Of a stretch of 64,000 nt of DNA, positions 1-64,000 are shown piece after piece (positions within the stretch are counted from its first letter, which is position 1; every line of letters starts with the position of its first letter). The notes under the pieces are model-generated. The model worked only from the letters and a program-made list of their open reading frames with translations. It was not told where the DNA came from and made no database searches. The DNA is taken from NCBI GenBank assembly GCA_017480095.1, contig JAFVBG010000003.1, forward strand, positions 186,001 to 250,000. The letters run 5' to 3'. A program made the translations under genes and the position numbers. This DNA comes from Candidatus Saccharimonadota bacterium. Its GTDB lineage: Bacteria; Patescibacteriota; Saccharimonadia; Saccharimonadales; Saccharimonadaceae.

Positions 1-509
1 AATATCAGTTGACGCAGAACTTGATTGAGACCTTGAAGTCCAATCCTGGTAATCGACGGATGATTATGAGTCTCTGGCAGAACGAATGGTTGCCGACGGC
101 GGCGCTGCCAAGTTGTGTCTGGAACTCACAGTGGAACTTGATTGACGGTAAACTCAATGTTTTGGTCACTTCTAGATCTTCGGATGTGCCACTGGGCCTA
201 CCGTTCAATGTCGTACAATATGCAGTTTTGCAGTGTCTGATTGCGCAGAGCGTAGGAGCAAAGCCAGGTCAGCTGACTTTTATTACCAACGATGCCCATA
301 TCTATGAGAATCAGGTTGATGGTATCCATGAGCAGATTTCCCGCTATGAAGAGGCCAAGAAGAATAATACGCTGCCGAAAGCGCCAAAATTATGGCTTAA
401 TCCAGAGGTGAAAGATTTCTTCAAGTTTGATAATTCTAGAGAGTTGAAAGATATAAAGCTAGAAGGTTATGAACATCTAGGCAAGATTTCGATGCCGGTA
501 ACGGTTTAA
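1..509 (+). CDS. thyA: thymidylate synthase, C-terminal part (cut by window edge)
   Basis: Methylates dUMP to dTMP using methylene-tetrahydrofolate, releasing dihydrofolate. The reading frame is open to the left edge, so the N-terminus is missing; the TTG at 9 is internal, not a start. Visible family landmarks are RRMIMSLW, the catalytic cysteine in LPSCVW (codon 114-116), the phosphate/substrate loop RSSDVPLGLPFN, and the D-A-H-I-Y motif followed by Q-I-S-R. The C-terminus ISMPVTV matches the family's usual end. The downstream neighbours folA and glyA regenerate its cofactor, so the three form one functional and probably transcriptional unit. Confidence 0.95.
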   Translation, partial: YQLTQNLIETLKSNPGNRRMIMSLWQNEWLPTAALPSCVWNSQWNLIDGKLNVLVTSRSSDVPLGLPFNVVQYAVLQCLIAQSVGAKPGQLTFITNDAHIYENQVDGIHEQISRYEEAKKNNTLPKAPKLWLNPEVKDFFKFDNSRELKDIKLEGYEHLGKISMPVTV

Positions 510-542
510 TCTTCTTAATAAGTAGGATAAAAAGTCAAAAGT

Positions 543-1067
543 ATGAGCATATCACTAATTGCGTCTATCGGGAAGAACGGAGAGCTGGGGCAAAACGGCG
601 ATTTAGTCTGGCGTTCAAAAGCAGACTTAAAATACTTCCGTGAGACGACTACTGGACATCCAATCTTGATGGGTAGCAGGACTTTTGCGAGCTTGCCGAA
701 ATTATTACCTGGTCGGCAACATTTAGTGGTGACGCGCGAGGCTAGGCCAGAGTTTTTTGAAAAACATCACCTAGCCGAAGATACCCCCGTGAAGCTGATT
801 CATGATTTGGGCGAAGTATTAGAGGATTATCATGCCGAAGAAGAGGAGGACGAGCTCTTTATTGTCGGTGGGGGGACGATTTATCGGCAGACAATTTCGC
901 AGTGTGATAAGCTTTATTTGACCGAGATTGATAAAAGTTTTCCAGGAGCGGATACCTTCTTTCCAGAGTTTGACAAGGCCAAATATACGCGCGAGGTAGT
1001 GGGGAGTGGTGAAGATAATGGTACTAAATACGAGTTTGTGATTTATACTCTGAAGGAGCGCCTATGA
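543..1067 (+). CDS. folA: dihydrofolate reductase
   Basis: Reduces dihydrofolate to tetrahydrofolate with NADPH, recycling the product of thymidylate synthase. The 174-residue protein has the usual N-terminal strand (ISLIASIGKNGELG), the tryptophan/acidic substrate site in LVWRSKADLKYF, the GSRTFASLP turn (family M-G-R-x-T-x-x-S), and the cofactor loop IVGGGTIYRQ. A short acidic run (EEEED, about residues 98-103) precedes that last strand. It starts 33 bases after thyA and ends 53 bases before glyA. Length and motifs are ordinary for the family. Confidence 0.95.
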   Translation: MSISLIASIGKNGELGQNGDLVWRSKADLKYFRETTTGHPILMGSRTFASLPKLLPGRQHLVVTREARPEFFEKHHLAEDTPVKLIHDLGEVLEDYHAEEEEDELFIVGGGTIYRQTISQCDKLYLTEIDKSFPGADTFFPEFDKAKYTREVVGSGEDNGTKYEFVIYTLKERL

Positions 1068-1120
1068 TCTAGTTTTTCCGCCGGTTTTGAAGTGTTTAAT
1101 AATTATTTTGGAGGAAAAAT

Positions 1121-2584
1121 ATGGATCCAGTATTTGATTTGATTGAGAGTGAGCGTCAGCGCCAACGTGAGGGTTTGGAACTAATCCCAAGTGAAAACTA
1201 CGTCACTAAAGAAGTTTTGGAGGCGATGGGGTCGGTACTTACCAATAAATACAGCGAAGGCTACCCTAGTTTTTCCTGGAACTTTTCTTCGGAAGAAAAG
1301 CCCCAACGAAAAGAACCTAGCTCGGATGTAAAATCAGATACATGCTCTGATTTTGTATCAAAAGAAAAATGGATTGCTGAAACGATTTTGCCTAATCATC
1401 GTTATTACGGTGGGCAGGTAAACGTCGATCGGATTGAACGTCTAGCCATTGCCCGCGCCTGCGAACTATTTAATGCGGACCACGCTAATGTCCAGCCACA
1501 CTCTGGCGCCAATGCCAACGAGGCGGTCTATTTTGCTTGGTGTGAGCCGGGAGATAAGATATTGGCGATGAATCTCGCCCACGGTGGACACCTCACTCAT
1601 GGTTCACCAGTTACTAGGAGTGCCAAGATTTACGACTTTGTCGCCTATGGGGTTAATGATGAGGGCGATATTGATTATGACCAGATGGAAAAAGTTGCAC
1701 TCGCAGAAGGGCCGAAGCTGATTCTAGTTGGCTATTCTGCATTCATGAAAATCCCAGATTTTAAGCGAGCGGTAGAAATCCGTGATAAAGTTGAGCAAAA
1801 GTTTAAGCACGAAGTGCTCCTGATGGCAGACATGGCACATGTGGCAGGCTTGATTGCTGGTGGCGTTCACCCGAATCCCCTCGACTTCGGCTTCAATGTA
1901 ATGACGACTACTACGCATAAGACTTTGCGTGGTCCACGCGGTGGTTTGATTCTCTCAAAAGGCAGAGTTGGTTCGCAACTGAAGCGACCAGAGCACACCC
2001 TGGAGAACATTCCAACCTTGATTGACCGTGCAGTCTTCCCTGGCACGCAAGGCGGTCCACTAGAGCACGTGATTGCGGCTAAGGCTGTGGCTTTTGGTGA
2101 AGCACTGAAGCCAGAGTTTAAGGAATATGCAAAAAACATCGTCGAGAACGCTAAGACTTTGGCAGATGAGCTGAAGAAAAATGGGTTCATCTTGCAGGGT
2201 GACGGGACGGATAATCATCTCGTTTTGGTCAACGTTGATGCTAGCTTCGGCTTAAACGGTAAAGATTATGAAAAAGCTCTTGACTTAGTGGGCTTGACCC
2301 TGAATGCTAATGCCTTGCCGGGTGATAAGCAGGCGGCCTTCCGCCCGTCTGGCGTGCGTCTCGGTACTCCAGCCATGACTACGCGCGGATTAGGAAAAGC
2401 GGAGATGGTAAAGGTTGCCGATTGGATGACGGAAGTGGCGAAGATTTGCCAGGTAGCAAATGAGCGCAATGCTGACGACAAAAAGGCGATTCAATTTAAC
2501 GCCGATGAGGAAAAACAGTTGGCGAAGATTCGCGAAGCGGTACGTGAGCTTGCACTGAAATTCCCGCTACCGAGCGACAAATAA
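1121..2584 (+). CDS. glyA: serine hydroxymethyltransferase with an in-frame insertion
   Basis: PLP enzyme that converts serine and tetrahydrofolate to glycine and methylene-tetrahydrofolate, feeding ThyA. A strong Shine-Dalgarno (GGAGG) fixes the start. The PLP lysine is in TTTTHKTLRGPRGG, and the serine-site motif SGANANEAVY is intact. At 487 residues it is longer than the usual 410-430. In the family GYPGxRYYGG is contiguous; here about 44 residues (50-93, bases about 1268-1399) separate GYP from RYYGG. That DNA consists largely of two hairpins, suggesting insertion of a palindromic element without frame loss. Whether the loop is tolerated near the active site cannot be told from sequence. 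Confidence 0.95.
   Translation: MDPVFDLIESERQRQREGLELIPSENYVTKEVLEAMGSVLTNKYSEGYPSFSWNFSSEEKPQRKEPSSDVKSDTCSDFVSKEKWIAETILPNHRYYGGQVNVDRIERLAIARACELFNADHANVQPHSGANANEAVYFAWCEPGDKILAMNLAHGGHLTHGSPVTRSAKIYDFVAYGVNDEGDIDYDQMEKVALAEGPKLILVGYSAFMKIPDFKRAVEIRDKVEQKFKHEVLLMADMAHVAGLIAGGVHPNPLDFGFNVMTTTTHKTLRGPRGGLILSKGRVGSQLKRPEHTLENIPTLIDRAVFPGTQGGPLEHVIAAKAVAFGEALKPEFKEYAKNIVENAKTLADELKKNGFILQGDGTDNHLVLVNVDASFGLNGKDYEKALDLVGLTLNANALPGDKQAAFRPSGVRLGTPAMTTRGLGKAEMVKVADWMTEVAKICQVANERNADDKKAIQFNADEEKQLAKIREAVRELALKFPLPSDK
1266..1399 (+). repeat. palindromic element in frame inside glyA
   Basis: Two inverted repeats fill much of the extra coding segment. Hairpin A is CTTTTCTTC (1282-1290) against GAAGAAAAG (1292-1300), with CTAG and T/A runs flanking it out to about 1320. 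Hairpin B pairs 1325-1338 with 1346-1359 over 14 positions, fully paired in RNA if two G-U pairs are allowed. The exact insertion limits are inferred from the family alignment. No sequence similarity to the Dus/RlmD elements was seen. Confidence 0.7.
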
Positions 2585-2593
2585 ACAACAAAA

Positions 2594-2611
2594 ATAGGCT
2601 GTGAACAGCCT
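2594..2611 (-). terminator. terminator of the ribosomal operon and tRNA-Ala
   Basis: Read on the minus strand, AGGCTGT/ACAGCCT (2596-2611) forms a short stable hairpin followed by TATTTTTG and further T-rich sequence into the end of glyA. It faces transcripts coming from tRNA-Ala. On the plus strand the hairpin has no T run. Confidence 0.55.
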
Positions 2612-2621
2612 CAACATATCT

Positions 2622-2650
2622 ATTATACCACACTTTGGCTAAAAAGTCAA
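2622..2650 (-). promoter_or_regulatory. promoter-like site antisense to glyA
   Basis: TTGACT (2645-2650) and TATAAT (2622-2627) are 17 bases apart with a TGG extension, directly after the tRNA 3' end. A hairpin plus T-rich tract follows at once, so any transcript would be very short unless it reads into glyA antisense. Confidence 0.4.
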
Positions 2651-2654
2651 GGTG

Positions 2655-2730
2655 TGGTGGAGTAGATCGGACTCGAACCGACCACCTCAGCAATGCGAAT
2701 GCTGCGCTCTACCAGATGAGCTACTACCCC
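2655..2730 (-). tRNA. tRNA-Ala (anticodon CGC)
   Basis: Seventy-six bases fold as a canonical cloverleaf with encoded CCA. The acceptor stem GGGGTAG/CTACTCC contains the G3:U70 pair that identifies alanine tRNAs, and the discriminator is A. The anticodon stem CAGCA/TGCTG encloses TTCGCAT, giving anticodon CGC (codon GCG). The T arm reads GTCGGTTCGAGTCCGAT. It lies at the end of the ribosomal cluster with its own promoter upstream. Confidence 0.97.
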
Positions 2731-2739
2731 GTAATAAGA

Positions 2740-2769
2740 ATTATACCACGATGAGTTGCAAAAAATCAA
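2740..2769 (-). promoter_or_regulatory. promoter of tRNA-Ala
   Basis: TTGATT (2764-2769) and TATAAT (2740-2745) with an 18-base spacer and TGG extension, ending about 10 bases before the first base of the tRNA. Confidence 0.7.
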
Positions 2770-2770
2770 G

Positions 2771-2870
2771 CTCTATGTGACGGGTGGCACTTTGAGGGGC
2801 CCCGTCGCCCGGTCGCATATAGCGAACCGGGTGGATGGGTGATACAAAGTGGCAGGACCCGCCAATAGAG
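2771..2870. repeat. 100-bp imperfect palindrome between rpsI and tRNA-Ala
   Basis: The outer arms (2771-2794 and 2845-2870) are inverted repeats sharing CTCTAT, a CGGGT block and CACTTTG/CAAAGTG. An inner hairpin pairs CCCGG-TCGC with GCGAACCGGG across ATATA (about 2808-2830). It abuts the 3' end of rpsI and could act as an mRNA end or a mobile palindromic repeat. Confidence 0.65.
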
Positions 2871-2877
2871 TAAGATT

Positions 2878-3282
2878 TTAACGCTTCGAGAACTGCTCTT
2901 TCTTGCGTGCGGAGCGGAGGCCGTATTTCTTGCGTTCCTTCTCGCGCGGATCACGCTTGAGAGAACCAGCCTTCTTCAATACCGGACGAAGATCTGGAGC
3001 CTCGGTGACGAGCGCTTTTGAGATTGCAAGTTTGATTGCGTCCACCTGACCAGCGAGACCACCACCAGTAACCCGGATGGTAATGTCGTAGTCTTTTTGC
3101 TTCTGAGCAAGAGCAAGAGGATCGGTGATTTCAGCAAGATAAGTCTTATTACCAGAGAGATACTCTAGCGCTGGCTTATCGTTGATGGTGATTTCACCTT
3201 TACCCTTGTAGAGACGAGCGCGTGCGGAAGCCGCTTTGCGGCGACCAAGCCCGTAGATATAAGTGGTTTTCGTAGCTGCCAT
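2878..3282 (-). CDS. rpsI: 30S ribosomal protein S9 (uS9)
   Basis: Small-subunit protein whose C-terminal tail reaches the P-site tRNA. The 134-residue product has the family start (TYIYGLGRRKAASARARL), the glycine-rich VTGGGLAGQVDAI segment, and the tail KKYGLRSARKKEQFSKR ending in KR. It overlaps the rplM stop, so the two are translationally coupled as in the usual rplM-rpsI pair. It is the last protein gene of the long minus-strand ribosomal run. Confidence 0.97.
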   Translation of the reverse strand: MAATKTTYIYGLGRRKAASARARLYKGKGEITINDKPALEYLSGNKTYLAEITDPLALAQKQKDYDITIRVTGGGLAGQVDAIKLAISKALVTEAPDLRPVLKKAGSLKRDPREKERKKYGLRSARKKEQFSKR

Positions 3283-3707
3283 TACTTAATCTCCTTTGGG
3301 TTTTGAGCGGCATGGGTATGTTCGCTACCTGCAAAGACGCGAAGGCGAGCTAAGCGATCTGCAGCTAATTTGTTCTTTGGCAACATACCTTTAACGGCTT
3401 GTTCAATCGCCAAGGCTGGATTCTTCTCGATGACTTCCTCAAGCTTGAGCTCGGTTAAACCACCTGGGAAACCAGAGTGACGATAGTATTTCTTGTCGGT
3501 CATTTTCTCACCGGTCACTACGAGATTTTTCGCATTCGTGACGATGACATAATCACCATTGTCGATATGAGGGGTGAAGGTAACTTTGCTCTTCCCCATC
3601 AGTTTGTCGGCAATTACGACGGCCAACTTGCCAAGAGGCATAGTAGAAGCGTCGATTACCCACCATTCGCGGTTAATTTCTGCCGCTTTTTGGGAATAAG
3701 TCTTCAT
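3282..3707 (-). CDS. rplM: 50S ribosomal protein L13 (uL13)
   Basis: Early-assembly large-subunit protein. Landmarks over 141 residues are WWVIDASTMPLGKLA near the start, the HIDNGDYVIVTNAKN block, the YYRHSGFPGG turn and AVKGMLPKNKLA. The tail EHTHAAQNPKEI is typical. It shares a base with the neighbours on both sides (rplQ upstream, rpsI downstream). In Escherichia coli rplM-rpsI is a separate operon; here it is attached to the alpha operon. Confidence 0.97.
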   Translation of the reverse strand: MKTYSQKAAEINREWWVIDASTMPLGKLAVVIADKLMGKSKVTFTPHIDNGDYVIVTNAKNLVVTGEKMTDKKYYRHSGFPGGLTELKLEEVIEKNPALAIEQAVKGMLPKNKLAADRLARLRVFAGSEHTHAAQNPKEIK

Positions 3708-4084
3708 TACTTTTCCTCCTTCAGCTCAATATCATCAACAAAGCTGATGGTAGCGAGCTCGGCATTATCACCCTTGCGGAAGCCAGCGCGTTCAATGCGA
3801 AGGTAGCCAGAATCACGCTTGACCTGAGGAGCGATTTGATCCATCAAGAGGTTAGCGGTAGCGATATTGTCGAGTCTCGAAATGAGCAAACGGCGATTTG
3901 CTAGAGTATTTTTCTTAGCGATGGTAATCAGACGCTCGGTTGGACGGCGGATTTCTTTAGCTTTAGCAAGAGTGGTTTTGATAGATTGGTGTTCGATCAG
4001 GGAGCACATCAGACCTCTGGTCAGTGCATTCCGCTGGTCGGTTTTGCGGCCGAACTTGCGGCCTTTATATCCGTGGCGATGCAT
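3707..4084 (-). CDS. rplQ: 50S ribosomal protein L17 (bL17)
   Basis: Large-subunit protein near the exit tunnel. The 125-residue product begins with the family signature MHRHGYKGRKFGRKTDQR and contains LIEHQSIKTTLAKAKEIRR. The C-terminal part (YLRIERAGFRKGDNAELA) matches the family's Y-x-R-I. It follows rpoA by one base, as is usual in the alpha operon, and overlaps rplM. Confidence 0.96.
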   Translation of the reverse strand: MHRHGYKGRKFGRKTDQRNALTRGLMCSLIEHQSIKTTLAKAKEIRRPTERLITIAKKNTLANRRLLISRLDNIATANLLMDQIAPQVKRDSGYLRIERAGFRKGDNAELATISFVDDIELKEEK

Positions 4085-4085
4085 A

Positions 4086-5039
4086 TTAGATGTTTAACTC
4101 CGTTAACTTTTCTTTAACTTCGTCGAGCGCCTTAGAACCAAAGCCTTTCAGCTCTTTCAGATTGGCATCTGAGAGGTTGAGTAGTTCACGCACGGTGCGA
4201 ATGTCATTATTCGTAAGTGCGTTGGCGGTACGAGCGGAGAGACCGAGTTCGGTAATCGGGAGATTAGTACCAGTCTCTTCCTCTTCTACTTCGCTGCTTG
4301 GGGTAGGGGCAGACTCGACAGTGGTCGAACCGGCAAGAGCCGTGTATTGATTGACCAGGATGGCTGCAGCTTCTTCAAACGCTTCACGTGGGGTGATAGT
4401 ACCATCAGTCTCGACTCGGAGAGTGAGCTGTTGGAGATTGGTATCTTGCCCGACGCGGGTGTTTTCAACGCTGTAGCGGACTCGAAGAACTGGGGTGAAG
4501 ACGGCATCGAGGGCGATCATATCACCGTGAATGCGATCTTCAGAGCTCTGTTCAATCGAGAGATAGCCACGACCAGTCTCGACGATGAAGTGCATCTTGA
4601 GGACGTACTTTGGGTCATCGATGTGGCAGATGACTTGGTTTGGATTGGCGATTTCTACTTCGGCTGGGAGTTTGATGTCTCCAGCAACGACGCGTTTCTC
4701 ACCATCTTTCTCAGAGGATTGATCACTACCTTTAATCTCAAGCGAAAGTTCGATTGGAGCATCACTGTGAACCTTGAAACGAATGTTTTTGAGGTTCAAC
4801 ATGATGTCAACTACATCTTCACGGATTCCTTCAATCGCGGAATATTCGTGTGTTGTGCCTTCAATTGAGAAGGAGGTAATAGCGGCACCTTTAATCGAAG
4901 AAAGCAGGACGCGGCGGAGAGAGTTACCAAGGGTGTTTCCATAGCCATAATAAAGTGGCTTGATAACGAACTCATCGATATTTTCGCTAATCGGCTTCAC
5001 TTCGGCAAGTTGTGCGTCGTGGATATTTTTAGTTATCAT
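4086..5039 (-). CDS. rpoA: RNA polymerase alpha subunit
   Basis: Dimerising scaffold of RNA polymerase with a C-terminal domain that contacts promoter DNA and activators. The 317 residues contain the N-terminal core (LYYGYGNTLGNSLRRVLLSS), the insert AITSFSIEGTTHEYSAIEG, and a complete C-terminal domain (ELGLSARTANALTNNDI, then LKELKGFGSKALDEVKEKL). An acidic linker near residues 240-255 joins the domains. The C-terminal domain is preserved, so UP-element or activator contacts remain possible. It lies between rpsD and rplQ, the standard order. Confidence 0.98.
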   Translation of the reverse strand: MITKNIHDAQLAEVKPISENIDEFVIKPLYYGYGNTLGNSLRRVLLSSIKGAAITSFSIEGTTHEYSAIEGIREDVVDIMLNLKNIRFKVHSDAPIELSLEIKGSDQSSEKDGEKRVVAGDIKLPAEVEIANPNQVICHIDDPKYVLKMHFIVETGRGYLSIEQSSEDRIHGDMIALDAVFTPVLRVRYSVENTRVGQDTNLQQLTLRVETDGTITPREAFEEAAAILVNQYTALAGSTTVESAPTPSSEVEEEETGTNLPITELGLSARTANALTNNDIRTVRELLNLSDANLKELKGFGSKALDEVKEKLTELNI

Positions 5040-5050
5040 TTAATTCCTCC

Positions 5051-5668
5051 TTAGCGTGAGTAGTACTCAACGATTAATTGTTCGTTAATGCCCGCCTCTG
5101 CTTCTTCGCGCTTTGGCAATCCGGAAACTTCGATTTTCATCTTCTTAGCGTCCGACTTGAGCCAGGAAAGTGGGGTGGTAGAGCTTGCGCTCTTAATCGC
5201 TTCAAGACCCTTGAAGTATTCTGACTTCTGGGACTTTGGACGAACTTCCAAGACGTCACCTGGGTTCAATCTGATGGATGGGATGTCGATGCGACGACCG
5301 TTCAAGAGAAAATGCCCATGGGAGACGAGTTGGCGAGCTTGACGACGAGTAGTCGCAAAACCCGCGCGGTAAACCGCGTTATCTGCACGACGCTCAAGGA
5401 ACTGCAAAAGGTTTTCACCAGCAAGACCTTCAGCTTTTGTGGCCTCTTTCATTAACTTGGCGAACTGCTTTTCAAGTAAGCCGTAGAGACGGCGAACTTT
5501 TTGCTTTTCGCGAAGCTGAGTAAGGTAAAGGCTACCTTTACGAACGCGCATATCGCCATGCTCACCTGGAATGCCAGATTTTTTCGCCATGACTTTGTGC
5601 GCTTTTGGCGCGAGGGCATAACCTTCGCGACGAGATTGTTTAACAATTGGGGACTTATCGCGTGCCAT
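5051..5668 (-). CDS. rpsD: 30S ribosomal protein S4 (uS4), cysteine-free
   Basis: Primary 16S rRNA binder in 30S assembly. The 205-residue protein has the S4 RNA-binding fold segment (RADNAVYRAGFATTRRQARQLVSHGHFLLNGRR) and the expected C-terminus. The N-terminal region (RDKSPIVKQSRREGYAL) has none of the zinc-binding cysteines found in many S4 proteins. Its start overlaps the stop of rpsK, and it is followed by rpoA after 11 bases. Confidence 0.97.
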   Translation of the reverse strand: MARDKSPIVKQSRREGYALAPKAHKVMAKKSGIPGEHGDMRVRKGSLYLTQLREKQKVRRLYGLLEKQFAKLMKEATKAEGLAGENLLQFLERRADNAVYRAGFATTRRQARQLVSHGHFLLNGRRIDIPSIRLNPGDVLEVRPKSQKSEYFKGLEAIKSASSTTPLSWLKSDAKKMKIEVSGLPKREEAEAGINEQLIVEYYSR

Positions 5669-6111
5669 TATGGTTTCCTTTCACCCTTAGGACGAACACC
5701 ACCATGAGCGATTGGAGTCTGATCGGTGATGCTGTCGATGCGGATACCGAGACCAGAGATAGCGCGAATAGCACTATCGCGACCCAGACCGATACCAGAA
5801 ACATAGACATCTACACTGGAGAGACCATGCTCTTTTTTGGCGATTTCGCCGGCTTTTTCTGCAGCAATCTGAGCGGCGTAGGCAGTGCCTTTCTTTGAAC
5901 CACGGAAGCCATTGGCTCCAGCGGAAGAAGCGGCGATTACCTGGCCGGATTTGTCAGAAATGCTGATAATGGTATTGTTGAAGGTGGCCTGAATATGAAC
6001 TTGACCAGCCTGAACAATGCGCTTGCCTTTTTTTGCCTTAGTTTTAGTGGTTTTTGCTTCAGCAGCTGCAGGCGCAACTTCTGGAGCAGTATTTTTCGTA
6101 TCTTCTGCCAT
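5668..6111 (-). CDS. rpsK: 30S ribosomal protein S11 (uS11)
   Basis: Platform protein of the 30S subunit. The core contains HIQATFNNTIISISDKSG, SSAGANGFRGSKKGTAYAAQ and the C-terminal DQTPIAHGGVRPKGERKP. At 147 residues it exceeds the usual 125-130 because of an alanine/lysine-rich N-terminal extension (about residues 8-32). It is separated from rpsM by 12 bases and overlaps rpsD, standard alpha-operon order. Confidence 0.97.
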   Translation of the reverse strand: MAEDTKNTAPEVAPAAAEAKTTKTKAKKGKRIVQAGQVHIQATFNNTIISISDKSGQVIAASSAGANGFRGSKKGTAYAAQIAAEKAGEIAKKEHGLSSVDVYVSGIGLGRDSAIRAISGLGIRIDSITDQTPIAHGGVRPKGERKP

Positions 6112-6123
6112 AAATTACTCCTT

Positions 6124-6510
6124 CTAAGTTTTACTAGCTGCTTTAGGTTGCGCGCCACCAACTGCGATCGCTTTGCCCTTGCGAGTTCGTGCGTTCGTTC
6201 GGGTGCGTTGACCGCGTACTGGGAGTTTCGCTTTGTGACGAAGACCCTTGTAGGAATTGATATCCTTGATGCGCTTGATATTATTGGTCACGAGGCGACG
6301 GAGATCACCTTCGACTTGATATTTCGAAGCAATAATGTCGTTGATCTTCTGTTCTTCAGCCTCGGTGAGATCTTTCACCCGAGTGGTAGGCTCAATCTTA
6401 GCCTCCGCAAGGATGGCCTTAGAGGTTGTGCGTCCGATACCGTAAACGTAAGTAAGGGCAATCCATACTTGTTTCTCGGAAGGGATGACAACGCTTGCAA
6501 TTCTTGCCAT
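6124..6510 (-). CDS. rpsM: 30S ribosomal protein S13 (uS13)
   Basis: Head protein of the 30S subunit that contacts L5 and the P-site tRNA. The 128 residues show the family order: [59 protein letters not shown] and the [11 protein letters not shown] tail. It follows rpmJ after two bases and heads the rpsM-rpsK-rpsD-rpoA-rplQ group. Confidence 0.98.
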
Positions 6511-6512
6511 GC

Positions 6513-6629
6513 TTAACCCTGCCTTTGCTTATTCTTAGGTTTTTTCTTGTTGATAACACGAAGTACACCTTTGCGGCGTACGATAATGTCATCTGGGGAG
6601 ATTTTTTTCACACTTGCACGTACTTTCAT
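6513..6629 (-). CDS. rpmJ: 50S ribosomal protein L36 (bL36), zinc-free form
   Basis: A 38-residue protein beginning [20 protein letters not shown] and ending KNKQRQG. Its place directly before rpsM and its start and end identify L36. Zinc-binding L36 has a CxxC followed by C and H; here those positions read SPDD and NKKKPKNK, so no zinc ribbon can form. A weak AAAGGA precedes the ATG. Cysteine-free L36 is a known variant. Easily missed because of its size. Confidence 0.95.
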
Positions 6630-6703
6630 AAAAGTGCAAAAATCCTTTCCTTCTTAGCGCGATTTTACGACTGCGACCTTCAGTCATCTTAATCGCTGGT
6701 TGA

Positions 6704-6928
6704 TTAATCTTTGAGACGGAAGCTGATACGACCCTTCGTGAGATCATAGGGCGTAAGCTCAACTTCGACTCGGTCGCCTGGCACGAGACGGATATAGTTT
6801 TTACGCATTTTTCCGCTCATGTGAGCAATAATAATATGGCCATTTTCGAGTTCTACTCGAAACTGGGTATTAGGGAGAGCTTCAACAACTCGCCCAGTAA
6901 GCTTGATCACTTCCTTTTGACTAGCCAT
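6704..6928 (-). CDS. infA: translation initiation factor IF-1
   Basis: S1/OB-fold factor that occupies the A site during initiation. The 74 residues show [27 protein letters not shown], the [21 protein letters not shown] block and the [12 protein letters not shown] end, all diagnostic. It sits before rpmJ and rpsM, the widespread infA-rpmJ-rpsM order. The 74-base gap to rpmJ holds no convincing gene. Confidence 0.98.
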
Positions 6929-6973
6929 AAATTACTAGACCATTATACCAAATTTTACGAGAAATTGCAATAC

Positions 6974-7663
6974 CTATTCTTCGTTAACTATCAAAATTGC
7001 TCGCAAGAATTGGCGCGAAAGGTAAGTCTTTTGGACTTGTGACCACTCGCCAGTGCAGGTGATTAACGAAAGTGATTCAACGCCTTTTTTCGGCGTGGTG
7101 AGCATCTTGTTCATCTGCTGATTGGCTTCAGCCAGCGTAAGAGTTTGGTTCTCGACCACTTGATAATTGAAAATCGTGCCATCACCACGTTCGATGGTGA
7201 TTATGTCGCCCTTATTTAGTTCTGGGAGACGTTTGAAGACACCGACTTTGGTTGGGCCACCATTATGACCGTCGATTAGCATTGTTCCGCCGGCACCTGG
7301 TTTACCAGAGCTAGTATACCAACCCGTGTCATAGATGCTGGCTGGAGTGAGTAATTGTTTTGAGCTGGATAATCCGACCGGGAGAACGCGAGAGTTTACT
7401 ACGCCAATACTCGGAATCGAGAGATAACGTGGGCGGTCTGCGGCTACGGTATATTCTTTAATCTGATCATCTGAAATCGGAGTTTCATCGACTTCCTCTT
7501 CCTCGGTTGGGCTGGAGATTGTCGTGGCACGCTCGGCACCTTCTTTGGATTCGTAGTAATTGTGTTCCCAGATGAGAATCCGCGCAGCAATCAGGGCGAC
7601 CACCAGTATGACCGAGCCCCAGATGATGCGATTCTTGTCTCTTTTCCAGTTGATTTTGAACAT
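6974..7663 (-). CDS. sortase, class F-like (cysteine transpeptidase)
   Basis: Membrane-anchored transpeptidase that cleaves C-terminal sorting signals and attaches proteins to the envelope. The 229 residues have a basic N-terminus and one membrane segment (about 13-31), an acidic linker (49-70), and a sortase barrel. The catalytic triad is visible as His133 (IDGHNGG), Cys203 (LITCTG) and Arg217 (YLSRQF). It lies between secY and infA, where adk and map usually sit. Two proteins in this window carry candidate sorting signals (ends near 11840 and 57405). The exact class is not certain from sequence alone. Confidence 0.93.
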   Translation of the reverse strand: MFKINWKRDKNRIIWGSVILVVALIAARILIWEHNYYESKEGAERATTISSPTEEEEVDETPISDDQIKEYTVAADRPRYLSIPSIGVVNSRVLPVGLSSSKQLLTPASIYDTGWYTSSGKPGAGGTMLIDGHNGGPTKVGVFKRLPELNKGDIITIERGDGTIFNYQVVENQTLTLAEANQQMNKMLTTPKKGVESLSLITCTGEWSQVQKTYLSRQFLRAILIVNEE

Positions 7664-7686
7664 TCAGTTTACCACCCTTCTTACTA

Positions 7687-9105
7687 TTATGCCTTAAAAT
7701 CGTCGTAAGTTACCATCAATGCACGAGAGTCGATATTGCGTAGATTCTCTAGTGCAACCGTCACCACAATCAGGAGACCAGTACCCGAAAGCGAGAGACC
7801 GATAGGCTGTCCGGTAATAGCAATGAAGACATAGTCCGTAATAAATGGTAGCATTGCAATCAAGCCAAGAGCGAAAGCCCCGAAGAAGTTGAGATGTGAG
7901 ACGACTTTGTCAAGATATTTAGCGGTTGTCATGCCTGGGCGTACACCCTCGATGAAACCACCCTGCTTCTGTAGATTATCTGCCATTTCCTTAGTATTGA
8001 AGACGATACTGGTGTAGAAATATGTAAACATGACCACTAGGAGGAAATAGAGTGCTGGGTAGAGGAACCATTGGGCGGTGATGCCGTCTGGATAGAGTGT
8101 CGAGAAGTTAGAAGCGCTTGGAGCGGTAAAGAGATTTACTAGCGTGGCGCCGAGCTGATTGTTGGCATCAATCGAGCGGATAATCTGACCGACGAGAGCT
8201 GGGAGCGAGAGGAAGCTGGTCGCAAAGATGACTGGAATCACCCCGGCGGTAATTAGCTTGATTGGCAAGATGCCCTTGATACCACCGTAGCTAGTGTTGC
8301 CGTGAACGCGTTTAGCGTAGTTAATTGTAATGATGCGCTGAGCCTCGTTGATTTTAATCATCCAGTAGATGACGAAGACCATCGCTGCGACGAAGCCAAG
8401 CAGGATGAAGAATACCGTCGGATTAACTGGCAACTCAAACCAGCCAAAGAGGTTAAGGCTGCCTGCGCTTGTATCAAAGAGCGAAGAGGTGAGCGCCGCG
8501 AGAGTAGTTGGAAGCTGAGAAACAATGCTGGCAAAGATGATGGTCGAGATGCCGTTGCCAATTCCCTGCTCGGTAATCAGCTCACCAAGCCACATCAAGA
8601 TGGTCGAGCCAGCAACCATGGCGGTGACGGACAAAATCCAATCATGCAGAGTTAAGTCGAGGCCAGCCACGGTATTAGAAGACGCAGACTGATAGAGAAT
8701 ATACATGTACGAAATTGACTGAATAATCGCAAGTGGCACGCTCAGAAGGCGCGTGGCCTGATTAATCTTGCGGCGACCAGTTTCACCGTCTTCGGAAAGC
8801 TCCTCAAGGCGCGGAATAGCCTTTGTGATGAGCTGAACGACGATTGAAGCGGTAATATATGGCGAAATACCGACTAGAATGATTGAGAAAGAAGTCAAAC
8901 CGCCGCCAGAAATCAAGTTGATGAAGCTACCAAAATCGGACTTTTCGAGTAAGTTACCGATGGCTTCCTTGAAAGTAGAAGCATCGCCGAGCGGGACTGG
9001 AACGTGGGCTAAGATACGATAGGCCACTAAAATACCGAGGACGATAAATACGCGCTTCAGCATGTCTTTGTTTTTGAGGGATTTGAAAATAGTCTTGAAA
9101 TGCAT
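7687..9105 (-). CDS. secY: preprotein translocase subunit SecY
   Basis: Channel-forming subunit of the general secretion pathway, with about ten membrane helices in 472 residues. Family features include the cytoplasmic N-terminus followed by YRILAHVPVPLGD, the plug-region segment LISGGGLTSFSIILVGISPYI, the GNGISTIIFA motif and the large loop with AKRVHGNTSYGG. It has its own promoter whose -35 hexamer lies inside the rplO terminator hairpin, so it can be transcribed apart from the ribosomal genes upstream. Sortase follows after 23 bases. Confidence 0.98.
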   Translation of the reverse strand: MHFKTIFKSLKNKDMLKRVFIVLGILVAYRILAHVPVPLGDASTFKEAIGNLLEKSDFGSFINLISGGGLTSFSIILVGISPYITASIVVQLITKAIPRLEELSEDGETGRRKINQATRLLSVPLAIIQSISYMYILYQSASSNTVAGLDLTLHDWILSVTAMVAGSTILMWLGELITEQGIGNGISTIIFASIVSQLPTTLAALTSSLFDTSAGSLNLFGWFELPVNPTVFFILLGFVAAMVFVIYWMIKINEAQRIITINYAKRVHGNTSYGGIKGILPIKLITAGVIPVIFATSFLSLPALVGQIIRSIDANNQLGATLVNLFTAPSASNFSTLYPDGITAQWFLYPALYFLLVVMFTYFYTSIVFNTKEMADNLQKQGGFIEGVRPGMTTAKYLDKVVSHLNFFGAFALGLIAMLPFITDYVFIAITGQPIGLSLSGTGLLIVVTVALENLRNIDSRALMVTYDDFKA

Positions 9106-9128
9106 ATATAACTCTTCTTACTCTATCT

Positions 9129-9165
9129 AGTATAGCACGAAAAAGCCCCTTCTTCAAGGGGCTTT
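9129..9165 (-). promoter_or_regulatory. overlapping rplO terminator and secY promoter
   Basis: On the minus strand AAGCCCCTT-GAAG-AAGGGGCTT followed by TTTC is a rho-independent terminator for rplO. The sequence TTGAAG (9152-9157), which contains the hairpin loop, is also spaced exactly 17 bases from TATACT (9129-9134) with a TGC extension. One element therefore both ends transcription and restarts it. Confidence 0.75.
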
Positions 9166-9173
9166 GCTTTGGA

Positions 9174-9635
9174 TTATTTTTCAACTTTTTGACGAGATGG
9201 GATAGCAGACTTGGTGAAGCTGCCACCGGCTTTCTTGATGGCTTCAATCGCAGTCTTAGATGCGAACTGAACATTGACATCAAGCTTAGCAGTGAGCTCG
9301 CCACGAGTGATAACCTTGACCTTAGTATATGGAGTGGAGATGAGTCCTGCTTCATAGAGTGCAAAGTTATCAATCTTACCCTTCAAATCGTTCAAACGAT
9401 CGGTATAAACGACTTCGGCTTTAGCGTGTAAAGTTTTGAAACCTTTGAGCTTTGGGATAGCCTGCATGATGGCACGCTGACCGCCCATGAAGCCAGCTGG
9501 CATCTTGCGATGACCAGTACGAGCCTTCTGGCCTTTAGTACCACGACCAGCGGTCTTACCCTGACCAGCCGAAATACCACGACCAACACGAGATGGACGA
9601 GCGTTCTTGTTGACTTCTAGTTCATTATACTTCAT
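9174..9635 (-). CDS. rplO: 50S ribosomal protein L15 (uL15)
   Basis: Late-assembly large-subunit protein. The 153 residues carry the basic N-terminal arm (RVGRGISAGQGKTAGRGTKGQ), PAGFMGGQRAIMQAIPKLKGF, and the C-terminal KAGGSF strand. It overlaps the rpsE stop by one base. The gene usually found between rpsE and rplO, rpmD (uL30), is absent, as generally reported for Candidate Phyla Radiation bacteria. Confidence 0.97.
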   Translation of the reverse strand: MKYNELEVNKNARPSRVGRGISAGQGKTAGRGTKGQKARTGHRKMPAGFMGGQRAIMQAIPKLKGFKTLHAKAEVVYTDRLNDLKGKIDNFALYEAGLISTPYTKVKVITRGELTAKLDVNVQFASKTAIEAIKKAGGSFTKSAIPSRQKVEK

Positions 9636-10309
9636 TATTTAGCCTCCTTCTTAGCAGAAGCTTTCTTAGAGTCGGCTTTTTTCGAAGCACTTTTGGCTTT
9701 GGTGGTTTCCCATTCTTTGCGTGGAGTCTGAGCGCGGAGGCCTTCGACTACGGCGTAAGCAATGTTGACCTTATTAGTAGAGCCGAGTGACTTCGAAATG
9801 AGGTTCTTGACGCCAGTGAGGCCAATGATAGAACGGACTACGCCGCCAGCAATAATACCAGTACCAGGAGCAGCTGGCTTCATCAAGACATCTGCACCAG
9901 TGACCTTAGTCTCGACTTCATGGCAGATAGTTTCGCCATCGAGGTGAAACTCAATCATGTTCTTCTTAGCCTTGGTAGTGGCTTTCTGTACGGCGGTAGT
10001 GACATCGTTACCCTTGGCAACGCCGACACCGACTTTGTTTTTCTTATTACCGATAGCAACAAGTGCTTTAAAACGCATACGGCGACCACCAGCAACGGTG
10101 CGGGAGACGCGATCAATTGCAATAGTTACTTCTTCAAACTCCTTTGGAGCGAGCTCAGCCTTGGCGCGATTACCATCGCGGCGACGGCGAGAGCGGTCCA
10201 TTGGGCGGCCAGCCATATCACGAGAGGTGCGAGTTTGCGCAGTCTCGTCGGTCATTTTGAGTGTGCCGGCCTTATTGATGACCTTAGGTTGTTTCGTATT
10301 GTCAGGCAT
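9635..10309 (-). CDS. rpsE: 30S ribosomal protein S5 (uS5)
   Basis: Decoding-fidelity protein near the mRNA entry. The double-stranded RNA-binding region begins at EEVTIAIDRVSRTVAGGRR and continues with FKALVAIGNKKNKVGVGVAKG, then PAAPGTGIIAGGVVRSI. At 224 residues it is longer than the common 165-175: a roughly 55-residue basic N-terminal extension and a Lys/Ala/Ser-rich C-terminal tail are extra. It overlaps rplR by one base. Confidence 0.97.
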   Translation of the reverse strand: MPDNTKQPKVINKAGTLKMTDETAQTRTSRDMAGRPMDRSRRRRDGNRAKAELAPKEFEEVTIAIDRVSRTVAGGRRMRFKALVAIGNKKNKVGVGVAKGNDVTTAVQKATTKAKKNMIEFHLDGETICHEVETKVTGADVLMKPAAPGTGIIAGGVVRSIIGLTGVKNLISKSLGSTNKVNIAYAVVEGLRAQTPRKEWETTKAKSASKKADSKKASAKKEAK

Positions 10310-10638
10310 TAGAACTCCAATCCTTCCTTGCGGGCGGCATCAGCAAGTGCGCTCATACGGCCAGCGTATAGTTTCGAGCCACGGTCGAAGACAACTTTCG
10401 AAACCTTGGCGGTTTTAGCCTTTTTGGCAATTTCGGCACCGATTTTGGCGGCTTTTTCTGCCATACTACCAGTCATTTTCTGACCAACGGTAGTAGCGTA
10501 GGCTAAAGTCTTGCCAGAATCATCGTCGATGACCTGGGCGGTAACATGAAGATTACTCATGTGGACACTGAGGCGAGGACGCTCAGCGGTGCCGTGCAAC
10601 TTGGCACGGGTGCGATTAGCGCGAAATACAGCTTTCAT
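10309..10638 (-). CDS. rplR: 50S ribosomal protein L18 (uL18)
   Basis: Binds 5S rRNA in the central protuberance. The 109-residue product contains RANRTRAKLHGTAERPRLSV, the strand SNLHVTAQVIDDDSGKTLAYA and the C-terminal KVVFDRGSKLYAGRMSALADAARKEGLEF. Length and motifs are standard. It overlaps both rplF and rpsE by one base. Confidence 0.97.
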   Translation of the reverse strand: MKAVFRANRTRAKLHGTAERPRLSVHMSNLHVTAQVIDDDSGKTLAYATTVGQKMTGSMAEKAAKIGAEIAKKAKTAKVSKVVFDRGSKLYAGRMSALADAARKEGLEF

Positions 10639-11174
10639 TATTTCTTTCCTGCCTTTCCTGCCTTGCGGATGATTACTTCATCGACATACTTGATACCCTT
10701 ACCCTTGTATGGTTCAGGCTTCTTCAGGGCGCGGATTTCCGCGGCGACCTGACCGACTTTCTGCTTGTCGATACCAGAGACGGTAATCTCCATTTTATTG
10801 GTGGTCAAAGTGACGCCATCTGGAGCGGTGTATTTGACTGGGTGAGAGAAGCCGAGGGCCATCTCGATTTCTTTTGGTCCGCCAGAAAGACGGAAACCGA
10901 CACCGTTGATTTCGAGTTTCTTCTCAAAGCCAGCGGTGACGCCTTTGACGGCGTTATTAAGTAGCGCGCGCTGCAGACCATGCCAAGCACGAGACTTTGG
11001 TTCATCATCTTTACGCGTGACTACAATTTGAGTACCTTCAACCGTAGTTGAAGTATTTGGCTGGACGGGAACCTCAAGTGTGCCTTTTGGACCAGCGACG
11101 GTAATCACCTGTTCGCCGACCGTGATTGTCACACCAGCAGGAATGTCCACTGGTTGTTTTCCGATACGACTCAT
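10638..11174 (-). CDS. rplF: 50S ribosomal protein L6 (uL6)
   Basis: Protein near the sarcin-ricin loop and factor-binding site. The 178 residues start MSRIGKQPVDIPAGV and end with the family motif KPEPYKGKGIKYVDEVIIRKAGK. It is the first gene of the second ribosomal segment: between it and rpsH lie about 5.8 kb of unrelated surface and capsule genes, and it has its own promoter. The spc-type gene order resumes from here. Confidence 0.97.
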   Translation of the reverse strand: MSRIGKQPVDIPAGVTITVGEQVITVAGPKGTLEVPVQPNTSTTVEGTQIVVTRKDDEPKSRAWHGLQRALLNNAVKGVTAGFEKKLEINGVGFRLSGGPKEIEMALGFSHPVKYTAPDGVTLTTNKMEITVSGIDKQKVGQVAAEIRALKKPEPYKGKGIKYVDEVIIRKAGKAGKK

Positions 11175-11203
11175 TTGTATCCTCGTTAGTTTATATCTTG
11201 ACC

Positions 11204-11232
11204 ATTATATCACATCTTAAATAATTTTGCAA
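11204..11232 (-). promoter_or_regulatory. promoter of the rplF-rplO segment
   Basis: TTGCAA (11227-11232) and TATAAT (11204-11209), exactly 17 bases apart, upstream of rplF. It supplies transcription to the ribosomal segment detached from rpsH. Confidence 0.85.
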
Positions 11233-11262
11233 GAGAAAAGGCCCATCACGAAGATGGGCCAG
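11233..11262 (-). terminator. terminator of the small orphan gene
   Basis: GGCCCATC (11253-11260 on the opposite strand) pairs with GATGGGCC (11240-11247) around TTCGT, followed by TTTTCTC on the minus strand. It separates the orphan gene from the rplF promoter. Confidence 0.8.
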
Positions 11263-11272
11263 GGGTTAGGAG

Positions 11273-11356
11273 GTGTTTGGAAGTTTTCTGAGTATATGTG
11301 AAAGCCTTCTTCGGCTCGCGTCTAGCCTCGGAATGCTGGGTTACTCGAAAAAACTT
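11273..11356. repeat. 3' untranslated palindrome and flanking inverted repeat
   Basis: AAGTTTTCTGAGTA (11281-11294) is the inverse of TTACTCGAAAAAACTT (11341-11356) with small differences, and the right arm reaches into the stop codon. Separately, GTGTTTGGAAGTT (11273-11285) is an exact 13-base inverted repeat of 11747-11759 in the 5' leader of the same gene. GGAGGTG at 11269-11275 makes the mRNA 3' region carry CACCTCC, complementary to the gene's ribosome-binding site. Confidence 0.6.
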
Positions 11357-11669
11357 AGTGCTTTGCCACGACGTAGTTGCGGCTGCGGTCGCGCTTAGCG
11401 CGCACGGTGCGAACTTCGCCATTCAGATTGATGGCGATGACGCCCTTCTTGGTGTCCTTGACGACGACGATACCGCCACGCTTGCCATTGGTGCGGGTGT
11501 ATTCGCCATACTGAGCATTAAGCAACTCTGTCAGCTCACCCATCCGGCGGTCATTCATCCCAACGGGAATCTTGTTCAGCTTGAACTCCCCATGTTCGTG
11601 CCGGTCCAGAGTGGGGACCATGTGAGCGTAAAAATACGCGGTTAACTTGTTCTGTTCGGGTCTTGCCAT
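11355..11669 (-). CDS. small basic protein of unknown function (orphan)
   Basis: I do not recognise this 104-residue protein. The start is fixed by GGAGGTG placed eight bases before ATG; a longer upstream frame is unlikely. It begins MARPEQNKLTAYFYAHMVP, has a middle segment GMNDRRMGELTELLNAQYGEY, and a C-terminal half of short strands with many Lys and Arg (GIVVVKDTKKGVIAINLNGE), ending in a basic tail. No membrane segment or signal is seen. It has a near-consensus promoter, a hairpin-bearing leader and its own terminator, and sits alone inside the ribosomal cluster. Codon choice looks more GC-rich than its neighbours. Confidence 0.75.
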   Translation of the reverse strand: MARPEQNKLTAYFYAHMVPTLDRHEHGEFKLNKIPVGMNDRRMGELTELLNAQYGEYTRTNGKRGGIVVVKDTKKGVIAINLNGEVRTVRAKRDRSRNYVVAKH

Positions 11670-11765
11670 TTCTTGCACCTCCATTTTGTGCTTCGGCTCT
11701 CCGCCAAAAGGCGAAGATGAGAGAATGTAACAATGTGTAACGTCAGAACTTCCAAACACTCGAAA

Positions 11766-11790
11766 GGTACGCGCATTGATAACGCGTACC
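11766..11790 (-). promoter_or_regulatory. leader hairpin of the small orphan gene
   Basis: GGTACGCG (11783-11790, minus strand) pairs with CGCGTACC (11766-11773) over an 8-base stem, placed at the expected transcription start. It may protect the mRNA 5' end or bind a regulator. Confidence 0.6.
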
Positions 11791-11793
11791 CTT

Positions 11794-11822
11794 ATTGTAT
11801 CACAGATTGACGTTTTTGTCAA
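11794..11822 (-). promoter_or_regulatory. strong promoter of the small orphan gene
   Basis: TTGACA (11817-11822) and TACAAT (11794-11799) separated by 17 bases. It lies directly after the stop of the surface-protein gene, with a 125-base leader before the start codon. Confidence 0.85.
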
Positions 11823-11839
11823 CCCCTAGTTGCTTATTC

Positions 11840-13792
11840 TTAGTTTCGCTTAGTGGCGAGATAAGCACCCCAGAGCACTAGTGGGACAGAGGTGCCAGCG
11901 GTAATGGCGAAGATGAGACCGCCACGATCGAGAGTATTTGGGTTGGTTTCAGCCTCTTCAGATTCTTCCTCGATGGCAGTATCTTCGTAGGCGATGAAGA
12001 AATCGCTAAAGAGGTCATTCTTGAAGGTTAAGGTTGCACCGTCTAAGGTAGCGTCTAACCGCTTATAGCTGATAGTATTTGATCCATCACCCATAATGAC
12101 GTGTTGACGGACGACGAAGAATGTGCGTTCGTACCCCTCTGGGGCCGTAAGATACTTTTCTGGGATAGTGTAGGATTGGGTGATTTCGTTATCAAGCTTG
12201 ATGATATTACCCACGCCGTTCATGCCAACTTCAGCCCTAAATGCGCCAATGATGGTAGAGTTTTCACCCAGTTCTGCCATTAGCTCCGCATAGAGTTCTG
12301 GGGCTGCCTCGGCGATTAGCTCAAGACCGGCTTTCATTTCCTCAACTTCTTCATCCGAGAAAACGTATTCTCCGTAGGAAACTTCTACCTGCTCCCTACG
12401 AGCCAGCATATCTACGAGACTGTTAACGCTAATGGAGTTACCATTTTCATCGTAGTAATATTCATCGTCCAGGGTTACATCCCCGCTAGCGTAACTAGCC
12501 AGGAACTTGGAGATTAAGTTGTCGGCAGTATCTTCGAGAATCCATGCGTCTTCTTCTGTTTCAGTCTTGCTATCCTCGGCCTCATCAACTTCGATTTCAC
12601 CTAGGACGGTAAAGCGGTCTTCAGTATCGTCCCCAAAATCATAGACCTTGTAACCATCGGCAATATATTCTTCGCCTGGAATTTCGGAATAGGTACCGCC
12701 CATAATTCGCACGTTGGCCTGATTTGAAACGGCTGGGTCTGTTCCGGTAAAATCACTAAGTGTATATTCGCCAATTACACTGGATCCGTTCGTCTGGAAC
12801 TCACCACCATAAATATTGATATTGATATTGATTTCTTGTTCTACTTTCCCCTGGTCGTAAATCATGATGGCATGACCACGGTCACTATCATTAATTACTT
12901 CATGATGACCGCCAATCATGTTTAGATTGAGACTGTTGCCGTAGTCTTCATTATTACTGGTGTATGAACCACCTAAAATATTAATGATGCCTGGCATCCA
13001 CGAGAAACCAGAATACTCATAACAACGGGTCGTACCAGTACATATGGCGTCTAGCTCATCGATGTTTGTTGCAGAAGTAATGAAAGAGTTGATAATGTCG
13101 ATTTGACCCATGCGCGCCACAATACCGCCACGCAGGGTAGCATCGATTATTATTAAATCTGCCTGACCTGGCATATAGACAGCAGGTACATTGTTAGTGG
13201 ATTCCAGGTAGGCGCCGTTATAGACGTAGAAGTTCATGTCGCCAGTGGTGTTGTTGCCTGTTAATGCTGCACTATAAGCGCTAACGTAACCGCCAACGAC
13301 GTCAACTGAGCCACCATTCATGGCGAAAATACCATAGCCTTTTTCACTAGAGACCTTGACGTCGCTATTAATTTCTAGAATACCTTCTTTCACCTCGATA
13401 GCAGCCTCATTGGAGGCACCATTTTTAGTTTCGACCAGACCGTCCGATTTGTCGGAGGAAATGTTTAAATCACCATTCTCTAAGACGCGTATAATTGGGA
13501 CGCCCGTAGCGCTGAGCGTGTTGCCATCAAGATTAAGCGTCATACTTCGATTGATTTCGATGGTTGATGTTACACCTGTAATGTCACCGGCGAGATAGAC
13601 TCCCTCGACTCTTGTATTACCAATGCCGGCTAGCAATGCTTCCAGAGTTGATACTTGACAGGCGGTCGCCTCAAGTTCCGCCGTACATTCCGCCAATGCA
13701 TCAGCATAAACACGGGGTGCAAAAATCCCCGATCCTGCGATTAAAGCTAATGCTGACAGGCCATAGCCAGCTTGTTTGAGCCTTAGACTCAT
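11840..13792 (-). CDS. secreted beta-helix-like surface protein with sorting-type C-terminus
   Basis: A 650-residue exported protein. It has a signal peptide (about residues 1-31: basic start, LSALALIAGSGIFA, cleavage near VYA-DA). A long central part consists of repeated short strands rich in Gly, Asn, Asp and Ile (for example LEINSDVKVSSEKGYGIFA), typical of right-handed beta-helix or adhesin-like proteins. An acidic region (about 390-520) follows. The end reads NPNTLD, a hydrophobic span (LIFAITAGTSVPLVLWGAYLA) and TKRN: the layout of an NPxT-type sortase signal. Its own promoter lies upstream and a capsule operon terminator precedes it. Ligand or role is unknown. Confidence 0.85.
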   Translation of the reverse strand: MSLRLKQAGYGLSALALIAGSGIFAPRVYADALAECTAELEATACQVSTLEALLAGIGNTRVEGVYLAGDITGVTSTIEINRSMTLNLDGNTLSATGVPIIRVLENGDLNISSDKSDGLVETKNGASNEAAIEVKEGILEINSDVKVSSEKGYGIFAMNGGSVDVVGGYVSAYSAALTGNNTTGDMNFYVYNGAYLESTNNVPAVYMPGQADLIIIDATLRGGIVARMGQIDIINSFITSATNIDELDAICTGTTRCYEYSGFSWMPGIINILGGSYTSNNEDYGNSLNLNMIGGHHEVINDSDRGHAIMIYDQGKVEQEINININIYGGEFQTNGSSVIGEYTLSDFTGTDPAVSNQANVRIMGGTYSEIPGEEYIADGYKVYDFGDDTEDRFTVLGEIEVDEAEDSKTETEEDAWILEDTADNLISKFLASYASGDVTLDDEYYYDENGNSISVNSLVDMLARREQVEVSYGEYVFSDEEVEEMKAGLELIAEAAPELYAELMAELGENSTIIGAFRAEVGMNGVGNIIKLDNEITQSYTIPEKYLTAPEGYERTFFVVRQHVIMGDGSNTISYKRLDATLDGATLTFKNDLFSDFFIAYEDTAIEEESEEAETNPNTLDRGGLIFAITAGTSVPLVLWGAYLATKRN

Positions 13793-13819
13793 ATAAAACC
13801 TCCACTAATTGTTATTTTA

Positions 13820-13848
13820 ATTATATATGAAGCTTAAACGTTTTGCAA
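13820..13848 (-). promoter_or_regulatory. promoter of the beta-helix surface protein
   Basis: TTGCAA (13843-13848) and TATAAT (13820-13825), 17 bases apart; GGAGG lies shortly before the start codon. Confidence 0.8.
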
Positions 13849-13910
13849 GACAAAAATAACAGCAAACCTTCCTGCCGAGAAAATTAAGAAGTAAAAATTA
13901 TCGCCCCCTA

Positions 13911-13940
13911 AAAACCGCAGGCTTGCTCGCTTGCGGTTTT
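13911..13940 (-). terminator. terminator after cpsB
   Basis: AAAACCGCA (13932-13940 on the minus strand) pairs with TGCGGTTTT (13911-13919), ending in a T run. It closes the capsule operon. Confidence 0.85.
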
Positions 13941-13955
13941 ACCAGAGGTAGTTTT

Positions 13956-14657
13956 CTAGTGTTTCTCAATGATTTTACGTGGGTGATTTGTAGTCAAATC
14001 TTCCAATTCTTCCGCGGTGTAGTATCTGCGCAACTTCTTCAGGCTCTTGGCGATTTCAGAATAATCACGCGCATGGTGAATATCGGTGCCGAGCATAAAA
14101 ATCAGCTTATTTTTTGCTAACTTCTTGGCGAGCTTCTGCGATTTGTGACCATATTGACCGATAAAACTGCCATAATTGCACTGAAAAAGTACTCCACTCT
14201 CATGCAATTTCTCAATAATGCTATAATCGTGATGCGTACTAGAATAACGCTCTGGGTGAGCCAAGACGACCTGATATCCCTTGAGGCGGAGGCTATCAAA
14301 AATATCTTCGTAACCTTCAAATTCACCACTCATTGGCAGTTCAATTAAGAGATATTTACTATCCGCGAGGCTGGAGATAACTTTTTGCGATAATAGCTCG
14401 TCGATATTACGATCAACATAAATCTCGTTGCCGAGGTGGAGCTTAATTCCCTCTGGCGCGGCCTTCTGCAAGCTTCGCATTAGCTTGAGATTATTTTTGC
14501 GTGGCGAGACATAAGTGGTATCTGCAACGTAGTGTGGGGTCAAGATGATATCCGTGAACCCCTGCTCTTTCAAACCGTCGAGAATATCGGCACTCTCAGA
14601 GATAGATTTTGAACCGTCGTCGATACCGTAGAGGATGTGCGAGTGGACATCAATCAT
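13956..14657 (-). CDS. cpsB: CpsB/CapC-type tyrosine-protein phosphatase (PHP fold)
   Basis: Metal-dependent phosphatase that removes phosphate from the BY-kinase encoded immediately upstream, tuning polysaccharide export. The PHP-domain metal motifs are visible: IDVHSHILYGIDDGS at the start, ILTPHYV, ELPMSGEF, HPERYSS and the late LGTDIHHARD. The ATG at 14657 is preferred over an adjacent GTG because GAGGG lies eight bases before it. It begins 11 bases after the kinase gene, the usual CpsB-CpsD pairing of Gram-positive capsule loci. Confidence 0.93.
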   Translation of the reverse strand: MIDVHSHILYGIDDGSKSISESADILDGLKEQGFTDIILTPHYVADTTYVSPRKNNLKLMRSLQKAAPEGIKLHLGNEIYVDRNIDELLSQKVISSLADSKYLLIELPMSGEFEGYEDIFDSLRLKGYQVVLAHPERYSSTHHDYSIIEKLHESGVLFQCNYGSFIGQYGHKSQKLAKKLAKNKLIFMLGTDIHHARDYSEIAKSLKKLRRYYTAEELEDLTTNHPRKIIEKH

Positions 14658-14668
14658 CACTCGGCCCT

Positions 14669-16093
14669 CTATTTATCGTCGTCGCCATAATAAGTGTAGT
14701 AGGTTGCGGCTTTGCGTGCAATGCGGTTCGGTACGATACCAGCAATCTTGGCATTCACCTTTTGCAAACTATCTTTGGTCGCCATCAAGGCCGAGCGTGG
14801 AGTGCTGCCAGTGCCAACCACAATCAAGGTTTCATCAACCAGGGTGGACATAATGATAGAGTCTGTCAAACCGTTACATGGTGTGCCATCGAAGATGATG
14901 ATGTCATAATTGCGGCGCAGATGCTCAATCAAAGATTTGTTCTTCTTTGAAGAAAGCAGCTCAGACGGATTTGGTGGGCAAGTGCCACGCGTAATCACAT
15001 CAAGATGCTTAATCGGCGTCTTTTGAATATACTTATTTACGTTGGAAAGATTATCTGCTAGTAGATTAGAAAGACCGTTGATATTCGACAGGTCGAAGAT
15101 TTTATGCATCCGACCACGACGGAGGTCGCAGTCCACCAGCAAGACCTTTTTATCAGTCTGAGCAAAAGAGGCTGCAAGGTTGGCCGAGACGAAGGACTTA
15201 CCTTCGCCGGGTGTTGAAGAAGTCATGAGAATCGTCTTGAGATTCTGATCGACCGAAGTAAACTGTAGGTTAGTACGCAAACTCTTGATGCTTTCGGAGA
15301 CGGCAGCCTTCGGATGACGCTCGACTACGATTTCGGTCGGGATTTTGATACCGTCTTTAGTCTTGGTGCGGTCAGAGGAAGTATTGGCAACCTTTACGGT
15401 CGAGGTGCGTGTACGACGACTAATGTCTGATTTAACAATCTTACCCGCCATCGGCAGACCAATTTTGTCCGCCATGTCTTCTGAATATTTTACGGTGTCA
15501 TCGAAATAGAAGATGAGAAAGGCTAGTGCCATCACGCCAAAAATGGCAATCATGGCGGCCAGAACTAAATCGCGAGACATGGACATATTAGAAGGGTTTT
15601 CTGGCACCTTTGCTACGCCCCAAACGTTGATATTCTCAATTTTGAAGCGAGAAACCGTCTCTTTGGTGAAAATATCGGCGACTTTATTGGCAATTAGTGC
15701 AGCTCGCTCTGGATCAGCATCTTTTACCTCAATGCCGAGAAGCATCGTATTATCCTCGGTCTTGACCGTGATTTGCTTCGCCAAATCTCGATAATTCATG
15801 TCGAGATGAAGCTCGTCCACTACTTTTTGCAAAATAACCTCACTCTTAATCAGCTCTGAGTAGGTCGAAACCAGCTTTTGGCCGACGTTGATTTCGTTCA
15901 AAGTTGCCGAGCCAGTACTAGAGCTATCTCCACCCTGATAAAGCACGATACTAGATGAAGCGGTGTAGAGTGGAGTCTTAAAGTTTTTATTATAGATAAA
16001 AGTTCCGCCCACCGCTAAAATAATTGCGACAATAAAAAGGACGATGTATTTTTTGAGATAGACAAAAAAGTCTCGCAGATTTATTTCTTCCAT
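14669..16093 (-). CDS. Wzz-type chain-length regulator fused to BY-kinase (CpsC-CpsD)
   Basis: One 474-residue protein joins a polysaccharide co-polymerase to a tyrosine kinase. Residues 15-32 and about 175-200 are membrane segments enclosing an external Wzz-like domain. The kinase half has Walker A (STPGEGKSFVSANLA), Walker A' (VLLVDCDLRRGR), and Walker B near DIIIFDGTP. The C-terminus is a tyrosine cluster (AATYYTYYGDDDK), the usual autophosphorylation site. In Firmicutes the two halves are often separate proteins; the fusion resembles proteobacterial Wzc. The start codon lies six bases after a -10 element, so the mRNA is probably leaderless. Confidence 0.95.
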   Translation of the reverse strand: MEEINLRDFFVYLKKYIVLFIVAIILAVGGTFIYNKNFKTPLYTASSSIVLYQGGDSSSTGSATLNEINVGQKLVSTYSELIKSEVILQKVVDELHLDMNYRDLAKQITVKTEDNTMLLGIEVKDADPERAALIANKVADIFTKETVSRFKIENINVWGVAKVPENPSNMSMSRDLVLAAMIAIFGVMALAFLIFYFDDTVKYSEDMADKIGLPMAGKIVKSDISRRTRTSTVKVANTSSDRTKTKDGIKIPTEIVVERHPKAAVSESIKSLRTNLQFTSVDQNLKTILMTSSTPGEGKSFVSANLAASFAQTDKKVLLVDCDLRRGRMHKIFDLSNINGLSNLLADNLSNVNKYIQKTPIKHLDVITRGTCPPNPSELLSSKKNKSLIEHLRRNYDIIIFDGTPCNGLTDSIIMSTLVDETLIVVGTGSTPRSALMATKDSLQKVNAKIAGIVPNRIARKAATYYTYYGDDDK

Positions 16094-16099
16094 ACTCTC

Positions 16100-16128
16100 A
16101 TTATATCACAGATTGCGAAAAAAGTCAA
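16100..16128 (-). promoter_or_regulatory. promoter of the Wzz/BY-kinase gene (leaderless)
   Basis: TTGACT (16123-16128) and TATAAT (16100-16105) with 17 bases between. The -10 ends six bases before the ATG at 16093, placing the expected start of transcription on or next to the start codon. Confidence 0.8.
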
Positions 16129-16143
16129 GCGTTTCAGGGGAAA

Positions 16144-16908
16144 TTACTGATTATGCTGAATACGAAGCTGCTCTAATTCATTATGGATAGTAGATTTTCC
16201 TGCATCCACCACTGAATTATTATCTTTGCCAAGTAATGACTTGACCGTCAAGGTGAATACCTTGACGTCTTCGCGAAGACCATAACGATCGACATATTCC
16301 AAATCATAGCCGATTTTATCGAAAATCGAAAGTGCATTACGACCGTTGACTTGAGCTAAACCTGTCATGCCTGGGCGGACGCTAGTACGTTCGCGTTGAG
16401 CTGCGGTCATGTTCTCATAGTAGTCCGTAATCCATGGGCGCGGACCGACAAAGCTCATCTCCCCTTTGAAGATGTTCCAAAGCTGAGGTAGCTCGTCAAT
16501 GCTGGTCTTACGCAAGAGATTACCAATCTTAGTATGAGCATCGGCAGATTTGACGTCATGGACATCGTTATCTACACGACAAGTGCGAAACTTAACGATT
16601 TTGAACGTCTTCCCCTTGCGCCCAGTGCGAACTTGGCGAAAGAAGACTGGACCGCCGTCATCGAGCTTAATCAGAACTGCCACTACGACAAAAACCGGCG
16701 CGAGCATAATTAGCATGATGCCAGAAAATAGAATATCGAAGCTTCGCTTGACAACTCGCCAAACGATATTATGGACCTTGCGATAAAACTTAGAAAGTGT
16801 GGTTTTAGTCGAACGCAAAGCATCCACAACTACTTCCTCTGGCGAGAAAGTTGGGACGGTGACGGATACAGTGTCGGTGGTTTCGGCCTTGTTTATAATT
16901 GCACTCAT
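16144..16908 (-). CDS. undecaprenyl-phosphate sugar-phosphate transferase (WcaJ/WbaP-like)
   Basis: Starts polysaccharide repeat-unit synthesis by moving a sugar phosphate to the lipid carrier. The 254-residue protein has a cytoplasmic N-terminal segment, one hydrophobic helix (about 56-80), then the catalytic domain with GPVFFRQVRTGRKGK, IVKFRT, and the signature SIDELPQLWNIFKGEMSF followed by VGPRP. The short N-terminus without four extra membrane helices matches the minimal (PglC-like) class. It heads the island inserted in the ribosomal cluster; which sugar it uses cannot be told. Confidence 0.93.
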   Translation of the reverse strand: MSAIINKAETTDTVSVTVPTFSPEEVVVDALRSTKTTLSKFYRKVHNIVWRVVKRSFDILFSGIMLIMLAPVFVVVAVLIKLDDGGPVFFRQVRTGRKGKTFKIVKFRTCRVDNDVHDVKSADAHTKIGNLLRKTSIDELPQLWNIFKGEMSFVGPRPWITDYYENMTAAQRERTSVRPGMTGLAQVNGRNALSIFDKIGYDLEYVDRYGLREDVKVFTLTVKSLLGKDNNSVVDAGKSTIHNELEQLRIQHNQ

Positions 16909-16939
16909 AAAAATAACCCGTGATGGTCTTTGTTCTTTT

Positions 16940-16968
16940 ATTTTACCACGAAATATCGTAAATGTAAA
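16940..16968 (-). promoter_or_regulatory. promoter of the capsule island
   Basis: TTTACA (16963-16968) and TAAAAT (16940-16945) spaced 17 bases, with TGG before the -10, upstream of the sugar-transferase gene. Confidence 0.75.
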
Positions 16969-16972
16969 GCAT

Positions 16973-17001
16973 CAAAAAATCCCCAGATGGGGATTTTTTG
17001 A
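16973..17001 (-). terminator. terminator after rpsH
   Basis: A symmetric hairpin, AAAAAATCCCC-ATCT-GGGGATTTTTT, starts just after the rpsH stop. It ends the rplC-rpsH transcript before the capsule island. Confidence 0.9.
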
Positions 17002-17003
17002 TT

Positions 17004-17405
17004 TTACCAGACCTTCGCGATGATTTCGCCGCCAAGACGAGCTTTCTTAGCTTCTTGACCAGTCATCAAGCCTTTAGAAGTGCTGATGATGACGATACCA
17101 CGACCAGATTTGATTACCGGAATCTCTTCCATCGAAGTATAGACGCGGCGACCTGGTTTTGAGACCTTGGTGATTTCGCTAAAGCGGATTGGTTCACCTT
17201 CGGCGGCAATTACGACGTGAAGTGTATCACGTGGAGTGCCTTTTTCGAGGTCGTAATCGGCAATGTAGCCAGATTTTTTCAAGACTTCGATTACCGCAAC
17301 TTTAAGCTTGGAGGTTGGGACACGAATTTCGGTCTTACCTACCATCGCGGCGTTACGAATACGCGTAATCAAGTCTGCGATTTGATCAGTAGATTGTAAT
17401 GACAT
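17004..17405 (-). CDS. rpsH: 30S ribosomal protein S8 (uS8)
   Basis: 16S rRNA central-domain binder. The 133 residues show QSTDQIADLITRIRNAAMVGK at the start, and SKPGRRVYTSMEEIP with RGIVIISTSKGLMT near the end, followed by GGEIIAKVW, the family terminus. It is the last gene of the rplC segment; the expected next gene, rplF, lies 5.8 kb further on. Confidence 0.97.
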   Translation of the reverse strand: MSLQSTDQIADLITRIRNAAMVGKTEIRVPTSKLKVAVIEVLKKSGYIADYDLEKGTPRDTLHVVIAAEGEPIRFSEITKVSKPGRRVYTSMEEIPVIKSGRGIVIISTSKGLMTGQEAKKARLGGEIIAKVW

Positions 17406-17422
17406 ATTCTTGCTCCTTTCTC

Positions 17423-17692
17423 CTACCAGCTACTCTTAGTTACACCAGGGATTTCCCCCTTGCTTGCTTTTTCACGGAAATTGATACGGGAAAGACCGAA
17501 GCGGCGCATATAGCCACGTGGACGGCCATCCAACATATCACGATTCTTTAGACGAGTAGGCGAGCTATTGCGTGGAAGCTTCTGCAGGCCTTCGAGGTCG
17601 CCAGCAGCTTTCAATTCGGCACGCTTCGCTTTATACTTGTCATACATTTTTTGCCGTTTTTCGTCACGGAGGACAGCTGATTTCTTAGCCAT
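17423..17692 (-). CDS. rpsN: 30S ribosomal protein S14 (uS14), zinc-free form
   Basis: Head protein of the 30S subunit. The 89 residues include [19 protein letters not shown], then [19 protein letters not shown], ending in GVTKSSW. This is the longer, zinc-independent type: it lacks the CxxC pairs of the short 61-residue form. It lies between rplE and rpsH. Confidence 0.97.
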
Positions 17693-18259
17693 TTACTTTT
17701 CCTCCTTCTCGAACGGCATACCAAATAGCTCTAGCAACTTGGTACTCCCTTCTTTAGAACCGTTTTTAATTACGAACGTAACTTCCAGACCATGAAGGAC
17801 AGAGGCATCCTCGAAAGTGATTTCTGGGAAGACAGTCTGCTCCTTGAGACCGAGGTTGTAGTTACCATTGGCGTCAAACGCAGTGCGAGAGACACCGTGA
17901 AAATCACGAACGTGTGGCAGAGCGATGTTGATCAGGCGATCAACGAACTCATACATTTTATCATTGCGCAAAGTAGTGAGATAACCGACTGGCGCACCCA
18001 TGCCTTTGCGGATTTTGAAGGTAGCAATCGACTTCTTGGCGAGACGAGCGGTGGTAGCCTGACCCGTAATCTTCGCAAGAGTGAGCTCGACGGTCTCGGT
18101 GAAGCGCTTATCTTCACGCTTTTTACCAACGCCACAGCTGACAATTACCTTCTCAAGCTTTGGCACTTGGTTGACGTTTTCAAGCTTCAGCTCTTTTTCG
18201 AGCTTTTTGACGATTTCCTTCTGATAAAGCTCTTTTAGTCTTGGGGTATATTCACTCAT
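17693..18259 (-). CDS. rplE: 50S ribosomal protein L5 (uL5)
   Basis: 5S rRNA-binding protein that bridges to S13 at the subunit interface. In 188 residues it shows VPKLEKVIVSCGVGKKRED, the AKKSIATFKIRKGMGAPVGY block, and LINIALPHVRDFHGVS, with FPEITFED near the end. It overlaps rplX by one base and abuts rpsN. Confidence 0.97.
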   Translation of the reverse strand: MSEYTPRLKELYQKEIVKKLEKELKLENVNQVPKLEKVIVSCGVGKKREDKRFTETVELTLAKITGQATTARLAKKSIATFKIRKGMGAPVGYLTTLRNDKMYEFVDRLINIALPHVRDFHGVSRTAFDANGNYNLGLKEQTVFPEITFEDASVLHGLEVTFVIKNGSKEGSTKLLELFGMPFEKEEK

Positions 18260-18534
18260 TACTTACCCTCCTTTTTGGTAGCCTTCTTAGCTTTTTCCTC
18301 TTTGCGTTCTACGAACTTGAGGTTTGAAAGGTCGATACCAGCGAAGACGGTTTTCGTAGTAGCGCCACCGTTAGCGGCAGCTGCTCGACGAGAAAGATGA
18401 CGTTCTTTATCACAGAACTTATCCAGAATCGCCTTGTTTTCAGCTGGAAGAACCTTTGTTACTTTTGCAGTTTCACCCTTAAAGCTACCTGCAATAATTT
18501 TAACGGTATCACCGGTTTTAATCTTTGCAGTCAT
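18259..18534 (-). CDS. rplX: 50S ribosomal protein L24 (uL24)
   Basis: Assembly initiator with a KOW motif. The 91 residues begin [20 protein letters not shown] and include LPAENKAILDKFCDKERHLS, then TKTVFAGIDLSNLKFVERK. A lysine-rich tail of about 15 residues follows. Length is a little under the common 100-105. It overlaps rplE and rplN by one base each. Confidence 0.94.
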   Translation of the reverse strand: MTAKIKTGDTVKIIAGSFKGETAKVTKVLPAENKAILDKFCDKERHLSRRAAAANGGATTKTVFAGIDLSNLKFVERKEEKAKKATKKEGK

Positions 18535-18902
18535 TATAGTACCTCCGGAGCTAAGCTGATAATCTTAGTATATCCGAGTTCACGCAGTTCACGTGGAACT
18601 GGACCGAAGACACGTGTACCCTTAGGGGTCTTGTCGTCGTTAATCAGAACGGCAGCATTATCGTCAAAACGGATGGTTGAGCCATCTGGGCGACGAATTT
18701 GCTGGCGAGTGCGAACGATGACGGCACGAACAACGGCTTTTTTCTTGACGCCACCCGTAGGGGAAGCGTCTTTAACGCTAGCGGTCACAACATCACCAAC
18801 ACGAGCATAGCGCGCGCGGGTGCCACCGAGGACACGGATTACACCAAGTTCCTTGGCGCCACTGTTGTCAGCGACTTTTAATCTAGTTTCCTGTTGGATC
18901 AT
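18534..18902 (-). CDS. rplN: 50S ribosomal protein L14 (uL14)
   Basis: Interface protein of the large subunit, target of silencing factor RsfS. The 122-residue product starts [20 protein letters not shown] and includes [25 protein letters not shown] and [23 protein letters not shown]. The start at 18902 follows the rpsQ stop by one base; a longer open frame upstream only overlaps rpsQ. Confidence 0.97.
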
Positions 18903-18903
18903 A

Positions 18904-19239
18904 TTAGTTTTCTCCTTCTTCTGAAGCAGCAACCTCGTCTGCGCCAACCTTCTCAGGTAGCTCAACTTCATTGACATCCTGCTTCAATTCGACGGTGCCG
19001 TGCGAGCGCTCAATGACCTTCACTAGGTTAAAAGTTACGGTCTTTGAGAATGGACGACAGGCGACGATTTCGACTTTGTCACCAATACGAGCATCATTCT
19101 TTTCATCATGAGCAGTGTATTTACGAGTCTTCGTGTACTGCTTGCGATAAAGAGGATGGGTTTCACGGCTCGCGATGGAGACGGTAATGGTTTTGTCACG
19201 CTTGTCAGAGGTAACAATACCAATCAAGGTCTTTGCCAT
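18904..19239 (-). CDS. rpsQ: 30S ribosomal protein S17 (uS17) with acidic tail
   Basis: OB-fold 16S rRNA binder. The core ([59 protein letters not shown]) is standard. At 111 residues it is about 25 longer than usual, with a glutamate-rich C-terminus ending ASEEGEN. It starts two bases before the end of rplP; rpmC (uL29), normally between the two, is not there. Confidence 0.96.
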
Positions 19240-19241
19240 AA

Positions 19242-19661
19242 TTAGAATTCCTCTCTTTTAATAATTTTACAACGAACCGGGAGTTTATGGGAGGCGAGGC
19301 GAAGAGCTTCTTTAGCCTGCTCCTCAGTCACGTCGGCCAGCTCGAACATTACAGTACCAGCTTTAACCTTAGCGACGAAGAACTGTGGTTCACCTTTACC
19401 ACCACCCATCTTCACATCGAGTGGCTTCTTAGTAACTGGAGTATGCGGGAAGATGCGAATCCAGATTTTACCACCACGCTTAATGTAACGAGTAATCGCC
19501 TGGCGAGCCGCCTCAATCTGGCGACTAGTCACGCGCTCATTGTCGAGCGACATTAGACCATAGTCACCAAATGCTACATAGTTGCAGCGGGTGGCTACAC
19601 CGTTGTTTTTACCGATACGAACTTTGCGGTGGGCAGTTTTCTTTGGTAATAGAATAGCCAT
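19242..19661 (-). CDS. rplP: 50S ribosomal protein L16 (uL16)
   Basis: Contacts the peptidyl-transferase centre and A-site tRNA. The 139 residues show MAILLPKKTAHRKVRIGKN, the ITRYIKRGGKIWIRIFPHTP motif and MGGGKGEPQFFVAKVKAG, followed by ALRLASHKLP. It is two bases from both rpsC upstream and rpsQ downstream. Confidence 0.97.
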   Translation of the reverse strand: MAILLPKKTAHRKVRIGKNNGVATRCNYVAFGDYGLMSLDNERVTSRQIEAARQAITRYIKRGGKIWIRIFPHTPVTKKPLDVKMGGGKGEPQFFVAKVKAGTVMFELADVTEEQAKEALRLASHKLPVRCKIIKREEF

Positions 19662-19662
19662 A

Positions 19663-20289
19663 TTACTTCTCCCCCTTGTAGATCCAGACCTTTACGCCTA
19701 CGATACCGGCAATCGTCTTAGCGTGATGACAGTAGAAGTCAATATCGGCGCGGAGAGTGTGTAGAGGAACGGAACCCTCAATCAATTTCTCGCGGCGAGA
19801 CATTTCTGCACCATTGAGACGACCAGCCACCTCAATACGGATACCTTTAGCCCCAGCAGTCATGGTGGACTGAGCAGCCATCTTGGTAGCACGACGGAAG
19901 TTCATGCGTTTGCCGAGCTGAAAACCAATGTTTTCAGCGACGAGCTTGGCGTTTAGTTCTGGTTTTTTAATTTCTTCAACGTTCAAACGTACTGGGGTGG
20001 AAACGAATTTCTCAAGTTCCTTCTTGAGCTCGTTGATACCAGCACCCTGCTTACCAATCACGGCACCAGCTTTGGCGGTGAGAATCGTGATAGTGGTAAG
20101 GTTTGCACTACGTTCAATGTTAATCTTTGCAATCGTCGGGCGAGCCTCGAAACGTTTTTCGATGGTCTCGCGAATCTTGACATCTTCAACGAGCCAGTGA
20201 CGGAAGTCTGCCTTTTTGGTAAACCATTTGGAAGACCAATCTTTGCTGATTTGAAGACGATAAGAGACTGGGTTAACTTTCTGTCCCAT
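19663..20289 (-). CDS. rpsC: 30S ribosomal protein S3 (uS3)
   Basis: mRNA-entry protein with two KH-like folds. Over 208 residues: MGQKVNPVSYRLQISKDWSS at the start, the KH GxxG region (AKAGAVIGKQGAGINELKKE), GAKGIRIEVAGRLNGAEMSR and the strand VGVKVWIYKGEK at the end. It ends close after the last strand, without the long tail many S3 proteins have. It overlaps rplV by one base. Confidence 0.97.
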   Translation of the reverse strand: MGQKVNPVSYRLQISKDWSSKWFTKKADFRHWLVEDVKIRETIEKRFEARPTIAKINIERSANLTTITILTAKAGAVIGKQGAGINELKKELEKFVSTPVRLNVEEIKKPELNAKLVAENIGFQLGKRMNFRRATKMAAQSTMTAGAKGIRIEVAGRLNGAEMSRREKLIEGSVPLHTLRADIDFYCHHAKTIAGIVGVKVWIYKGEK

Positions 20290-20675
20290 TACTTGTCCTC
20301 CTTCTCTGCCTTCTTAACTTTTTCATCACCAGCGACTTCGACGAAGATGTTGCTGGAGATTTTTTCAAATGGTAAGGCGCGACCACGTGAAGCTGGAACA
20401 TAGCGACGGATACGAGTGCCAGCAGTAACAGAGATACGAGCGATGCGAATAGACTTCGTATCGAGCGAGACATCTTTGTTCTTGTCTAGCAAGTTAGCCG
20501 TAGCAGATTCAATAGCCTTCAGAACTGGACGAGCGGCGCGGCGTGGGGTATTCTTCAGAATCTCACGGGCGTCTTCGACGTAACGATCACGGACAAGGCT
20601 AGCAACAATGTTAGTCTTGCGTGGCATCGAGTCGATGCCTTTAATATATGCATGTGCGAAATAGGTTTCAGCCAT
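20289..20675 (-). CDS. rplV: 50S ribosomal protein L22 (uL22)
   Basis: Exit-tunnel protein whose hairpin loop lines the tunnel. The 128-residue product has VASLVRDRYVEDAREILKN, the helix KAIESATANLLDKNKDVS and the loop AGTRIRRYVPASRGRALPFEK. A charged C-terminal tail of about 20 residues is extra. It overlaps both rpsS and rpsC by one base. Confidence 0.96.
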   Translation of the reverse strand: MAETYFAHAYIKGIDSMPRKTNIVASLVRDRYVEDAREILKNTPRRAARPVLKAIESATANLLDKNKDVSLDTKSIRIARISVTAGTRIRRYVPASRGRALPFEKISSNIFVEVAGDEKVKKAEKEDK

Positions 20676-20968
20676 TAGTTAGCTCCTTTCGCAGCAGCAG
20701 CTTCAGCTGCTTTCTTGCCACCGTGGCGGCGGAATTTACGAGTTGGAGCAAACTCGCCGAGCTTATGTCCGACCATATTCTCAGTCACAAAGACTGGAAT
20801 GTGGAGATGACCGTTATGGACGGCAATCGTACGACCAACCATCTCTGGAGAGATAGTAGATTGGCGAGCCCAAGTCTTGATAACGGTGCGATCGTCGGCG
20901 GAGAGGGCTGCCACCTTTTTCTGCAGTTTGTAGTCTACAAAGAGACCTTTTTTCAGGCTGCGTGACAT
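20675..20968 (-). CDS. rpsS: 30S ribosomal protein S19 (uS19)
   Basis: Head protein that forms a dimer with S13. The 97 residues start [19 protein letters not shown] and contain [40 protein letters not shown] and [13 protein letters not shown]. An Ala/Lys tail follows. Standard position between rplB and rplV. Confidence 0.98.
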
Positions 20969-21804
20969 TATTTCCTCTTTCCTTCGTGGCGAGTGCGCAC
21001 GATATATTTATTAGTTTGCTTATTATGACGGGTACGATAACCAAGTGTCAACTGGCCCCATGGAGTACGTGGAGCTTTACCAGAACCGTGACGGCCACCG
21101 TCACCACCACCGTGTGGGTGATCCGTAGCATTCATCACAACACCACGAACGGTTGGGCGAATGCCTTTGCGGCGCTTGCGACCGGCAGCACCAATCTTCA
21201 CGTTCTGGTGCTGGATATTGCCGACGGTACCAATGGTAGCTTCACAGGTCAATAGGACACGGCGCATTTCACCAGAAGGGAGCTTCAAAGTGGCGTAGCC
21301 GTTCTCCTTAGCCATAAGCTGAGCAGACGAACCAGCAGCGCGGACCATCTGGGCACCACGACCTGGGGTGAGCTCAATTGCATAGACGAAAGTACCGACT
21401 GGGATCATTTCAAGGCTCATGCGATTAGAAGTCTCAACTGGAGCTTCGTCGCCAGTCTTGAAGGTAGAACCCTTAGTCATATTGGTATCGGCGATCACAT
21501 AGTAGTAAACACCGTTAGTATCCTTCACACGAGCGATGCGAGCGCTGCGGTTTGGATCATATTCAATTTCCTCGACCGCAAAAGTCAAGTTCTTTGGTAG
21601 ATTGTGCGTCAAGATACGATAATGACGCTTGACACCACCGCCACGATGGCGGACAGTGATGCGGCCCTGATTATTCTTACCAGCCTGCTGTTTTTTAGCG
21701 CGAGTGAGCGACTTGAGCGGCTTGCGAGTGGTGATACCATCGAAGTCTTGAGTCGTCTTCTGGCGCTGAGCAGGGGTAGTAGGGCGATATGCCTTAATAG
21801 CCAT
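20968..21804 (-). CDS. rplB: 50S ribosomal protein L2 (uL2)
   Basis: Peptidyl-transferase-centre protein. The 278 residues include [36 protein letters not shown] and the essential late segment [20 protein letters not shown] with the conserved histidine. It ends in [11 protein letters not shown]. Standard place between rplW and rpsS, overlapping each by one base. Confidence 0.98.
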
Positions 21805-22250
21805 TACTTAGTTCCTTTCTTTTCCGCCTTGTCGGCTTTCTTCTCGGCGGTCTTTGCGGACTTCTCAGCTTTTTCAGCTTTCTTGTCAGCTTTTTTAGCT
21901 TCTTTTTCCTCTGCCTTCTTCTCGGCAGCATCGGCTTCGGCAACAGCCTTCTCGTATTCATCGAAGAATGGGAGACGCTGGCCTTCTTTTACGGTAACGT
22001 AAACGATTTTCTGATCACGGTGATGAGTGATGCCAGGATAGGCATGACGACCACGGGAGAAACGCATAGCTTTACCCTTGCGATTAGAAATACGAATACT
22101 CTCGATATTGACATTGTATTGATTCTCAAGCGCAGCTTTCAAGGAAATCTTAGAGATTTTCTCTGATACTGCCTCAGCCTTAACCATATAAACTCGGTCT
22201 TTGACTTGAGAGTAGGAATACTCAGTCAGGATTGGGGTAAACTTCAACAT
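21804..22250 (-). CDS. rplW: 50S ribosomal protein L23 (uL23) with charged extension
   Basis: Exit-site protein that docks trigger factor and SRP. The folded part (residues 1-95: PILTEYSYSQVKDRVYMVKA, AALENQYNVNIESIRISNRKG) is followed by a roughly 50-residue Lys/Ala/Glu tail beginning EAEKKAEE-like, predicted to be helical or coiled. The usual length is 95-100; this one has 148. The tail is low-complexity, similar in style to those on S5, S17 and L22 here. Confidence 0.93.
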   Translation of the reverse strand: MLKFTPILTEYSYSQVKDRVYMVKAEAVSEKISKISLKAALENQYNVNIESIRISNRKGKAMRFSRGRHAYPGITHHRDQKIVYVTVKEGQRLPFFDEYEKAVAEADAAEKKAEEKEAKKADKKAEKAEKSAKTAEKKADKAEKKGTK

Positions 22251-22855
22251 TATGCCTCCTCCTTTCCGAGCAGCCAGCTTTCGAGTTCTTTTATGGCTTT
22301 TTCAGAGATAACAATCTGATCAGCATTCAAGATGTCGAAAACATTAAGATAAGTAGGACGAACAACTTTGACGTTGTTGAGATTATTAGTTGCGCGCAGA
22401 GTAAGCTCATCCTTCTCCGGAAGAACTAATAGAATCTTCGAGTCGAGATTTGCTTTTGCGGCTTCAAGATTTTTTACAGCTTCTTTCGTACGACCATCAG
22501 TAATCTTGAAATCTTTAATGGTCAAAACCTGCTTAGCGGCATTCTGAAGGCTGAGAGCCTGGCGAATAGCAACACGTTTGCTGGTCTTTGAAAGTTTCTT
22601 GGTGAAGTTTTCTTCACCGGTGCGACCGAAGGCGACACCACCATGACGCCAGATTGGGTTGCGAGTCGAACCAAAACGAGCGCGACCAGTACCTTTCTGC
22701 TTCCATGGTTTTTTACCACCACCACGCACTTCGCCACGCTTCAAAGTCTTAGCATGAGAGCTACGACTGTTAGCAAGATAAGCGTCGTAAGCGGTTTTAA
22801 TAAGTTCGTGATTTTCGACGGAGAGACCGAAGATGTCATTATTTAATTCTGCCAT
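22250..22855 (-). CDS. rplD: 50S ribosomal protein L4 (uL4)
   Basis: Tunnel protein that in several bacteria also represses its own operon. The 201 residues include KTLKRGEVRGGGKKPWKQKG, TGRARFGSTRNPIWRHGGV, the extended loop typical of L4, and a C-terminal helix ELESWLLG. Because the rplC leader is strongly structured, autoregulation by this protein is a reasonable but untested idea. Confidence 0.97.
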   Translation of the reverse strand: MAELNNDIFGLSVENHELIKTAYDAYLANSRSSHAKTLKRGEVRGGGKKPWKQKGTGRARFGSTRNPIWRHGGVAFGRTGEENFTKKLSKTSKRVAIRQALSLQNAAKQVLTIKDFKITDGRTKEAVKNLEAAKANLDSKILLVLPEKDELTLRATNNLNNVKVVRPTYLNVFDILNADQIVISEKAIKELESWLLGKEEA

Positions 22856-22856
22856 A

Positions 22857-23474
22857 TTACTCCTTTCCCTCGACGGTTACGATTCCCTTTTTCGGGCCAG
22901 GAACTGCGCCCTTCAAACCTAATAGGTTGTTCTCTTTGTCGATATAAGCGACGACGAGATTTTTGACGGTGACTTGGTCATGTCCCATCCGACCAGGCAT
23001 ACGCTTGCCTTTAAAGACTTTCTGAGGATACATCGAGCCGATAGAACCGACCTTGCGAATGTTACCCTTAAAGCCGTGGGTATTGCGCGCTTCATTGAAG
23101 TTGTGGCGTTTAACCGTACCGGCAAAGCCTTTACCTTTGGAGATACCGGTGACGGTAACTTTGTCGCCGATATTAAATTGTTCTACGGTCAAAACATCCC
23201 CAGCTTTTGCTTCTGGTTCTTTTTCGATCCGGAACTCTTTTAGAACTTTTGGTGAAAAGTCCTCTCCAGCCTTTTTTACATGGCCGGAAACCGCCTTGCT
23301 CAGATTCTTACCCTGACCGTATCCTAGCTGCACAGCGTTATAACCATCGGTTTCGGTGGTTTTAATCTGAGTCACTGTGGCTGGGCCAGCTTGAAGGATA
23401 GTTACAGGGGTAACTACACCATCTTTGCCGATGATCTGGGTCATACCAATCTTGGTGCCTAAGATGACTTGCAT
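22857..23474 (-). CDS. rplC: 50S ribosomal protein L3 (uL3)
   Basis: First gene of this ribosomal run; L3 starts 50S assembly. The 205 residues show LGTKIGMTQIIGKDGVVTPV, VTGISKGKGFAGTVKRHNF, and RMPGRMGHDQVTVKNLVV. The usual leading gene, rpsJ (uS10), is not upstream; the neighbour there is rpoC. AAAGGAAA precedes the start, after a 120-base structured leader. Confidence 0.98.
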   Translation of the reverse strand: MQVILGTKIGMTQIIGKDGVVTPVTILQAGPATVTQIKTTETDGYNAVQLGYGQGKNLSKAVSGHVKKAGEDFSPKVLKEFRIEKEPEAKAGDVLTVEQFNIGDKVTVTGISKGKGFAGTVKRHNFNEARNTHGFKGNIRKVGSIGSMYPQKVFKGKRMPGRMGHDQVTVKNLVVAYIDKENNLLGLKGAVPGPKKGIVTVEGKE

Positions 23475-23479
23475 CTGTT

Positions 23480-23595
23480 TCCTTTCCTTTATTTAGACAT
23501 TACAGAAACTAGACTTTTGGGCAGTCTCGCGGTAGCTACTTCCGCGACTTACGCCTTGCGTCTAGTGTCTATACGTCCTACTTGTTAGTATATAC
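23480..23595 (-). promoter_or_regulatory. structured leader of the rplC operon
   Basis: On the minus strand ACTAGAC and GTCTAGT (about 23558-23564 and 23508-23514) pair over seven bases, enclosing a second hairpin TCGCGG/CCGCGA (about 23525-23545). This is the size and place of ribosomal-protein autoregulatory leaders. No known leader family was recognised. Confidence 0.5.
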
Positions 23596-23601
23596 CTTTT
23601 C

Positions 23602-23630
23602 ATTATAGCACAACTAGAGAAGAAATGCAA
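23602..23630 (-). promoter_or_regulatory. promoter of the rplC-rpsH operon
   Basis: TTGCAT (23625-23630) and TATAAT (23602-23607), spacer 17, with the TGC extension seen in most promoters of this window. Confidence 0.85.
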
Positions 23631-23634
23631 GGCA

Positions 23635-23791
23635 TAAAACCCAAAACATATCAAAGATGGTGGATTCACTATGTTAAAATTACAACGCTAGTCCAGCGTT
23701 GTAATTTTAACGTGAAATCCAGCCTAGAAAAAATTCCTAGCTACTAGCTAGGAATTTTTCCGCCTATTCTTTGATATGCTTTTGGGTTTTA
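23635..23791. repeat. 157-bp three-branched palindrome at the rpoC end; includes terminator
   Basis: Outer arms 23635-23657 and 23768-23791 are near-perfect inverted repeats, and the right arm includes the rpoC stop codon. Inside are two hairpins: a perfect 17-bp stem (23673-23689 with 23695-23711, loop of five), extended by GGATTCAC/GTGAAATCC, and a perfect 14-bp stem (23729-23742 with 23746-23759, loop ACT). The second ends in a T run on the minus strand and should terminate rpoBC transcription. With the rplC leader and promoter it fills the 314-base gap. Confidence 0.8.
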
Positions 23792-26700
23792 CGCTTCGGC
23801 AATATCCTCTTCAGTTGGGCCATTAGAAGTGGATTCGGCTAATGGTTCAGCGCCGGTTCCTACTGGAATCTTGCGACCGATGATGACATTTTCCTTCAAG
23901 CCGTGGAGATGATCAACGCGACCAGTGATGGCGGAGTTGATAAGTACACGAGTTGTATCCTGGAAGGATGCAGCCGACAGGAAGGAGTCAGACCAAATCG
24001 AGACCTTCGTGATACCAAGCAATAACGGAGTGTAGCCTGCTGGCTGTTTGCCTTTGGCGGTTAACTCGTTATTGGCGTCCTGGACGGCGGCCGAACTGAT
24101 AATGTCTCCTGGGACAAAGTCAGAATCGCCTGCTTCATCAATGATAACGCGCGAGAACATCTGGCGGACGATAATCTCAAGGTGCTTCGAGGAAATCTCG
24201 TGCCCCTGAGCCGCATACACGCTCATGACGTCATTCATGATGTAGCGCGCAGTCTCCTCACGGCCCTTGTACTTCAAGAGGTCTTGCAAGTTCAAAGAAC
24301 CAGCCGTGAGACGGTCGCCAGCTTCGACGGAGTCATTACTCTTCACTACAAGCTCTGCCGTACCAGGAATCTCAATCCGGACCGGGCCATTCGAGCTGGC
24401 AACTAAGACGATTGCGCCGTCCACAAGTTGGGCATTACCATCATATGGCGCAATGATTGGCTCGGCGCCCTTAGCCTTAGCGGCGATGACATCGCCGGTC
24501 TTGACACTAGCACCATCTTTGACTTTTGGCTTACGACCATCAAGCTCAATACGAGTGGTTTCACCAGAAGATGGGGTAATCTGAACGATGTAGTGGTTAT
24601 TATCTTCCCAAGCTTCGACAACACCAGCGACTGGCGCAATCCAAGCCTGACCTTTTGGCGAACGGGCTTCAAGAAGCTCTTCCACACGAGGAAGACCACG
24701 AGCAATTTCACCAGAACCAGCCACACCAGAGCCGTGTTTTGTATCAAGCGTCAGCTGAGTACCCGGCTCACCGAGAGACTGGGCAGCAATCACGCCGACT
24801 GGCTGATGAGCGGCTACGAGCTCACGAGTGGACATATCGATACCATAAGCCTTGCGTGGGACGCCATGGACAGCGGTCGTAGTAAGGACGGACTGAATCT
24901 TGACGGATTCAATGTTATCATCAGCTTCAAGCTGAGCAGCCATTTCGCTAGTGATGAGTTCATCGGCACCGAGGTAGCCTGGAATTGGCTCGGCAGTATA
25001 ACGGCCAGCGACGCGAAGTGCGAAGTCGATACCAGTCTGTTCAGTTTCGGATTTATAGATAGTGAAGCCTGGATCTTCTGCTTCTTCGTCGGTCGTAAAT
25101 ACGTCCTGTGCAACATCGACGAGACGACGAGTGAGGTAACCAGAGTCGGCAGTACGGAGAGCCGTAGAGACCTGACCCTGACGTGCACCTCGCGTTGCGA
25201 TGAAGGATTCGAGGGTGTTTAGACCTTTCTTGTAAGAACTCTTGACTGGAAGCTCGATCTCGTTGTTGTTAATATCGACCATGATACCAATTTCGGCTGA
25301 AGCGAGCTTAATGTTAGAAACGCTACCACGAGCACCAGAGTTGGTCATCACGGCGATGTCAGTATCCATGTCAGAAAGCTTTTCCTTCAGGAAATCGGAA
25401 ATCTTTTTGTCAATATCACGCCAGTTCTTTACGGTCAACTGATAACGCTCCTCCTCAGTGAGGAGACCTTCGTCAAACTGTTCTTGGATTTCTGCGGTCT
25501 TACCATCACCTTCAGCAATGAAATCTTGGATTTCTGGATAGGTTGGGTAATCATCCTTAGCTGTAGAAACGGAGGCAATCGTCTCATATTCAAAGGCGAG
25601 GTTTTTCACCTTATCGGCGATTTCGACCATCTTCTCTGCGCCATACATATCAAAGATATTAGCCATGACCTTCTTGAGTTGTTTCGAGGTCTGAACGGAG
25701 TTATCAAATGGATAATCCTCTGGCAAGACTTCGTTGAAGATGACACGGCCGAGAGTAGTATCACGGATTTCCTTCTTTGCGAACACGCGAATTGGGGTTT
25801 GCAAGTGAATGAGGCCCTGGTCGTAGGCCATTTCTGCTTCGTAGATGGAAGAGAATGGGTGGATGGAATCTTTTGCGGTACCAGGCTTATCATAGGTGAG
25901 GTAATAGATGCCAAGCACGACATCCTGATAGATAGCAAGCACTGGTGCGCCATCGGCCGGCTTCAAGAGGTTGTGTCCAGCAGACATCAACTCACGAGCT
26001 TCACGCTGAGCATCCTCCGAGAGTGGAAGATGGACGGCCATCTGGTCACCATCATAGTCGGCGTTGAAACCAGAGGCGACGAGTGGGTGGAGCTGAATCG
26101 CCTTACCATCAATCAACTTTGGCTGGAAGGCCTGGATAGAGAGACGGTGAAGAGATGGAGCGCGGTTTAGTAGGACATATTTGCCCTTGATTACCTCATC
26201 GAGCGCATCCCAAACAGCAGTCTCACCAGCTTCAATCATACGGGTGGCAGAACGGATGTTGGCACATTTCTCATGTTCCATCAACCAACTAATTACAAAT
26301 GGCTTAAACAATTCGAGTGCCATCTGCTTTGGTAGGCCACATTCGTTGAGCTTGAGCTCTGGACCGACCACAATGACGGAGCGACCAGAGTAGTCAACGC
26401 GCTTACCAAGTAGGTTCTGGCGAAAACGACCCTGTTTACCTTTAAGAAGATCAGAAAGGGATTTCAGCTTGCGACGACCATTAGTGCTCTGTGCGGAATG
26501 AGCATGCGAGGCAGAGTTGTCGATCAAGGCATCCACAGCTTCTTGGAGCATGCGTTTCTCGTTGCGGCAGATTACCTCTGGGGCATTAAGCTCGATGAGT
26601 TTCTTCAGACGGTTGTTACGGTTGATGACGCGACGATAAAGGTCGTTCAAGTCTGAAGTCGCGAAACGGCCACCAGGAAGCGAGATCATCGGACGAAGAT

Positions 26701-27610
26701 CTGGAGGAATGACTGGGATAACCGTCAGAACGAGGTCTGAAGGCTTGATGCCAGCGTTCTTGAGCCCCTCAAGGAGTTTCAGACGCTTGGTAATCTTCTT
26801 CTCTTTCTGACCTTTAGCTTCTTCAGCTTCGGCGGTCAGTTCTTCGATCATCTTATCAGTGTCGATTTCATCGAGCAGCTGCTTAATCGCTTCTGCGCCC
26901 ATGCGAACTTCAATCAAATCTTCGTATTCTTCAGGGAGGTTACGATAATCTACCTCTGAAATGACTGCACCCTTATGAAGACCCTGCAAAATCGACTTCT
27001 TAGAGGCATAGTCGGCATTAAGATCGTCAAGTTCTTTGCTTTCTTGTTCGGCTAATGCCTTAGTGTCGGCGTTTTCTTCTTCGGCCGCCTTCTCATAGCG
27101 AAGTTTGATAGCTGAGCGAGCAGCGTCGGTCTGGGCATCTAACTCGGTCAGAGCTTGATTGATTTTATCATCATCCGAGCTAACAATCAAATAACCTGCA
27201 AAATAGACTACTTTTTCGATGTTCTTAACCGTTAGATTAAGTAGCAGGCTGATTGAGCTAGGGGTGCCCCGCATAAACCAGACGTGGGCGACTGGAGCGG
27301 CAAGGGTGATGTGACCCATACGCTCGCGACGTGCGATTGATTTTGTAACGAGATTGCCGTCTTTATCAACTGCTTGTTCGCGCAGACGCACATTTTTAAT
27401 CTTGGCGTCGTGCGGATTAATATCTTTGGTTGGACCGAAGATGCGTTCGCAGAAAAGACCATCACGCTCAGGTTTCTGAGTTCGATAGTTGATCGTTTCT
27501 GGTTTGGTGACTTCGCCATAGCTCCAGTTTAAGATGTCTTCTGCAGAGGCGACACTTAAACGAATTGAATCGAAGTCAGAGGCTGAGATAAAGTTGTCCA
27601 TCCAAGCCAT
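23789..27610 (-). CDS. rpoC: RNA polymerase beta' subunit lacking both zinc sites
   Basis: Catalytic RNA polymerase subunit, 1273 residues. The active-site loop [16 protein letters not shown] carries the Mg-binding aspartates, and [19 protein letters not shown] and the trigger-loop region ([20 protein letters not shown]) are intact. Unusually, both zinc sites are missing. After [13 protein letters not shown] the four cysteines of the N-terminal zinc finger are absent, with [19 protein letters not shown] in that place; before the second site the family C-x-C-x-x-C pattern reads [16 protein letters not shown] Glu/Ala-rich coiled segment (about 160-280) precedes the clamp. It starts two bases after rpoB. 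Confidence 0.98.
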
Positions 27611-27612
27611 GA

Positions 27613-30600
27613 TTAGAACTCCTCTCCGAGGTCGACGGTTCCTTCTTCGTCTTCCTCAGTTTTAATTTGCATATCTTCATCGTCATCGACAACCTCGGCG
27701 ACATCTTCATCGCTGATGTTGTCCATATCGATTTTAGTTTCTTCTTTGTGTTGCTCGTAAATCAAGCTATCATCTTGAGTCTTCTCAATCTCGCGAGAGG
27801 TCTTTTCAATGACAGCGGAAGCATCAGAGCCTTCACCATGGTCGAGCAGGTCAACCTTGAGACCGAGGCCTTGAAGTTCCTTGACGAGAACGTTAAAGCC
27901 TTCTGGGAGCTTTGGACCTTCGATTGGTTCACGCTTGATGATAGATTCGTAAGCTTTAGCACGACCGTAAACGTCATCGGATTTGATAGTAAGCATTTCC
28001 TGGAGGGTAGTAGCAGCACCATAAGCTTCAAGTGCCCAGACTTCCATTTCTCCGAAGCGCTGACCACCGTTCTGTGCCTTACCACCGAGTGGCTGCTGAG
28101 TCACCATGGTGTACGGACCAGTCGAACGAGCGTGAATCTTGTCATCCACCATGTGATGAAGCTTAAGCATATGCATCACACCAACAGAGGTGCGTTCATT
28201 GAATGGCTCACCGGTGAAGCCGTCGTAAAGCTGGACGCGACCGTCACGGTTGAAGCCAGCTTTTTCAAGCTCTTCAGAGATAGTTTCGTCGGAAACGCCG
28301 TTGAAGGATGGAGTGGCGACCTTGTAGCCAAGGGCGCGCGCAGCCATACCAAGGTGAATTTCATAAAGCTGACCGAGGTTCATACGAGAAGGCACGCCCA
28401 TTGGTGAGAGCAATACATCAATTGGAGTACCGTCTTCCATGAATGGCATATCTTCTACTGGGAGGATGCGGGAGACCACACCCTTGTTACCGTGGCGACC
28501 AGACATCTTATCGCCGACCTGAATCTTGCGCATTTCGGCAACGAAGATTTTGATTTGCATCAGGACGCCAGCCTTAAGCTCGTGACCTTGCTCGCGAGTA
28601 TAGATGCGAACATCAATCACTTTACCAGTGGCAGCACCAGACATCCGAACAGAAGTATCGCGCACATCCTTAGCCTTTTCACCGAAGATGGCACGGAGCA
28701 AACGCTCTTCAGAAGAGAGTTCTTGTTCACCTTTTGGCGTAATCTTACCGACGAGAATATCGCCAGCGGAAACTTCAGAACCAACTGTCACGATGCCGTC
28801 TTCACCAAGATGACGTAGAGAGTGCTCAGAAACGTTTGGAATATCGCGCGTAACCTGTTCTGGGCCAAGCTTCGTATCACGAACTTCTACGTCGAAGTCG
28901 CGGATATTGATTGAGGTCAAAGTATCGTCCTCAACTAGGCGACGAGAAATGACGATAGCATCATCCATATTGTAACCGCGCCACGGCATGAAAGCTACGA
29001 GCAAGTCGCGACCAAGCGCCAACTCAGAGTTGTGAATAGAAGCACCCTCGATGAGCGTATCGCCCTTCTTGACTTTCTGGCCACGAGCCACGATAGTGCG
29101 CTGATTATAACAGCGAGAATCGTTGGTCATCTCGAAGTGGGTAAGCTTGTATTCTTTCTTACCGAGTTTCTTATAGTTGACAATGACGGAGACACCATCA
29201 GCCTTTTCGACTTCACCGTCATCTTCAGCCATGATGAGCTGAGAGGTGTTTTTGGCGACTTCGCCTTCGATACCAGTACCGACAACTGGATTATCTTGAC
29301 GGAGCAGAGGTACGGCCTGTTTCTGCATGGCGCAGGCCATGAGAGAACGGTCAACACGGTTTTTCTCTACGAACGGAATCAAGCTAGCAGAGACACCGAG
29401 AATTTCCTTGTGCGCGGCATCCATGTGCGTAACACGGCTAGATTCAACCTGAGTTGGTGCACCTTTGACACGGGCAGAGACACGCGCGTCAACAAATTTA
29501 CCGTCTTTATCGAGCTGAGCGGAAGTGTCGGCGATAACCATATCCATCTCTTGCGCAGCATCGACATAGACGACTTCGTCCGTGACCTTGCCATCTTTCA
29601 CAACACGGTAAGGAGCTTCAATGAAGCCATATTCATTAATGCGGGCATAAGTAGCAAGGTTGAGTACGAGACCGACGTTGCCACCTTCTGGAGTCTCAAC
29701 CGTACAGATACGACCGTAGTGAGTAGGGTGGGTATCACGCACATCGAAACCAGCGCGCTCACGAGTCAGACCACCAGGACCCATACTAGAGAGACGACGC
29801 TTGTGCGCCAGCTCAGAGAATGGGTTGGTCTCGTCCATCAACTGCGAAAGCTGAGAGGAAGAGAAGAACTCTTTGACGGCTGCAGTGACCGGGCGTGGGT
29901 TGATGAGCTGATTTGGCGTAGCATCTTCGGCGGCAATCATCGACATGCGGTCGAGAATATTGCGCTGGAGACGAAGCATACCGAGGCGGAACTGGCGCTG
30001 AACGAGCTCGCCTACGAGCTTAATGCGACGGTTCGATAGTGAGTCGATGTCGTCGGCTGGATCCTGAGTGTTGTTTAGACGGATAATCTCAGAGATAATT
30101 GCAATCAAATCTTTCATCTGGAGCGTGCGGTTCTGAGAGACGTTTGGTGTATCAAAACCAAGACGCTGATTAAGCTTGAAACGACCAACGCGAGAATAAT
30201 CATAACGCTTATAGTCAAAGAAGGTACGCTCAATCATCGATTTAGCGTTTTCGACCGTGGCAAGATCACCTGGGCGGAGCTTGCGGTAAACTTCGATTAG
30301 GGCTTCAGACTGGCCGGCAGTCGTGTCTTTGTCGAGAGTAGCGTCAATATAGCTAATCTCACCATTATCAATGTCTTTGAAAGCGTCTTTAATCTCGGTT
30401 TTCTTCGAAATACCGAGAGCACGGAGCAACGTGGTGACTGGAATCTTGCGACGACGGTCAATCTTGACGTAAATCGCACCACTCGTGGCGGTTTCAAACT
30501 CAAGCCAAGCGCCACGACCTGGAATCACCTTAGCGCCGTAATAATTACGCTCGCCAATACGATCGGCAGTGAAGAACACACCGGCAGAGCGAATCAACTG

Positions 30601-31005
30601 GGAGACCACTACGCGTTCAGTACCGTTGATAATGAAGGTAGCACGGTCGGTCATCCAAGGATATTTGCCGAAGAAGATTTCTTGTTCCTTCTTCTCGCCG
30701 GTGGCTTTGTTTTCGAGCTCGACCAGGACGTTCAACTGACTTTCGTAAGTCAAAAGGTTGCGCTTTGCATCGTGTTCGTTCATCTCTGGTTCGTCGAACT
30801 TGTAGTCCTTAAAACGGAGAGACATTTTGGCGCCCGTGTAGTCGTCAATCGGGTTGAGTTCATTGAAGACCTCACGCAGGCCGGAGTTGATAAAGTCGTT
30901 CCAGGACTCCTTCTGATGGCTAATCAAGTCAGGAATCGGGAGCGCTTGGTCGCCTTCGGTGAAGAAGACACGACCAGAGTTTTTTACTGTTTTTGCAGTA
31001 CTCAC
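27613..31005 (-). CDS. rpoB: RNA polymerase beta subunit
   Basis: Catalytic RNA polymerase subunit, 1130 residues, compact and without large lineage insertions. Diagnostic segments include the rifampicin-pocket region (SSQLSQLMDETNPFSELAHK, then RRLSSMGPGGL), the switch region (RGYNMDDAIVIS) and SGRHGNKGVVSRILP, with QPLGGKAQNGGQRFGEMEV near the end. An acidic tail follows. A leucine stands in the family LTHKRR-type segment as LAHKRR. In many bacteria rplJ-rplL precede it; here a 350-base non-coding region and khpA do. Confidence 0.98.
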   Translation of the reverse strand: MSTAKTVKNSGRVFFTEGDQALPIPDLISHQKESWNDFINSGLREVFNELNPIDDYTGAKMSLRFKDYKFDEPEMNEHDAKRNLLTYESQLNVLVELENKATGEKKEQEIFFGKYPWMTDRATFIINGTERVVVSQLIRSAGVFFTADRIGERNYYGAKVIPGRGAWLEFETATSGAIYVKIDRRRKIPVTTLLRALGISKKTEIKDAFKDIDNGEISYIDATLDKDTTAGQSEALIEVYRKLRPGDLATVENAKSMIERTFFDYKRYDYSRVGRFKLNQRLGFDTPNVSQNRTLQMKDLIAIISEIIRLNNTQDPADDIDSLSNRRIKLVGELVQRQFRLGMLRLQRNILDRMSMIAAEDATPNQLINPRPVTAAVKEFFSSSQLSQLMDETNPFSELAHKRRLSSMGPGGLTRERAGFDVRDTHPTHYGRICTVETPEGGNVGLVLNLATYARINEYGFIEAPYRVVKDGKVTDEVVYVDAAQEMDMVIADTSAQLDKDGKFVDARVSARVKGAPTQVESSRVTHMDAAHKEILGVSASLIPFVEKNRVDRSLMACAMQKQAVPLLRQDNPVVGTGIEGEVAKNTSQLIMAEDDGEVEKADGVSVIVNYKKLGKKEYKLTHFEMTNDSRCYNQRTIVARGQKVKKGDTLIEGASIHNSELALGRDLLVAFMPWRGYNMDDAIVISRRLVEDDTLTSINIRDFDVEVRDTKLGPEQVTRDIPNVSEHSLRHLGEDGIVTVGSEVSAGDILVGKITPKGEQELSSEERLLRAIFGEKAKDVRDTSVRMSGAATGKVIDVRIYTREQGHELKAGVLMQIKIFVAEMRKIQVGDKMSGRHGNKGVVSRILPVEDMPFMEDGTPIDVLLSPMGVPSRMNLGQLYEIHLGMAARALGYKVATPSFNGVSDETISEELEKAGFNRDGRVQLYDGFTGEPFNERTSVGVMHMLKLHHMVDDKIHARSTGPYTMVTQQPLGGKAQNGGQRFGEMEVWALEAYGAATTLQEMLTIKSDDVYGRAKAYESIIKREPIEGPKLPEGFNVLVKELQGLGLKVDLLDHGEGSDASAVIEKTSREIEKTQDDSLIYEQHKEETKIDMDNISDEDVAEVVDDDEDMQIKTEEDEEGTVDLGEEF

Positions 31006-31035
31006 TTGTTACCTCTTATATAAGTTGATATCTTC

Positions 31036-31148
31036 CGAACTCTACCGTGTGTCTAGATAAATAGAGTTCGCAGCGCCGAAGATTTTCTGTCACATTTCTA
31101 GCCTTTCGTCCCGCCACAGCGAAAAACTTCCACAAAAACATGACACAC
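31036..31148 (-). promoter_or_regulatory. structured rpoB leader with possible pseudoknot
   Basis: In the transcript CGAACTCTA (31062-31070) pairs perfectly with TAGAGTTCG (31036-31044). The loop between them contains GACACAC (31047-31053), which is the exact complement of GTGTGTC near the transcript start (31142-31148). Outer ATCTTC/GAAGAT bases extend the stem. Together these could form a pseudoknot upstream of rpoB. Confidence 0.55.
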
Positions 31149-31163
31149 TACTTCTTGTATTCA

Positions 31164-31192
31164 ATTGTAGCACAGGAAAAAATAATTTGCAA
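31164..31192 (-). promoter_or_regulatory. promoter of rpoBC
   Basis: TTGCAA (31187-31192) and TACAAT (31164-31169) with a 17-base spacer and TGC extension, about 150 bases before the rpoB start. Confidence 0.85.
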
Positions 31193-31195
31193 TAC

Positions 31196-31302
31196 CAAAA
31201 AACCGCCTCTAGCCAAAGGGGGCGGCTTTTTGAACGGATAAGGCTCTCAACTTATTTTGTGTAAGCTGCTCGCAGTAAGTAGCTCGTTGTCCATTTACAA
31301 CT
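31196..31302 (-). ncRNA. candidate small RNA upstream of rpoB
   Basis: A promoter (TTGACA 31333-31338, TATAAT 31309-31314, spacer 18) is followed about 100 bases later by a strong terminator (GCCGCC/GGCGG with TTTTTT, 31197-31230). The enclosed transcript of about 105 bases has only a 15-codon frame without a ribosome-binding site, so a non-coding RNA is more likely. I match it to no known RNA family. The terminator sits just before the rpoBC promoter. Confidence 0.5.
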
Positions 31303-31356
31303 GTATTTATTATAGCACGAGCATTATGTAAATGTCAATGGGGATTTTTGATAAAA

Positions 31357-31779
31357 TTAGATATCGAGATCGTCCATCTCGGCAAGCTCGGCGCGTGTGC
31401 GATCGGCGAGGTCGGACGCTTCGGATTCTTCAATGTCGTCTTCACCATATTCACCCGCAGGCTCTTCGGCGACTGGAGCCTCCTCGGCGGAAGGGGCTGG
31501 GGTAGAGCTAGCAGAGTGAGCAGCCTCACCGTTATCAGTGTTGACGATCTTTAGATTATAACGGGCATCGTTCTTGGTGCCAAGAGCACGGAGCAGGGTG
31601 CGAATAGACTGAGCAGTAACCCCGCGACGGCCAATCACGCGACCGACATCTTCTGCATCTACGGTCAATTCAAGCAAAACGCCCTTTTCATCAATGGTGC
31701 GCTCGACGGTGACTTTATCTGGGTTGTTTACTAAGGTCTTAACTATATATTCTACGAATTGTTGGTCAATGGTTGACAT
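31357..31779 (-). CDS. khpA: KH-domain RNA-binding protein KhpA
   Basis: Small RNA-binding protein; in Gram-positives KhpA acts with KhpB in cell division and mRNA control. The KH core lies in residues 1-85 with the GxxG loop in VGRVIGRRGVTAQSIRTLL. The rest (about 85-140) is an acidic, Ala/Pro-rich tail absent from the usual 75-80-residue protein. It has its own promoter, divergent from the orphan gene on the other strand. KhpA is commonly next to rpsP, and here rpsP lies one gene away. Confidence 0.92.
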   Translation of the reverse strand: MSTIDQQFVEYIVKTLVNNPDKVTVERTIDEKGVLLELTVDAEDVGRVIGRRGVTAQSIRTLLRALGTKNDARYNLKIVNTDNGEAAHSASSTPAPSAEEAPVAEEPAGEYGEDDIEESEASDLADRTRAELAEMDDLDI

Positions 31780-31808
31780 GATTTCTCCGGTGTTAAAGTT
31801 ATATTTTT

Positions 31809-31869
31809 ACTATAGCATAAGCGTCCCCCGATGTAAAGCATTGACTTTTCTGGATTTTTGTGCTATAAT
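31809..31869. promoter_or_regulatory. divergent promoter pair: khpA and orphan gene
   Basis: Minus strand: TTTACA (31832-31837) and TATAGT (31809-31814), spacer 17, for khpA. Plus strand: TTGACT (31841-31846) and TATAAT (31864-31869), spacer 17 with TGC extension, for the orphan at 31946. The two -35 hexamers are three bases apart. Confidence 0.8.
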
Positions 31870-31873
31870 GAAA

Positions 31874-31897
31874 GGACAGGGCAATTCGGCCCTGTCC
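31874..31897 (+). promoter_or_regulatory. leader hairpin of the orphan gene at 31946
   Basis: GGACAGGGC pairs perfectly with GCCCTGTCC around AATTCG at the expected transcript 5' end. A second stem, AGCTAC/GTAGCT, follows at about 31904-31922 before the AGGAGGG site. Confidence 0.6.
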
Positions 31898-31945
31898 CAA
31901 ATGAGCTACAGGGTGTGTAGCTAGAACTTTTTAGGAGGGTTTAAG

Positions 31946-32428
31946 ATGTACACAATCGACAAGAATAACCGTTTGGCACCCGTCGACTTCCCGAAGAACC
32001 ACCTGGGGACTTATCTCCCCAAAGACAATGTCTATACAGTTCTCCAGCTGGAGAGCGAGGCCTTTTGCCTGTTCCCCAAGGTGCGGGACTGCCACCGTGG
32101 CGTCGAGCTGAACATCACCGACATCAACGATGTTCCGATTCTGCCGTACGACCTGGCACTGAACATGCAGCATAACGATGAGACGCTCCAGCGTGCGCAT
32201 GAGATTATTTATCAGCGCGAAGGTGCTGGACAGACAACCAAGCTGGTCTATCGTGTCAACACGGGCGCGCCAAACTGCTTTCGGATTGCGGCCGTCGCAA
32301 CGCCGATTTGGGTCGGCGACATAGCCGTTGGCTATCTGACCTGGAATATCTGCTTGCTCCACGCGGAGCCGGAAGAAATCGCCAGGCTCTGCTATTTACT
32401 GAATAAGCACGAGCTTATTAAGTTCTAA
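31946..32428 (+). CDS. protein of unknown function (orphan, strong promoter)
   Basis: I do not recognise this 160-residue protein. It has no signal peptide or membrane segment. Middle strands (YTVLQLESEAFCLFPKVRD) and a late stretch (CFRIAAVATPIWVGDIAVGY) have the rhythm of a small alpha/beta or PAS-like sensor fold, but this is a guess. AGGAGGG lies seven bases before ATG. The gene has its own promoter, leader hairpins and terminator, and its codon use is more GC-rich than neighbouring genes, consistent with acquisition or high expression. Part of the 3' end (CCCTCTTA) can pair with its ribosome-binding site. Confidence 0.7.
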   Translation: MYTIDKNNRLAPVDFPKNHLGTYLPKDNVYTVLQLESEAFCLFPKVRDCHRGVELNITDINDVPILPYDLALNMQHNDETLQRAHEIIYQREGAGQTTKLVYRVNTGAPNCFRIAAVATPIWVGDIAVGYLTWNICLLHAEPEEIARLCYLLNKHELIKF

Positions 32429-32475
32429 AAACGTAACCGCCCCGACCAGGGGTTTACCAACTTCCCTCTTATAAG

Positions 32476-32504
32476 GCTCCCACCTAGTGGGAGCTGTTGA
32501 TTTT
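32476..32504 (+). terminator. terminator of the orphan gene at 31946
   Basis: GCTCCCAC-CTA-GTGGGAGC followed by TGTTGATTTT. The downstream T-rich stretch contains the -35 of the rpsP promoter. Confidence 0.75.
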
Positions 32505-32525
32505 CTCAGAAGTTTATGATACAAT
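32497..32525 (+). promoter_or_regulatory. promoter of rpsP
   Basis: TTGATT (32497-32502) and TACAAT (32520-32525), spacer 17; AAGGAG precedes the start codon. Confidence 0.8.
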
Positions 32526-32552
32526 AAAAGAATTAAATAATTAAGGAGAAAT

Positions 32553-32924
32553 ATGCTAGCAATTCGTATGCAGCGTAATGGCCGGTCGCATTACCCAACG
32601 TACCGGATAGTCGTCCAAGAAGCGCAGCGTCATCCCCTCTCTGGGCGTGTCGTAGCTGAGGTCGGCAACTACAACCCAGCCACCAAGGAAACAACCTTGG
32701 ATAAAGAAAAACTTGAAACTTACCTCAAGAACGGCGCGCAGCCATCGACTCGTGTAATCCGCATCTTGAAGGCAAACAAGATTGCTCTGCCAAAATGGGT
32801 GAAAGAGCCACTCGCTAAACACACCAAGGCCAAGCACGCCGACAAGCTCCGCAAGAACCAGCCAAAAGAAGAGGCCCCTGCGGAAGAAGCCCCAGCCGAA
32901 GCAACTGCTCCAGCTGAAGCTTAA
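32553..32924 (+). CDS. rpsP: 30S ribosomal protein S16 (bS16)
   Basis: Early 30S assembly protein. Residues 1-80 are standard (MLAIRMQRNGRSHYPTYRIV, VAEVGNYNPATKE, STRVIRILKANKIALPKWVKE). At 123 residues it is longer than the usual 80-90, with an Ala/Glu/Pro-rich tail. It is monocistronic with its own promoter and terminator; the usual partners rimM, trmD and rplS are not beside it. Confidence 0.96.
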   Translation: MLAIRMQRNGRSHYPTYRIVVQEAQRHPLSGRVVAEVGNYNPATKETTLDKEKLETYLKNGAQPSTRVIRILKANKIALPKWVKEPLAKHTKAKHADKLRKNQPKEEAPAEEAPAEATAPAEA

Positions 32925-32937
32925 TCAGCATCAAATA

Positions 32938-32964
32938 TCCCCCTCGTAGCTGAGGGGGATTTTT
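32938..32964 (+). terminator. terminator of rpsP
   Basis: CCCCCTC-GTAGCT-GAGGGGG followed by ATTTTT. On the other strand it may also slow transcripts leaving rnc, which ends just beyond. Confidence 0.85.
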
Positions 32965-32968
32965 AGTA

Positions 32969-33736
32969 TTACACAGATTTAATCTTTTTGAAAACTTTTG
33001 GCTTGTAGAGGCCCTCATCTTTGAGTCTCCGCACGGCGACTTGTGCAGCGCGAATAGTGGCGTCTTGCTTAGAATGCCCAGAGCCGATGCCATAGACTAT
33101 ACCGTTGACTATCACCCGCATAGTGAAACTCCGGTCATGGTCTGGACCGCTCATGGTTACTAGCTGATAGATTGGGCTCTCGGTGTAGAGTCGCTGGCTA
33201 ATCTCCTGGAGGAGAGATTTTGGATCGCGCCAAGTTTCATTCTCTAGAATCTCTGGCAGCTTCACGATAATATGTTTATTGATAAATTGCAAGGCGGTGT
33301 TATAGCCCTGATCGAGATAGATTGCCCCCACCACGGCTTCAAAGCAGTCCGCATGAAACTTAGGGTGAGCATGGTCAACCGTCCGAGAGCCTTCGCCGTG
33401 CCCTAAACGCGTAAGCTTAAGGTAGCCTAATTTTTCGCTAGCATCACCAATCGACTCCGTATTAACCAGCGCCGAACGCAGGCCGGTCATAATCCCCTCC
33501 GGCAAGCTGTAGTTGCGAAAGAGGTAGTCCGAAGTCACCACCTCCAAGATGGCATCGCCTAGGAACTCCAAGCGCTCGTTGTGAGAACCTAAAATTTTAT
33601 GCTCATGTGCATAGCTTTTATGCGTTAAAGCCGTGATGAATAGTGAAATATCATTAAACTCAAAGCCAAAGTGTTCTCTAGCAAAGTCCTGATACTCTTG
33701 CTGTTTTGCCTTCGGCATACCAACGTTATAATACAT
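32969..33736 (-). CDS. rnc: ribonuclease III
   Basis: Double-strand RNA endonuclease that processes rRNA precursors. The 255-residue protein has the signature HNERLEFLGDAILEVVTSDY, the second metal-site region with FHADCFEAVVGAIYLDQGY, and a C-terminal double-stranded RNA-binding domain (about 175-245). AAGGAG from the end of the NUDIX gene supports the first ATG. It is the last gene of the rpmF-nusB-NUDIX-rnc operon. Confidence 0.97.
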   Translation of the reverse strand: MYYNVGMPKAKQQEYQDFAREHFGFEFNDISLFITALTHKSYAHEHKILGSHNERLEFLGDAILEVVTSDYLFRNYSLPEGIMTGLRSALVNTESIGDASEKLGYLKLTRLGHGEGSRTVDHAHPKFHADCFEAVVGAIYLDQGYNTALQFINKHIIVKLPEILENETWRDPKSLLQEISQRLYTESPIYQLVTMSGPDHDRSFTMRVIVNGIVYGIGSGHSKQDATIRAAQVAVRRLKDEGLYKPKVFKKIKSV

Positions 33737-33738
33737 CT

Positions 33739-34428
33739 TTAGATTTCTCCTTGTCGTATCTTTTTCTTTGCGATTAGCATTAGTTTCTCTATATCTTCGT
33801 ACTCAATAGCATCTAGAGCATCGGCAAATTTGAACCATTTGATACCGTTCATCCACTTCTCTTTAGTTGGCGTCTCTGTAGTATCCAGCGCGCGCACCAG
33901 ATAGACTTGGGTCGTCATCAAGACTAACTTATCCAAGCGACGATACTTGAAATTGATTTTACCTAGCCAAGTCAAGACAGAGATGTGATGCAGGCCAGAT
34001 TCTTCACCGATTTCACGTACGGCGGTTTGTTTGGCAGTCTCACCTGGCTCGATATGCCCCTTCGGGATGGTCCAGCGATTTTTACTATCTTGAATAAGCA
34101 GAATCTCAATGTCTTTGCGATCGCGCGTGGGACGAAAAACAATGCCACCAGAAGTCGGTTCGCGGACGATTTCTTGGATGACTGGCTTCTTGCGAAAAAT
34201 ACGCGAAAAAGGCGACTCTTTATACTGTTCCGTAGGAAGAGCCTCCGGCACCTTCAGACGACGGGCAGCTTGAATCGTCCGCCGCGAGGTGTCGCTAGTC
34301 CTGGGCGCTGGTCTGCCCTGCCGATTCGACCGATTTAACTGACTGGTCCGAGCTGGTCGGGTTGGCTGGCTGGCTCTGCGCATCTGACCGAGAGGCATGC
34401 GCCTTCGGTTTTGAGGTTGATTGTTCAT
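33739..34428 (-). CDS. NUDIX hydrolase overlapping nusB
   Basis: Pyrophosphohydrolase of unknown substrate. The Nudix box is complete: [14 protein letters not shown] then REIGEESGL, about two thirds along. The N-terminal 90 residues are basic and low-complexity (many Arg, Gln, Pro, Ser). The ATG at 34428 is the best start visible; the first 44 codons then overlap the C-terminal tail of nusB in another frame. A later non-ATG start after the nusB stop cannot be excluded. It ends two bases before rnc. Confidence 0.85.
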
Positions 34429-34882
34429 TAGATTTAGAATCCTTATCATCACCCAAGCCGAGCTGTTTAAAGGCTGTGCCGAGCACGCCATTAATGAAAC
34501 GGGATGAGCTGTCGGAGCCGAAAGCTTTAGCTAGCTCGACGGCTTCGTTGATCGCCACTTTTGGTGGGACTGTGGCATTGCTAAATTTTAGTTCATAGAG
34601 ACCAATACGAAGGACGTTACGGTCAACCGCGGCAATCTCGGAAATTGGCCATTCTGGCGCAATCGGGCGCAAAATCTCGTCCAACTCCTTAGCGTGGTCC
34701 ATTACATTCCGGCTCAGGGCATAGACAAACTCTGTATCTCCTAGAGCTTTTTCGTATGGTTTGATATTTTTTGCGACGATACTATCAAGGTCGGCTGTGG
34801 CATCGCCCGCCTTTTCCCTAAACTCGTATTCATAAATACTCTGTAGGGTGATAATTCTGCCTAAATGCCGATTGCTTGCCAT
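34295..34882 (-). CDS. nusB: transcription antitermination factor NusB
   Basis: Partners S10 in rRNA antitermination. The all-helical core spans residues 1-140 ([66 protein letters not shown]). At 195 residues it is about 50 longer than usual because of a Ser/Gln/Lys-rich tail encoded in DNA shared with the NUDIX gene. It starts three bases after rpmF. Confidence 0.95.
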
Positions 34883-34885
34883 AAG

Positions 34886-35083
34886 CTATTTCTTCGCCGC
34901 CTTTTTGCTAGGTTTGCTAGTCTTAGTCTTGACGGTCTTTACCTTAACGTTTGGGGTCTTTTTCGCAGTTTCAAAAGCCTTGACAGTCGAGGTCTTGTTC
35001 ACGCGGCGCGCAAGCTCCAAGCGCAGATGACTGCGGCGAAGCCCAGTTTTGCGAGCGCTACTCTGTTTTTTAGGTTCAGGCAT
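34886..35083 (-). CDS. rpmF: 50S ribosomal protein L32 (bL32), zinc-free form
   Basis: The N-terminus MPEPKKQSSARKTGLRRSHL is typical of L32. The family's two CxxC zinc motifs are missing: the rest of the 65 residues is a Lys/Thr/Val tail (KTPNVKVKTVKTKTSKPSKK). Its promoter overlaps that of leuS on the opposite strand. It leads the operon with nusB and rnc. Confidence 0.88.
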   Translation of the reverse strand: MPEPKKQSSARKTGLRRSHLRLELARRVNKTSTVKAFETAKKTPNVKVKTVKTKTSKPSKKAAKK

Positions 35084-35129
35084 TAAATGCTCCTTTTAAA
35101 AAATGATTTATATTAACTACTTACTGGAC

Positions 35130-35171
35130 ATTATAGCACAACTTTACACTTTTGTGAAGAGGTGATATAAT
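35130..35171. promoter_or_regulatory. overlapping divergent promoters of rpmF and leuS
   Basis: Minus strand: TTCACA (35153-35158) and TATAAT (35130-35135), spacer 17, for rpmF. Plus strand: TTTACA (35143-35148) and TATAAT (35166-35171), spacer 17, for leuS. The -35 of each lies inside the spacer of the other, so only one can be occupied at a time. Confidence 0.8.
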
Positions 35172-35207
35172 AAAAAGATACATAAAATCACGAAAAAGGA
35201 AGGTGCT

Positions 35208-37574
35208 ATGGAGCGATATGAACCTCTGAAAATCGAGGAAAAATGGCAGAAAATTTGGGCTGAAAACGAGACTTTTAGAGCCCTAGACCTTCCGACTGCC
35301 AAGTCTAACGGCAAAGCCAAGATGTTCCTAGCCGAGATGTTCCCTTATCCTTCAGGGGCAGGCTTGCACGTCGGTCACGTGCGCAACTTTACCATTGTTG
35401 ATGTCCTAACTCGCTTCTACACTCAGCAGGAGATGAACGTTTTGCGTCCGTTTGGCTATGACACTTTTGGTCTGCCAGCCGAGAATTACGCAATCAAGAC
35501 TGGGATTTCCCCGCAGTCTGCAACCAAGACTAATATCGACAACTTCCGCAAGCAAGCTAAGCGCTTGGGGCTCGCGATTGACTGGTCGCGCGAGATTAAT
35601 ACCTCTGATCCAGAGTATTATCGCTGGACGCAGTGGTGCTTCTTGCAGCTTTATAAAAAGGGTCTAGCTTATCGCAAGGAGAGTTATCAGTGGTGGTGTC
35701 CAAAAGATCAGACTGTGCTCGCGAACGAGCAGGTCGAAGGTGGCAAATGCTGGCGCTGTGGCGAACAGGTTGAGAAGAAGCTGATGAAACAGTGGTTCTT
35801 CAAAATTACAGATTACGCCGATGAATTGTTGGAAGATGTTGATGCCCTGAATTGGCCAGAGAAGATTAAAACCATGCAGAAGAACTGGATTGGACGGAGT
35901 GAGGGCGCAGAAATTGCGTTTGAGACTGGCGATAAGAGTATTCTCGTCTTTACCACTCGTCCAGACACGATTTATGGCGCTACTTTCCTCGTCCTAGCGC
36001 CAGAGCATCCACTAGTGAAACAAATCGTTTCTGACAACGCTAAAGCCGCGGTTGAAAAATATTGCGCCGAAGCGATGAAAAAATCTGAGATCGAGCGTCA
36101 AGAGAATAAGGAGAAGACTGGGGTCTTCACTGGGGCTTATGCTAAAAACCCAGCCACGGGCGAGGAGATTCCAATCTGGGTGGCAGATTATGTCCTTTCT
36201 GGCTATGGTACCGGGGCAATCATGGCAGTGCCATCCGACGACGAGCGCGATCGCGAGTTTGCCGAGAAGTTTGACCTGCCGATTATTGAAGTCATCAAGG
36301 ATAATCAGATGGTCAATTCTGGCGAATTTACTGGCCTGCCGAACAGTGAAATGCGTGAGAGGATTCTAGACTGGCTGAAAGAGAAAGGCTATGGCGAGCG
36401 CAAAGTAACCTATAAGATGCGCGACTGGCTAATTTCACGCCAACGCTACTGGGGTTGTCCGATTCCAATTGCTTATGATAAAGACGGCGAGCCACACCCA
36501 ATTCCAGAAGATCAGCTTCCTGTCCTGATTCCAGAGGTAGCAGATTACAAGCCAGATAATACTGGTCGTTCGGCGCTGGCTAAGGCTGAAGACTGGCTCA
36601 AGGTGAAGGTACTGAACGAAAAAACTGGCAAAATCGAGGAAATGACCCGCGAGACCGATACGCTCGATGGCTACGCCTGCTCCAGCTGGTACCTCTGGCG
36701 CTATGCTTCACCGCATGACAATGATCACGCTTGGGATGCAGATGATATTGCTTATTGGGCGCCAACGGATATTTACGTCGGGGGCGACCACGCCGTAGCG
36801 CATCTACTTTACATCCGTTTCTGGTGTAAGTTTTTCGCCGACCAGGGGTATCTGCCGTTCCGCGAGCCGGTGAAGACTCTGCTTTACAACGGCTATATCA
36901 ATGCACCCGATGGCAAAAAGATGTCGAAGTCTAAGGGTAACGTAATCGACCCGCTCGATGTGATTAATCAGGGGTACGGCGCAGATACTTTGCGCACTTA
37001 CGAGATGTTTATTGGTCCGTACGACCAAGATGCCGCTTGGGACACCAAGGCAATTGGCGGGGTTTATCGCTTCTTGAACCGCTGTTGGAGTCTAACCTTT
37101 ACCGATGCTGGCGTTACTACCGGCACCGATACTGGCGCAATTCGCCACAAGACCATCAAAAAGGTAACTACCGATCTTCATCGTCGTTGTTTCAATACCG
37201 CCGTCGCTAGCCTGATGGAATACGTCAATGAACTCTATAAAGTCGGTGCCAGCCATGAAGATTTAACTGTACTGGCAAAACTTTTGAAGCCGTTTGCGCC
37301 GCACCTCGCCTCAGAAATGTTGGAGAAGCTGGGCGAAGACGACGTTTGGCCGACCTGGGATGAGCAGCACTTTGCCGAAGACGAGGTCGAAATCATGGTT
37401 CAGGTCAACGGCAAGCTCCGCGGCAAGGTTTCCGTGTCAGCCGAGTCGGTAGAAGATGCCGATTTAATCGAGAAAGCCGCTCGTGCCGACGCCAACGTTG
37501 CAAAATACCTTGAAGGCGGCATAAAAAAGGTCATCAAACCAGCCAAGGCTAAGCTAATTAACTTTGTTGTCTAA
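35208..37574 (+). CDS. leuS: leucine-tRNA ligase
   Basis: Class I synthetase, 788 residues. ATP-site motifs are HVGH (in PYPSGAGLHVGHVRNF) and KMSKS (in DGKKMSKSKGNV). A zinc site remains: WWCPKDQ and CWRCGEQ. The editing domain is present (TTRPDTIYGATFLV; YGTGAIMAVPSDDERD). The editing motif is usually H-D in VP-x-HDERD; here the histidine is aspartate while the key following aspartate is kept. The C-terminal anticodon and tail domains are complete. The stop overlaps the tsaC start. Confidence 0.97.
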   Translation: MERYEPLKIEEKWQKIWAENETFRALDLPTAKSNGKAKMFLAEMFPYPSGAGLHVGHVRNFTIVDVLTRFYTQQEMNVLRPFGYDTFGLPAENYAIKTGISPQSATKTNIDNFRKQAKRLGLAIDWSREINTSDPEYYRWTQWCFLQLYKKGLAYRKESYQWWCPKDQTVLANEQVEGGKCWRCGEQVEKKLMKQWFFKITDYADELLEDVDALNWPEKIKTMQKNWIGRSEGAEIAFETGDKSILVFTTRPDTIYGATFLVLAPEHPLVKQIVSDNAKAAVEKYCAEAMKKSEIERQENKEKTGVFTGAYAKNPATGEEIPIWVADYVLSGYGTGAIMAVPSDDERDREFAEKFDLPIIEVIKDNQMVNSGEFTGLPNSEMRERILDWLKEKGYGERKVTYKMRDWLISRQRYWGCPIPIAYDKDGEPHPIPEDQLPVLIPEVADYKPDNTGRSALAKAEDWLKVKVLNEKTGKIEEMTRETDTLDGYACSSWYLWRYASPHDNDHAWDADDIAYWAPTDIYVGGDHAVAHLLYIRFWCKFFADQGYLPFREPVKTLLYNGYINAPDGKKMSKSKGNVIDPLDVINQGYGADTLRTYEMFIGPYDQDAAWDTKAIGGVYRFLNRCWSLTFTDAGVTTGTDTGAIRHKTIKKVTTDLHRRCFNTAVASLMEYVNELYKVGASHEDLTVLAKLLKPFAPHLASEMLEKLGEDDVWPTWDEQHFAEDEVEIMVQVNGKLRGKVSVSAESVEDADLIEKAARADANVAKYLEGGIKKVIKPAKAKLINFVV

Positions 37575-38137
37575 TGCAAGTTGAAGAAATCGCGAAACTT
37601 TTGCAGCGGGGCGAAATCGTAGCCTTGCCCACCGAGACGGTTTTTGGGTTGGCGGTATCGCTCAATTCTGAAACTGGCATCCAAAAACTGATTAAACTCA
37701 AAAACCGCGACATCGAGTCTGGCAAAGTTTTCACTCTGGTACCCACTAGTATTTCCGAGTTTGAGCGATACGTCCTCATCCCAGACCGTGAACTGTTTGA
37801 CACTAAAGTAAAGCCCCATATCCCCGGTGCGCTAACCGTGCTTTTGCCGAAAAATCCCGCGTTTACCCATCCCTATTTTGACCATTTTGAGAAAATCGGT
37901 CTTCGCATCCCAGATTTTCCGCTGTTTGCACAGCTTTTACCTCTGTCTGGGCCGTTACTTTTGACTTCTGCCAATCCACGCGATTTATCAGTAGCCAAAG
38001 ATTTTACAGAGGTAGAGCAGTATTTTCCAGGTTTGCCAGTGGTAAGAGAGCCAGCTGGCAACCAGCCAGCCTCGACAATTGTAGATTTAACGGGGCAAAA
38101 GCCAGCAATTCTGCGTCAGGGTGCGCTAAAGTTTTAG
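37574..38137 (+). CDS. tsaC: TsaC/Sua5-type threonylcarbamoyl-AMP synthase
   Basis: Makes threonylcarbamoyl-AMP for the t6A modification of tRNAs reading ANN codons. The YrdC fold shows GEIVALPTETVFGLAVSLNS, the KLKNR motif of the active site (family K-x-R), PGALTVLLPKN and LLLTSANPRDLS. At 187 residues it lacks the extra Sua5 domain. It overlaps leuS by one base, so the two are co-translated. Confidence 0.9.
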   Translation: MQVEEIAKLLQRGEIVALPTETVFGLAVSLNSETGIQKLIKLKNRDIESGKVFTLVPTSISEFERYVLIPDRELFDTKVKPHIPGALTVLLPKNPAFTHPYFDHFEKIGLRIPDFPLFAQLLPLSGPLLLTSANPRDLSVAKDFTEVEQYFPGLPVVREPAGNQPASTIVDLTGQKPAILRQGALKF

Positions 38138-38177
38138 CAAAAACCTCTGGATTTTTAGCGAAAAAGCATAATTGCTA

Positions 38178-38206
38178 TTGACATTTTTGCTTTTTTGTGC
38201 TATAAT
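38178..38206 (+). promoter_or_regulatory. consensus promoter of the orphan membrane protein
   Basis: TTGACA (38178-38183) and TATAAT (38201-38206), spacer 17 with TGC extension. The following leader can fold ATGTCGC/GCGGCAT (38219-38237) before an AGGAGGTG site. Confidence 0.85.
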
Positions 38207-38259
38207 GGAAGTATAATATGTCGCAATGGGGCGGCATACAGTACATTAGGAGGTGCAAT

Positions 38260-38856
38260 ATGTCAATCTTGTCAACAATTTGCAGAGCAGCCAGAGAAGC
38301 CGGTCGCGAGGACTACGCCAAGGACGAACGGTTTTCAACCGTCATCGACTGGATCCAGTCCGAGCACGACACCGATGCGCTGGACATCATGTCTGGTGCC
38401 AACGAGGCCTATCGTCAGCAGGCGGAAAAGTCCTACAAGGACATCCGGATGCAGACGAATAGCATCCAATTCAGTCTCGGTACTGCTGCCGGCATGGGAT
38501 TGATTATCCTGGTCTGGCTCGTTCATGAGCTGGCAACTGGCGGAGTCGAGTTCTTAAGTGGCACGGCTCTACTCGGCATGGCGACAGTCATTGTCGCTTT
38601 TGCGATTCCGATCGCCATCTTTGCGCGGCTCTACCGCGCAGCCTACGCCCTCGGCGTACTTGAAGAGCGTCAGAAAGAAATTGAAGCTATCAACGAGCTG
38701 TTCGTCGAGGACTTTTGCAGAGTCAAAGTCATTGACCTGCAAGCAACGCTGGAAAGGCAGCGCGAAGTTATCATGCGCCCAGACCACGTACAGCAGGCCT
38801 TGGCCTTCCTGGCTTACGCCTATGGCGGATTTGGCTCTCAGGGCCAGCAAGCGTAA
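38260..38856 (+). CDS. membrane protein of unknown function (orphan)
   Basis: I do not recognise this 198-residue protein. AGGAGGTG seven bases before the ATG at 38260 fixes the start; an upstream in-frame ATG lacks such a site. Residues 1-70 are soluble and charged, then two hydrophobic segments (about 77-95 and 105-127) form a hairpin in the membrane, followed by an amphipathic, probably coiled C-terminal region. Cytoplasmic domains on both ends would fit a scaffold or regulator. It has its own near-perfect promoter and terminator and GC-rich codons, like the other orphans here. Confidence 0.75.
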   Translation: MSILSTICRAAREAGREDYAKDERFSTVIDWIQSEHDTDALDIMSGANEAYRQQAEKSYKDIRMQTNSIQFSLGTAAGMGLIILVWLVHELATGGVEFLSGTALLGMATVIVAFAIPIAIFARLYRAAYALGVLEERQKEIEAINELFVEDFCRVKVIDLQATLERQREVIMRPDHVQQALAFLAYAYGGFGSQGQQA

Positions 38857-38916
38857 ATCCCATTTTGGGAATCTACCAACACAACCCCTCCATTTTTCAA
38901 AGGGCTCCCCAGCCCA

Positions 38917-38943
38917 CCCTCCTCCTCCAGAGGAGGGTTTTTC
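38917..38943 (+). terminator. terminator of the orphan membrane protein
   Basis: CCCTCCTC-CTCCA-GAGGAGGG followed by five T residues. Confidence 0.9.
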
Positions 38944-38984
38944 TTGCTTTTTGCAAACTTTGAGTTATAAAATGTCGCTTTGGC

Positions 38985-39013
38985 TTGCTTTTTGCGTAGA
39001 GTCATTGTATTAT
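38985..39013 (+). promoter_or_regulatory. promoter of trmH-like gene (leaderless)
   Basis: TTGCTT (38985-38990) and TATTAT (39008-39013), spacer 17. Six bases separate the -10 from the ATG at 39020, and no ribosome-binding site fits between. Confidence 0.7.
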
Positions 39014-39019
39014 TGAAAG

Positions 39020-39565
39020 ATGAAATTGACCGTAGTACTCCATAATATCCGTTCGACCTACAATGTCGGAGCGATTTTGCGCACGGCGGAAGGATTTGGC
39101 GTCGAAAAGGTGATTCTGTCTGGCTATACCCCTTGGTATGATAAGCCCGGTTTGCTTCCCCACCTTGCCGAGAAACTTGAGCATCAGGTTACGAAGACCG
39201 CGGTCGGGGCAGACAAGCTCGTCAAGACGGAATGGGTGGAAGATTTACCCGCTTGGCTAGACAATCTGCCAGAGAATGTGCAGAAGCTTGGATTAGAGAA
39301 TAATCTGGAAGACGACCGTTTGAAGACGCTCGGTGATTTCACCTTTGATGACAAGTTGAGCGAGCCGAAGTCCCTGGCCTATGAAGAAGAGAAGTCAATC
39401 TATAATGACGAAAAAGTTTTGGTGCTGGGCGAGGAAGTCCATGGTATTCCGCCAGAAGTGCTGGCGAAGCTGGATGTTTTGCTCGAAATCCCGATGCGCG
39501 GGCGGAAGGAATCTTTTAATGTTTCCGTCGCCGCAGGAATTGCGATTTACGAACTGGCGCGTTAG
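39020..39565 (+). CDS. SPOUT-family RNA methyltransferase (TrmH/SpoU)
   Basis: Ribose 2'-O-methyltransferase for tRNA or rRNA. The three SPOUT motifs are visible: LHNIRSTYNVGAILRTAEGF (motif 1), VLVLGEEVHGIPPEVL (motif 2) and IPMRGRKESFNVSVAAGIAI (motif 3). The 181-residue size matches the minimal knot domain without an N-terminal extension. It has its own leaderless promoter. The stop overlaps that of dus on the other strand by three bases. Specific substrate unknown. Confidence 0.93.
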   Translation: MKLTVVLHNIRSTYNVGAILRTAEGFGVEKVILSGYTPWYDKPGLLPHLAEKLEHQVTKTAVGADKLVKTEWVEDLPAWLDNLPENVQKLGLENNLEDDRLKTLGDFTFDDKLSEPKSLAYEEEKSIYNDEKVLVLGEEVHGIPPEVLAKLDVLLEIPMRGRKESFNVSVAAGIAIYELAR

Positions 39566-40647
39566 CCCATCTCAAAGGGAGTGCTCTGAATCACCTCGCG
39601 GAGCTCGTCTGTGGTGTTGCATTCCATCAATTTTTGGCGCAGATCGGAAGAATTGGGTGTCGAGTTAAAATAGACCTTGTAAAAATGTTTCAGCGGTTCA
39701 AACGGATACTTCTGCCCTTTAGCTTCCAGCTCGGCGCGGCGAGTATCAAATAAATCTAAATGATACAAGAATAAGTCTGCACAATTAGTTTTCGGACACG
39801 CGTCGGCTCGGCCCGTGCGCCACGGGCGAGCCGCACCACTACTCGCGTTGCCGCGCTCCGTACTGTCCGAACAACTAATTGCACCGAACTTATTCCTAAA
39901 ACATCCGATATCTTTGAAAACGCCCCTTCCAATCATGAAACCGTCAATCTCTGGATGCTTTTTATATAGCTCTAGCGCATGGGCGCGATTCTCAATATCA
40001 CCATTAATCACCAGCTTAGTCTGTGGCGCAATCTCGTCTCGTAGCTTGATAATCTCTGGAATCAACTCAAAGTGTGCGCCGACCTTGCTCATTTCCTTCT
40101 TTGTGCGGAGATGTACGGTTAGAGTGGCAAGATTCTCTCGCAAAAGCGTCGGCAACCACTCGCGGAACTCATCTATGCGCGAATACCCCAGTCTAGTTTT
40201 GACCGAGACCGGCAGATTAGTGGCAGATTTGGCCTGGCGGATACATTCCACGGCGAGTTCTGGCGTCCGAATCATGCCAGAGCCGCCACCAGTTTTACAG
40301 ACATTTTTATCTGGACAGCCCATATTGAGATCTAGACCGTCAAAACCAAGCTCTTCAAGCTTGCTGGCGAGCAAGGCAAACTGTTCCGGATTCTTCCCCC
40401 AGATTTGCGCCACAATTGGCGTGCCGTTGTGGACGTGCTTGCCTTCGTTTGGGTTTATTTCTAGCCGCTCCAGCGCATTCTCTCGTCCACGTTCCGAAGC
40501 AAAGCTCGAAACATTGGTAAACTCAGTATAAAAGACATCTGGGGCGCCCGCTCTTTCGACCACGGTGCGAAAAACCTTGTCTGTCACCCCCTCCATCGGA
40601 GCGAGGACAAGAAATGGCTTCGGCAGCTCTTCCCAGAAGTTAGTCAT
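39562..40647 (-). CDS. dus: tRNA-dihydrouridine synthase with in-frame palindromic insertion
   Basis: FMN enzyme that reduces uridines in the tRNA D-loop. The barrel shows LAPMEGVTDKVFR, the catalytic cysteine in NMGCPDKNVCKTGGGSGM, the SVKTRLGY motif, TVHLRT, NGDIENR and MIGRGVFKD. Directly after this the family continues into the C-terminal helices; here about 45 residues (SDSTERGNASSGAARP and surrounding) intervene before LFDTRRAELEAKG. The extra DNA is a complex palindrome (39769-39895). It follows the helicase gene by 22 bases. All catalytic residues are intact, so the enzyme may still work. Confidence 0.93.
   Translation of the reverse strand: MTNFWEELPKPFLVLAPMEGVTDKVFRTVVERAGAPDVFYTEFTNVSSFASERGRENALERLEINPNEGKHVHNGTPIVAQIWGKNPEQFALLASKLEELGFDGLDLNMGCPDKNVCKTGGGSGMIRTPELAVECIRQAKSATNLPVSVKTRLGYSRIDEFREWLPTLLRENLATLTVHLRTKKEMSKVGAHFELIPEIIKLRDEIAPQTKLVINGDIENRAHALELYKKHPEIDGFMIGRGVFKDIGCFRNKFGAISCSDSTERGNASSGAARPWRTGRADACPKTNCADLFLYHLDLFDTRRAELEAKGQKYPFEPLKHFYKVYFNSTPNSSDLRQKLMECNTTDELREVIQSTPFEMG
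39769..39895 (-). repeat. 127-bp palindromic element in frame inside dus
   Basis: The outer arms (39769-39798 and 39864-39895) pair over about 30 bases with small bulges, both containing CAATTAGTT and TTCGGACA blocks. An inner hairpin pairs CGGCTCGGCCCGTG (39804-39817) with CACGGGCGAGCCG (39821-39833), one bulge. Between them, 39840-39862 matches 48002-48024 in the rlmD-like gene at 20 of 23 positions (TACTCGC, TTGCC, GCTCCGTA blocks). The encoded peptide has the motif T-E-R-G-N-A-S-S. Confidence 0.8.
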
Positions 40648-40669
40648 AAACTATATATTACCATATTTT

Positions 40670-43600
40670 CTACATTTCCGCAACTGGGAGCGACGCCGTT
40701 TCAATCAAGTGACCGGCAAACTCTTTTATATCTTTGAGACTTTTTGTCTTGTCCGTCGGCAAGCGCAAATCTTCTCGGTCAAGAAAGTCTAGCGTCTTGA
40801 TATGCGCATAGACTGCCCTAATCAGCTCTTTTAGCTCGCCCTCATCGGCGTCATTAAACTCGTAAACTTTATCATGAACTTGGTCGCGCTCAGCATCTGG
40901 CGAGACAAACAGGATATGTGCGCGCTCCACTTTGTATCCTCTATAAGTCGGGCTCAAGTTCAGAAGCAATTTATAAAAGCCCAGCTGTAGTTTATACTTA
41001 TAGAGCGTAGAGTCTGAATCCCACTTTTTCTCCTTATAATTCCCCGTCTTAAAATCATAGATTTCGATGGTTTTATGCTCTTGATCGATATTGATATGGT
41101 CGATAACACCATCAATCGGAACTTCACCAAGATGTAGATGTTCCGAGCGCAAATCAACTTCGGCTCGCGCGTCTGGATTTCGCAAGATTGAGGCAAAAGT
41201 CTTCAAACTCACTTCTAACCCGTGCAACCCTCGCTCGATCAGTGGCCTTCGCTCGGACTCTAGAATCGGCATTTTCTCAGCTTCAGACTTGAAGAAATCC
41301 ATGGCTTCCTGGTCGGAAATACCACGACTTGTCACCTGCTCAAAGGTAGCGTGTATCAGAGTACCATACATCGCCGATTCCGAAGCTGGCTCAGAATCTA
41401 CTTTTAGAATTCGGCGAAGGAAGAAGGCTTCTGGTCCAGCATAGACAATATCAATAAAACTTGTTAAGTCCGAGGCAGAAAGTGCATAATGTTCCAAAGT
41501 TTTTAGTAACTGCGGCTTTAGTGGCGCCACATATTTTACATAATTCGCCACCCAGCTACTTTGCAGGTTCGTTTCTTTCTTTGCCTCTTCCAAATCCGCA
41601 TAATGCAAGATTACTTCACTACCCAGTAGTGGCGACAAGACTTTTTCATCCTGCTCATACTCTTCCAGATAGTCCAGCCGCGCAACATTCTTACCAGAGA
41701 AATCGACTTTTGAATTAGTGAGGTAGAGACAGGCCTTCGCCCTTGTAATGGCGACGAAGAACAGACGCAGACGTTCATCATCGGTAATGCCCGTATGCCG
41801 AATTTTTGTCAAGTTTGCCGGCAAGGTTAAAAGACTGTTATTCCCCTTTGCCTTACCCCAAGCTAGATTATCCGTCGCGATAATGAATACATATTCATAC
41901 TCCAACCCCTTTGATTTGTGTGCCGTCACGATTTGTACGGAGTCGGAAGAGTCCTGATATGGCGAAGTAAGCGTGAGCGGAGTGTCGGCATCAAGATAAT
42001 CGTCCGCAAACTCAATCAAATCTTTCAAGCGTGGCTGCTCAACATGGAGATGATCCTTCAAGACTTTACGTAGTGACCCTAGTTTTTCATAAAAGCTAAA
42101 GGTGGTGTTATCATCCGTGCAGTAATATTTCGCCATACCCGTATCCGCCAACAGTTTGTCGATAAAAAGTTCTAGCGGGGCTTCATAAGAAAATGCCACC
42201 AGCTCGGCTAAAGTCTGCGCTAAGGCTTGGATTTTTGAATCTCCAGAGGATTCTAGCCGCTCGATTAGAGTCTTGTCTCTATCTCTGACGGCAACTTTCA
42301 TGGCTGCAGTGCGTTCAATCTCCCAGAAACTACAACTCAGAAGTTGCAAAAGTCGGTAGCTCGGCTGTTTTTCTTCAGATAGTTCATAAATAAAACGCGC
42401 CACCATCAGTAGCTCGGCAATCGCCTGATCCTCAAAGAGATTTTCTCGTTTCTCATAAGAGATGTTAATTTTGGCATGAGATTTGAGATAAGGCAATAAG
42501 CCCGCAATATATTTATGCTTTGGCGCAATAATGGCAATCTCGGACTGGTGGACGCCACTTTTGATTAAATCTGCAATTTGATTGGCGATCCAGTAATATT
42601 CGCCATCGGCAGAAATAAACTCGTGACGCTCCACGACGGTTTGCTGGCTACCCTTACGGATGTCGCCGTCACGCTCGGCGGAGAGTTTCTTCTCGACTGC
42701 GTTTTGTTTGGAGAAAGAGTTTTCAATCTGGTCTGCCACCTTTCGCCCCAGAGACAGGACATCCGCGGTCGAGCGATAATTGCGCGAAAGATTGATATAC
42801 TCGGCACTAAAATGTTTTTGAAATTCGTAAAGATTACTGGCATTTGCCCCCTGAAACTCAAAAATCGCCTGGTCGTCATCTCCAACCGCCATAATCGCCG
42901 GACTTTCAACTCCGTCGGTCAAAAGGTAAATCAGCTCCGCCTGTGACGGATTGGTATCCTGAAATTCATCCAGCAAAATATACTGAAAACGCTCCGCCAA
43001 AGTGAGGCGAAAACCCTCGTCATGTTTCAAAATATAAATTGCCTGTTCAATCATATCGGAAAAATCAAACCAGCCTTCGGCTTTTAGCTTCTCGTCATAT
43101 TGATTCATTACGTTTGCTAGACTGAGTAATTTTTTATTGGCGATTAAATTACTGAAGCGATAGCCGCCATCTTCGTCACGCTCAAAACGTTTATCTTTCC
43201 ACTTGTTTAGCGCAGTGACCGTTGGTTTTTTGGTCGCACTCTTACCTAGTTGCTCAACTTCCGCCAGAGCCGCCTCCTGCTCGTCGATAATCTTATGCAG
43301 CTCTATAGCATACTCATTGACCTCCCGGAAAAAACCTGGCGCTAATTCTTTCACCTCAACACTAGTCAGAACCTCGTAGAGCGGGCGATAAACTTGTTCT
43401 AAGGCCGCTGGAACTTTCATATTTTTGACGAGATTTGAGAGTGGAACTTGGATTTTTTCGCGTAGCTCCTCAGTAATCTTAAGGTTATCTTCTGCAATTC
43501 TTCTTAAATCCGTCGCCGTCAAGCGCGCAGATTTAGCACTAGCAATCACGTCGATAATATTATCTTTTATTTTGTCGCCACGCAAGATATCCCGGCCGTC

Positions 43601-43975
43601 GAGCTGAGCCTGAATATTCTTGATAATTTTATATTGCGTCACTGGGTCGATTGGATTATCGAGCTTGCGGTCAAACTCGGTGGCGTAATTTTTATAGGCC
43701 GCAAGAATGACCGAGCCAAAAGCATGATAAGTGTGAATCGCCACCTGCCCCGCCGCCTGGCCAATCATCGAGAAGAGGCGGTCGCGCATATTTTGCGCCC
43801 CGTTTTCAGTAAACGTAAGGCAGAGGATATTGTCTGGATTAGTATCCGTCTGTTCTAGGATATATTTAACCTTGCTCGACAAGAGTTGAGTCTTGCCAGT
43901 ACCTGGACCTGCTAAAACCAGGAGTGGACCTTCCAGATATTCTACGGCACGTTTTTGTTCGGCATTGAGTGGCAT
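40670..43975 (-). CDS. UvrD/AddA-like helicase with C-terminal RecB-family nuclease
   Basis: Superfamily 1 DNA helicase fused to a nuclease, 1101 residues, probably for double-strand break or repair resection. Helicase motifs: GPGTGKT (motif I, near residue 23), FTENGAQNMRDR (Ia), LLDEFQDTN (II), AVGDDDQAIFEFQGA (III), LSRNYRST (IV), TAHKSKGLEYEYVF (V) and FFVAITRAKACLYL (VI). The last 250 residues contain the PD-(D/E)XK fold: HATFEQ, VPIDGVIDHIN, and IYDFKTGNYK. This layout resembles single-chain AdnA/AddA-type enzymes rather than plain PcrA. It lies between gpsA and dus in one operon. Confidence 0.93.
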   Translation of the reverse strand: MPLNAEQKRAVEYLEGPLLVLAGPGTGKTQLLSSKVKYILEQTDTNPDNILCLTFTENGAQNMRDRLFSMIGQAAGQVAIHTYHAFGSVILAAYKNYATEFDRKLDNPIDPVTQYKIIKNIQAQLDGRDILRGDKIKDNIIDVIASAKSARLTATDLRRIAEDNLKITEELREKIQVPLSNLVKNMKVPAALEQVYRPLYEVLTSVEVKELAPGFFREVNEYAIELHKIIDEQEAALAEVEQLGKSATKKPTVTALNKWKDKRFERDEDGGYRFSNLIANKKLLSLANVMNQYDEKLKAEGWFDFSDMIEQAIYILKHDEGFRLTLAERFQYILLDEFQDTNPSQAELIYLLTDGVESPAIMAVGDDDQAIFEFQGANASNLYEFQKHFSAEYINLSRNYRSTADVLSLGRKVADQIENSFSKQNAVEKKLSAERDGDIRKGSQQTVVERHEFISADGEYYWIANQIADLIKSGVHQSEIAIIAPKHKYIAGLLPYLKSHAKINISYEKRENLFEDQAIAELLMVARFIYELSEEKQPSYRLLQLLSCSFWEIERTAAMKVAVRDRDKTLIERLESSGDSKIQALAQTLAELVAFSYEAPLELFIDKLLADTGMAKYYCTDDNTTFSFYEKLGSLRKVLKDHLHVEQPRLKDLIEFADDYLDADTPLTLTSPYQDSSDSVQIVTAHKSKGLEYEYVFIIATDNLAWGKAKGNNSLLTLPANLTKIRHTGITDDERLRLFFVAITRAKACLYLTNSKVDFSGKNVARLDYLEEYEQDEKVLSPLLGSEVILHYADLEEAKKETNLQSSWVANYVKYVAPLKPQLLKTLEHYALSASDLTSFIDIVYAGPEAFFLRRILKVDSEPASESAMYGTLIHATFEQVTSRGISDQEAMDFFKSEAEKMPILESERRPLIERGLHGLEVSLKTFASILRNPDARAEVDLRSEHLHLGEVPIDGVIDHINIDQEHKTIEIYDFKTGNYKEKKWDSDSTLYKYKLQLGFYKLLLNLSPTYRGYKVERAHILFVSPDAERDQVHDKVYEFNDADEGELKELIRAVYAHIKTLDFLDREDLRLPTDKTKSLKDIKEFAGHLIETASLPVAEM

Positions 43976-43976
43976 T

Positions 43977-44822
43977 TTATTCCCCTTTCAAGGTTTTTAA
44001 CTGTTCACCAAATTCCATCAAGATGGAGTCCTCTGGCACTTTTAAATCTGGGTAGTTTTTAATAGTTTCATAAAAAGTCAAGCCTTCGACCGTGCCTAAC
44101 TCTGCTGGAATACGTCCCAGTTTCCCAATCTGGCAACCCAGGGAGAAATTACGCGAGGTCATCGTAGTGGAGAGAATAATATCTGGAAAGCCACAAGAAA
44201 GTTGTAATAATTCATGCGAGCAACCGTTCAAATCATACCATTTTTCGTATTCTGGGCGGATTTTTTCCAAAAATTCCTGCTTCGATGGCAGATTTTGAGC
44301 TTTTTCCGTGTCTCGCTCATCCTCCTTGAAACCGTCTGGATAGAGGTAACCGGCATAAACCGAGGTGGCAACTTTGAGTGAGGCGGAGAGCATGATGCCA
44401 CGCGTGTCGTCGATGTATTCGATGCCGATTTTCGGCGCAGTAAACAACTCCTCTGCCAGAGGTGTAGAGGCCGTGAGTAGAATCTTATCGCCAATGCGCG
44501 GACTATCGTTTTCGATGTCTTCCGCAAACGCGGCACCAGCGAGCATATAAAAATACTTGAGACGGCGAAACGGATACGGCGTCATAACCCCCTTCGAGAC
44601 GCAGAGTAATGGAATCTCCGGGTCTGGCAATTCTGGCACAATCTGATTGACCGCACCAGCTGGGGCAGCATAAACAATCAAATCTCTGGCTTTTGCCACA
44701 TCTGCTAGTTTGACCTCTGGAAATTTATACGGATCGTAATACTTAACTTCGTGGCCGTTAGACTCGGCAAGATTGCCCAACGCCTTGCCATAGACACCAG
44801 CCCCTAAAAATGTAACCTTCAT
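43977..44822 (-). CDS. gpsA: NAD(P)-dependent glycerol-3-phosphate dehydrogenase-like protein
   Basis: Reduces dihydroxyacetone phosphate to glycerol-3-phosphate for lipid synthesis, if the family assignment holds. The 281 residues begin with a Rossmann motif (VTFLGAGVYGKALGNLAES) and include VSKGVM and the later NGCSHELLQLSCGFPDI region. It is shorter than typical GpsA (330) and several family motifs are loosely kept, so specificity is less certain. The start codon lies six bases after TATAAT (44829-44834, TGT extension); the mRNA is probably leaderless. The helicase gene follows after one base. Confidence 0.8.
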   Translation of the reverse strand: MKVTFLGAGVYGKALGNLAESNGHEVKYYDPYKFPEVKLADVAKARDLIVYAAPAGAVNQIVPELPDPEIPLLCVSKGVMTPYPFRRLKYFYMLAGAAFAEDIENDSPRIGDKILLTASTPLAEELFTAPKIGIEYIDDTRGIMLSASLKVATSVYAGYLYPDGFKEDERDTEKAQNLPSKQEFLEKIRPEYEKWYDLNGCSHELLQLSCGFPDIILSTTMTSRNFSLGCQIGKLGRIPAELGTVEGLTFYETIKNYPDLKVPEDSILMEFGEQLKTLKGE

Positions 44823-44843
44823 ACTCTTATTATAACATAGAAA

Positions 44844-44865
44844 AGCCCCATCTTACGATGGAGCT
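44844..44865 (-). terminator. terminator of the degV pair
   Basis: AGCTCCATC-GTAA-GATGGGGCT followed by TTTTC on the minus strand; the gpsA promoter starts immediately after. Confidence 0.75.
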
Positions 44866-44870
44866 TGGGT

Positions 44871-45860
44871 TTAGAGGGTAGAAATAATCTGCGAAATTTC
44901 CGCAGTCATTTCTTCAAGTGTCGGTGTAACATCCGCGTGGAAGTTGACGTGCAGAGACGTCGGCCCGCCGTGTGCCTGAATAGCACTGCTCAGACGATAA
45001 CCGTCGATAATCTGCGCACGCGGCAGCCTGCTCCCTAGCAACATCGCCAGGTAGTAGCCAGCGTCTGGATTATTGGCATACGCCACCGTAATCGGCGAAT
45101 CTGGAGTAACCAAATGTCGCTCGATATACTCCCCGACGATGTCGGCAAAACGGTTCAGATTGCGCGGAGAGTTCAGACTGGTCACCGTCTCAAGAGTGCG
45201 CATATCTTCGCCCGTATAAACTGCGGCCCCAATCGGGAGCAGTCGCAAGAACTTGGCGGCAGCGCCTTTGATGGCGCTGACACGACCAGACTTCACGATG
45301 TAATCCAGGTTGGTCCAGGTGAAGAAGTGCATAATATGATCTCTATACTTCTCGATGTAATCCACTACGGGAGCAACATCATTCAGAGCCTCGAAATCAA
45401 AGTTCTCATAGAGCTCGTTTACGAGCATAGCGGTGCCAGTGGACATACATCTGGAATCCACCGCCTGAAGCTGATATTTCGGAATCAGGTATTCCTCTCG
45501 CAGCTCGTCAAAACAGAGTTTGGCATGGAAATAAGTTCCACTCATGCCGCTCCCCATCGCGAGATAGAGAACGGCATAACCCGCCTTGACGGCCTGGTAG
45601 GCCAGGGTAGCTACTGAACCTTCGATTTCTAAGTCGGGATCCAGAATTGTTGGACTACTGGTCGTAATCCGATACCCTTTTTTCGGTGAATAGTCACGAT
45701 CGATACGCTGAAAATCATCCGGTGTCAGATTGTCGAACTGCATCGAATCCGTCTTGGAATTGACGATAATCGGAGTGTCGATAACTACGATTTCGGGATG
45801 TTCCCTCAAGAACTTGGACTGCAAATCCGCAGTCGCATCTACGAATAACTTAATTGCCAT
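44871..45860 (-). CDS. DegV-family fatty-acid-binding protein (second of pair)
   Basis: DegV proteins bind fatty acids; in Firmicutes the related FakB presents them to a kinase for phospholipid synthesis. The 329 residues show the family start LFVDATADLQ, the ITTSSPT loop, the GSGMSGTYFHAK motif and DSRCMSTGTAML, plus WTNLDYIVKSGRVSAIKGAAA. GGAGG lies seven bases before ATG. It follows its paralogue after six bases, so the pair is one operon. No FakA kinase is in this window. Longer than the usual 280-290. Confidence 0.88.
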   Translation of the reverse strand: MAIKLFVDATADLQSKFLREHPEIVVIDTPIIVNSKTDSMQFDNLTPDDFQRIDRDYSPKKGYRITTSSPTILDPDLEIEGSVATLAYQAVKAGYAVLYLAMGSGMSGTYFHAKLCFDELREEYLIPKYQLQAVDSRCMSTGTAMLVNELYENFDFEALNDVAPVVDYIEKYRDHIMHFFTWTNLDYIVKSGRVSAIKGAAAKFLRLLPIGAAVYTGEDMRTLETVTSLNSPRNLNRFADIVGEYIERHLVTPDSPITVAYANNPDAGYYLAMLLGSRLPRAQIIDGYRLSSAIQAHGGPTSLHVNFHADVTPTLEEMTAEISQIISTL

Positions 45861-45866
45861 GAACTT

Positions 45867-46889
45867 TTACCTCCCATACATCTGCCAGGTGGGGTTTGCA
45901 ACGGTGCTCGGCTCTCTCGCCGTGAAGAAAATTGCCATTGTGGTTTCGCCCACATGCGAGCCAACCGCCGGACCAACGCGACCACCGCGGATTTCGACTC
46001 CAGCCGGAAGCTCTTTCCGCAGTTGCTCGCAGAAGTTATCAACCCGTTCGGGTGCCTGCGCATGTGAAACGATGATGATGTTCTTGGTCGGGTCTTCCGC
46101 CCGTTGTTCTTCGGTAGCGATGCGTCGCTTGATTTCCTCAATGAACTGCTGATTCAACTTTTTTGTGCCCCTCACTTTGGAAGATGTGAACAGCTTTTTC
46201 TTTGAATCTTCGCCACTACCAACGTGTGGCATACGATAATCAAACCGCATATACGGCTTGACGTGTACCAGCGCGCCAAAAATGGCTTCGGTGGAACTAA
46301 TCCGCCCACCAGCAACGGCCTGACCAAAATCGTCAATCGTAAAGAGGTGGACGATAGAGTCGCCCTCCTGCTTCACAAATTCCAGAGTCTGGTCAAAGTC
46401 CAAATCTTTTGCGATTAAGCGTTCAATCAGCAGTCGATAGCCAGGAGCGATGCATTTTGAGTCGATACAAGCGACTCGGACGTCTGGGTAGTCTTCCATA
46501 AACTCGGCGACCATCCTCGAATTGTGTTCATAGGTACCCGAAAGGGCGCTGGTCATGCCGAGATAAATGAAATCTTGCCCCGCCTTAAACAGTTCCTCGA
46601 AAATGGCGTATGGGGCCGCCTGGGCAAAGGTACTACGCATAATCTTGCCGCGAGTACGCTGAGCAATCAGCCGGTCGTAGAATTCGTCAACCGTGGAAAA
46701 ACCCTCACTGACGATTCTTTCCATGACCGAGCTGTGATACATGCCAGGCATCAGCCCAACACAATCATAACGGGTCTCGCCATCATCGCTGATGGCAACA
46801 GGGATGACTACAATCTTGTCGCTGTGCAAAGCAAGCCAGCGCGAATCCAGGTCTGCTGTGGCATCCACCACAATTTTGAAGTTCTTCAT
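45867..46889 (-). CDS. DegV-family fatty-acid-binding protein (first of pair)
   Basis: Paralogue of the next gene; 340 residues. Shared features are the start [15 protein letters not shown], the MRSTFAQ loop, GMTSALSGTYEHN, DSKCIAPGYRL and DDFGQAVAGGRISSTEAIFGAL. Proteins of this family bind a fatty acid between two alpha/beta domains. A consensus promoter, a 5' hairpin and AGGAGGT drive it. Two divergent copies in a streamlined genome suggest uptake of different host lipids, as expected of an organism unable to make fatty acids; this is inference. Confidence 0.88.
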   Translation of the reverse strand: MKNFKIVVDATADLDSRWLALHSDKIVVIPVAISDDGETRYDCVGLMPGMYHSSVMERIVSEGFSTVDEFYDRLIAQRTRGKIMRSTFAQAAPYAIFEELFKAGQDFIYLGMTSALSGTYEHNSRMVAEFMEDYPDVRVACIDSKCIAPGYRLLIERLIAKDLDFDQTLEFVKQEGDSIVHLFTIDDFGQAVAGGRISSTEAIFGALVHVKPYMRFDYRMPHVGSGEDSKKKLFTSSKVRGTKKLNQQFIEEIKRRIATEEQRAEDPTKNIIIVSHAQAPERVDNFCEQLRKELPAGVEIRGGRVGPAVGSHVGETTMAIFFTAREPSTVANPTWQMYGR

Positions 46890-46918
46890 ACACTTTTACC
46901 TCCTAATGTGCAAAATTT

Positions 46919-46940
46919 CGTGGGCTAAATTTTGCCCACG
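46919..46940 (-). promoter_or_regulatory. leader hairpin of the degV operon
   Basis: CGTGGGC (46934-46940 in transcript order) pairs with GCCCACG (46919-46925) around an A/T-rich loop, just after the expected transcript start. Confidence 0.6.
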
Positions 46941-46955
46941 ATAGTCTATACTTCC

Positions 46956-46984
46956 ATTATACCACACTTTGCTGATTTTGTCAA
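46956..46984 (-). promoter_or_regulatory. consensus promoter of the degV operon
   Basis: TTGACA (46979-46984) and TATAAT (46956-46961), spacer 17, TGG extension. Confidence 0.88.
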
Positions 46985-47005
46985 TAGTTTAAGGGGTGGT
47001 ATCGA

Positions 47006-47078
47006 GGGTGGGGAGGTTTTCCAGATACGAAGTCCTCAAGACCTACTCGAAAATGAGGAGGTTTTCCAGATGCGGAGT
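47006..47078. repeat. short direct repeat at the end of the rlmD-like gene
   Basis: The sequence GAGGTTTTCCAGAT followed by a similar CGNAGT block occurs twice about 48 bases apart, once inside the last codons of the rlmD-like gene and once just beyond its stop. It looks like a small tandem duplication of the gene's 3' end. Confidence 0.5.
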
Positions 47079-48347
47079 GCGTGGGAAGAAGTTGAATGGA
47101 ACACAGCTAGTAATTCGGTATTTTTCGAGTAATTTCTTCGCGTCTCGCGCCTGCGTAGCAGGATTGCAAGAGAGATAGATGATTTTTGGCGGATGGACTT
47201 CGAGGAGTTTGTCGATTAATTTATTGTCCAAGCCGGCGCGTGGCGGGTCAACGATGACGGCTTGGTCTGACTCGATATATTCTAGAGCTTCTTCCGATGC
47301 GGAGAGCACTGGCTTGGCGCTCGTCCCCTCGCAGTTGTGTTGAAGTTCCTGATAGGCGGAGCCGTTGAGCTCGACTAGGGTCAAATCACGGTCTCGCGCC
47401 ACCGATAGGCCAATCGTACCGACCCCAGCGTAGAGGTCAAGCACTTTTTGCTGGTCACCCAAATGCCCAGCGATTGCTTTCAGTGCGAGCTCATAGACCG
47501 GTAGGTTAATCTGGAAAAAGCCGTTTGGCGAATAAGAGTATTCATGCCCAAGTAGCGTGTCTTTTAGCGGCTCAAAAACGGGGTGAGATTTGCCATTTTC
47601 TAGTAGGCCACCAGAAACGACCCCCTCTTGATTACAACGCAAAAGCAAAGTCTGGTATTTGCGCGCCTCTTCACCCCTAGCGTTTAAGTCGGCAAAGATT
47701 TCTTGGCACTTCGCCCAGATTTCTGGACGTTCGAGACTAGATTGGGTGATGGGAAATTTGATGTGGGTGCCACGGTGACGACAGGCTGGGTAAATCAGCC
47801 CATCCTCGTTGTTGTAATATAGGGCGTATTCCATTTTGTTGCGGTAACCAAGTTCTATACCGTCAGTTTGAATATTTTTTTCTTGGAGCGTGTTGTTTTT
47901 CTCTGTCTCATGAGACAGTCGCTCCTCACTTGAAGATGAAAATGCAAGCATTTTCGCCTTCTCGTCTCGTCGCACTGTCGCCACAGAGAAAAACGCACTC
48001 GTACTCGCCTTGCCAGGCTCCGTATCTCCTGCGAAAAAATTATTCAAACTGATGCCAAACTGCCCATATTGCTCTTTTAGCAGCTCTAGCTTCTGTTCTA
48101 GCTCGTAGCCGTAATCCATGATTTGCCAGGGCGAGGTGGAGAGATAGCAATCATCCTTCGGAGCGATGCGATGCGGGGATGGATTTTCAATCTTTGTCGC
48201 AATCGCCTCAAAATAGCTCGACTTGTTCTTCGTAATCTGATAATCTGCGACGGTTTCGCCAGGTAATGCATTCCAGAAGAACCCCTTCTTGCCGTCGCTA
48301 TTCGTGCCGATTCCTTGCCCTCCTGGGACTAAACCGTCAATTCGCAC
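47043..48347 (-). CDS. TrmA/RlmD-family RNA (uracil-5-)-methyltransferase with in-frame insertion
   Basis: SAM-dependent enzyme methylating uracil C5 in rRNA or tRNA. The 434 residues contain a short TRAM-like N-terminus, the SAM site LDLYAGVGTIGLSVARD, IVDPPRAGLD and the nucleophile in YLSCNPATQARD. The iron-sulfur cysteines of RlmD are not complete (only one in DDCYLSTSPWQ). Between ISLNNFF and GYRNKMEYAL about 55 residues interrupt a normally short linker; their DNA is a large palindrome related to that in dus. It starts at a GTG overlapping the stop of the ABC permease. Target unknown. Confidence 0.88.
   Translation of the reverse strand: MRIDGLVPGGQGIGTNSDGKKGFFWNALPGETVADYQITKNKSSYFEAIATKIENPSPHRIAPKDDCYLSTSPWQIMDYGYELEQKLELLKEQYGQFGISLNNFFAGDTEPGKASTSAFFSVATVRRDEKAKMLAFSSSSEERLSHETEKNNTLQEKNIQTDGIELGYRNKMEYALYYNNEDGLIYPACRHRGTHIKFPITQSSLERPEIWAKCQEIFADLNARGEEARKYQTLLLRCNQEGVVSGGLLENGKSHPVFEPLKDTLLGHEYSYSPNGFFQINLPVYELALKAIAGHLGDQQKVLDLYAGVGTIGLSVARDRDLTLVELNGSAYQELQHNCEGTSAKPVLSASEEALEYIESDQAVIVDPPRAGLDNKLIDKLLEVHPPKIIYLSCNPATQARDAKKLLEKYRITSCVPFNFFPRTPHLENLLIFE
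47864..48051 (-). repeat. 188-bp palindromic element in frame inside the rlmD-like gene
   Basis: Outer arms 47864-47882 and 48033-48051 are inverted repeats with 18 of 19 positions matching. Inside them, GTTTTTCTCTGT (47895-47906) is inverted exactly at 47983-47994. Central hairpins include CTGTCTCATGAGACAG and GAAAATGC-AA-GCATTTTC. Positions 48002-48024 match the core of the dus element (20 of 23). The encoded peptide has T-E-P-G-K-A-S-T, against T-E-R-G-N-A-S-S in Dus. Confidence 0.8.
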
Positions 48348-49657
48348 TACTCGTACCTCAGGGCATCAATCGGATTCTTGCGGCTGGCGCGGCGAGCCGG
48401 TACTACTCCGGCGACGAAAGCGATAATCATCACCGTCAGTATGACTGGCAAGATACTTTCAATCGTATAGACTCCGAGATGGAAAGTTGGGAACATCTGG
48501 AGAAAACCATCGTTCATGTGGGCTTGCGCATCGATGCCACCCAGCGCAGCCATTGAGGCTATCGTACCGAGGACCGAACCCCAGAAACCAAGCATGACCG
48601 CCTCTAGAGCAAAGCTGAAGAAGATTTGATTACCGCCCATGCCAAATGATTTCATCAAACCAATCTCACGCGTGCGTTCTTGTACTGCCATGAAGAGAGT
48701 ATTGATGATACCAATCGAAGCGGCCAATAGTGCCACATAGCCAAAGACCGTAAAGGTAGTAATAATTACGTCAAAGAAAGATTTGATTTGACCAACGATG
48801 TCTTCTACCGTCATGGCAGTTAAGCCAATTTCATCTAAGGCTTTCTTGATGTCTTCAGCCTTATAATGCTCATAGTCAAACTCGGCCGCAATCGTATAGA
48901 CTTTTTCTTTCTCTACCTCTGGCAGATATTTGGTATTCTCATCATAGAGAGCACTATTCAGCGTGGAGTTGACAATCATTGCGCCACCAGAGATGACCGA
49001 TGGAGCCTGAACACCAACAATCTTCGCTTCAAACGCCTTCGGTTGCTTCGTGATTGGATCGAGCACGACAAACTTCAGGATTTTACCAATCGCTTCATCA
49101 TTATCTTTATAGCCGAGACTAGTTGTCCATTCGTCGGTCGGTAAGAGTACTTGGTACTCTGCAGAATCGTTATCTACCATCTGACCAGCAACCAAATCAA
49201 AATGGATGCTCCCCTTAGTCATGAGGTTCAGCGTAGCAGTATAACGTTCGCTATTTTTGGTACTTTCGACATAGGTGACCGTGCCAAACTTACCATCTAG
49301 CACTGTATCAGCCTTAATACCCTCGACGGTTTTTACTTTTTCAAACTGTTCCCTTGTGATTGCCACTAGGCCCAGCTCATTAGAATCGGCCTCTTTGTAT
49401 TTCTGTGGACCACCGGTCATCGGATTGGCAATTGTAAGTGAATCGTCTTCATCGGCTTTGCCATACATCTGAATAAAGCCTTCCCCACCAAAAGCCCCAA
49501 CTTGACTGTCGATAAAGTCGTTGACGCCATTCTGGATAGCGGTGGTGGTAATAATCGAAAAACTACCGATAAAAATCGCCAGAATCGTGAGGATTGTCCG
49601 AGTCTTGTTGCGCAATAAATTATGATTTGCCGAAGCAATTAAGTCTATAACTGTCAT
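48347..49657 (-). CDS. ABC transporter permease (MacB/FtsX type)
   Basis: 436-residue membrane component. One membrane helix near residues 18-40, then a large external domain (about 45-300), then three helices near 310-335, 355-385 and 395-425: the four-helix MacB layout. The start DLIASANHNLLRNKTRTILTILAI is typical of the MacB periplasmic core family. It overlaps the ATPase gene by one base. Likely exports or extrudes a lipoprotein, peptide or antimicrobial; the substrate cannot be named. Confidence 0.92.
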   Translation of the reverse strand: MTVIDLIASANHNLLRNKTRTILTILAIFIGSFSIITTTAIQNGVNDFIDSQVGAFGGEGFIQMYGKADEDDSLTIANPMTGGPQKYKEADSNELGLVAITREQFEKVKTVEGIKADTVLDGKFGTVTYVESTKNSERYTATLNLMTKGSIHFDLVAGQMVDNDSAEYQVLLPTDEWTTSLGYKDNDEAIGKILKFVVLDPITKQPKAFEAKIVGVQAPSVISGGAMIVNSTLNSALYDENTKYLPEVEKEKVYTIAAEFDYEHYKAEDIKKALDEIGLTAMTVEDIVGQIKSFFDVIITTFTVFGYVALLAASIGIINTLFMAVQERTREIGLMKSFGMGGNQIFFSFALEAVMLGFWGSVLGTIASMAALGGIDAQAHMNDGFLQMFPTFHLGVYTIESILPVILTVMIIAFVAGVVPARRASRKNPIDALRYE

Positions 49658-50415
49658 TATTTGTTTGCCTTTCTGACCCTGGCGGCCTCTTTTTCACGCT
49701 TCTCTGATGCTTTCGCCTGGTAATCGCTACGAACAGTTTGGTCGGAAATAATCTGACCATCCGAGATACGAATAATCCGATTGCAAAGTTTCGCTAAATC
49801 TTCATCATGAGTAACGATAATCAAAGTGACACCCTGTTTCTTAGCCAAATCAAAGAGCAAATCGGTGATTTTATCACCAGTACCAGAATCGAGATTCCCT
49901 GTTGGCTCGTCGGCAAAAATTACTTTTGGATTATTCACAATGGCGCGAGCGATACAGACGCGCTGCTTCTGACCACCAGAGAGGTCGGTAGCTTTGTTCT
50001 TCGCTTTATCCTCTAGTCCGACAGTCTTCAATGCTTCCATCGCCAGTTTTTTACGTTTAAAACGGTTGACTTTGCCAATTTTTAACGGTAACATCACATT
50101 TTCTAGCACCGTATCGTTAGCATTCATGAAGAATTGCTGGAAGACGAAGCCAAAACGCTGATTGCGAAGCTTATTTAGCTTGCGACCTTTCAGTCTAGAA
50201 GCGGCGATGCCGTCAATTTTAATCGTACCATGCGTTGGCGTATCGAGCAACGCCAGAAGATGCATCAATGTAGATTTACCAGAGCCAGATTTGCCGACAA
50301 TAGCGAGCGTTTCACCTTCTTCAATCTGAAAATTGACATCGCGCAGAGCCGTGAAAGCCGCCGCCCGCTTGCCATAGGTCTTGGTGAGGCCCTTAGCTTC
50401 GATGATTATCCCCAT
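49657..50415 (-). CDS. ABC transporter ATP-binding protein (MacB/LolD type)
   Basis: 252-residue ATPase with Walker A (GKSGSGKST), Q-loop (FVFQQFF), signature LSGGQKQRV, Walker B (VIFADEPTGNLDSG) and switch histidine (IIVTHDEDLAK). About 30 basic residues form the C-terminal tail. It pairs with the permease downstream and overlaps the YtxH-like gene upstream by one base. Confidence 0.96.
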   Translation of the reverse strand: MGIIIEAKGLTKTYGKRAAAFTALRDVNFQIEEGETLAIVGKSGSGKSTLMHLLALLDTPTHGTIKIDGIAASRLKGRKLNKLRNQRFGFVFQQFFMNANDTVLENVMLPLKIGKVNRFKRKKLAMEALKTVGLEDKAKNKATDLSGGQKQRVCIARAIVNNPKVIFADEPTGNLDSGTGDKITDLLFDLAKKQGVTLIIVTHDEDLAKLCNRIIRISDGQIISDQTVRSDYQAKASEKREKEAARVRKANK

Positions 50416-50771
50416 TAGTCGTCTGTCCCCGTAGATAGCTTGTCGGCTAAATCGTCCGCTTTCTCAGCCACAACGTCCGCAGTGTCGGCAACTTTACCAG
50501 CCGCGACAGCACCAGCAGTTTTGGCCTTCTCGGAAATCTCTCCGCCAACGCGCTTGGCTTCGGTCGAGATGTTTTTACCAGCTTGTTTGGCTTGTTTTTC
50601 GAGCTCTTTGGCGCGTTTTTCGCCAGCCTTCAGCGCCGCTTTACCACGACGTTCAATGTCTTTACGAGTATCTTTGCCAGCTTTTGGTGCGGTTAAAATC
50701 CCTGCAGCTACACCTGCAGCTGCGCCAATCAGTGCGCCGAGCAAAAATCCACCATTTCGATTTTTCCCCAT
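50415..50771 (-). CDS. YtxH-domain membrane-associated protein
   Basis: 118 residues: a glycine/alanine-rich hydrophobic start (GGFLLGALIGAAAGVAAGIL, family YtxH) followed by a long Ala/Lys/Glu helix that is probably extended or coiled. Members of this family are small stress-linked envelope proteins of unclear function. It lies between a DUF948-like gene and the ABC ATPase; the YtxH/DUF948 pairing is common in Gram-positives. Confidence 0.8.
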   Translation of the reverse strand: MGKNRNGGFLLGALIGAAAGVAAGILTAPKAGKDTRKDIERRGKAALKAGEKRAKELEKQAKQAGKNISTEAKRVGGEISEKAKTAGAVAAGKVADTADVVAEKADDLADKLSTGTDD

Positions 50772-50773
50772 TT

Positions 50774-51046
50774 TTATTCTTCTCCTTCTTTATCAGTTGT
50801 TTTACGAGCTTTGTAATGCTCAGCCAGTAATCGCACGAGATTTGCCAAATTTGCCGTATAGGTTACTTTGGCAACATTAGAAACGACCTGGCTGGCGTTG
50901 TCAGCAATTTCCTGTGCTGTGTCCACCATTTCGTTCATCTGGTTGACGAGTTTTAGAACTTTGACGAGGGTGATAATGCCGAGAATCAGGAAGATAAACA
51001 GTGTGCCGGCTAGAATGCCCACGATAATCCATTCGGCGGTATCCAT
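50774..51046 (-). CDS. small membrane protein, DUF948-like
   Basis: 90 residues with one N-terminal membrane helix (about 6-28: WIIVGILAGTLFIFLILGII) and a following amphipathic helix (LVNQMNEMVDTAQEIADNAS). The layout resembles the start of DUF948 proteins, which commonly accompany YtxH. It follows galU after one base. Function unknown. Confidence 0.65.
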   Translation of the reverse strand: MDTAEWIIVGILAGTLFIFLILGIITLVKVLKLVNQMNEMVDTAQEIADNASQVVSNVAKVTYTANLANLVRLLAEHYKARKTTDKEGEE

Positions 51047-51047
51047 C

Positions 51048-51929
51048 TTACTTCTGCTCCGCTACAAACTCTTTAACATCCCCAGCGTAATCTTCGTGGT
51101 CGAAGACATACTTGAGGTGAGCCATAAAGTAATTCTTTGGATCACCAGTAGTCATCCACTGGCCTTTAGTCTTTTCGACATAGACTTTGCCAGACTCTGC
51201 CATCTTTGTAATCGCATCTACCGTCCAGAGTTCATTGTCGAGACCGAGATTCTTCGGGTCAAGATGTTCAAACACCTCTGGGGTCAAGAGATAGCGGCCA
51301 TAAGAGGTAAGGTTGGACGGGGCGTCTTCAATCGCTGGTTTCTCAACGATATGGTCGAGCGTCATGGTCTTTTCATCTTTGAGCTGGATAATACCGTATT
51401 TATTCAAAACTTCGCGTGGCATTTCCTGGGAAATGATGATAGATTTAGCATCTGGATGCGCACCGTAGCTTTCGATCAAGGTTTTGACATCAGATGAACC
51501 AAAGACAACATCATCTGAATAACAGACCACAAAGGCCTCGTCATCGCGGATATACTTGCGCGCTGAGGCAATTGGTGAGCCGTTGCCATAAGGATAAGAT
51601 GGGTCTTGCTCGATTACGGTAATCTTTGGGAAGTCCAAAACCTGCTGGATTGGATTGTAGCGGTCTTGCTTGCCCTGGGAAGCCAACTGCTTGCGGATGC
51701 GGTTGACGGCATTGTTGAAGTAATCTTCATAGATTGGTTTACCCTCACGGGTAGCTACGATGATGATTTCTTTAATGCCAGCTTCAGCACATTCTTCTAC
51801 TACAAGCTGCATGATTGGACGGTTGCCAATCGGGAGCATGGCCTTTGGCACGGTCTTAGTAATTGGTAAATAACGGCTGGCAAACCCAGCGTCGGTAATA
51901 ATCGCTTTAGTTGGGGTCTTGTAATTCAT
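51048..51929 (-). CDS. galU: UTP-glucose-1-phosphate uridylyltransferase-like enzyme
   Basis: Makes UDP-glucose for glycans. AAGGAG before the ATG at 51929 (MNYKTPTKAII) decides the start over an ATG seven codons earlier. Of 293 residues the family blocks are LPITKTVPKAMLPIGNRPIM, LVVEECAEAGIKEIIIV, CYSDDVVFGSSDV, YGIIQL and IVEKPAIEDAPSNL. The nucleotide-binding start, usually AAGxGTR, reads ITDAGFASRYLP, an unusual variant. It has its own promoter and leads a run through the ABC exporter to the rlmD-like gene. Confidence 0.9.
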   Translation of the reverse strand: MNYKTPTKAIITDAGFASRYLPITKTVPKAMLPIGNRPIMQLVVEECAEAGIKEIIIVATREGKPIYEDYFNNAVNRIRKQLASQGKQDRYNPIQQVLDFPKITVIEQDPSYPYGNGSPIASARKYIRDDEAFVVCYSDDVVFGSSDVKTLIESYGAHPDAKSIIISQEMPREVLNKYGIIQLKDEKTMTLDHIVEKPAIEDAPSNLTSYGRYLLTPEVFEHLDPKNLGLDNELWTVDAITKMAESGKVYVEKTKGQWMTTGDPKNYFMAHLKYVFDHEDYAGDVKEFVAEQK

Positions 51930-51948
51930 AAGTTCTCCTTGAGATTTC

Positions 51949-51977
51949 ATTATAACACACTTTACTATACGTGTCTA
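51949..51977 (-). promoter_or_regulatory. promoter of the galU operon
   Basis: TAGACA (51972-51977) and TATAAT (51949-51954), spacer 17, TGT extension. Confidence 0.7.
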
Positions 51978-53086
51978 ATTTTTCGGCGCAAGGTTTCAAT
52001 AATCCAAGTCTTCAGATAAGCAAACTTATGGATTACCAGATCATGCGCCGGCAAATATTTCAGCTCGTCCACACCGAAACCACGTTTGAACTGGGAAACG
52101 CCATAGAAGCGATGCTTAGTATCATCTTCTGCCACAATTCCCCAGAAGCTATACCGCTTGATGCCCTTGGCGCGAGCATCTTTCATCGCTTGCACATGAA
52201 GCAGAGGCGCACCAGATAATTTCGTACCCAGTTCGCTTGAAACTCCATAATGATAGCTGGCTTCGTTACCGTAGAAAATCATAAAGTTTTCCGCCAAAAT
52301 CTCACCGTCTTTCTTGGCAATGTAGAGACGCGCCTCGCCATGTGGGTCGAGCTTTGCCAGAGTATCGCTAGGCTCTCGCAAAATCTTGTCGTCTTCGCGT
52401 GCAAAAGCCGTAAACTGCTTGGTCAGAAAATCCTCGCCAAAGGCATAAAAATCATGCCGCTTCGCCGTCTGGAGTTGAATCTGATAAAACTCGTGGATAT
52501 CCTTCGGGTTGGTCGAGACTTCGATTGTGATGCCGTTTTTCGCCCCCTTGCGTAGCGCACGACGCAAACGTTGACGCATACCAGCCATAAGCTCTTCATC
52601 AGTCTTGTTCAAATCTAGCACGCCTGCATATTCGACAGAAAGATACATCGGGGCTTTTTTCAATCCTAAATCTCTTGCCAGTTTCAAGGTCTTTTCTGAT
52701 GCTTCACATTGAGGGCGGATGCGAGCAAAGACGCAGCCGAGTTTAGTAGCCTGTTCCCTGATGTCTTTAACCACTAGCCTGGCCAGATTTTTATCATGCC
52801 AATCCAAAATCGGCCCACCGGCGACCGCTAGATGCTTGCCCCGCTTGGCATGCTCTACCACCCCGGCGTAACAGGCGACGATTTGACCATCTCTCTTGAC
52901 GGCGCGACGCACCACCTCTAGCCCACGCGCTTTATGGAACTCGTAAAAATCAAAAGATTGCAGGAAATTCGTCTCTGGACGCTGAGCCACAAAACCGTCC
53001 CATATCTCTTTATCAGACACGTCAATCAGCTCTATATCTTGACTTTTTTGCTGTTTTGTGCTATAATTAGAAGATTGTATGTTCAT
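51965..53086 (-). CDS. FemAB-family peptidoglycan aminoacyltransferase (downstream copy)
   Basis: FemAB/FemX enzymes use aminoacyl-tRNA to add cross-bridge residues to lipid II. The 373-residue protein shows NFLQSFDFYEFHKARGLEVV, the HLAVAGGPILDWHD motif, MRQRLRRALRKGAKNGI, and the later YHYGVSSELGTKLSGAPLLHVQAM, with the family's final F-K-x-GFG (FKRGFGVDEL). It overlaps its paralogue upstream by four bases. The N-terminal 20 residues are Ser/Gln/Lys rich, and their DNA contains a plus-strand promoter-like sequence. Confidence 0.92.
   Translation of the reverse strand: MNIQSSNYSTKQQKSQDIELIDVSDKEIWDGFVAQRPETNFLQSFDFYEFHKARGLEVVRRAVKRDGQIVACYAGVVEHAKRGKHLAVAGGPILDWHDKNLARLVVKDIREQATKLGCVFARIRPQCEASEKTLKLARDLGLKKAPMYLSVEYAGVLDLNKTDEELMAGMRQRLRRALRKGAKNGITIEVSTNPKDIHEFYQIQLQTAKRHDFYAFGEDFLTKQFTAFAREDDKILREPSDTLAKLDPHGEARLYIAKKDGEILAENFMIFYGNEASYHYGVSSELGTKLSGAPLLHVQAMKDARAKGIKRYSFWGIVAEDDTKHRFYGVSQFKRGFGVDELKYLPAHDLVIHKFAYLKTWIIETLRRKIRHV
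53039..53067 (+). promoter_or_regulatory. promoter-like site antisense to the FemAB genes
   Basis: TTGACT (53039-53044) and TATAAT (53062-53067) are spaced exactly 17 bases with TGC extension on the plus strand. It lies inside the first codons of the downstream FemAB gene and points into the upstream copy in antisense. Confidence 0.45.
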
Positions 53087-54093
53087 AAATGCCTCTTTTT
53101 CTTACGGGCGGCCTCAATCAAGCGATTGACACCATACTTAACAGAACTAATTACAATATCGTGCGCAGGAACAAAATTATACGGTTCACCAAAGCCAGTC
53201 TTGAAAGTCGTAACCTTGGCATAGCGATGATTAGGCTGGTTTGGCGGCGCAATGCCAAAGAGATTATAGCGGTCGTAGCCCTCGGCTTTCAGATCGCGAA
53301 TCGCCTGCCACTGAATAGCGTAAGCCCCTGGTAGCTTGCGCCCCAAATCAGTAGAGGCAGCCTCAAAATACTCCGCCTCGGTCTGCCCCTTCAGGACCAA
53401 ACCATAGGCAATCGGCTCGCCTTCAGCGCTCATAGCCTTATAAATCACAGCGTTTTCACCAAAAGCCTCATGCTCAGCCTCAAGCTCGGTGAAGTTTGGC
53501 GGGATAAAATGTTGACGCTCGGCCGTTTGAACTTGGACTTGGTGAAACTCTTTGAACATCTCAAGACTAGTGTATTTCTCTACTACGACACCTTTCTTAG
53601 CCGACTGACGCACCTCATAGCGAGTCTGGCGACGGAGCGAAGCCAAAATCTCATCTTCGGTTGGTTTCAAGTCGATGAAGACTGTATTCTGAGCGCCGAG
53701 ATGCATTAGTGAAAGTTTGCCCCCACTCTGCGCGGTCTTTTTGCGGTTTTCAGGCGTATCTTCCAGCTGGGGGCGGAAGCGGATGAAGCCACATTTTTCA
53801 CTCCTAGCTAACTTCTTTAACTCGTCAAAAGCCGTATTGATAGTCTTGTCATTATGCCAGTCGATAATCGGGCCGGCTGGAACTTCCAGATAGCGACCGC
53901 GTCTAGCCGTCCGCAAAATCGCCAGGGCAAAATCATTCTCACCAAACGGCAGATAAAATACCTTCGCGCCTTTAATGGCGTTGACGTGCGCCCACTCTGG
54001 AGACTGCAATAAATTAGCCTCTGGGTGTTTCTCAAGGCGAGCCCGCCAATCCTTCAGCTCTGACTCCGAGAATAATTCTGTCAATTTAATCAT
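53083..54093 (-). CDS. FemAB-family peptidoglycan aminoacyltransferase (upstream copy)
   Basis: 336-residue paralogue of the next gene with the same blocks: ANLLQSPEWAHVNAIKGAKV, YLEVPAGPIIDWHNDK, SLRRQTRYEVRQSAKKGVVV, YFEAASTDLGRKLPGAYAIQ and TFKTGFGEPYNF. Two FemAB enzymes in a row usually add successive residues of an interpeptide bridge. It overlaps the aminotransferase gene upstream by eight bases. Amino-acid specificity cannot be read from sequence. Confidence 0.93.
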   Translation of the reverse strand: MIKLTELFSESELKDWRARLEKHPEANLLQSPEWAHVNAIKGAKVFYLPFGENDFALAILRTARRGRYLEVPAGPIIDWHNDKTINTAFDELKKLARSEKCGFIRFRPQLEDTPENRKKTAQSGGKLSLMHLGAQNTVFIDLKPTEDEILASLRRQTRYEVRQSAKKGVVVEKYTSLEMFKEFHQVQVQTAERQHFIPPNFTELEAEHEAFGENAVIYKAMSAEGEPIAYGLVLKGQTEAEYFEAASTDLGRKLPGAYAIQWQAIRDLKAEGYDRYNLFGIAPPNQPNHRYAKVTTFKTGFGEPYNFVPAHDIVISSVKYGVNRLIEAARKKKRHL

Positions 54094-55192
54094 CTATCTT
54101 GTACTCCTTGATAATTTTATAGGCCGTGACGAGGTCTGATTTTGCATAATGGGTAGGGATATTGATAATATGTTTGGAAACGGCCGTAGCGACTGGGCAT
54201 TCGTCTTCGTGAAACTTCGACTTCTTATAGTATCTAGCTGGTGCCACTGGTGTATCATACCAAATATCATTGAAGACGTAGCCGTATTTTTCGAGCTTAT
54301 GAAGTAGCTCTTTACGATGCTTGACCAGGTAATAATCACGAATCGGCTCCCGACCATTACGCGGTAAACTCTTGAGCTGCTTGAGCGCTAACTTCGCCTG
54401 CCAATGCGTCAAGCGGGTGTTCGTAGCCAGGCGCGAATCAGCCGAACGTTCAATACAGCCAATTTTAATCAGGAAAGCGGTCAAAAACTTGCCCAGACCG
54501 ATGTAATACAGAGTGCGGATTTGCCCCGCAAAGACTGGATACCAGCGGTCGCGCATCGATTCGCCCAGTTTTGGCCTCTTCTCTGGCTGCTTCGGTGGCT
54601 CATCTTCTTCATTGCGAAAGACCACGGCACCGCCACTAATCGTATCAATACTTTTACCCTTGCCGAAGCTAAGACAAGTCACCCGACCGACCGTACCCAC
54701 TTCGCGCCCATCTTCGTAAAACACGCCAGCACAGTGAGCTAAATCTTCAATCAAAACTAGTTTTTTCCGCTTGCAAATCTTTTCGATAATTTCAATGTCG
54801 CAAGGGATACCGAGGTTATTCTGCACAATCACCGCTGAGACATTATCATGAGTCTTAATTGCTTTAACCAGTTCCTCTGGGCCAAAATGCAGTTTTTCCA
54901 TGTCAATATCCGCATAAACTGGCACACACTTTGCCGCTCGCACCGCTTGTACTACCGCCGAGCAAGTTAGCGCCGTGATGATTACCTCTGACCCCTGTGG
55001 CAAGAGCTTGCGCATCGCCACGGCGAGAGCAGAACGCCCATTGTGATACAGTGCAACGTGATCTTTCGTAGTGCCATAATGGGCGGCCAGATAAGCCCGT
55101 AATTCTTCCGAATCATCTTTCGTGCCAAAAGCAAAAAAATGTTTCCACGTCTTCAATCCCTTATAATTTGCCGCTTGTCCGAGAAAATACAT
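54086..55192 (-). CDS. DegT/DnrJ/EryC1-family PLP aminotransferase
   Basis: Sugar aminotransferase-like fold type I enzyme, 368 residues. Visible are the N-terminal ALYHNGRSALAVAMRKLLPQG, the TALTCSAVVQAVRAA strand, VIVQNNLGIPCDIE, the acidic PLP contact in LIEDLAHCAG and the lysine-bearing loop CLSFGKGKSIDTISGG. It sits among peptidoglycan genes and overlaps both neighbours, so a role in making an amino sugar or cross-bridge precursor is plausible, but this is inference. Confidence 0.9.
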   Translation of the reverse strand: MYFLGQAANYKGLKTWKHFFAFGTKDDSEELRAYLAAHYGTTKDHVALYHNGRSALAVAMRKLLPQGSEVIITALTCSAVVQAVRAAKCVPVYADIDMEKLHFGPEELVKAIKTHDNVSAVIVQNNLGIPCDIEIIEKICKRKKLVLIEDLAHCAGVFYEDGREVGTVGRVTCLSFGKGKSIDTISGGAVVFRNEEDEPPKQPEKRPKLGESMRDRWYPVFAGQIRTLYYIGLGKFLTAFLIKIGCIERSADSRLATNTRLTHWQAKLALKQLKSLPRNGREPIRDYYLVKHRKELLHKLEKYGYVFNDIWYDTPVAPARYYKKSKFHEDECPVATAVSKHIINIPTHYAKSDLVTAYKIIKEYKIDD

Positions 55193-55923
55193 TAAAACAC
55201 CCTCCGATTCTTAGTCACGTCGGTTATGCGTGGATTTTTCGGCACTTCTGATGGTCTCACACCGACGCACTTCGCGATGGCGCGCGCCAGCCCTTTTGCA
55301 TCCACTAGATACGGCGCGTGTGTCCAGTTTTCATAGAAGTTGATGGTAGAGTTTGGCAGTAGCTTGGCCATCTTCTCGCCTTGGCGGGGCGGAGTAACTG
55401 TATCTTGTTTTCCCCAGAGTACCACCGCGGGCGTGGTGACTTTCGTAATGTCTAGCTCTTTATCCGAGTCCAGCATATTGGCCAAGGTTTTTTTCATATT
55501 GTCCGGTGCTTTGTCGTAATCTGACGCTCCGAGCAGTTTATGATAAACTTTGCGTAGCGGCGCAACTTTCTTGAGTGGCGCAAAGACTTTACTGATTTTA
55601 CGGTTAAAATCTCGTTTTTTGGATTCTTCATAAATGCCGGCACTGTCAAGCAAGATGACCTTTTTCAGCTTAGCTGGTTTTTGACTCAGCAAGTTCAATA
55701 AAATCCGCCCGCCGTTGCTATGCCCAAGGGCGATTGCGCCATCGGGGATGTTTTGGTCTGCCCACTTGGCATATTCTTCGACTGTCCAGACTTTCTTGGA
55801 TGGCGCCGTCAAGCCTGGAACGTTCAGCATTTTGACGTTGATACCGTAGTTTTTTAGCTCACGAATCGTAGCCTCCCACGGAGCAACCGTATAGGTCCAA
55901 CCATGTATTATATAGAGCGTCAT
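55192..55923 (-). CDS. alpha/beta hydrolase
   Basis: 243-residue cytoplasmic hydrolase. The catalytic triad is visible: Ser in ALGHSNGGRIL (nucleophile elbow G-x-S-x-G), Asp in WGKQDTVTPP and His in NWTHAPYL. The lid region (about 105-150) is basic. Substrate unknown; the envelope operon context suggests action on a lipid or cell-wall precursor. It overlaps the aminotransferase gene by one base. Confidence 0.88.
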   Translation of the reverse strand: MTLYIIHGWTYTVAPWEATIRELKNYGINVKMLNVPGLTAPSKKVWTVEEYAKWADQNIPDGAIALGHSNGGRILLNLLSQKPAKLKKVILLDSAGIYEESKKRDFNRKISKVFAPLKKVAPLRKVYHKLLGASDYDKAPDNMKKTLANMLDSDKELDITKVTTPAVVLWGKQDTVTPPRQGEKMAKLLPNSTINFYENWTHAPYLVDAKGLARAIAKCVGVRPSEVPKNPRITDVTKNRRVF

Positions 55924-55934
55924 CTCACCACCTC

Positions 55935-55963
55935 TTGACTTTTTAGATGATTTGTGCTATAAT
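55935..55963 (+). promoter_or_regulatory. promoter-like site antisense to the Mur ligase gene
   Basis: TTGACT (55935-55940) and TATAAT (55958-55963), spacer 17, TGC extension, on the plus strand in the short gap after the Mur ligase stop. The sequence closely resembles the site at 53039, including the TAATTAGA-type bases after the -10. Confidence 0.45.
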
Positions 55964-55978
55964 TAGAGGATAACTTCA

Positions 55979-57304
55979 TTACTTTAACCCCCTCTTTTCA
56001 CGACGTTTCACCGCTGCCGCCTCGCGCCGAGGGAGTTTTTTGGCATCCTCTGGATTTTTCAGTAATTTCTCAATAATCCATTCTAGATACTGCGAGCCTT
56101 TGAAGATGATCGTCTCGTTACCCGTGGCATTCTGCTCAATATCGGCGAGTGCCTGCTTTACGTCGTCATAGCTACGGACAACTGGCAAATCCCCGTCTGG
56201 ACGCACAACGTAGCCTAGGGCTTTGAGCCTTGGCAAGGTGTAGGCACGCGTACGACGACCTACTAGAATCACGCGGTCTGGCTCGGACTTAGCAATCAAA
56301 TCTGCCAGCTTAGTGTGTTCTTCCCCCTCGATTGAACCTTGATCGACAATGTCGCCAATCACCAGCCATTTTGGTCGGACTTTGAGCTGAGTTGAAAGGT
56401 CGAGAATCGAAGCTACCGAAATCAGATGGGCATTATAGCTACTATCAATCAGCTTGAGACCGTTCTTACCTTCAAAGTAAGAGCTACGCCCTGGCGGTAG
56501 TGGCATCTTAGTAAAATCTGTCTTGAGTGGATGTTTCAAATAATCCGTCAACTCACGGAGCATCACCAGCTGGATAGCCAGATCGCGCGGCTGTGGCGAA
56601 GCAAAGTGAAAATTCGTGGTCTGCCGACCAGCAATCGTATAATCTGTACTGTCTGGCTGTACCACGTAGGCCTGCAAATCTTTCTTTGAGCAGGCGCGCA
56701 CTTCGGCGGTAGTTTTACCCTTTTCAATGATTTTTTGCGTGGCTTTAACCATAAGCGGCACATCACCATCAATCATAATCATTTTTTGAGTGTACTCTGG
56801 AAGCATGGCAAACTCGTGTGTAATAGCCTTGTCTAGATTCTCAAAGACCCCCTCTTTCACCTGGTTTTCAAACTGAACTGCGTGCGAACGACCAAGTGAA
56901 ATCCAAAGTGTAACCTCTGGCTTCAACCAGCTAGCCAAGAATTCGGTCTCATGCGGACGTTCACCATCAATCTCGACAATATAATAGCGTTCACGATGGC
57001 GATAATAAATACTACGGAACGGCACGGCAAGAATCAAATAAATCCAGCGTAATTTACTGCCCGTAATCCCGCGCAGACCAACCAGGTCAAAAGCGATGCC
57101 AAAGGCGGAGTTAGCGTCATGGGAGTAATGCGCCTGTCCACCCAGCTCAAACTCTACCAGATGAAGCATCGTGGTCTTACCCACCGACCCCGTAATCGCA
57201 ATCACTCGCGGATGCCAACGCTTGAAAGCAAAATTTGCAAAAAATCGAAAATATCCAGCCGCCACAAAGTATAGACGTTTTTTCAGTCTCGCAGTAAAAC
57301 TCAT
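55979..57304 (-). CDS. Mur-ligase-family protein (MurF-like)
   Basis: ATP-dependent ligase of the Mur family, 441 residues, probably acting on a peptidoglycan precursor. The P-loop AITGSVGKTTMLHLVEFEL, the central VEIDGERPHETEFL block, PPGRSSYFEGKNGLKLIDSSYNAH (family D-x-Y-N-A) and the C-terminal VIGDIVDQGS are present. The N-terminal membrane-proximal hydrophobic stretch (about 10-28) is unusual for MurF and may tether it. A -10 TATACT (57311-57316) lies six bases before the ATG, so it is probably leaderless. First gene of the envelope operon. Confidence 0.87.
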   Translation of the reverse strand: MSFTARLKKRLYFVAAGYFRFFANFAFKRWHPRVIAITGSVGKTTMLHLVEFELGGQAHYSHDANSAFGIAFDLVGLRGITGSKLRWIYLILAVPFRSIYYRHRERYYIVEIDGERPHETEFLASWLKPEVTLWISLGRSHAVQFENQVKEGVFENLDKAITHEFAMLPEYTQKMIMIDGDVPLMVKATQKIIEKGKTTAEVRACSKKDLQAYVVQPDSTDYTIAGRQTTNFHFASPQPRDLAIQLVMLRELTDYLKHPLKTDFTKMPLPPGRSSYFEGKNGLKLIDSSYNAHLISVASILDLSTQLKVRPKWLVIGDIVDQGSIEGEEHTKLADLIAKSEPDRVILVGRRTRAYTLPRLKALGYVVRPDGDLPVVRSYDDVKQALADIEQNATGNETIIFKGSQYLEWIIEKLLKNPEDAKKLPRREAAAVKRREKRGLK

Positions 57305-57363
57305 GTTTCTAGTATAGCATATTTAGACACAAAAATTAAGTAGGTTTTTGATTCTTGAAATCA

Positions 57364-57393
57364 AAAAACGCCAGGCTTCTTAGCTGGCGTTTT
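57364..57393 (-). terminator. terminator of the fibro-slime surface protein gene
   Basis: AACGCCAG and CTGGCGTT pair across a short loop, followed by TTTTTTG on the minus strand. Confidence 0.88.
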
Positions 57394-57404
57394 AGAGCTA
57401 ATTT

Positions 57405-59486
57405 CTAGTAACGACGTAGTGGGAAATAGACGGCGAAGCTGGCGGAGAATACTGCCAAGACCGCGAGGATAAACCATTGTGACAGCACTACTGCCGCAAA
57501 GCTCTTTGAGCCCAGTAACTCGCTAACTGCTTGCGTGATAACCCCAGTTTCTGGCGCGTAAGCAATCACGCCGAGAGGTTCGAGATAGGCGAATTCTACA
57601 GAATCTTCAAAGGCTGTATCATCTAGCATGGTGTGATCGGTCATGTCGAGGAAATCATTTGGGGTGGAAGCTTCTGGGCGGGCGGTCTCGGCAGCCGGTT
57701 CGACTGGCAAGGTAGGCTCGGCTGGAGTTTCCGGCTCTGGCTGAGTTGGTGTCTCTGGTTCATGTTGTGGCTCAGGCTCAGGCTCCGGAGTTGGCTCTGG
57801 TTCTGGTTCGGGTTCGGGTTGCGGAATTAGACTGCAAGTATTTGTTTCCTCATCAAGCTCGTAGCCTTCGCTACAAGTAGTCGGCTCAGGCTGCGGTTCA
57901 ACGGGCACTGCAATCTCTTCGCAAGTATTGCTCTCTACGTCAAGTTCAAAACCATCGTCACAGGTTACTGGCTCCGGTTCCGAAGCTGGCACAGCTTTGC
58001 AAGTGCCGTCTTCAGCTAGCTCATATCCTTCTTCGCAGACCACTGGCTCTACTGGCTCAACTAGGTGCTCAAAGTGCACGGTTGTGCTATCATAAGCAAT
58101 CCCTACGTCGCCGTAATTATTAGCTGTCAAGAACGCAATTTTGTTTTCGACGTCGCCGTCGGCATGATTTGGCAGGACATAGTACCTGAAATAGAGTGTA
58201 TCGGTCGATGAACCCGCCTTGCCGAGCGTTAGCGGTGTCACCAACTTAAAACCTTCTTTGCTATTCGCTGGTGCAGTTAGACCCAGACCGCGCCAAGAAG
58301 AGCTATCGTTCTTATTATAAGTATATTGAATCAATGTACTATCTAGCGGCACGAAACCGTTTTCACTCATTTCGTCGCTAATATAGCTTGAAAGGTGTGT
58401 CAAGTTCAGGACGTTCTCTGGATCGACATTTTCGATAAAAGCATCGTAGCGAATCAGTGTATCTTCGACTACTTCAGCCGAAATACCACTGTCCGCGGCG
58501 ATTGGCCAGTTCATATTGGAAATCGTAATCTTAGTATTTGACTCAGAAGTAGAGCGCTCCGCATAGAAGAAGTCGAGGTTAACTACCTGACCTTTGCGCA
58601 AGCCAATATTCTTAGTTGTAGTCTTGTTATTCACCACAGAAGTAATTGTACCGTCTTCCGCAATTGTAAAATATCCTGCGATTGCGCTATGCAAACCACC
58701 AATATCTAACACTAATTGACCATTGAGAAATACCCAGACGTCATCGTCGCCCGAAAAGTCGAATTTCTCCGTGCCATTCATCTCTACTTTAATCGGCACG
58801 GTCATGTGAGCGGTAAAGTTGAAGTTGTGCCCAGCACGACGTGGGCCGTTAGCATCGCTATTACTAAATGTAACGTCATCTAGCGGGAAAATCTGGCTTC
58901 CACCATAGACGTAAGAATTACCAGATGTTTTTCTGAAAGTGATTTCACGGTCAACCTGCTCACTCTTGTTTGGGACTTCGTGGAACCAGCGATAGAAGTT
59001 GTCCGAAGATTGGACTGGGTCATGACCAGTTACGGCTTGGCTAGCTTTGTTAACGCCTGCGGCTTTGGCGGCAGCGGAAGATTCATAAACCGGAATCGGT
59101 AGTCCGTCTGCGCCGAGGTGATCTTTTACAATCCCTTGTTGAAGAGTACCTACACATTGCCCTGAGCAACCACACCATTCAAACTGACGCTCCGTAGCAT
59201 TGCAAGCGTCCATCCGCTGATCAAAATACGTAATCGGTACGGTGATAGTATCTGGATTGCCCATGGTGGAAACCTGCCAGGTCTTCGGAATGCCGTTTTG
59301 GTTAGCGATGTCTTCCAATGTAAGCGCACGCGCCGCACCAGTCAAGGCAATCGTCACTAAGACCATGAAAGACAGCATCAAGGTAGCACGCGCAACACAG
59401 GCGACTTTATGTAATTTTAGTTCACGCAAGGCTTTCTTTGTCATGCGCTTTTGTTTCACAGTAGCAGATTCTTTTTGTTCCATCAT
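57405..59486 (-). CDS. sortase-anchored surface protein with fibro-slime/PA14-like domain
   Basis: 693-residue exported protein. After a basic start, a hydrophobic segment (about 33-50) forms a signal with cleavage near ALTLEDI. Residues 90-340 match the fibro-slime domain, ending in DDDVWVFLNGQLVLDIGGLH. A second module (about 340-480) follows, then three repeats of the pattern CxxGYELDExxNTC that resemble small cysteine loops, and a long Pro/Glu spacer. The end has the LPxTG-like APETG, a hydrophobic span and RRY, a classic sorting signal. Two close ATGs occur; AAAGG precedes the first. Likely an adhesin or host-contact protein. Confidence 0.9.
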   Translation of the reverse strand: MMEQKESATVKQKRMTKKALRELKLHKVACVARATLMLSFMVLVTIALTGAARALTLEDIANQNGIPKTWQVSTMGNPDTITVPITYFDQRMDACNATERQFEWCGCSGQCVGTLQQGIVKDHLGADGLPIPVYESSAAAKAAGVNKASQAVTGHDPVQSSDNFYRWFHEVPNKSEQVDREITFRKTSGNSYVYGGSQIFPLDDVTFSNSDANGPRRAGHNFNFTAHMTVPIKVEMNGTEKFDFSGDDDVWVFLNGQLVLDIGGLHSAIAGYFTIAEDGTITSVVNNKTTTKNIGLRKGQVVNLDFFYAERSTSESNTKITISNMNWPIAADSGISAEVVEDTLIRYDAFIENVDPENVLNLTHLSSYISDEMSENGFVPLDSTLIQYTYNKNDSSSWRGLGLTAPANSKEGFKLVTPLTLGKAGSSTDTLYFRYYVLPNHADGDVENKIAFLTANNYGDVGIAYDSTTVHFEHLVEPVEPVVCEEGYELAEDGTCKAVPASEPEPVTCDDGFELDVESNTCEEIAVPVEPQPEPTTCSEGYELDEETNTCSLIPQPEPEPEPEPTPEPEPEPQHEPETPTQPEPETPAEPTLPVEPAAETARPEASTPNDFLDMTDHTMLDDTAFEDSVEFAYLEPLGVIAYAPETGVITQAVSELLGSKSFAAVVLSQWFILAVLAVFSASFAVYFPLRRY

Positions 59487-59509
59487 TTGACCTTTTTCTT
59501 CTTATACTT

Positions 59510-59538
59510 ATTTTAGGGTAAATGCTCACGCTTGTCAA
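59510..59538 (-). promoter_or_regulatory. promoter of the fibro-slime surface protein
   Basis: TTGACA (59533-59538) and TAAAAT (59510-59515), spacer 17, divergent from the promoter at 59570. Confidence 0.8.
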
Positions 59539-59569
59539 TACGCCTTTTTAATCTTTACTTCTTATTCTA

Positions 59570-59598
59570 TTGATTTTTCTAGCTAAAAATGTTATAAT
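59570..59598 (+). promoter_or_regulatory. promoter of the adenylate-forming enzyme
   Basis: TTGATT (59570-59575) and TATAAT (59593-59598), spacer 17. The leader has a small hairpin GAGCA/TGCTC (59604-59618) and the segment GAAGCTGACT (59628-59637), complementary to the 3' end of the same transcript. Confidence 0.8.
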
Positions 59599-59679
59599 TG
59601 TCAGGAGCAAAACTGCTCGTTCTTTTAGAAGCTGACTTGAAAAACCAAAAAATCTTTTTTTAGCAAGGGGGTAATGCAT

Positions 59680-61353
59680 ATGAAAGAAAGGATGAGAACA
59701 GGTTACCCTTCGATTGACAGGGTACACCTTGAGGGAGTTCCCGAAGAAAAGCTGCATCCAAAAGTGATGCCTTACAGTATGTTGGCGGCTTACACCGTCA
59801 TCAACGAGGGGCACTGGCAAGAACCGCTGCTGGAGCAGGGCGACAGAAAGTATTCCAAAGAAGCCTTTAGGGATGCTGCCACTAGCTTTGCTGCTGCGTT
59901 GCTCGGTCTGGGTATCGTGAGCGGAGCAAAAATCGCTATCGCCACGCATAACTGTGTCGAGGGTATTATTGCCACTTTTGGCGCAAACGCAGTTGGCGTA
60001 GCCGTGGTAATGGTTGAGCCGACTTTCGAGACCAACCCCGAGAGGTTCTATGAGGAGGTCAAGATGCATCAGCCCAAAGCTGTCCTGATTGAAGGACGCG
60101 ATGTGGCTACCGCCTGCAGGATTCTCGGCGCACATAGCCTGATGACTCGTTTCATCGTGGTTGGCGACTGCGAAATCTATGCAGAGGACGTAATCCACTT
60201 TGACCAGTTGTCAAAGTGGGCAGTTGGCACTGAACTGGTGGCTGGAGAAATCAAGAAGCATAGTCTAGCCGGAGATAACAATCCGGTCCTCTACTTGAAA
60301 ACATCTGGCTCCACTTCGGGTATTCCAAAAACTCTGCCGTTTACGAATCTGGCCATCTTCGCGGCATTGATGTTCGCATCTTGCTCGACGGGAACCAAGA
60401 CCAGAGACGAAACGTCTGGCAGAGCATTCTGCAACGCGCCGTTTCAGCACGGATACGGCTGGATGCCGTTGTTCGTCAACCTGATTGGTGGCAATGAAGT
60501 CGTACTGGTGGGCAGCAAGGCTGAGGATGTAGCTAAGTATCATACCCTGAATCCGGGTAGAATCTATGGCACACCTTTGACCTTGAGGCAGATGATTGAA
60601 TCAACGCCGAGCGACGCCGATTTGTCCTCGCTGACTAAGTTCTTCTGCGCAGGCGCAGCCATGCCCGAAGAGGAATACGAAGCAGGAATCGCGTTTTTCC
60701 GTGAGCATGGCTCATCGGCGGAGATTCTCAACAACTACGGCATCAGCGAAGCAATGTGCGTTGGCACTTTTACCGACGGTGTACCGCACAAAGCTGGTAC
60801 TATCGGCTGGTTCTATTATGGGCCGGAGTGGCTCATAGTAAACGACAACCTGGAAGAAGTGAAGTATGGTGAGACTGGCGAGATTATCGTTAGCTCTCCG
60901 ACCCTGTGTCAGGGGTATTTCAATGATCCAGACGCAACTGAAGAGTCTTTTATCACGATAGGTGAGAAGGTGTGGTTTAGGACTGGCGACTTTGCCTTTT
61001 TGGGTGAAGATCGCTACGTGCGTTTCTCGGGCAGGAAGCGTCGTTTCTACTTCGCCGAAGGAGTCACCGACAAGGTGAACTGCGAGACTATCGAGCAAAC
61101 ATTGAGTTCTCTGCCTGGCGTCAAGCAGGCAGCTGTGGTTATCATGAAAGGCGAAGGTGGGACCGAATGGTCGCGTGCATTCATCGAGGTGTCGGGGGAG
61201 CCGACACAGGTCACGGCAGAGTCTGTCAGAAAGGGGGCAGCACAGAAGCTCCAACCCTGGCAGATGCCACGCGAAATCATAGTCATAGGCAAACTTCCGG
61301 TCATGCAGAGCGGCAAGGTGAACTATCACCTGCTCGAACAGTACGACCACTAA
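59680..61353 (+). CDS. adenylate-forming (AMP-binding) acyl ligase
   Basis: Class I adenylate-forming enzyme: activates a carboxylate with ATP as acyl-AMP, then passes it to CoA or a carrier. Visible core motifs are LKTSGSTSGIPKTLPFTN (A3), NNYGISEAMC (A5), WFRTGDFAFLGEDRYV (A7), RFSGRKRRFY (A8) and the C-terminal lysine in MQSGKVNYHLL (A10). AAGGGGG is best spaced to the second ATG (59680). No carrier domain is fused and none lies nearby. The substrate could be a fatty or amino acid; the DegV pair makes fatty acid attractive, but it is unproven. Codon choice, with frequent AGG and GC-rich codons, differs from neighbours. Confidence 0.9.
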   Translation: MKERMRTGYPSIDRVHLEGVPEEKLHPKVMPYSMLAAYTVINEGHWQEPLLEQGDRKYSKEAFRDAATSFAAALLGLGIVSGAKIAIATHNCVEGIIATFGANAVGVAVVMVEPTFETNPERFYEEVKMHQPKAVLIEGRDVATACRILGAHSLMTRFIVVGDCEIYAEDVIHFDQLSKWAVGTELVAGEIKKHSLAGDNNPVLYLKTSGSTSGIPKTLPFTNLAIFAALMFASCSTGTKTRDETSGRAFCNAPFQHGYGWMPLFVNLIGGNEVVLVGSKAEDVAKYHTLNPGRIYGTPLTLRQMIESTPSDADLSSLTKFFCAGAAMPEEEYEAGIAFFREHGSSAEILNNYGISEAMCVGTFTDGVPHKAGTIGWFYYGPEWLIVNDNLEEVKYGETGEIIVSSPTLCQGYFNDPDATEESFITIGEKVWFRTGDFAFLGEDRYVRFSGRKRRFYFAEGVTDKVNCETIEQTLSSLPGVKQAAVVIMKGEGGTEWSRAFIEVSGEPTQVTAESVRKGAAQKLQPWQMPREIIVIGKLPVMQSGKVNYHLLEQYDH

Positions 61354-61389
61354 GCAAGCTCAAATCAAGCAACAGTCAGCTTCCCTAAT

Positions 61390-61425
61390 AGTCGCTCAGT
61401 TCTATCTATACTGGGCGACTTTTTC
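61390..61425 (+). terminator. terminator of the adenylate-forming enzyme gene
   Basis: AGTCGCTCAG pairs with CTGGGCGACT (one G-U) across an 11-base loop, followed by TTTTTCT. Confidence 0.85.
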
Positions 61426-61433
61426 TATCAATG

Positions 61434-62765
61434 CTATCTATTATTCTCTTCTATGATACAAGAGATGATCCCGATGATTGCTTCATGTTTGACAAGATCT
61501 CTTCGCGTAATAGCACCAGCTGTAACTTTTTTACCAAAAATTATTTTACCAATCTCCTTGCCGTTGCGATTGCGGAGGATACCAATCCTAGAGATATTAT
61601 GCTGCGAAGCCGAATCAATCTCCTTTAGCTCGTCCGCGACTATCCAAGCGCCATTTTCGGCCTTCAGTTTGGCTAGCTGATTGACTTCTTCCGTGGTGAA
61701 GCGAGAGCTGTCCGAGAGGTAAAAATGATCTTTTACGGTGAGTGCCACATACGAATAATGCATTGTGTCTGCCAAGAAGCGAGCAATATCTTTCGGGTCG
61801 TAGGAATCTTTTTTGATTACTTCGAGCTTTTTTATAATGTAGCCAAGTTCAATTCTATCCGTGTAGAAGCTGGCGCGCATGAAATTAGCCAGCTCTGTAA
61901 TAGTCGGCATCAAGAGCAGTAGGAATAATCCCATGATGAGATTGAGTATAAGCACTTCGTTAGTCGGGTTAGCGATGCCAAACAGAGCCGTAAACACAAT
62001 ATAGAACGCGAGCAAATAAACGACGATAGCCGTAGCGATGATGACGATATAGGATAGTACCTCTGTCCAGCGTGATGACATCGAAATGATACGGAACTTC
62101 ACGGCCGAATAGTAGAATGTTAAGACCGAAATAGCGGTCGCCATCGGACCAATCCAAGTGAGGTGTGGATGCGAACTAATCAAGATTAGGTTGAAGATGA
62201 GCGCCAAGATACCACCAATCGAAAGTCCGCCGTAGAAAATCTGCAGACCTCGTTTTTGACCTTTGTTGGTAGTTTTCTTGATTTGTTTTTGGAGGTAGTT
62301 GGAGAAAACTATCGAGATCAGGAAGAAATAAGCGATAATAGTATAATAATACCAGCTCTTATTGACGAATAAATGCGTATATTCTTGATTGACGTCGATC
62401 GAAGTGTAAAAAAGTGACGAATCGTATGCGAGCAGTGTCACCAATATTGCTCCGATCGCCGAGAAGATAATAGTTGCAATTTTGCCACCTTTTTGTTGCC
62501 AACCGAGATACGCGAGTAGGCCTACATCGCAAAGAGTCACCCCTGCGATAATACACGTCACTATTAGGTGCGAGAAGACCTCGGAGGCGTTCGGCATTTT
62601 GATGAAAATCATGATTGCCAACGACCAGATGGCGGCACCCAGAGTGGCGATTAAGAATCTTCCTCCGTTAGATTTCTCCTGCTTGGTGCTACCGAGGAAG
62701 ATTGATATTCCCGATAACAAAACAGCGACGGCTACTATGACCAGTAGAACGCGGATGAGTTGCAT
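61434..62765 (-). CDS. 7TM receptor-like protein with GAF-like end, no kinase domain
   Basis: 443 residues. The first 300 form about eight membrane helices in the style of the N-terminal 7TM region of sensor histidine kinases. A soluble C-terminal part (about 320-443) has the strand pattern of a GAF-type domain, ending in GKIIFGKKVTAGAITRRDLV. No histidine-kinase, GGDEF or other output domain follows. GGAGG precedes ATG and the -10 is TGGTATAAT. The gene cut by the right edge has the same end pattern, so this is one of a pair. Ligand unknown. Confidence 0.75.
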   Translation of the reverse strand: MQLIRVLLVIVAVAVLLSGISIFLGSTKQEKSNGGRFLIATLGAAIWSLAIMIFIKMPNASEVFSHLIVTCIIAGVTLCDVGLLAYLGWQQKGGKIATIIFSAIGAILVTLLAYDSSLFYTSIDVNQEYTHLFVNKSWYYYTIIAYFFLISIVFSNYLQKQIKKTTNKGQKRGLQIFYGGLSIGGILALIFNLILISSHPHLTWIGPMATAISVLTFYYSAVKFRIISMSSRWTEVLSYIVIIATAIVVYLLAFYIVFTALFGIANPTNEVLILNLIMGLFLLLLMPTITELANFMRASFYTDRIELGYIIKKLEVIKKDSYDPKDIARFLADTMHYSYVALTVKDHFYLSDSSRFTTEEVNQLAKLKAENGAWIVADELKEIDSASQHNISRIGILRNRNGKEIGKIIFGKKVTAGAITRRDLVKHEAIIGIISCIIEENNR

Positions 62766-62817
62766 TTTACCTCCTTTATTTTAATTTCATTATACCACAT
62801 TTATCAAAACCTATCTA

Positions 62818-63798
62818 CTAATATGTACTAAAGAACTGCGACCAGTAAGTTTTATATTGAGAACCTGGATCAAAGACAAAACCAACCGCCATCTTTGTAA
62901 AGCTCTTGTTCAGAATATTAGCTTTATGGGTTGGTGAACCCATCCATGTTGCGACGACCGTCTTCGGTGAGACGGCAGTATTCCCCGCCGCCAAGTTTTC
63001 ACCAGCTACACCACCGCTAGAGGGGATTGGACAGGCAGTCTGCCAGCTACTGCCATCAGGACGAGAATGGTCATATTTAGTCATGCTTTCACGTGCTCGT
63101 GTCTGAGCAGCGCCTTCACAGGCGGAGCTCCAACTGAGTGCCGCTGCGCCAACTTTAGCACGCTCTTGATTGACGAGGTTTAACACTTCTCGCTTCCATT
63201 GTTCAATCGGCACTGCGACCACCGTAACCGTAATTGTATCGCGTCTAGTACCGTCATAAGTACCAGCCGTGATGGTGGTCGTGCCTGTGCCAACAATCAT
63301 TGGATAGCGGCAACGTTCCGTGGAATACCCCAGACGAGTGCGAGCCTGTGAGTAGAACTTTGAAATTACCCCAGCATTACTAGTCTGCCAATACATATCG
63401 CCCAGCCCAGAAAGTGAGCTATCTACGCAAATATCTTGGTCGGCGGTTTGATACAGAGTGAGGCTCGTCTCATTCCAAAGTTCACCTGCCGGGACATTGC
63501 CACCCGTGGCCGGTTCAGCATTCTGCACCACCTCACGATACCCTTCTGAGCTCGAACTGCTACTGCCAGTGGAAAGTGGTTTGACATTGTTCCCCTCTAG
63601 AATGTCGGAAACTGAGTCGAGTAGAGAGACCTCTTCGATTGCATCCGTTGTTTCGTCTGAGCGCTCCGAGACGACGCGTAGGGTGGTTTCCTTCGGAATC
63701 CAGATTGCGCCCGCAATTACTACCCCCGCAATTAAAATCGCTACGGCGTTGAGCGACAGCAAGACGTGAATCCTGGTATGTTTTAGCATGGCTGCCAT
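62818..63798 (-). CDS. CAP/SCP-domain secreted or anchored protein
   Basis: 326 residues. One N-terminal membrane helix (about 9-30), a Ser/Glu linker, an unassigned middle region (about 95-200), then the CAP domain: REVLNLVNQERAKVGAAALS, CEGAAQTRARESMTKYDHSR, GENLAAGNT and WMGSPTHKANILNKSFTKMA. CAP proteins in bacteria act at the surface, often with unclear activity. GGGGGATAAG precedes the first ATG; a second ATG three codons later is possible. It lies between two 7TM receptor-like genes. Confidence 0.9.
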   Translation of the reverse strand: MAAMLKHTRIHVLLSLNAVAILIAGVVIAGAIWIPKETTLRVVSERSDETTDAIEEVSLLDSVSDILEGNNVKPLSTGSSSSSSEGYREVVQNAEPATGGNVPAGELWNETSLTLYQTADQDICVDSSLSGLGDMYWQTSNAGVISKFYSQARTRLGYSTERCRYPMIVGTGTTTITAGTYDGTRRDTITVTVVAVPIEQWKREVLNLVNQERAKVGAAALSWSSACEGAAQTRARESMTKYDHSRPDGSSWQTACPIPSSGGVAGENLAAGNTAVSPKTVVATWMGSPTHKANILNKSFTKMAVGFVFDPGSQYKTYWSQFFSTY

Positions 63799-63815
63799 TA
63801 AAACTTATCCCCCAT

Positions 63816-64000
63816 CTAGGCCTCCAGCCTGCGCTTAGAGTCGATAATCGAAGCTACGAGATTGACAATCATTTCGAGCTGGACGAGGTCGCGATGTTCA
63901 AATTTTTCCTTCCCCAGCGGTTTGCCAACCAAAATCTGCCCGAATGGTCGCCCCTTGGCATTGCGAAGCTCCGCTACAGCCGTCAGTTCAAGCCGTTCAA
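63816..64000 (-). CDS. C-terminus of a GAF-like receptor protein (cut by window edge)
   Basis: An open frame enters from the right edge and ends at TAG (63816-63818). The last 60 residues read as ELTAVAELRNAKGRPFGQIL, VGKPLGKEKFEHRDLVQLEM, then IVNLVASIIDSKRRLEA. The pattern G-x-I-x-x-G-K-x-x-x then RDLV matches the end of the 7TM protein at 61434, so it is probably a paralogue. The CAP-protein gene starts 17 bases downstream. Confidence 0.7.
   Translation of the reverse strand, partial: ERLELTAVAELRNAKGRPFGQILVGKPLGKEKFEHRDLVQLEMIVNLVASIIDSKRRLEA

Follow-up and report, generated by a model that had tools for sequence, protein, structure and literature searches.

The question raised by this locus is how a tiny Saccharibacteria parasite with a streamlined genome comes to carry a hairpin of about 120 bases inside the gene of an RNA-modifying enzyme. 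Hitherto, nearly all palindromic elements known within coding sequence came from Rickettsia and Wolbachia. The first-pass annotation of the 64,000-nucleotide stretch of DNA analysed here (the window) had reported a palindrome interrupting a tRNA-dihydrouridine synthase (Dus). Our analysis indicates that the segment is probably a mobile hairpin element of small size that belongs to one of several families of this kind in the genus, has settled in permissive protein loops and is translated through. The features on which the following description relies are listed below, in window coordinates.

39562..40647, minus strand: Dus gene, host of the element (361 aa, open throughout)
39767..39898, minus strand: whole palindromic element with its arms (about 44 codons in frame, 29 net extra residues)
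39864..39898, minus strand: 5' arm, the first along the element strand (from the fold)
39767..39798, minus strand: 3' arm, pairing with 39864-39898 (from the fold)
39793..39869, minus strand: core conserved across the family (covariance model R1, 80.8 bits, E 1.1e-17)
39837..39862, minus strand: core hairpin A (GGAGCGCGGCAACGCGAG), with a 4-bp stem (from the fold; stem covaries across the family)
39800..39836, minus strand: core hairpin B, with its loop near GTGGCG (from the fold; stem covaries across the family)
47863..48052, minus strand: second copy of the family, lying in frame within an RNA methyltransferase-like ORF (47043-48347)

The identity of the host gene was established by a match to Pfam PF01207 (E 2.9e-43). 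In comparison with 29 Dus proteins from the same genus, the spacing between the motifs CF and HLDL was 16 residues in the relatives and 45 in the window protein, which amounts to a net in-frame gain of 29 aa (87 nt) rather than the insertion of about 45 residues first described. The segment was missing from all 29 orthologues, which confirmed the interruption; a segment found in all relatives with no palindrome in its DNA would have been an ordinary domain, whereas this one is absent from the relatives and its palindrome is present in the DNA. The insert does not directly follow MIGRGVFKD, as had been proposed, but starts about 14 residues further on, after CFRNKFGA, the preceding IGCFRNKFGA aligning with the ordinary NPYCFTNHIGT of relatives. 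It follows the barrel and precedes the C-terminal helical domain. The catalytic GCP motif and the remaining invariant Dus columns are all outside it, and the reading frame is kept, both in line with the annotation. An AlphaFold model gave insert residues 254-282 a pLDDT below 50 and most of the enzyme good confidence; the insert is thus modelled as a low-confidence loop, as would be expected of a flexible one. Dus insertions were also seen elsewhere. At another site, located downstream of this one, genes from three other species carry different hairpins in frame (L189 around 2226-2417, L190 minus strand around 2223-2414, and L209 minus strand around 2229-2420, the latter two counted along the reverse strand), and a copy of the same family lies at the extreme C-terminus of Dus in another species (L200:2448-2521, genome G050).

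The Dus-gene (minus) strand of 39760-39910 folded at -75.1 kcal/mol, compared with -48.0 +/- 3.5 kcal/mol for dinucleotide shuffles (z -7.9), and none of 200 shuffles was equally low. In a scan of the 64 kb, this stretch was among the three strongest fold outliers given GC content (z -6.1). The outer arms of 30 bases noted earlier correspond to paired arms of about 32-35 nt, and the 13-bp inner hairpin to 39800-39836, next to which a second inner hairpin was found at 39837-39862. The element is in sense orientation, its own strand being that of the gene.

Ten places in the same genome matched the DNA of the Dus element at E up to 0.01. A covariance model of the family, built on 28 copies, retrieved 15 copies in the own genome, i.e., a dispersed family. 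Copies were present in 55 of the 60 sampled genomes of the genus, mostly metagenome assemblies, at about 10-20 per genome; since the copies are related, such counts are not independent events. No family match was obtained in several near-complete genomes of the genus, e.g., G046, G048 and G021. Within the order, all matches with E up to 1e-5 came from a single family of genomes (18 of 198 genomes, in three genera). A scan of 84,980 species genomes with a core pattern matched at least 119 stretches, and the matches listed were from Saccharibacteria, mostly of ruminant guts and including Candidatus Nanosyncoccus alces, and from a few other genomes; among these listed matches, those confirmed by the model were Saccharibacteria throughout. 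Pattern hits in Enterobacter, Mesorhizobium, Streptomyces, Methylobacterium and Trueperella had no covariance-model match and were attributed to chance. The identity of a known structured RNA family was rejected, the element matching no Rfam 15 family at E up to 1. Cores were weakly more alike within than between genomes (0.735 versus 0.686, with 124 of 5000 permutations as high).

The second copy in the window (core 47957-48031, 45.8 bits; 20-nt outer arms, 95% complementary) carries in its hairpin B an extra apical hairpin that it has in common with L004 (G000:C5, around 163131). The same core was found in unrelated genes, in intergenic and antisense positions and in several reading frames. 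An ordinary expansion of a protein loop, its DNA palindromic by chance or codon bias, would agree with an insert that is in frame and in a loop, but it is contradicted by these dispersed copies as well as by the z of -7.9 of the fold, and we give it practically no credence.

The core, of about 76 nt, forms a strongly covarying three-way-junction structure. Among 101 distinct copies, pairing was kept in 97.6% of cells and double-sided changes occurred in 15 of 21 pairs; the covariation score was 0.51, compared with 0.14 after shuffling and at most 0.09 for slid partners. The outer arms differ at almost every site, yet they are complementary inside each copy, with a median pairing score of 31, compared with 12 for left flanks combined with the right flanks of other copies, and with 92% of copies exceeding the 99th percentile of this null; complementarity fades about 20 bp outward. 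In genome G004, an identical 78-nt core occurs in three copies, each with a different arm pair. The arms carry a weak base preference, and conserved terminal inverted repeats common to the copies were not found. In left arms, between -32 and -11 from CGGAG, weak preferences recur at a spacing of about ten bases (purines around -31, A around -21, T around -11), such as protein contacts with the duplex might leave.

From 157 copies, 86 lie inside genes in frame and free of stops (39 sense, 47 antisense), 2 are in frame with a stop and 9 stand between flanks in other frames, the remainder being at gene ends, intergenic or undetermined; of the frames that cross an element with its arms, only about one in two is stop-free on average. 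Dus alone was checked against Pfam; the other gene names, TrmD, MnmA, LepA and methyltransferase, rest on visual inspection of sequence motifs. The TrmD gene was recovered from 158 of 174 genomes of the genus, and in 54 of these 158 it came as two or more pieces, in most cases with the break at one particular loop. The 64 TrmD loci that could be read are all in frame and without stops: 32 are empty, 16 have the family core (12 antisense, 4 sense) and 16 have other hairpins, either related or quite different nested ones. At least five further hairpin families occupy this same TrmD loop in frame (L281-L317), examples being L281/L288/L301/L315, L290/L302, L286/L292/L300, L285/L311 and L310, and their cores recur at other loci. 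The net insertion ranges from 26-29 aa in TrmD, where it is about the core only and the native loop is lost, to 39 aa in MnmA, i.e., the core with both arms.

These observations bear on whether the segment reaches the protein. Hairpins support ribosome bypassing in gene 60 of phage T4, and this precedent, together with a stable hairpin flanked by complementarity, would suit a segment that is spliced out of the mRNA or bypassed during translation, leaving a protein without it. Removal or skipping would, however, need neither a kept frame nor avoidance of stops, so that the frame data count against it: at most 11 in-gene copies lose the frame or contain a stop, compared with 86 that do neither; every one of the 64 TrmD genes is in frame; and both orientations occur. 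We therefore consider this explanation very improbable. Judging from the open frames, copies are apparently read through by the ribosome, the Dus insert included.

Species with filled and with empty TrmD sites are mixed on a poorly resolved tree. In three close genomes with flanks 88-97% identical, several copies were in common, and four sites are occupied by the element in one genome and by some other hairpin in a second. The TrmD loci L305 and L306, with flanks about 98% identical, have cores of opposite orientation, different stems B and different arms, and at orthologous sites the arms change together (e.g., L041, L134, L116). A fresh insertion beside a nearly identical empty allele was not found, the unshared sites of the trio holding other hairpins, and movement of the element is therefore inferred rather than observed. 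No target duplication was visible at the sites compared, which offered no clean pair of empty and filled alleles.

The refilling of the same sites by different families, in both orientations, would also be seen if the element entered the centre of palindromes that existed beforehand, the arms belonging to the site and only the cores coming and going. The host sequence outside the element at L353:11716 is itself partly palindromic, and identical cores sit in different arms within one genome (L015, L026, L033), both in line with such slots. On the other hand, the families that occupy one and the same site have different inner arms there, tight sites such as that in MnmA gain 39 aa, the core and both arms, and the empty alleles of the MnmA site have no matching palindrome. 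On balance we regard pre-existing slots as rather unlikely, and favor a mobile hairpin element.

Arm mismatches, read on the element strand, comprised 92 G.T, 29 A.C and 55 others in 2585 pairs, and per copy G.T was in excess in 63 and A.C in 17 (p 2e-7), these and the following counts disregarding the kinship of copies. In an independent set of 32 new copies, G.T again exceeded A.C (29 versus 7 in total; 20 to 2 per copy). The same held for in-gene copies whether sense (24 to 8) or antisense (33 to 5), and the bias thus goes with the strand of the element rather than with the mRNA, irrespective of host-gene direction. A left/right asymmetry of the G.T mismatches (68 versus 24) was absent in the new copies (14 versus 15) and was dropped. 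As a G.T change keeps the pair on the element strand and breaks that of the complement, the bias points to a constraint on a single-strand structure, formed by the element strand as RNA or ssDNA, also at sites whose mRNA carries the opposite strand.

Together with the strong structural covariation, this bias would also fit a functional RNA or ssDNA element selected for the host, in a regulatory or chromosomal role, and not a selfish mobile element; vertical inheritance of arms at some sites (e.g., L015/L128, L099/L125) speaks for the same. Such a role is hard to reconcile with the lack of any match in the near-complete genomes named above, with sites and numbers that vary between close species and with the similar numbers of both orientations in genes, and we judge it improbable.

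For the mobile hairpin element, we propose that it moves, or once moved, to new sites, that the ribosome would read through it, and that insertions out of frame or in rigid regions would be purged, leaving those in loops. The complementarity of the arms may be kept by two processes, which our data do not separate. The first is polymerase template switching between the arms, which would make them alike and could invert the sequence between them; switching between inverted-repeat arms is known to homogenize arms and invert the spacer (PMC8604942). It would account for matched arms and flips without a special enzyme, but it leaves the G.T bias unexplained, for which selection or a one-strand mechanism is needed. 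The second would be selection on the hairpin of the element strand, as RNA or ssDNA, which would tolerate G.T/U pairs and not A.C. A snap-back model, with the native 5' arm on the element strand and the 3' arm as its copy, had looked right in single TrmD cases (L294, L314), but among 40 copies with empty orthologues the 5' arm was the more native in 21 (p 0.89), and the model was rejected.

Known machinery was also considered. A Y1 transposase (Y1_Tnp) was found in 2 of 60 genomes of the genus and not in G000; an origin of the REP/RAYT type was rejected, since the enzyme is missing from the other 58. Reverse transcriptase does not track the copies, having no match in the copy-rich G004, G042 and G052 and being present in the copy-free G019 and G021, and for this lack of correlation a reverse-transcriptase partner, and with it a derivative of a retroelement or group II intron, was rejected as well. 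We tentatively suggest, as a possibility short of even chances, that the spreading unit is a structured single strand (an RNA or ssDNA three-way junction of about 80 nt) and not a double-stranded transposon, that new complementary arms form at each site, that the enzyme involved is still to be found, and that the element, sharing sites with at least five hairpin families, stands for an undescribed class of translated mobile elements.

The palindromic elements known as RPE and those of Wolbachia are hairpins of 100-150 bp with many copies and several families, inserted in frame in solvent-exposed regions, with orthologues filled at the same locus (PMC3767692, PMC2229807). The Saccharibacteria element is likewise a dispersed palindromic repeat of about 100-150 bp, with several families and copies in ORFs without loss of frame and at the same locus in orthologues. 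In contrast to RPE, its arms are site-specific even around identical cores and are not part of the shared repeat, its core forms a three-way junction with conservation on one strand, and its sites are also used by several hairpin families unrelated to it. RPE palindromes are reported to lose repeat identity over time (PMC6649704), whereas the arms described here co-vary. The element belongs to a different phylum, and no sequence in common was seen; among the listed matches to the core pattern, those confirmed by the model were Saccharibacteria. As the arms are not included in a shared repeat, and lineage and apparently also sequence differ, we set it apart from RPE despite similar workings. 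The likeness to Rickettsia drawn in the first-pass annotation accordingly stands for palindromic, in-gene and in-frame insertion, but not for identity, given the site-specific arms, the multi-branched one-strand core and the several families. In line with that annotation, no account of such elements in Saccharibacteria or the Candidate Phyla Radiation came to light in the open literature, of which coverage was incomplete.

Other systems resemble the element in part. In Nematomorpha mitochondria, coding genes carry inverted repeats whose arms evolve in concert, and template switching has been proposed (PMC6649704). The arms in Saccharibacteria also change together inside coding genes; however, both arms encode conserved protein in Nematomorpha and no mobile core is described there, whereas here the arms lie in loops and the core is dispersed. 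Short hairpins in many copies with strand-specific structure recall REP/RAYT, from which the element differs in its mostly intragenic copies and in the rarity of Y1_Tnp given above. Bacterial MITEs (Correia/NEMIS, ERIC, RUP) measure about 100-150 bp, would give long-hairpin transcripts and are in some cases fused in frame to genes (PMC2229807). The element is similar in size, in the long hairpins that its transcripts would make and in its in-frame gene fusions, but unlike MITEs it has no conserved terminal inverted repeats. No related transposase was found, and target duplication was not seen at the sites compared.

The occurrence of several families at 10-20 copies per genome in another phylum indicates that reduced genomes can repeatedly acquire structured DNA and carry it in frame. 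It also offers a natural test of which loops in proteins tolerate 30-40 extra residues, with dozens of cases in TrmD alone, and through the strand-specific pairing bias the question of whether such palindromes propagate and survive in single-stranded form becomes testable. Protein annotation in Saccharibacteria, essential enzymes included, should allow for these inserts.

Two further structures were seen in the window. An intergenic nested palindrome at 23636-23789 has 22-nt arms around two long hairpins and forms a three-way junction of different sequence; it is perhaps a further hairpin family or a compound terminator. The stretch 32831-32970, which equals the Dus element in strength as a fold outlier (-73 kcal/mol, limited to one strand), adjoins a terminator-like hairpin and looks like a low-complexity coding tail.
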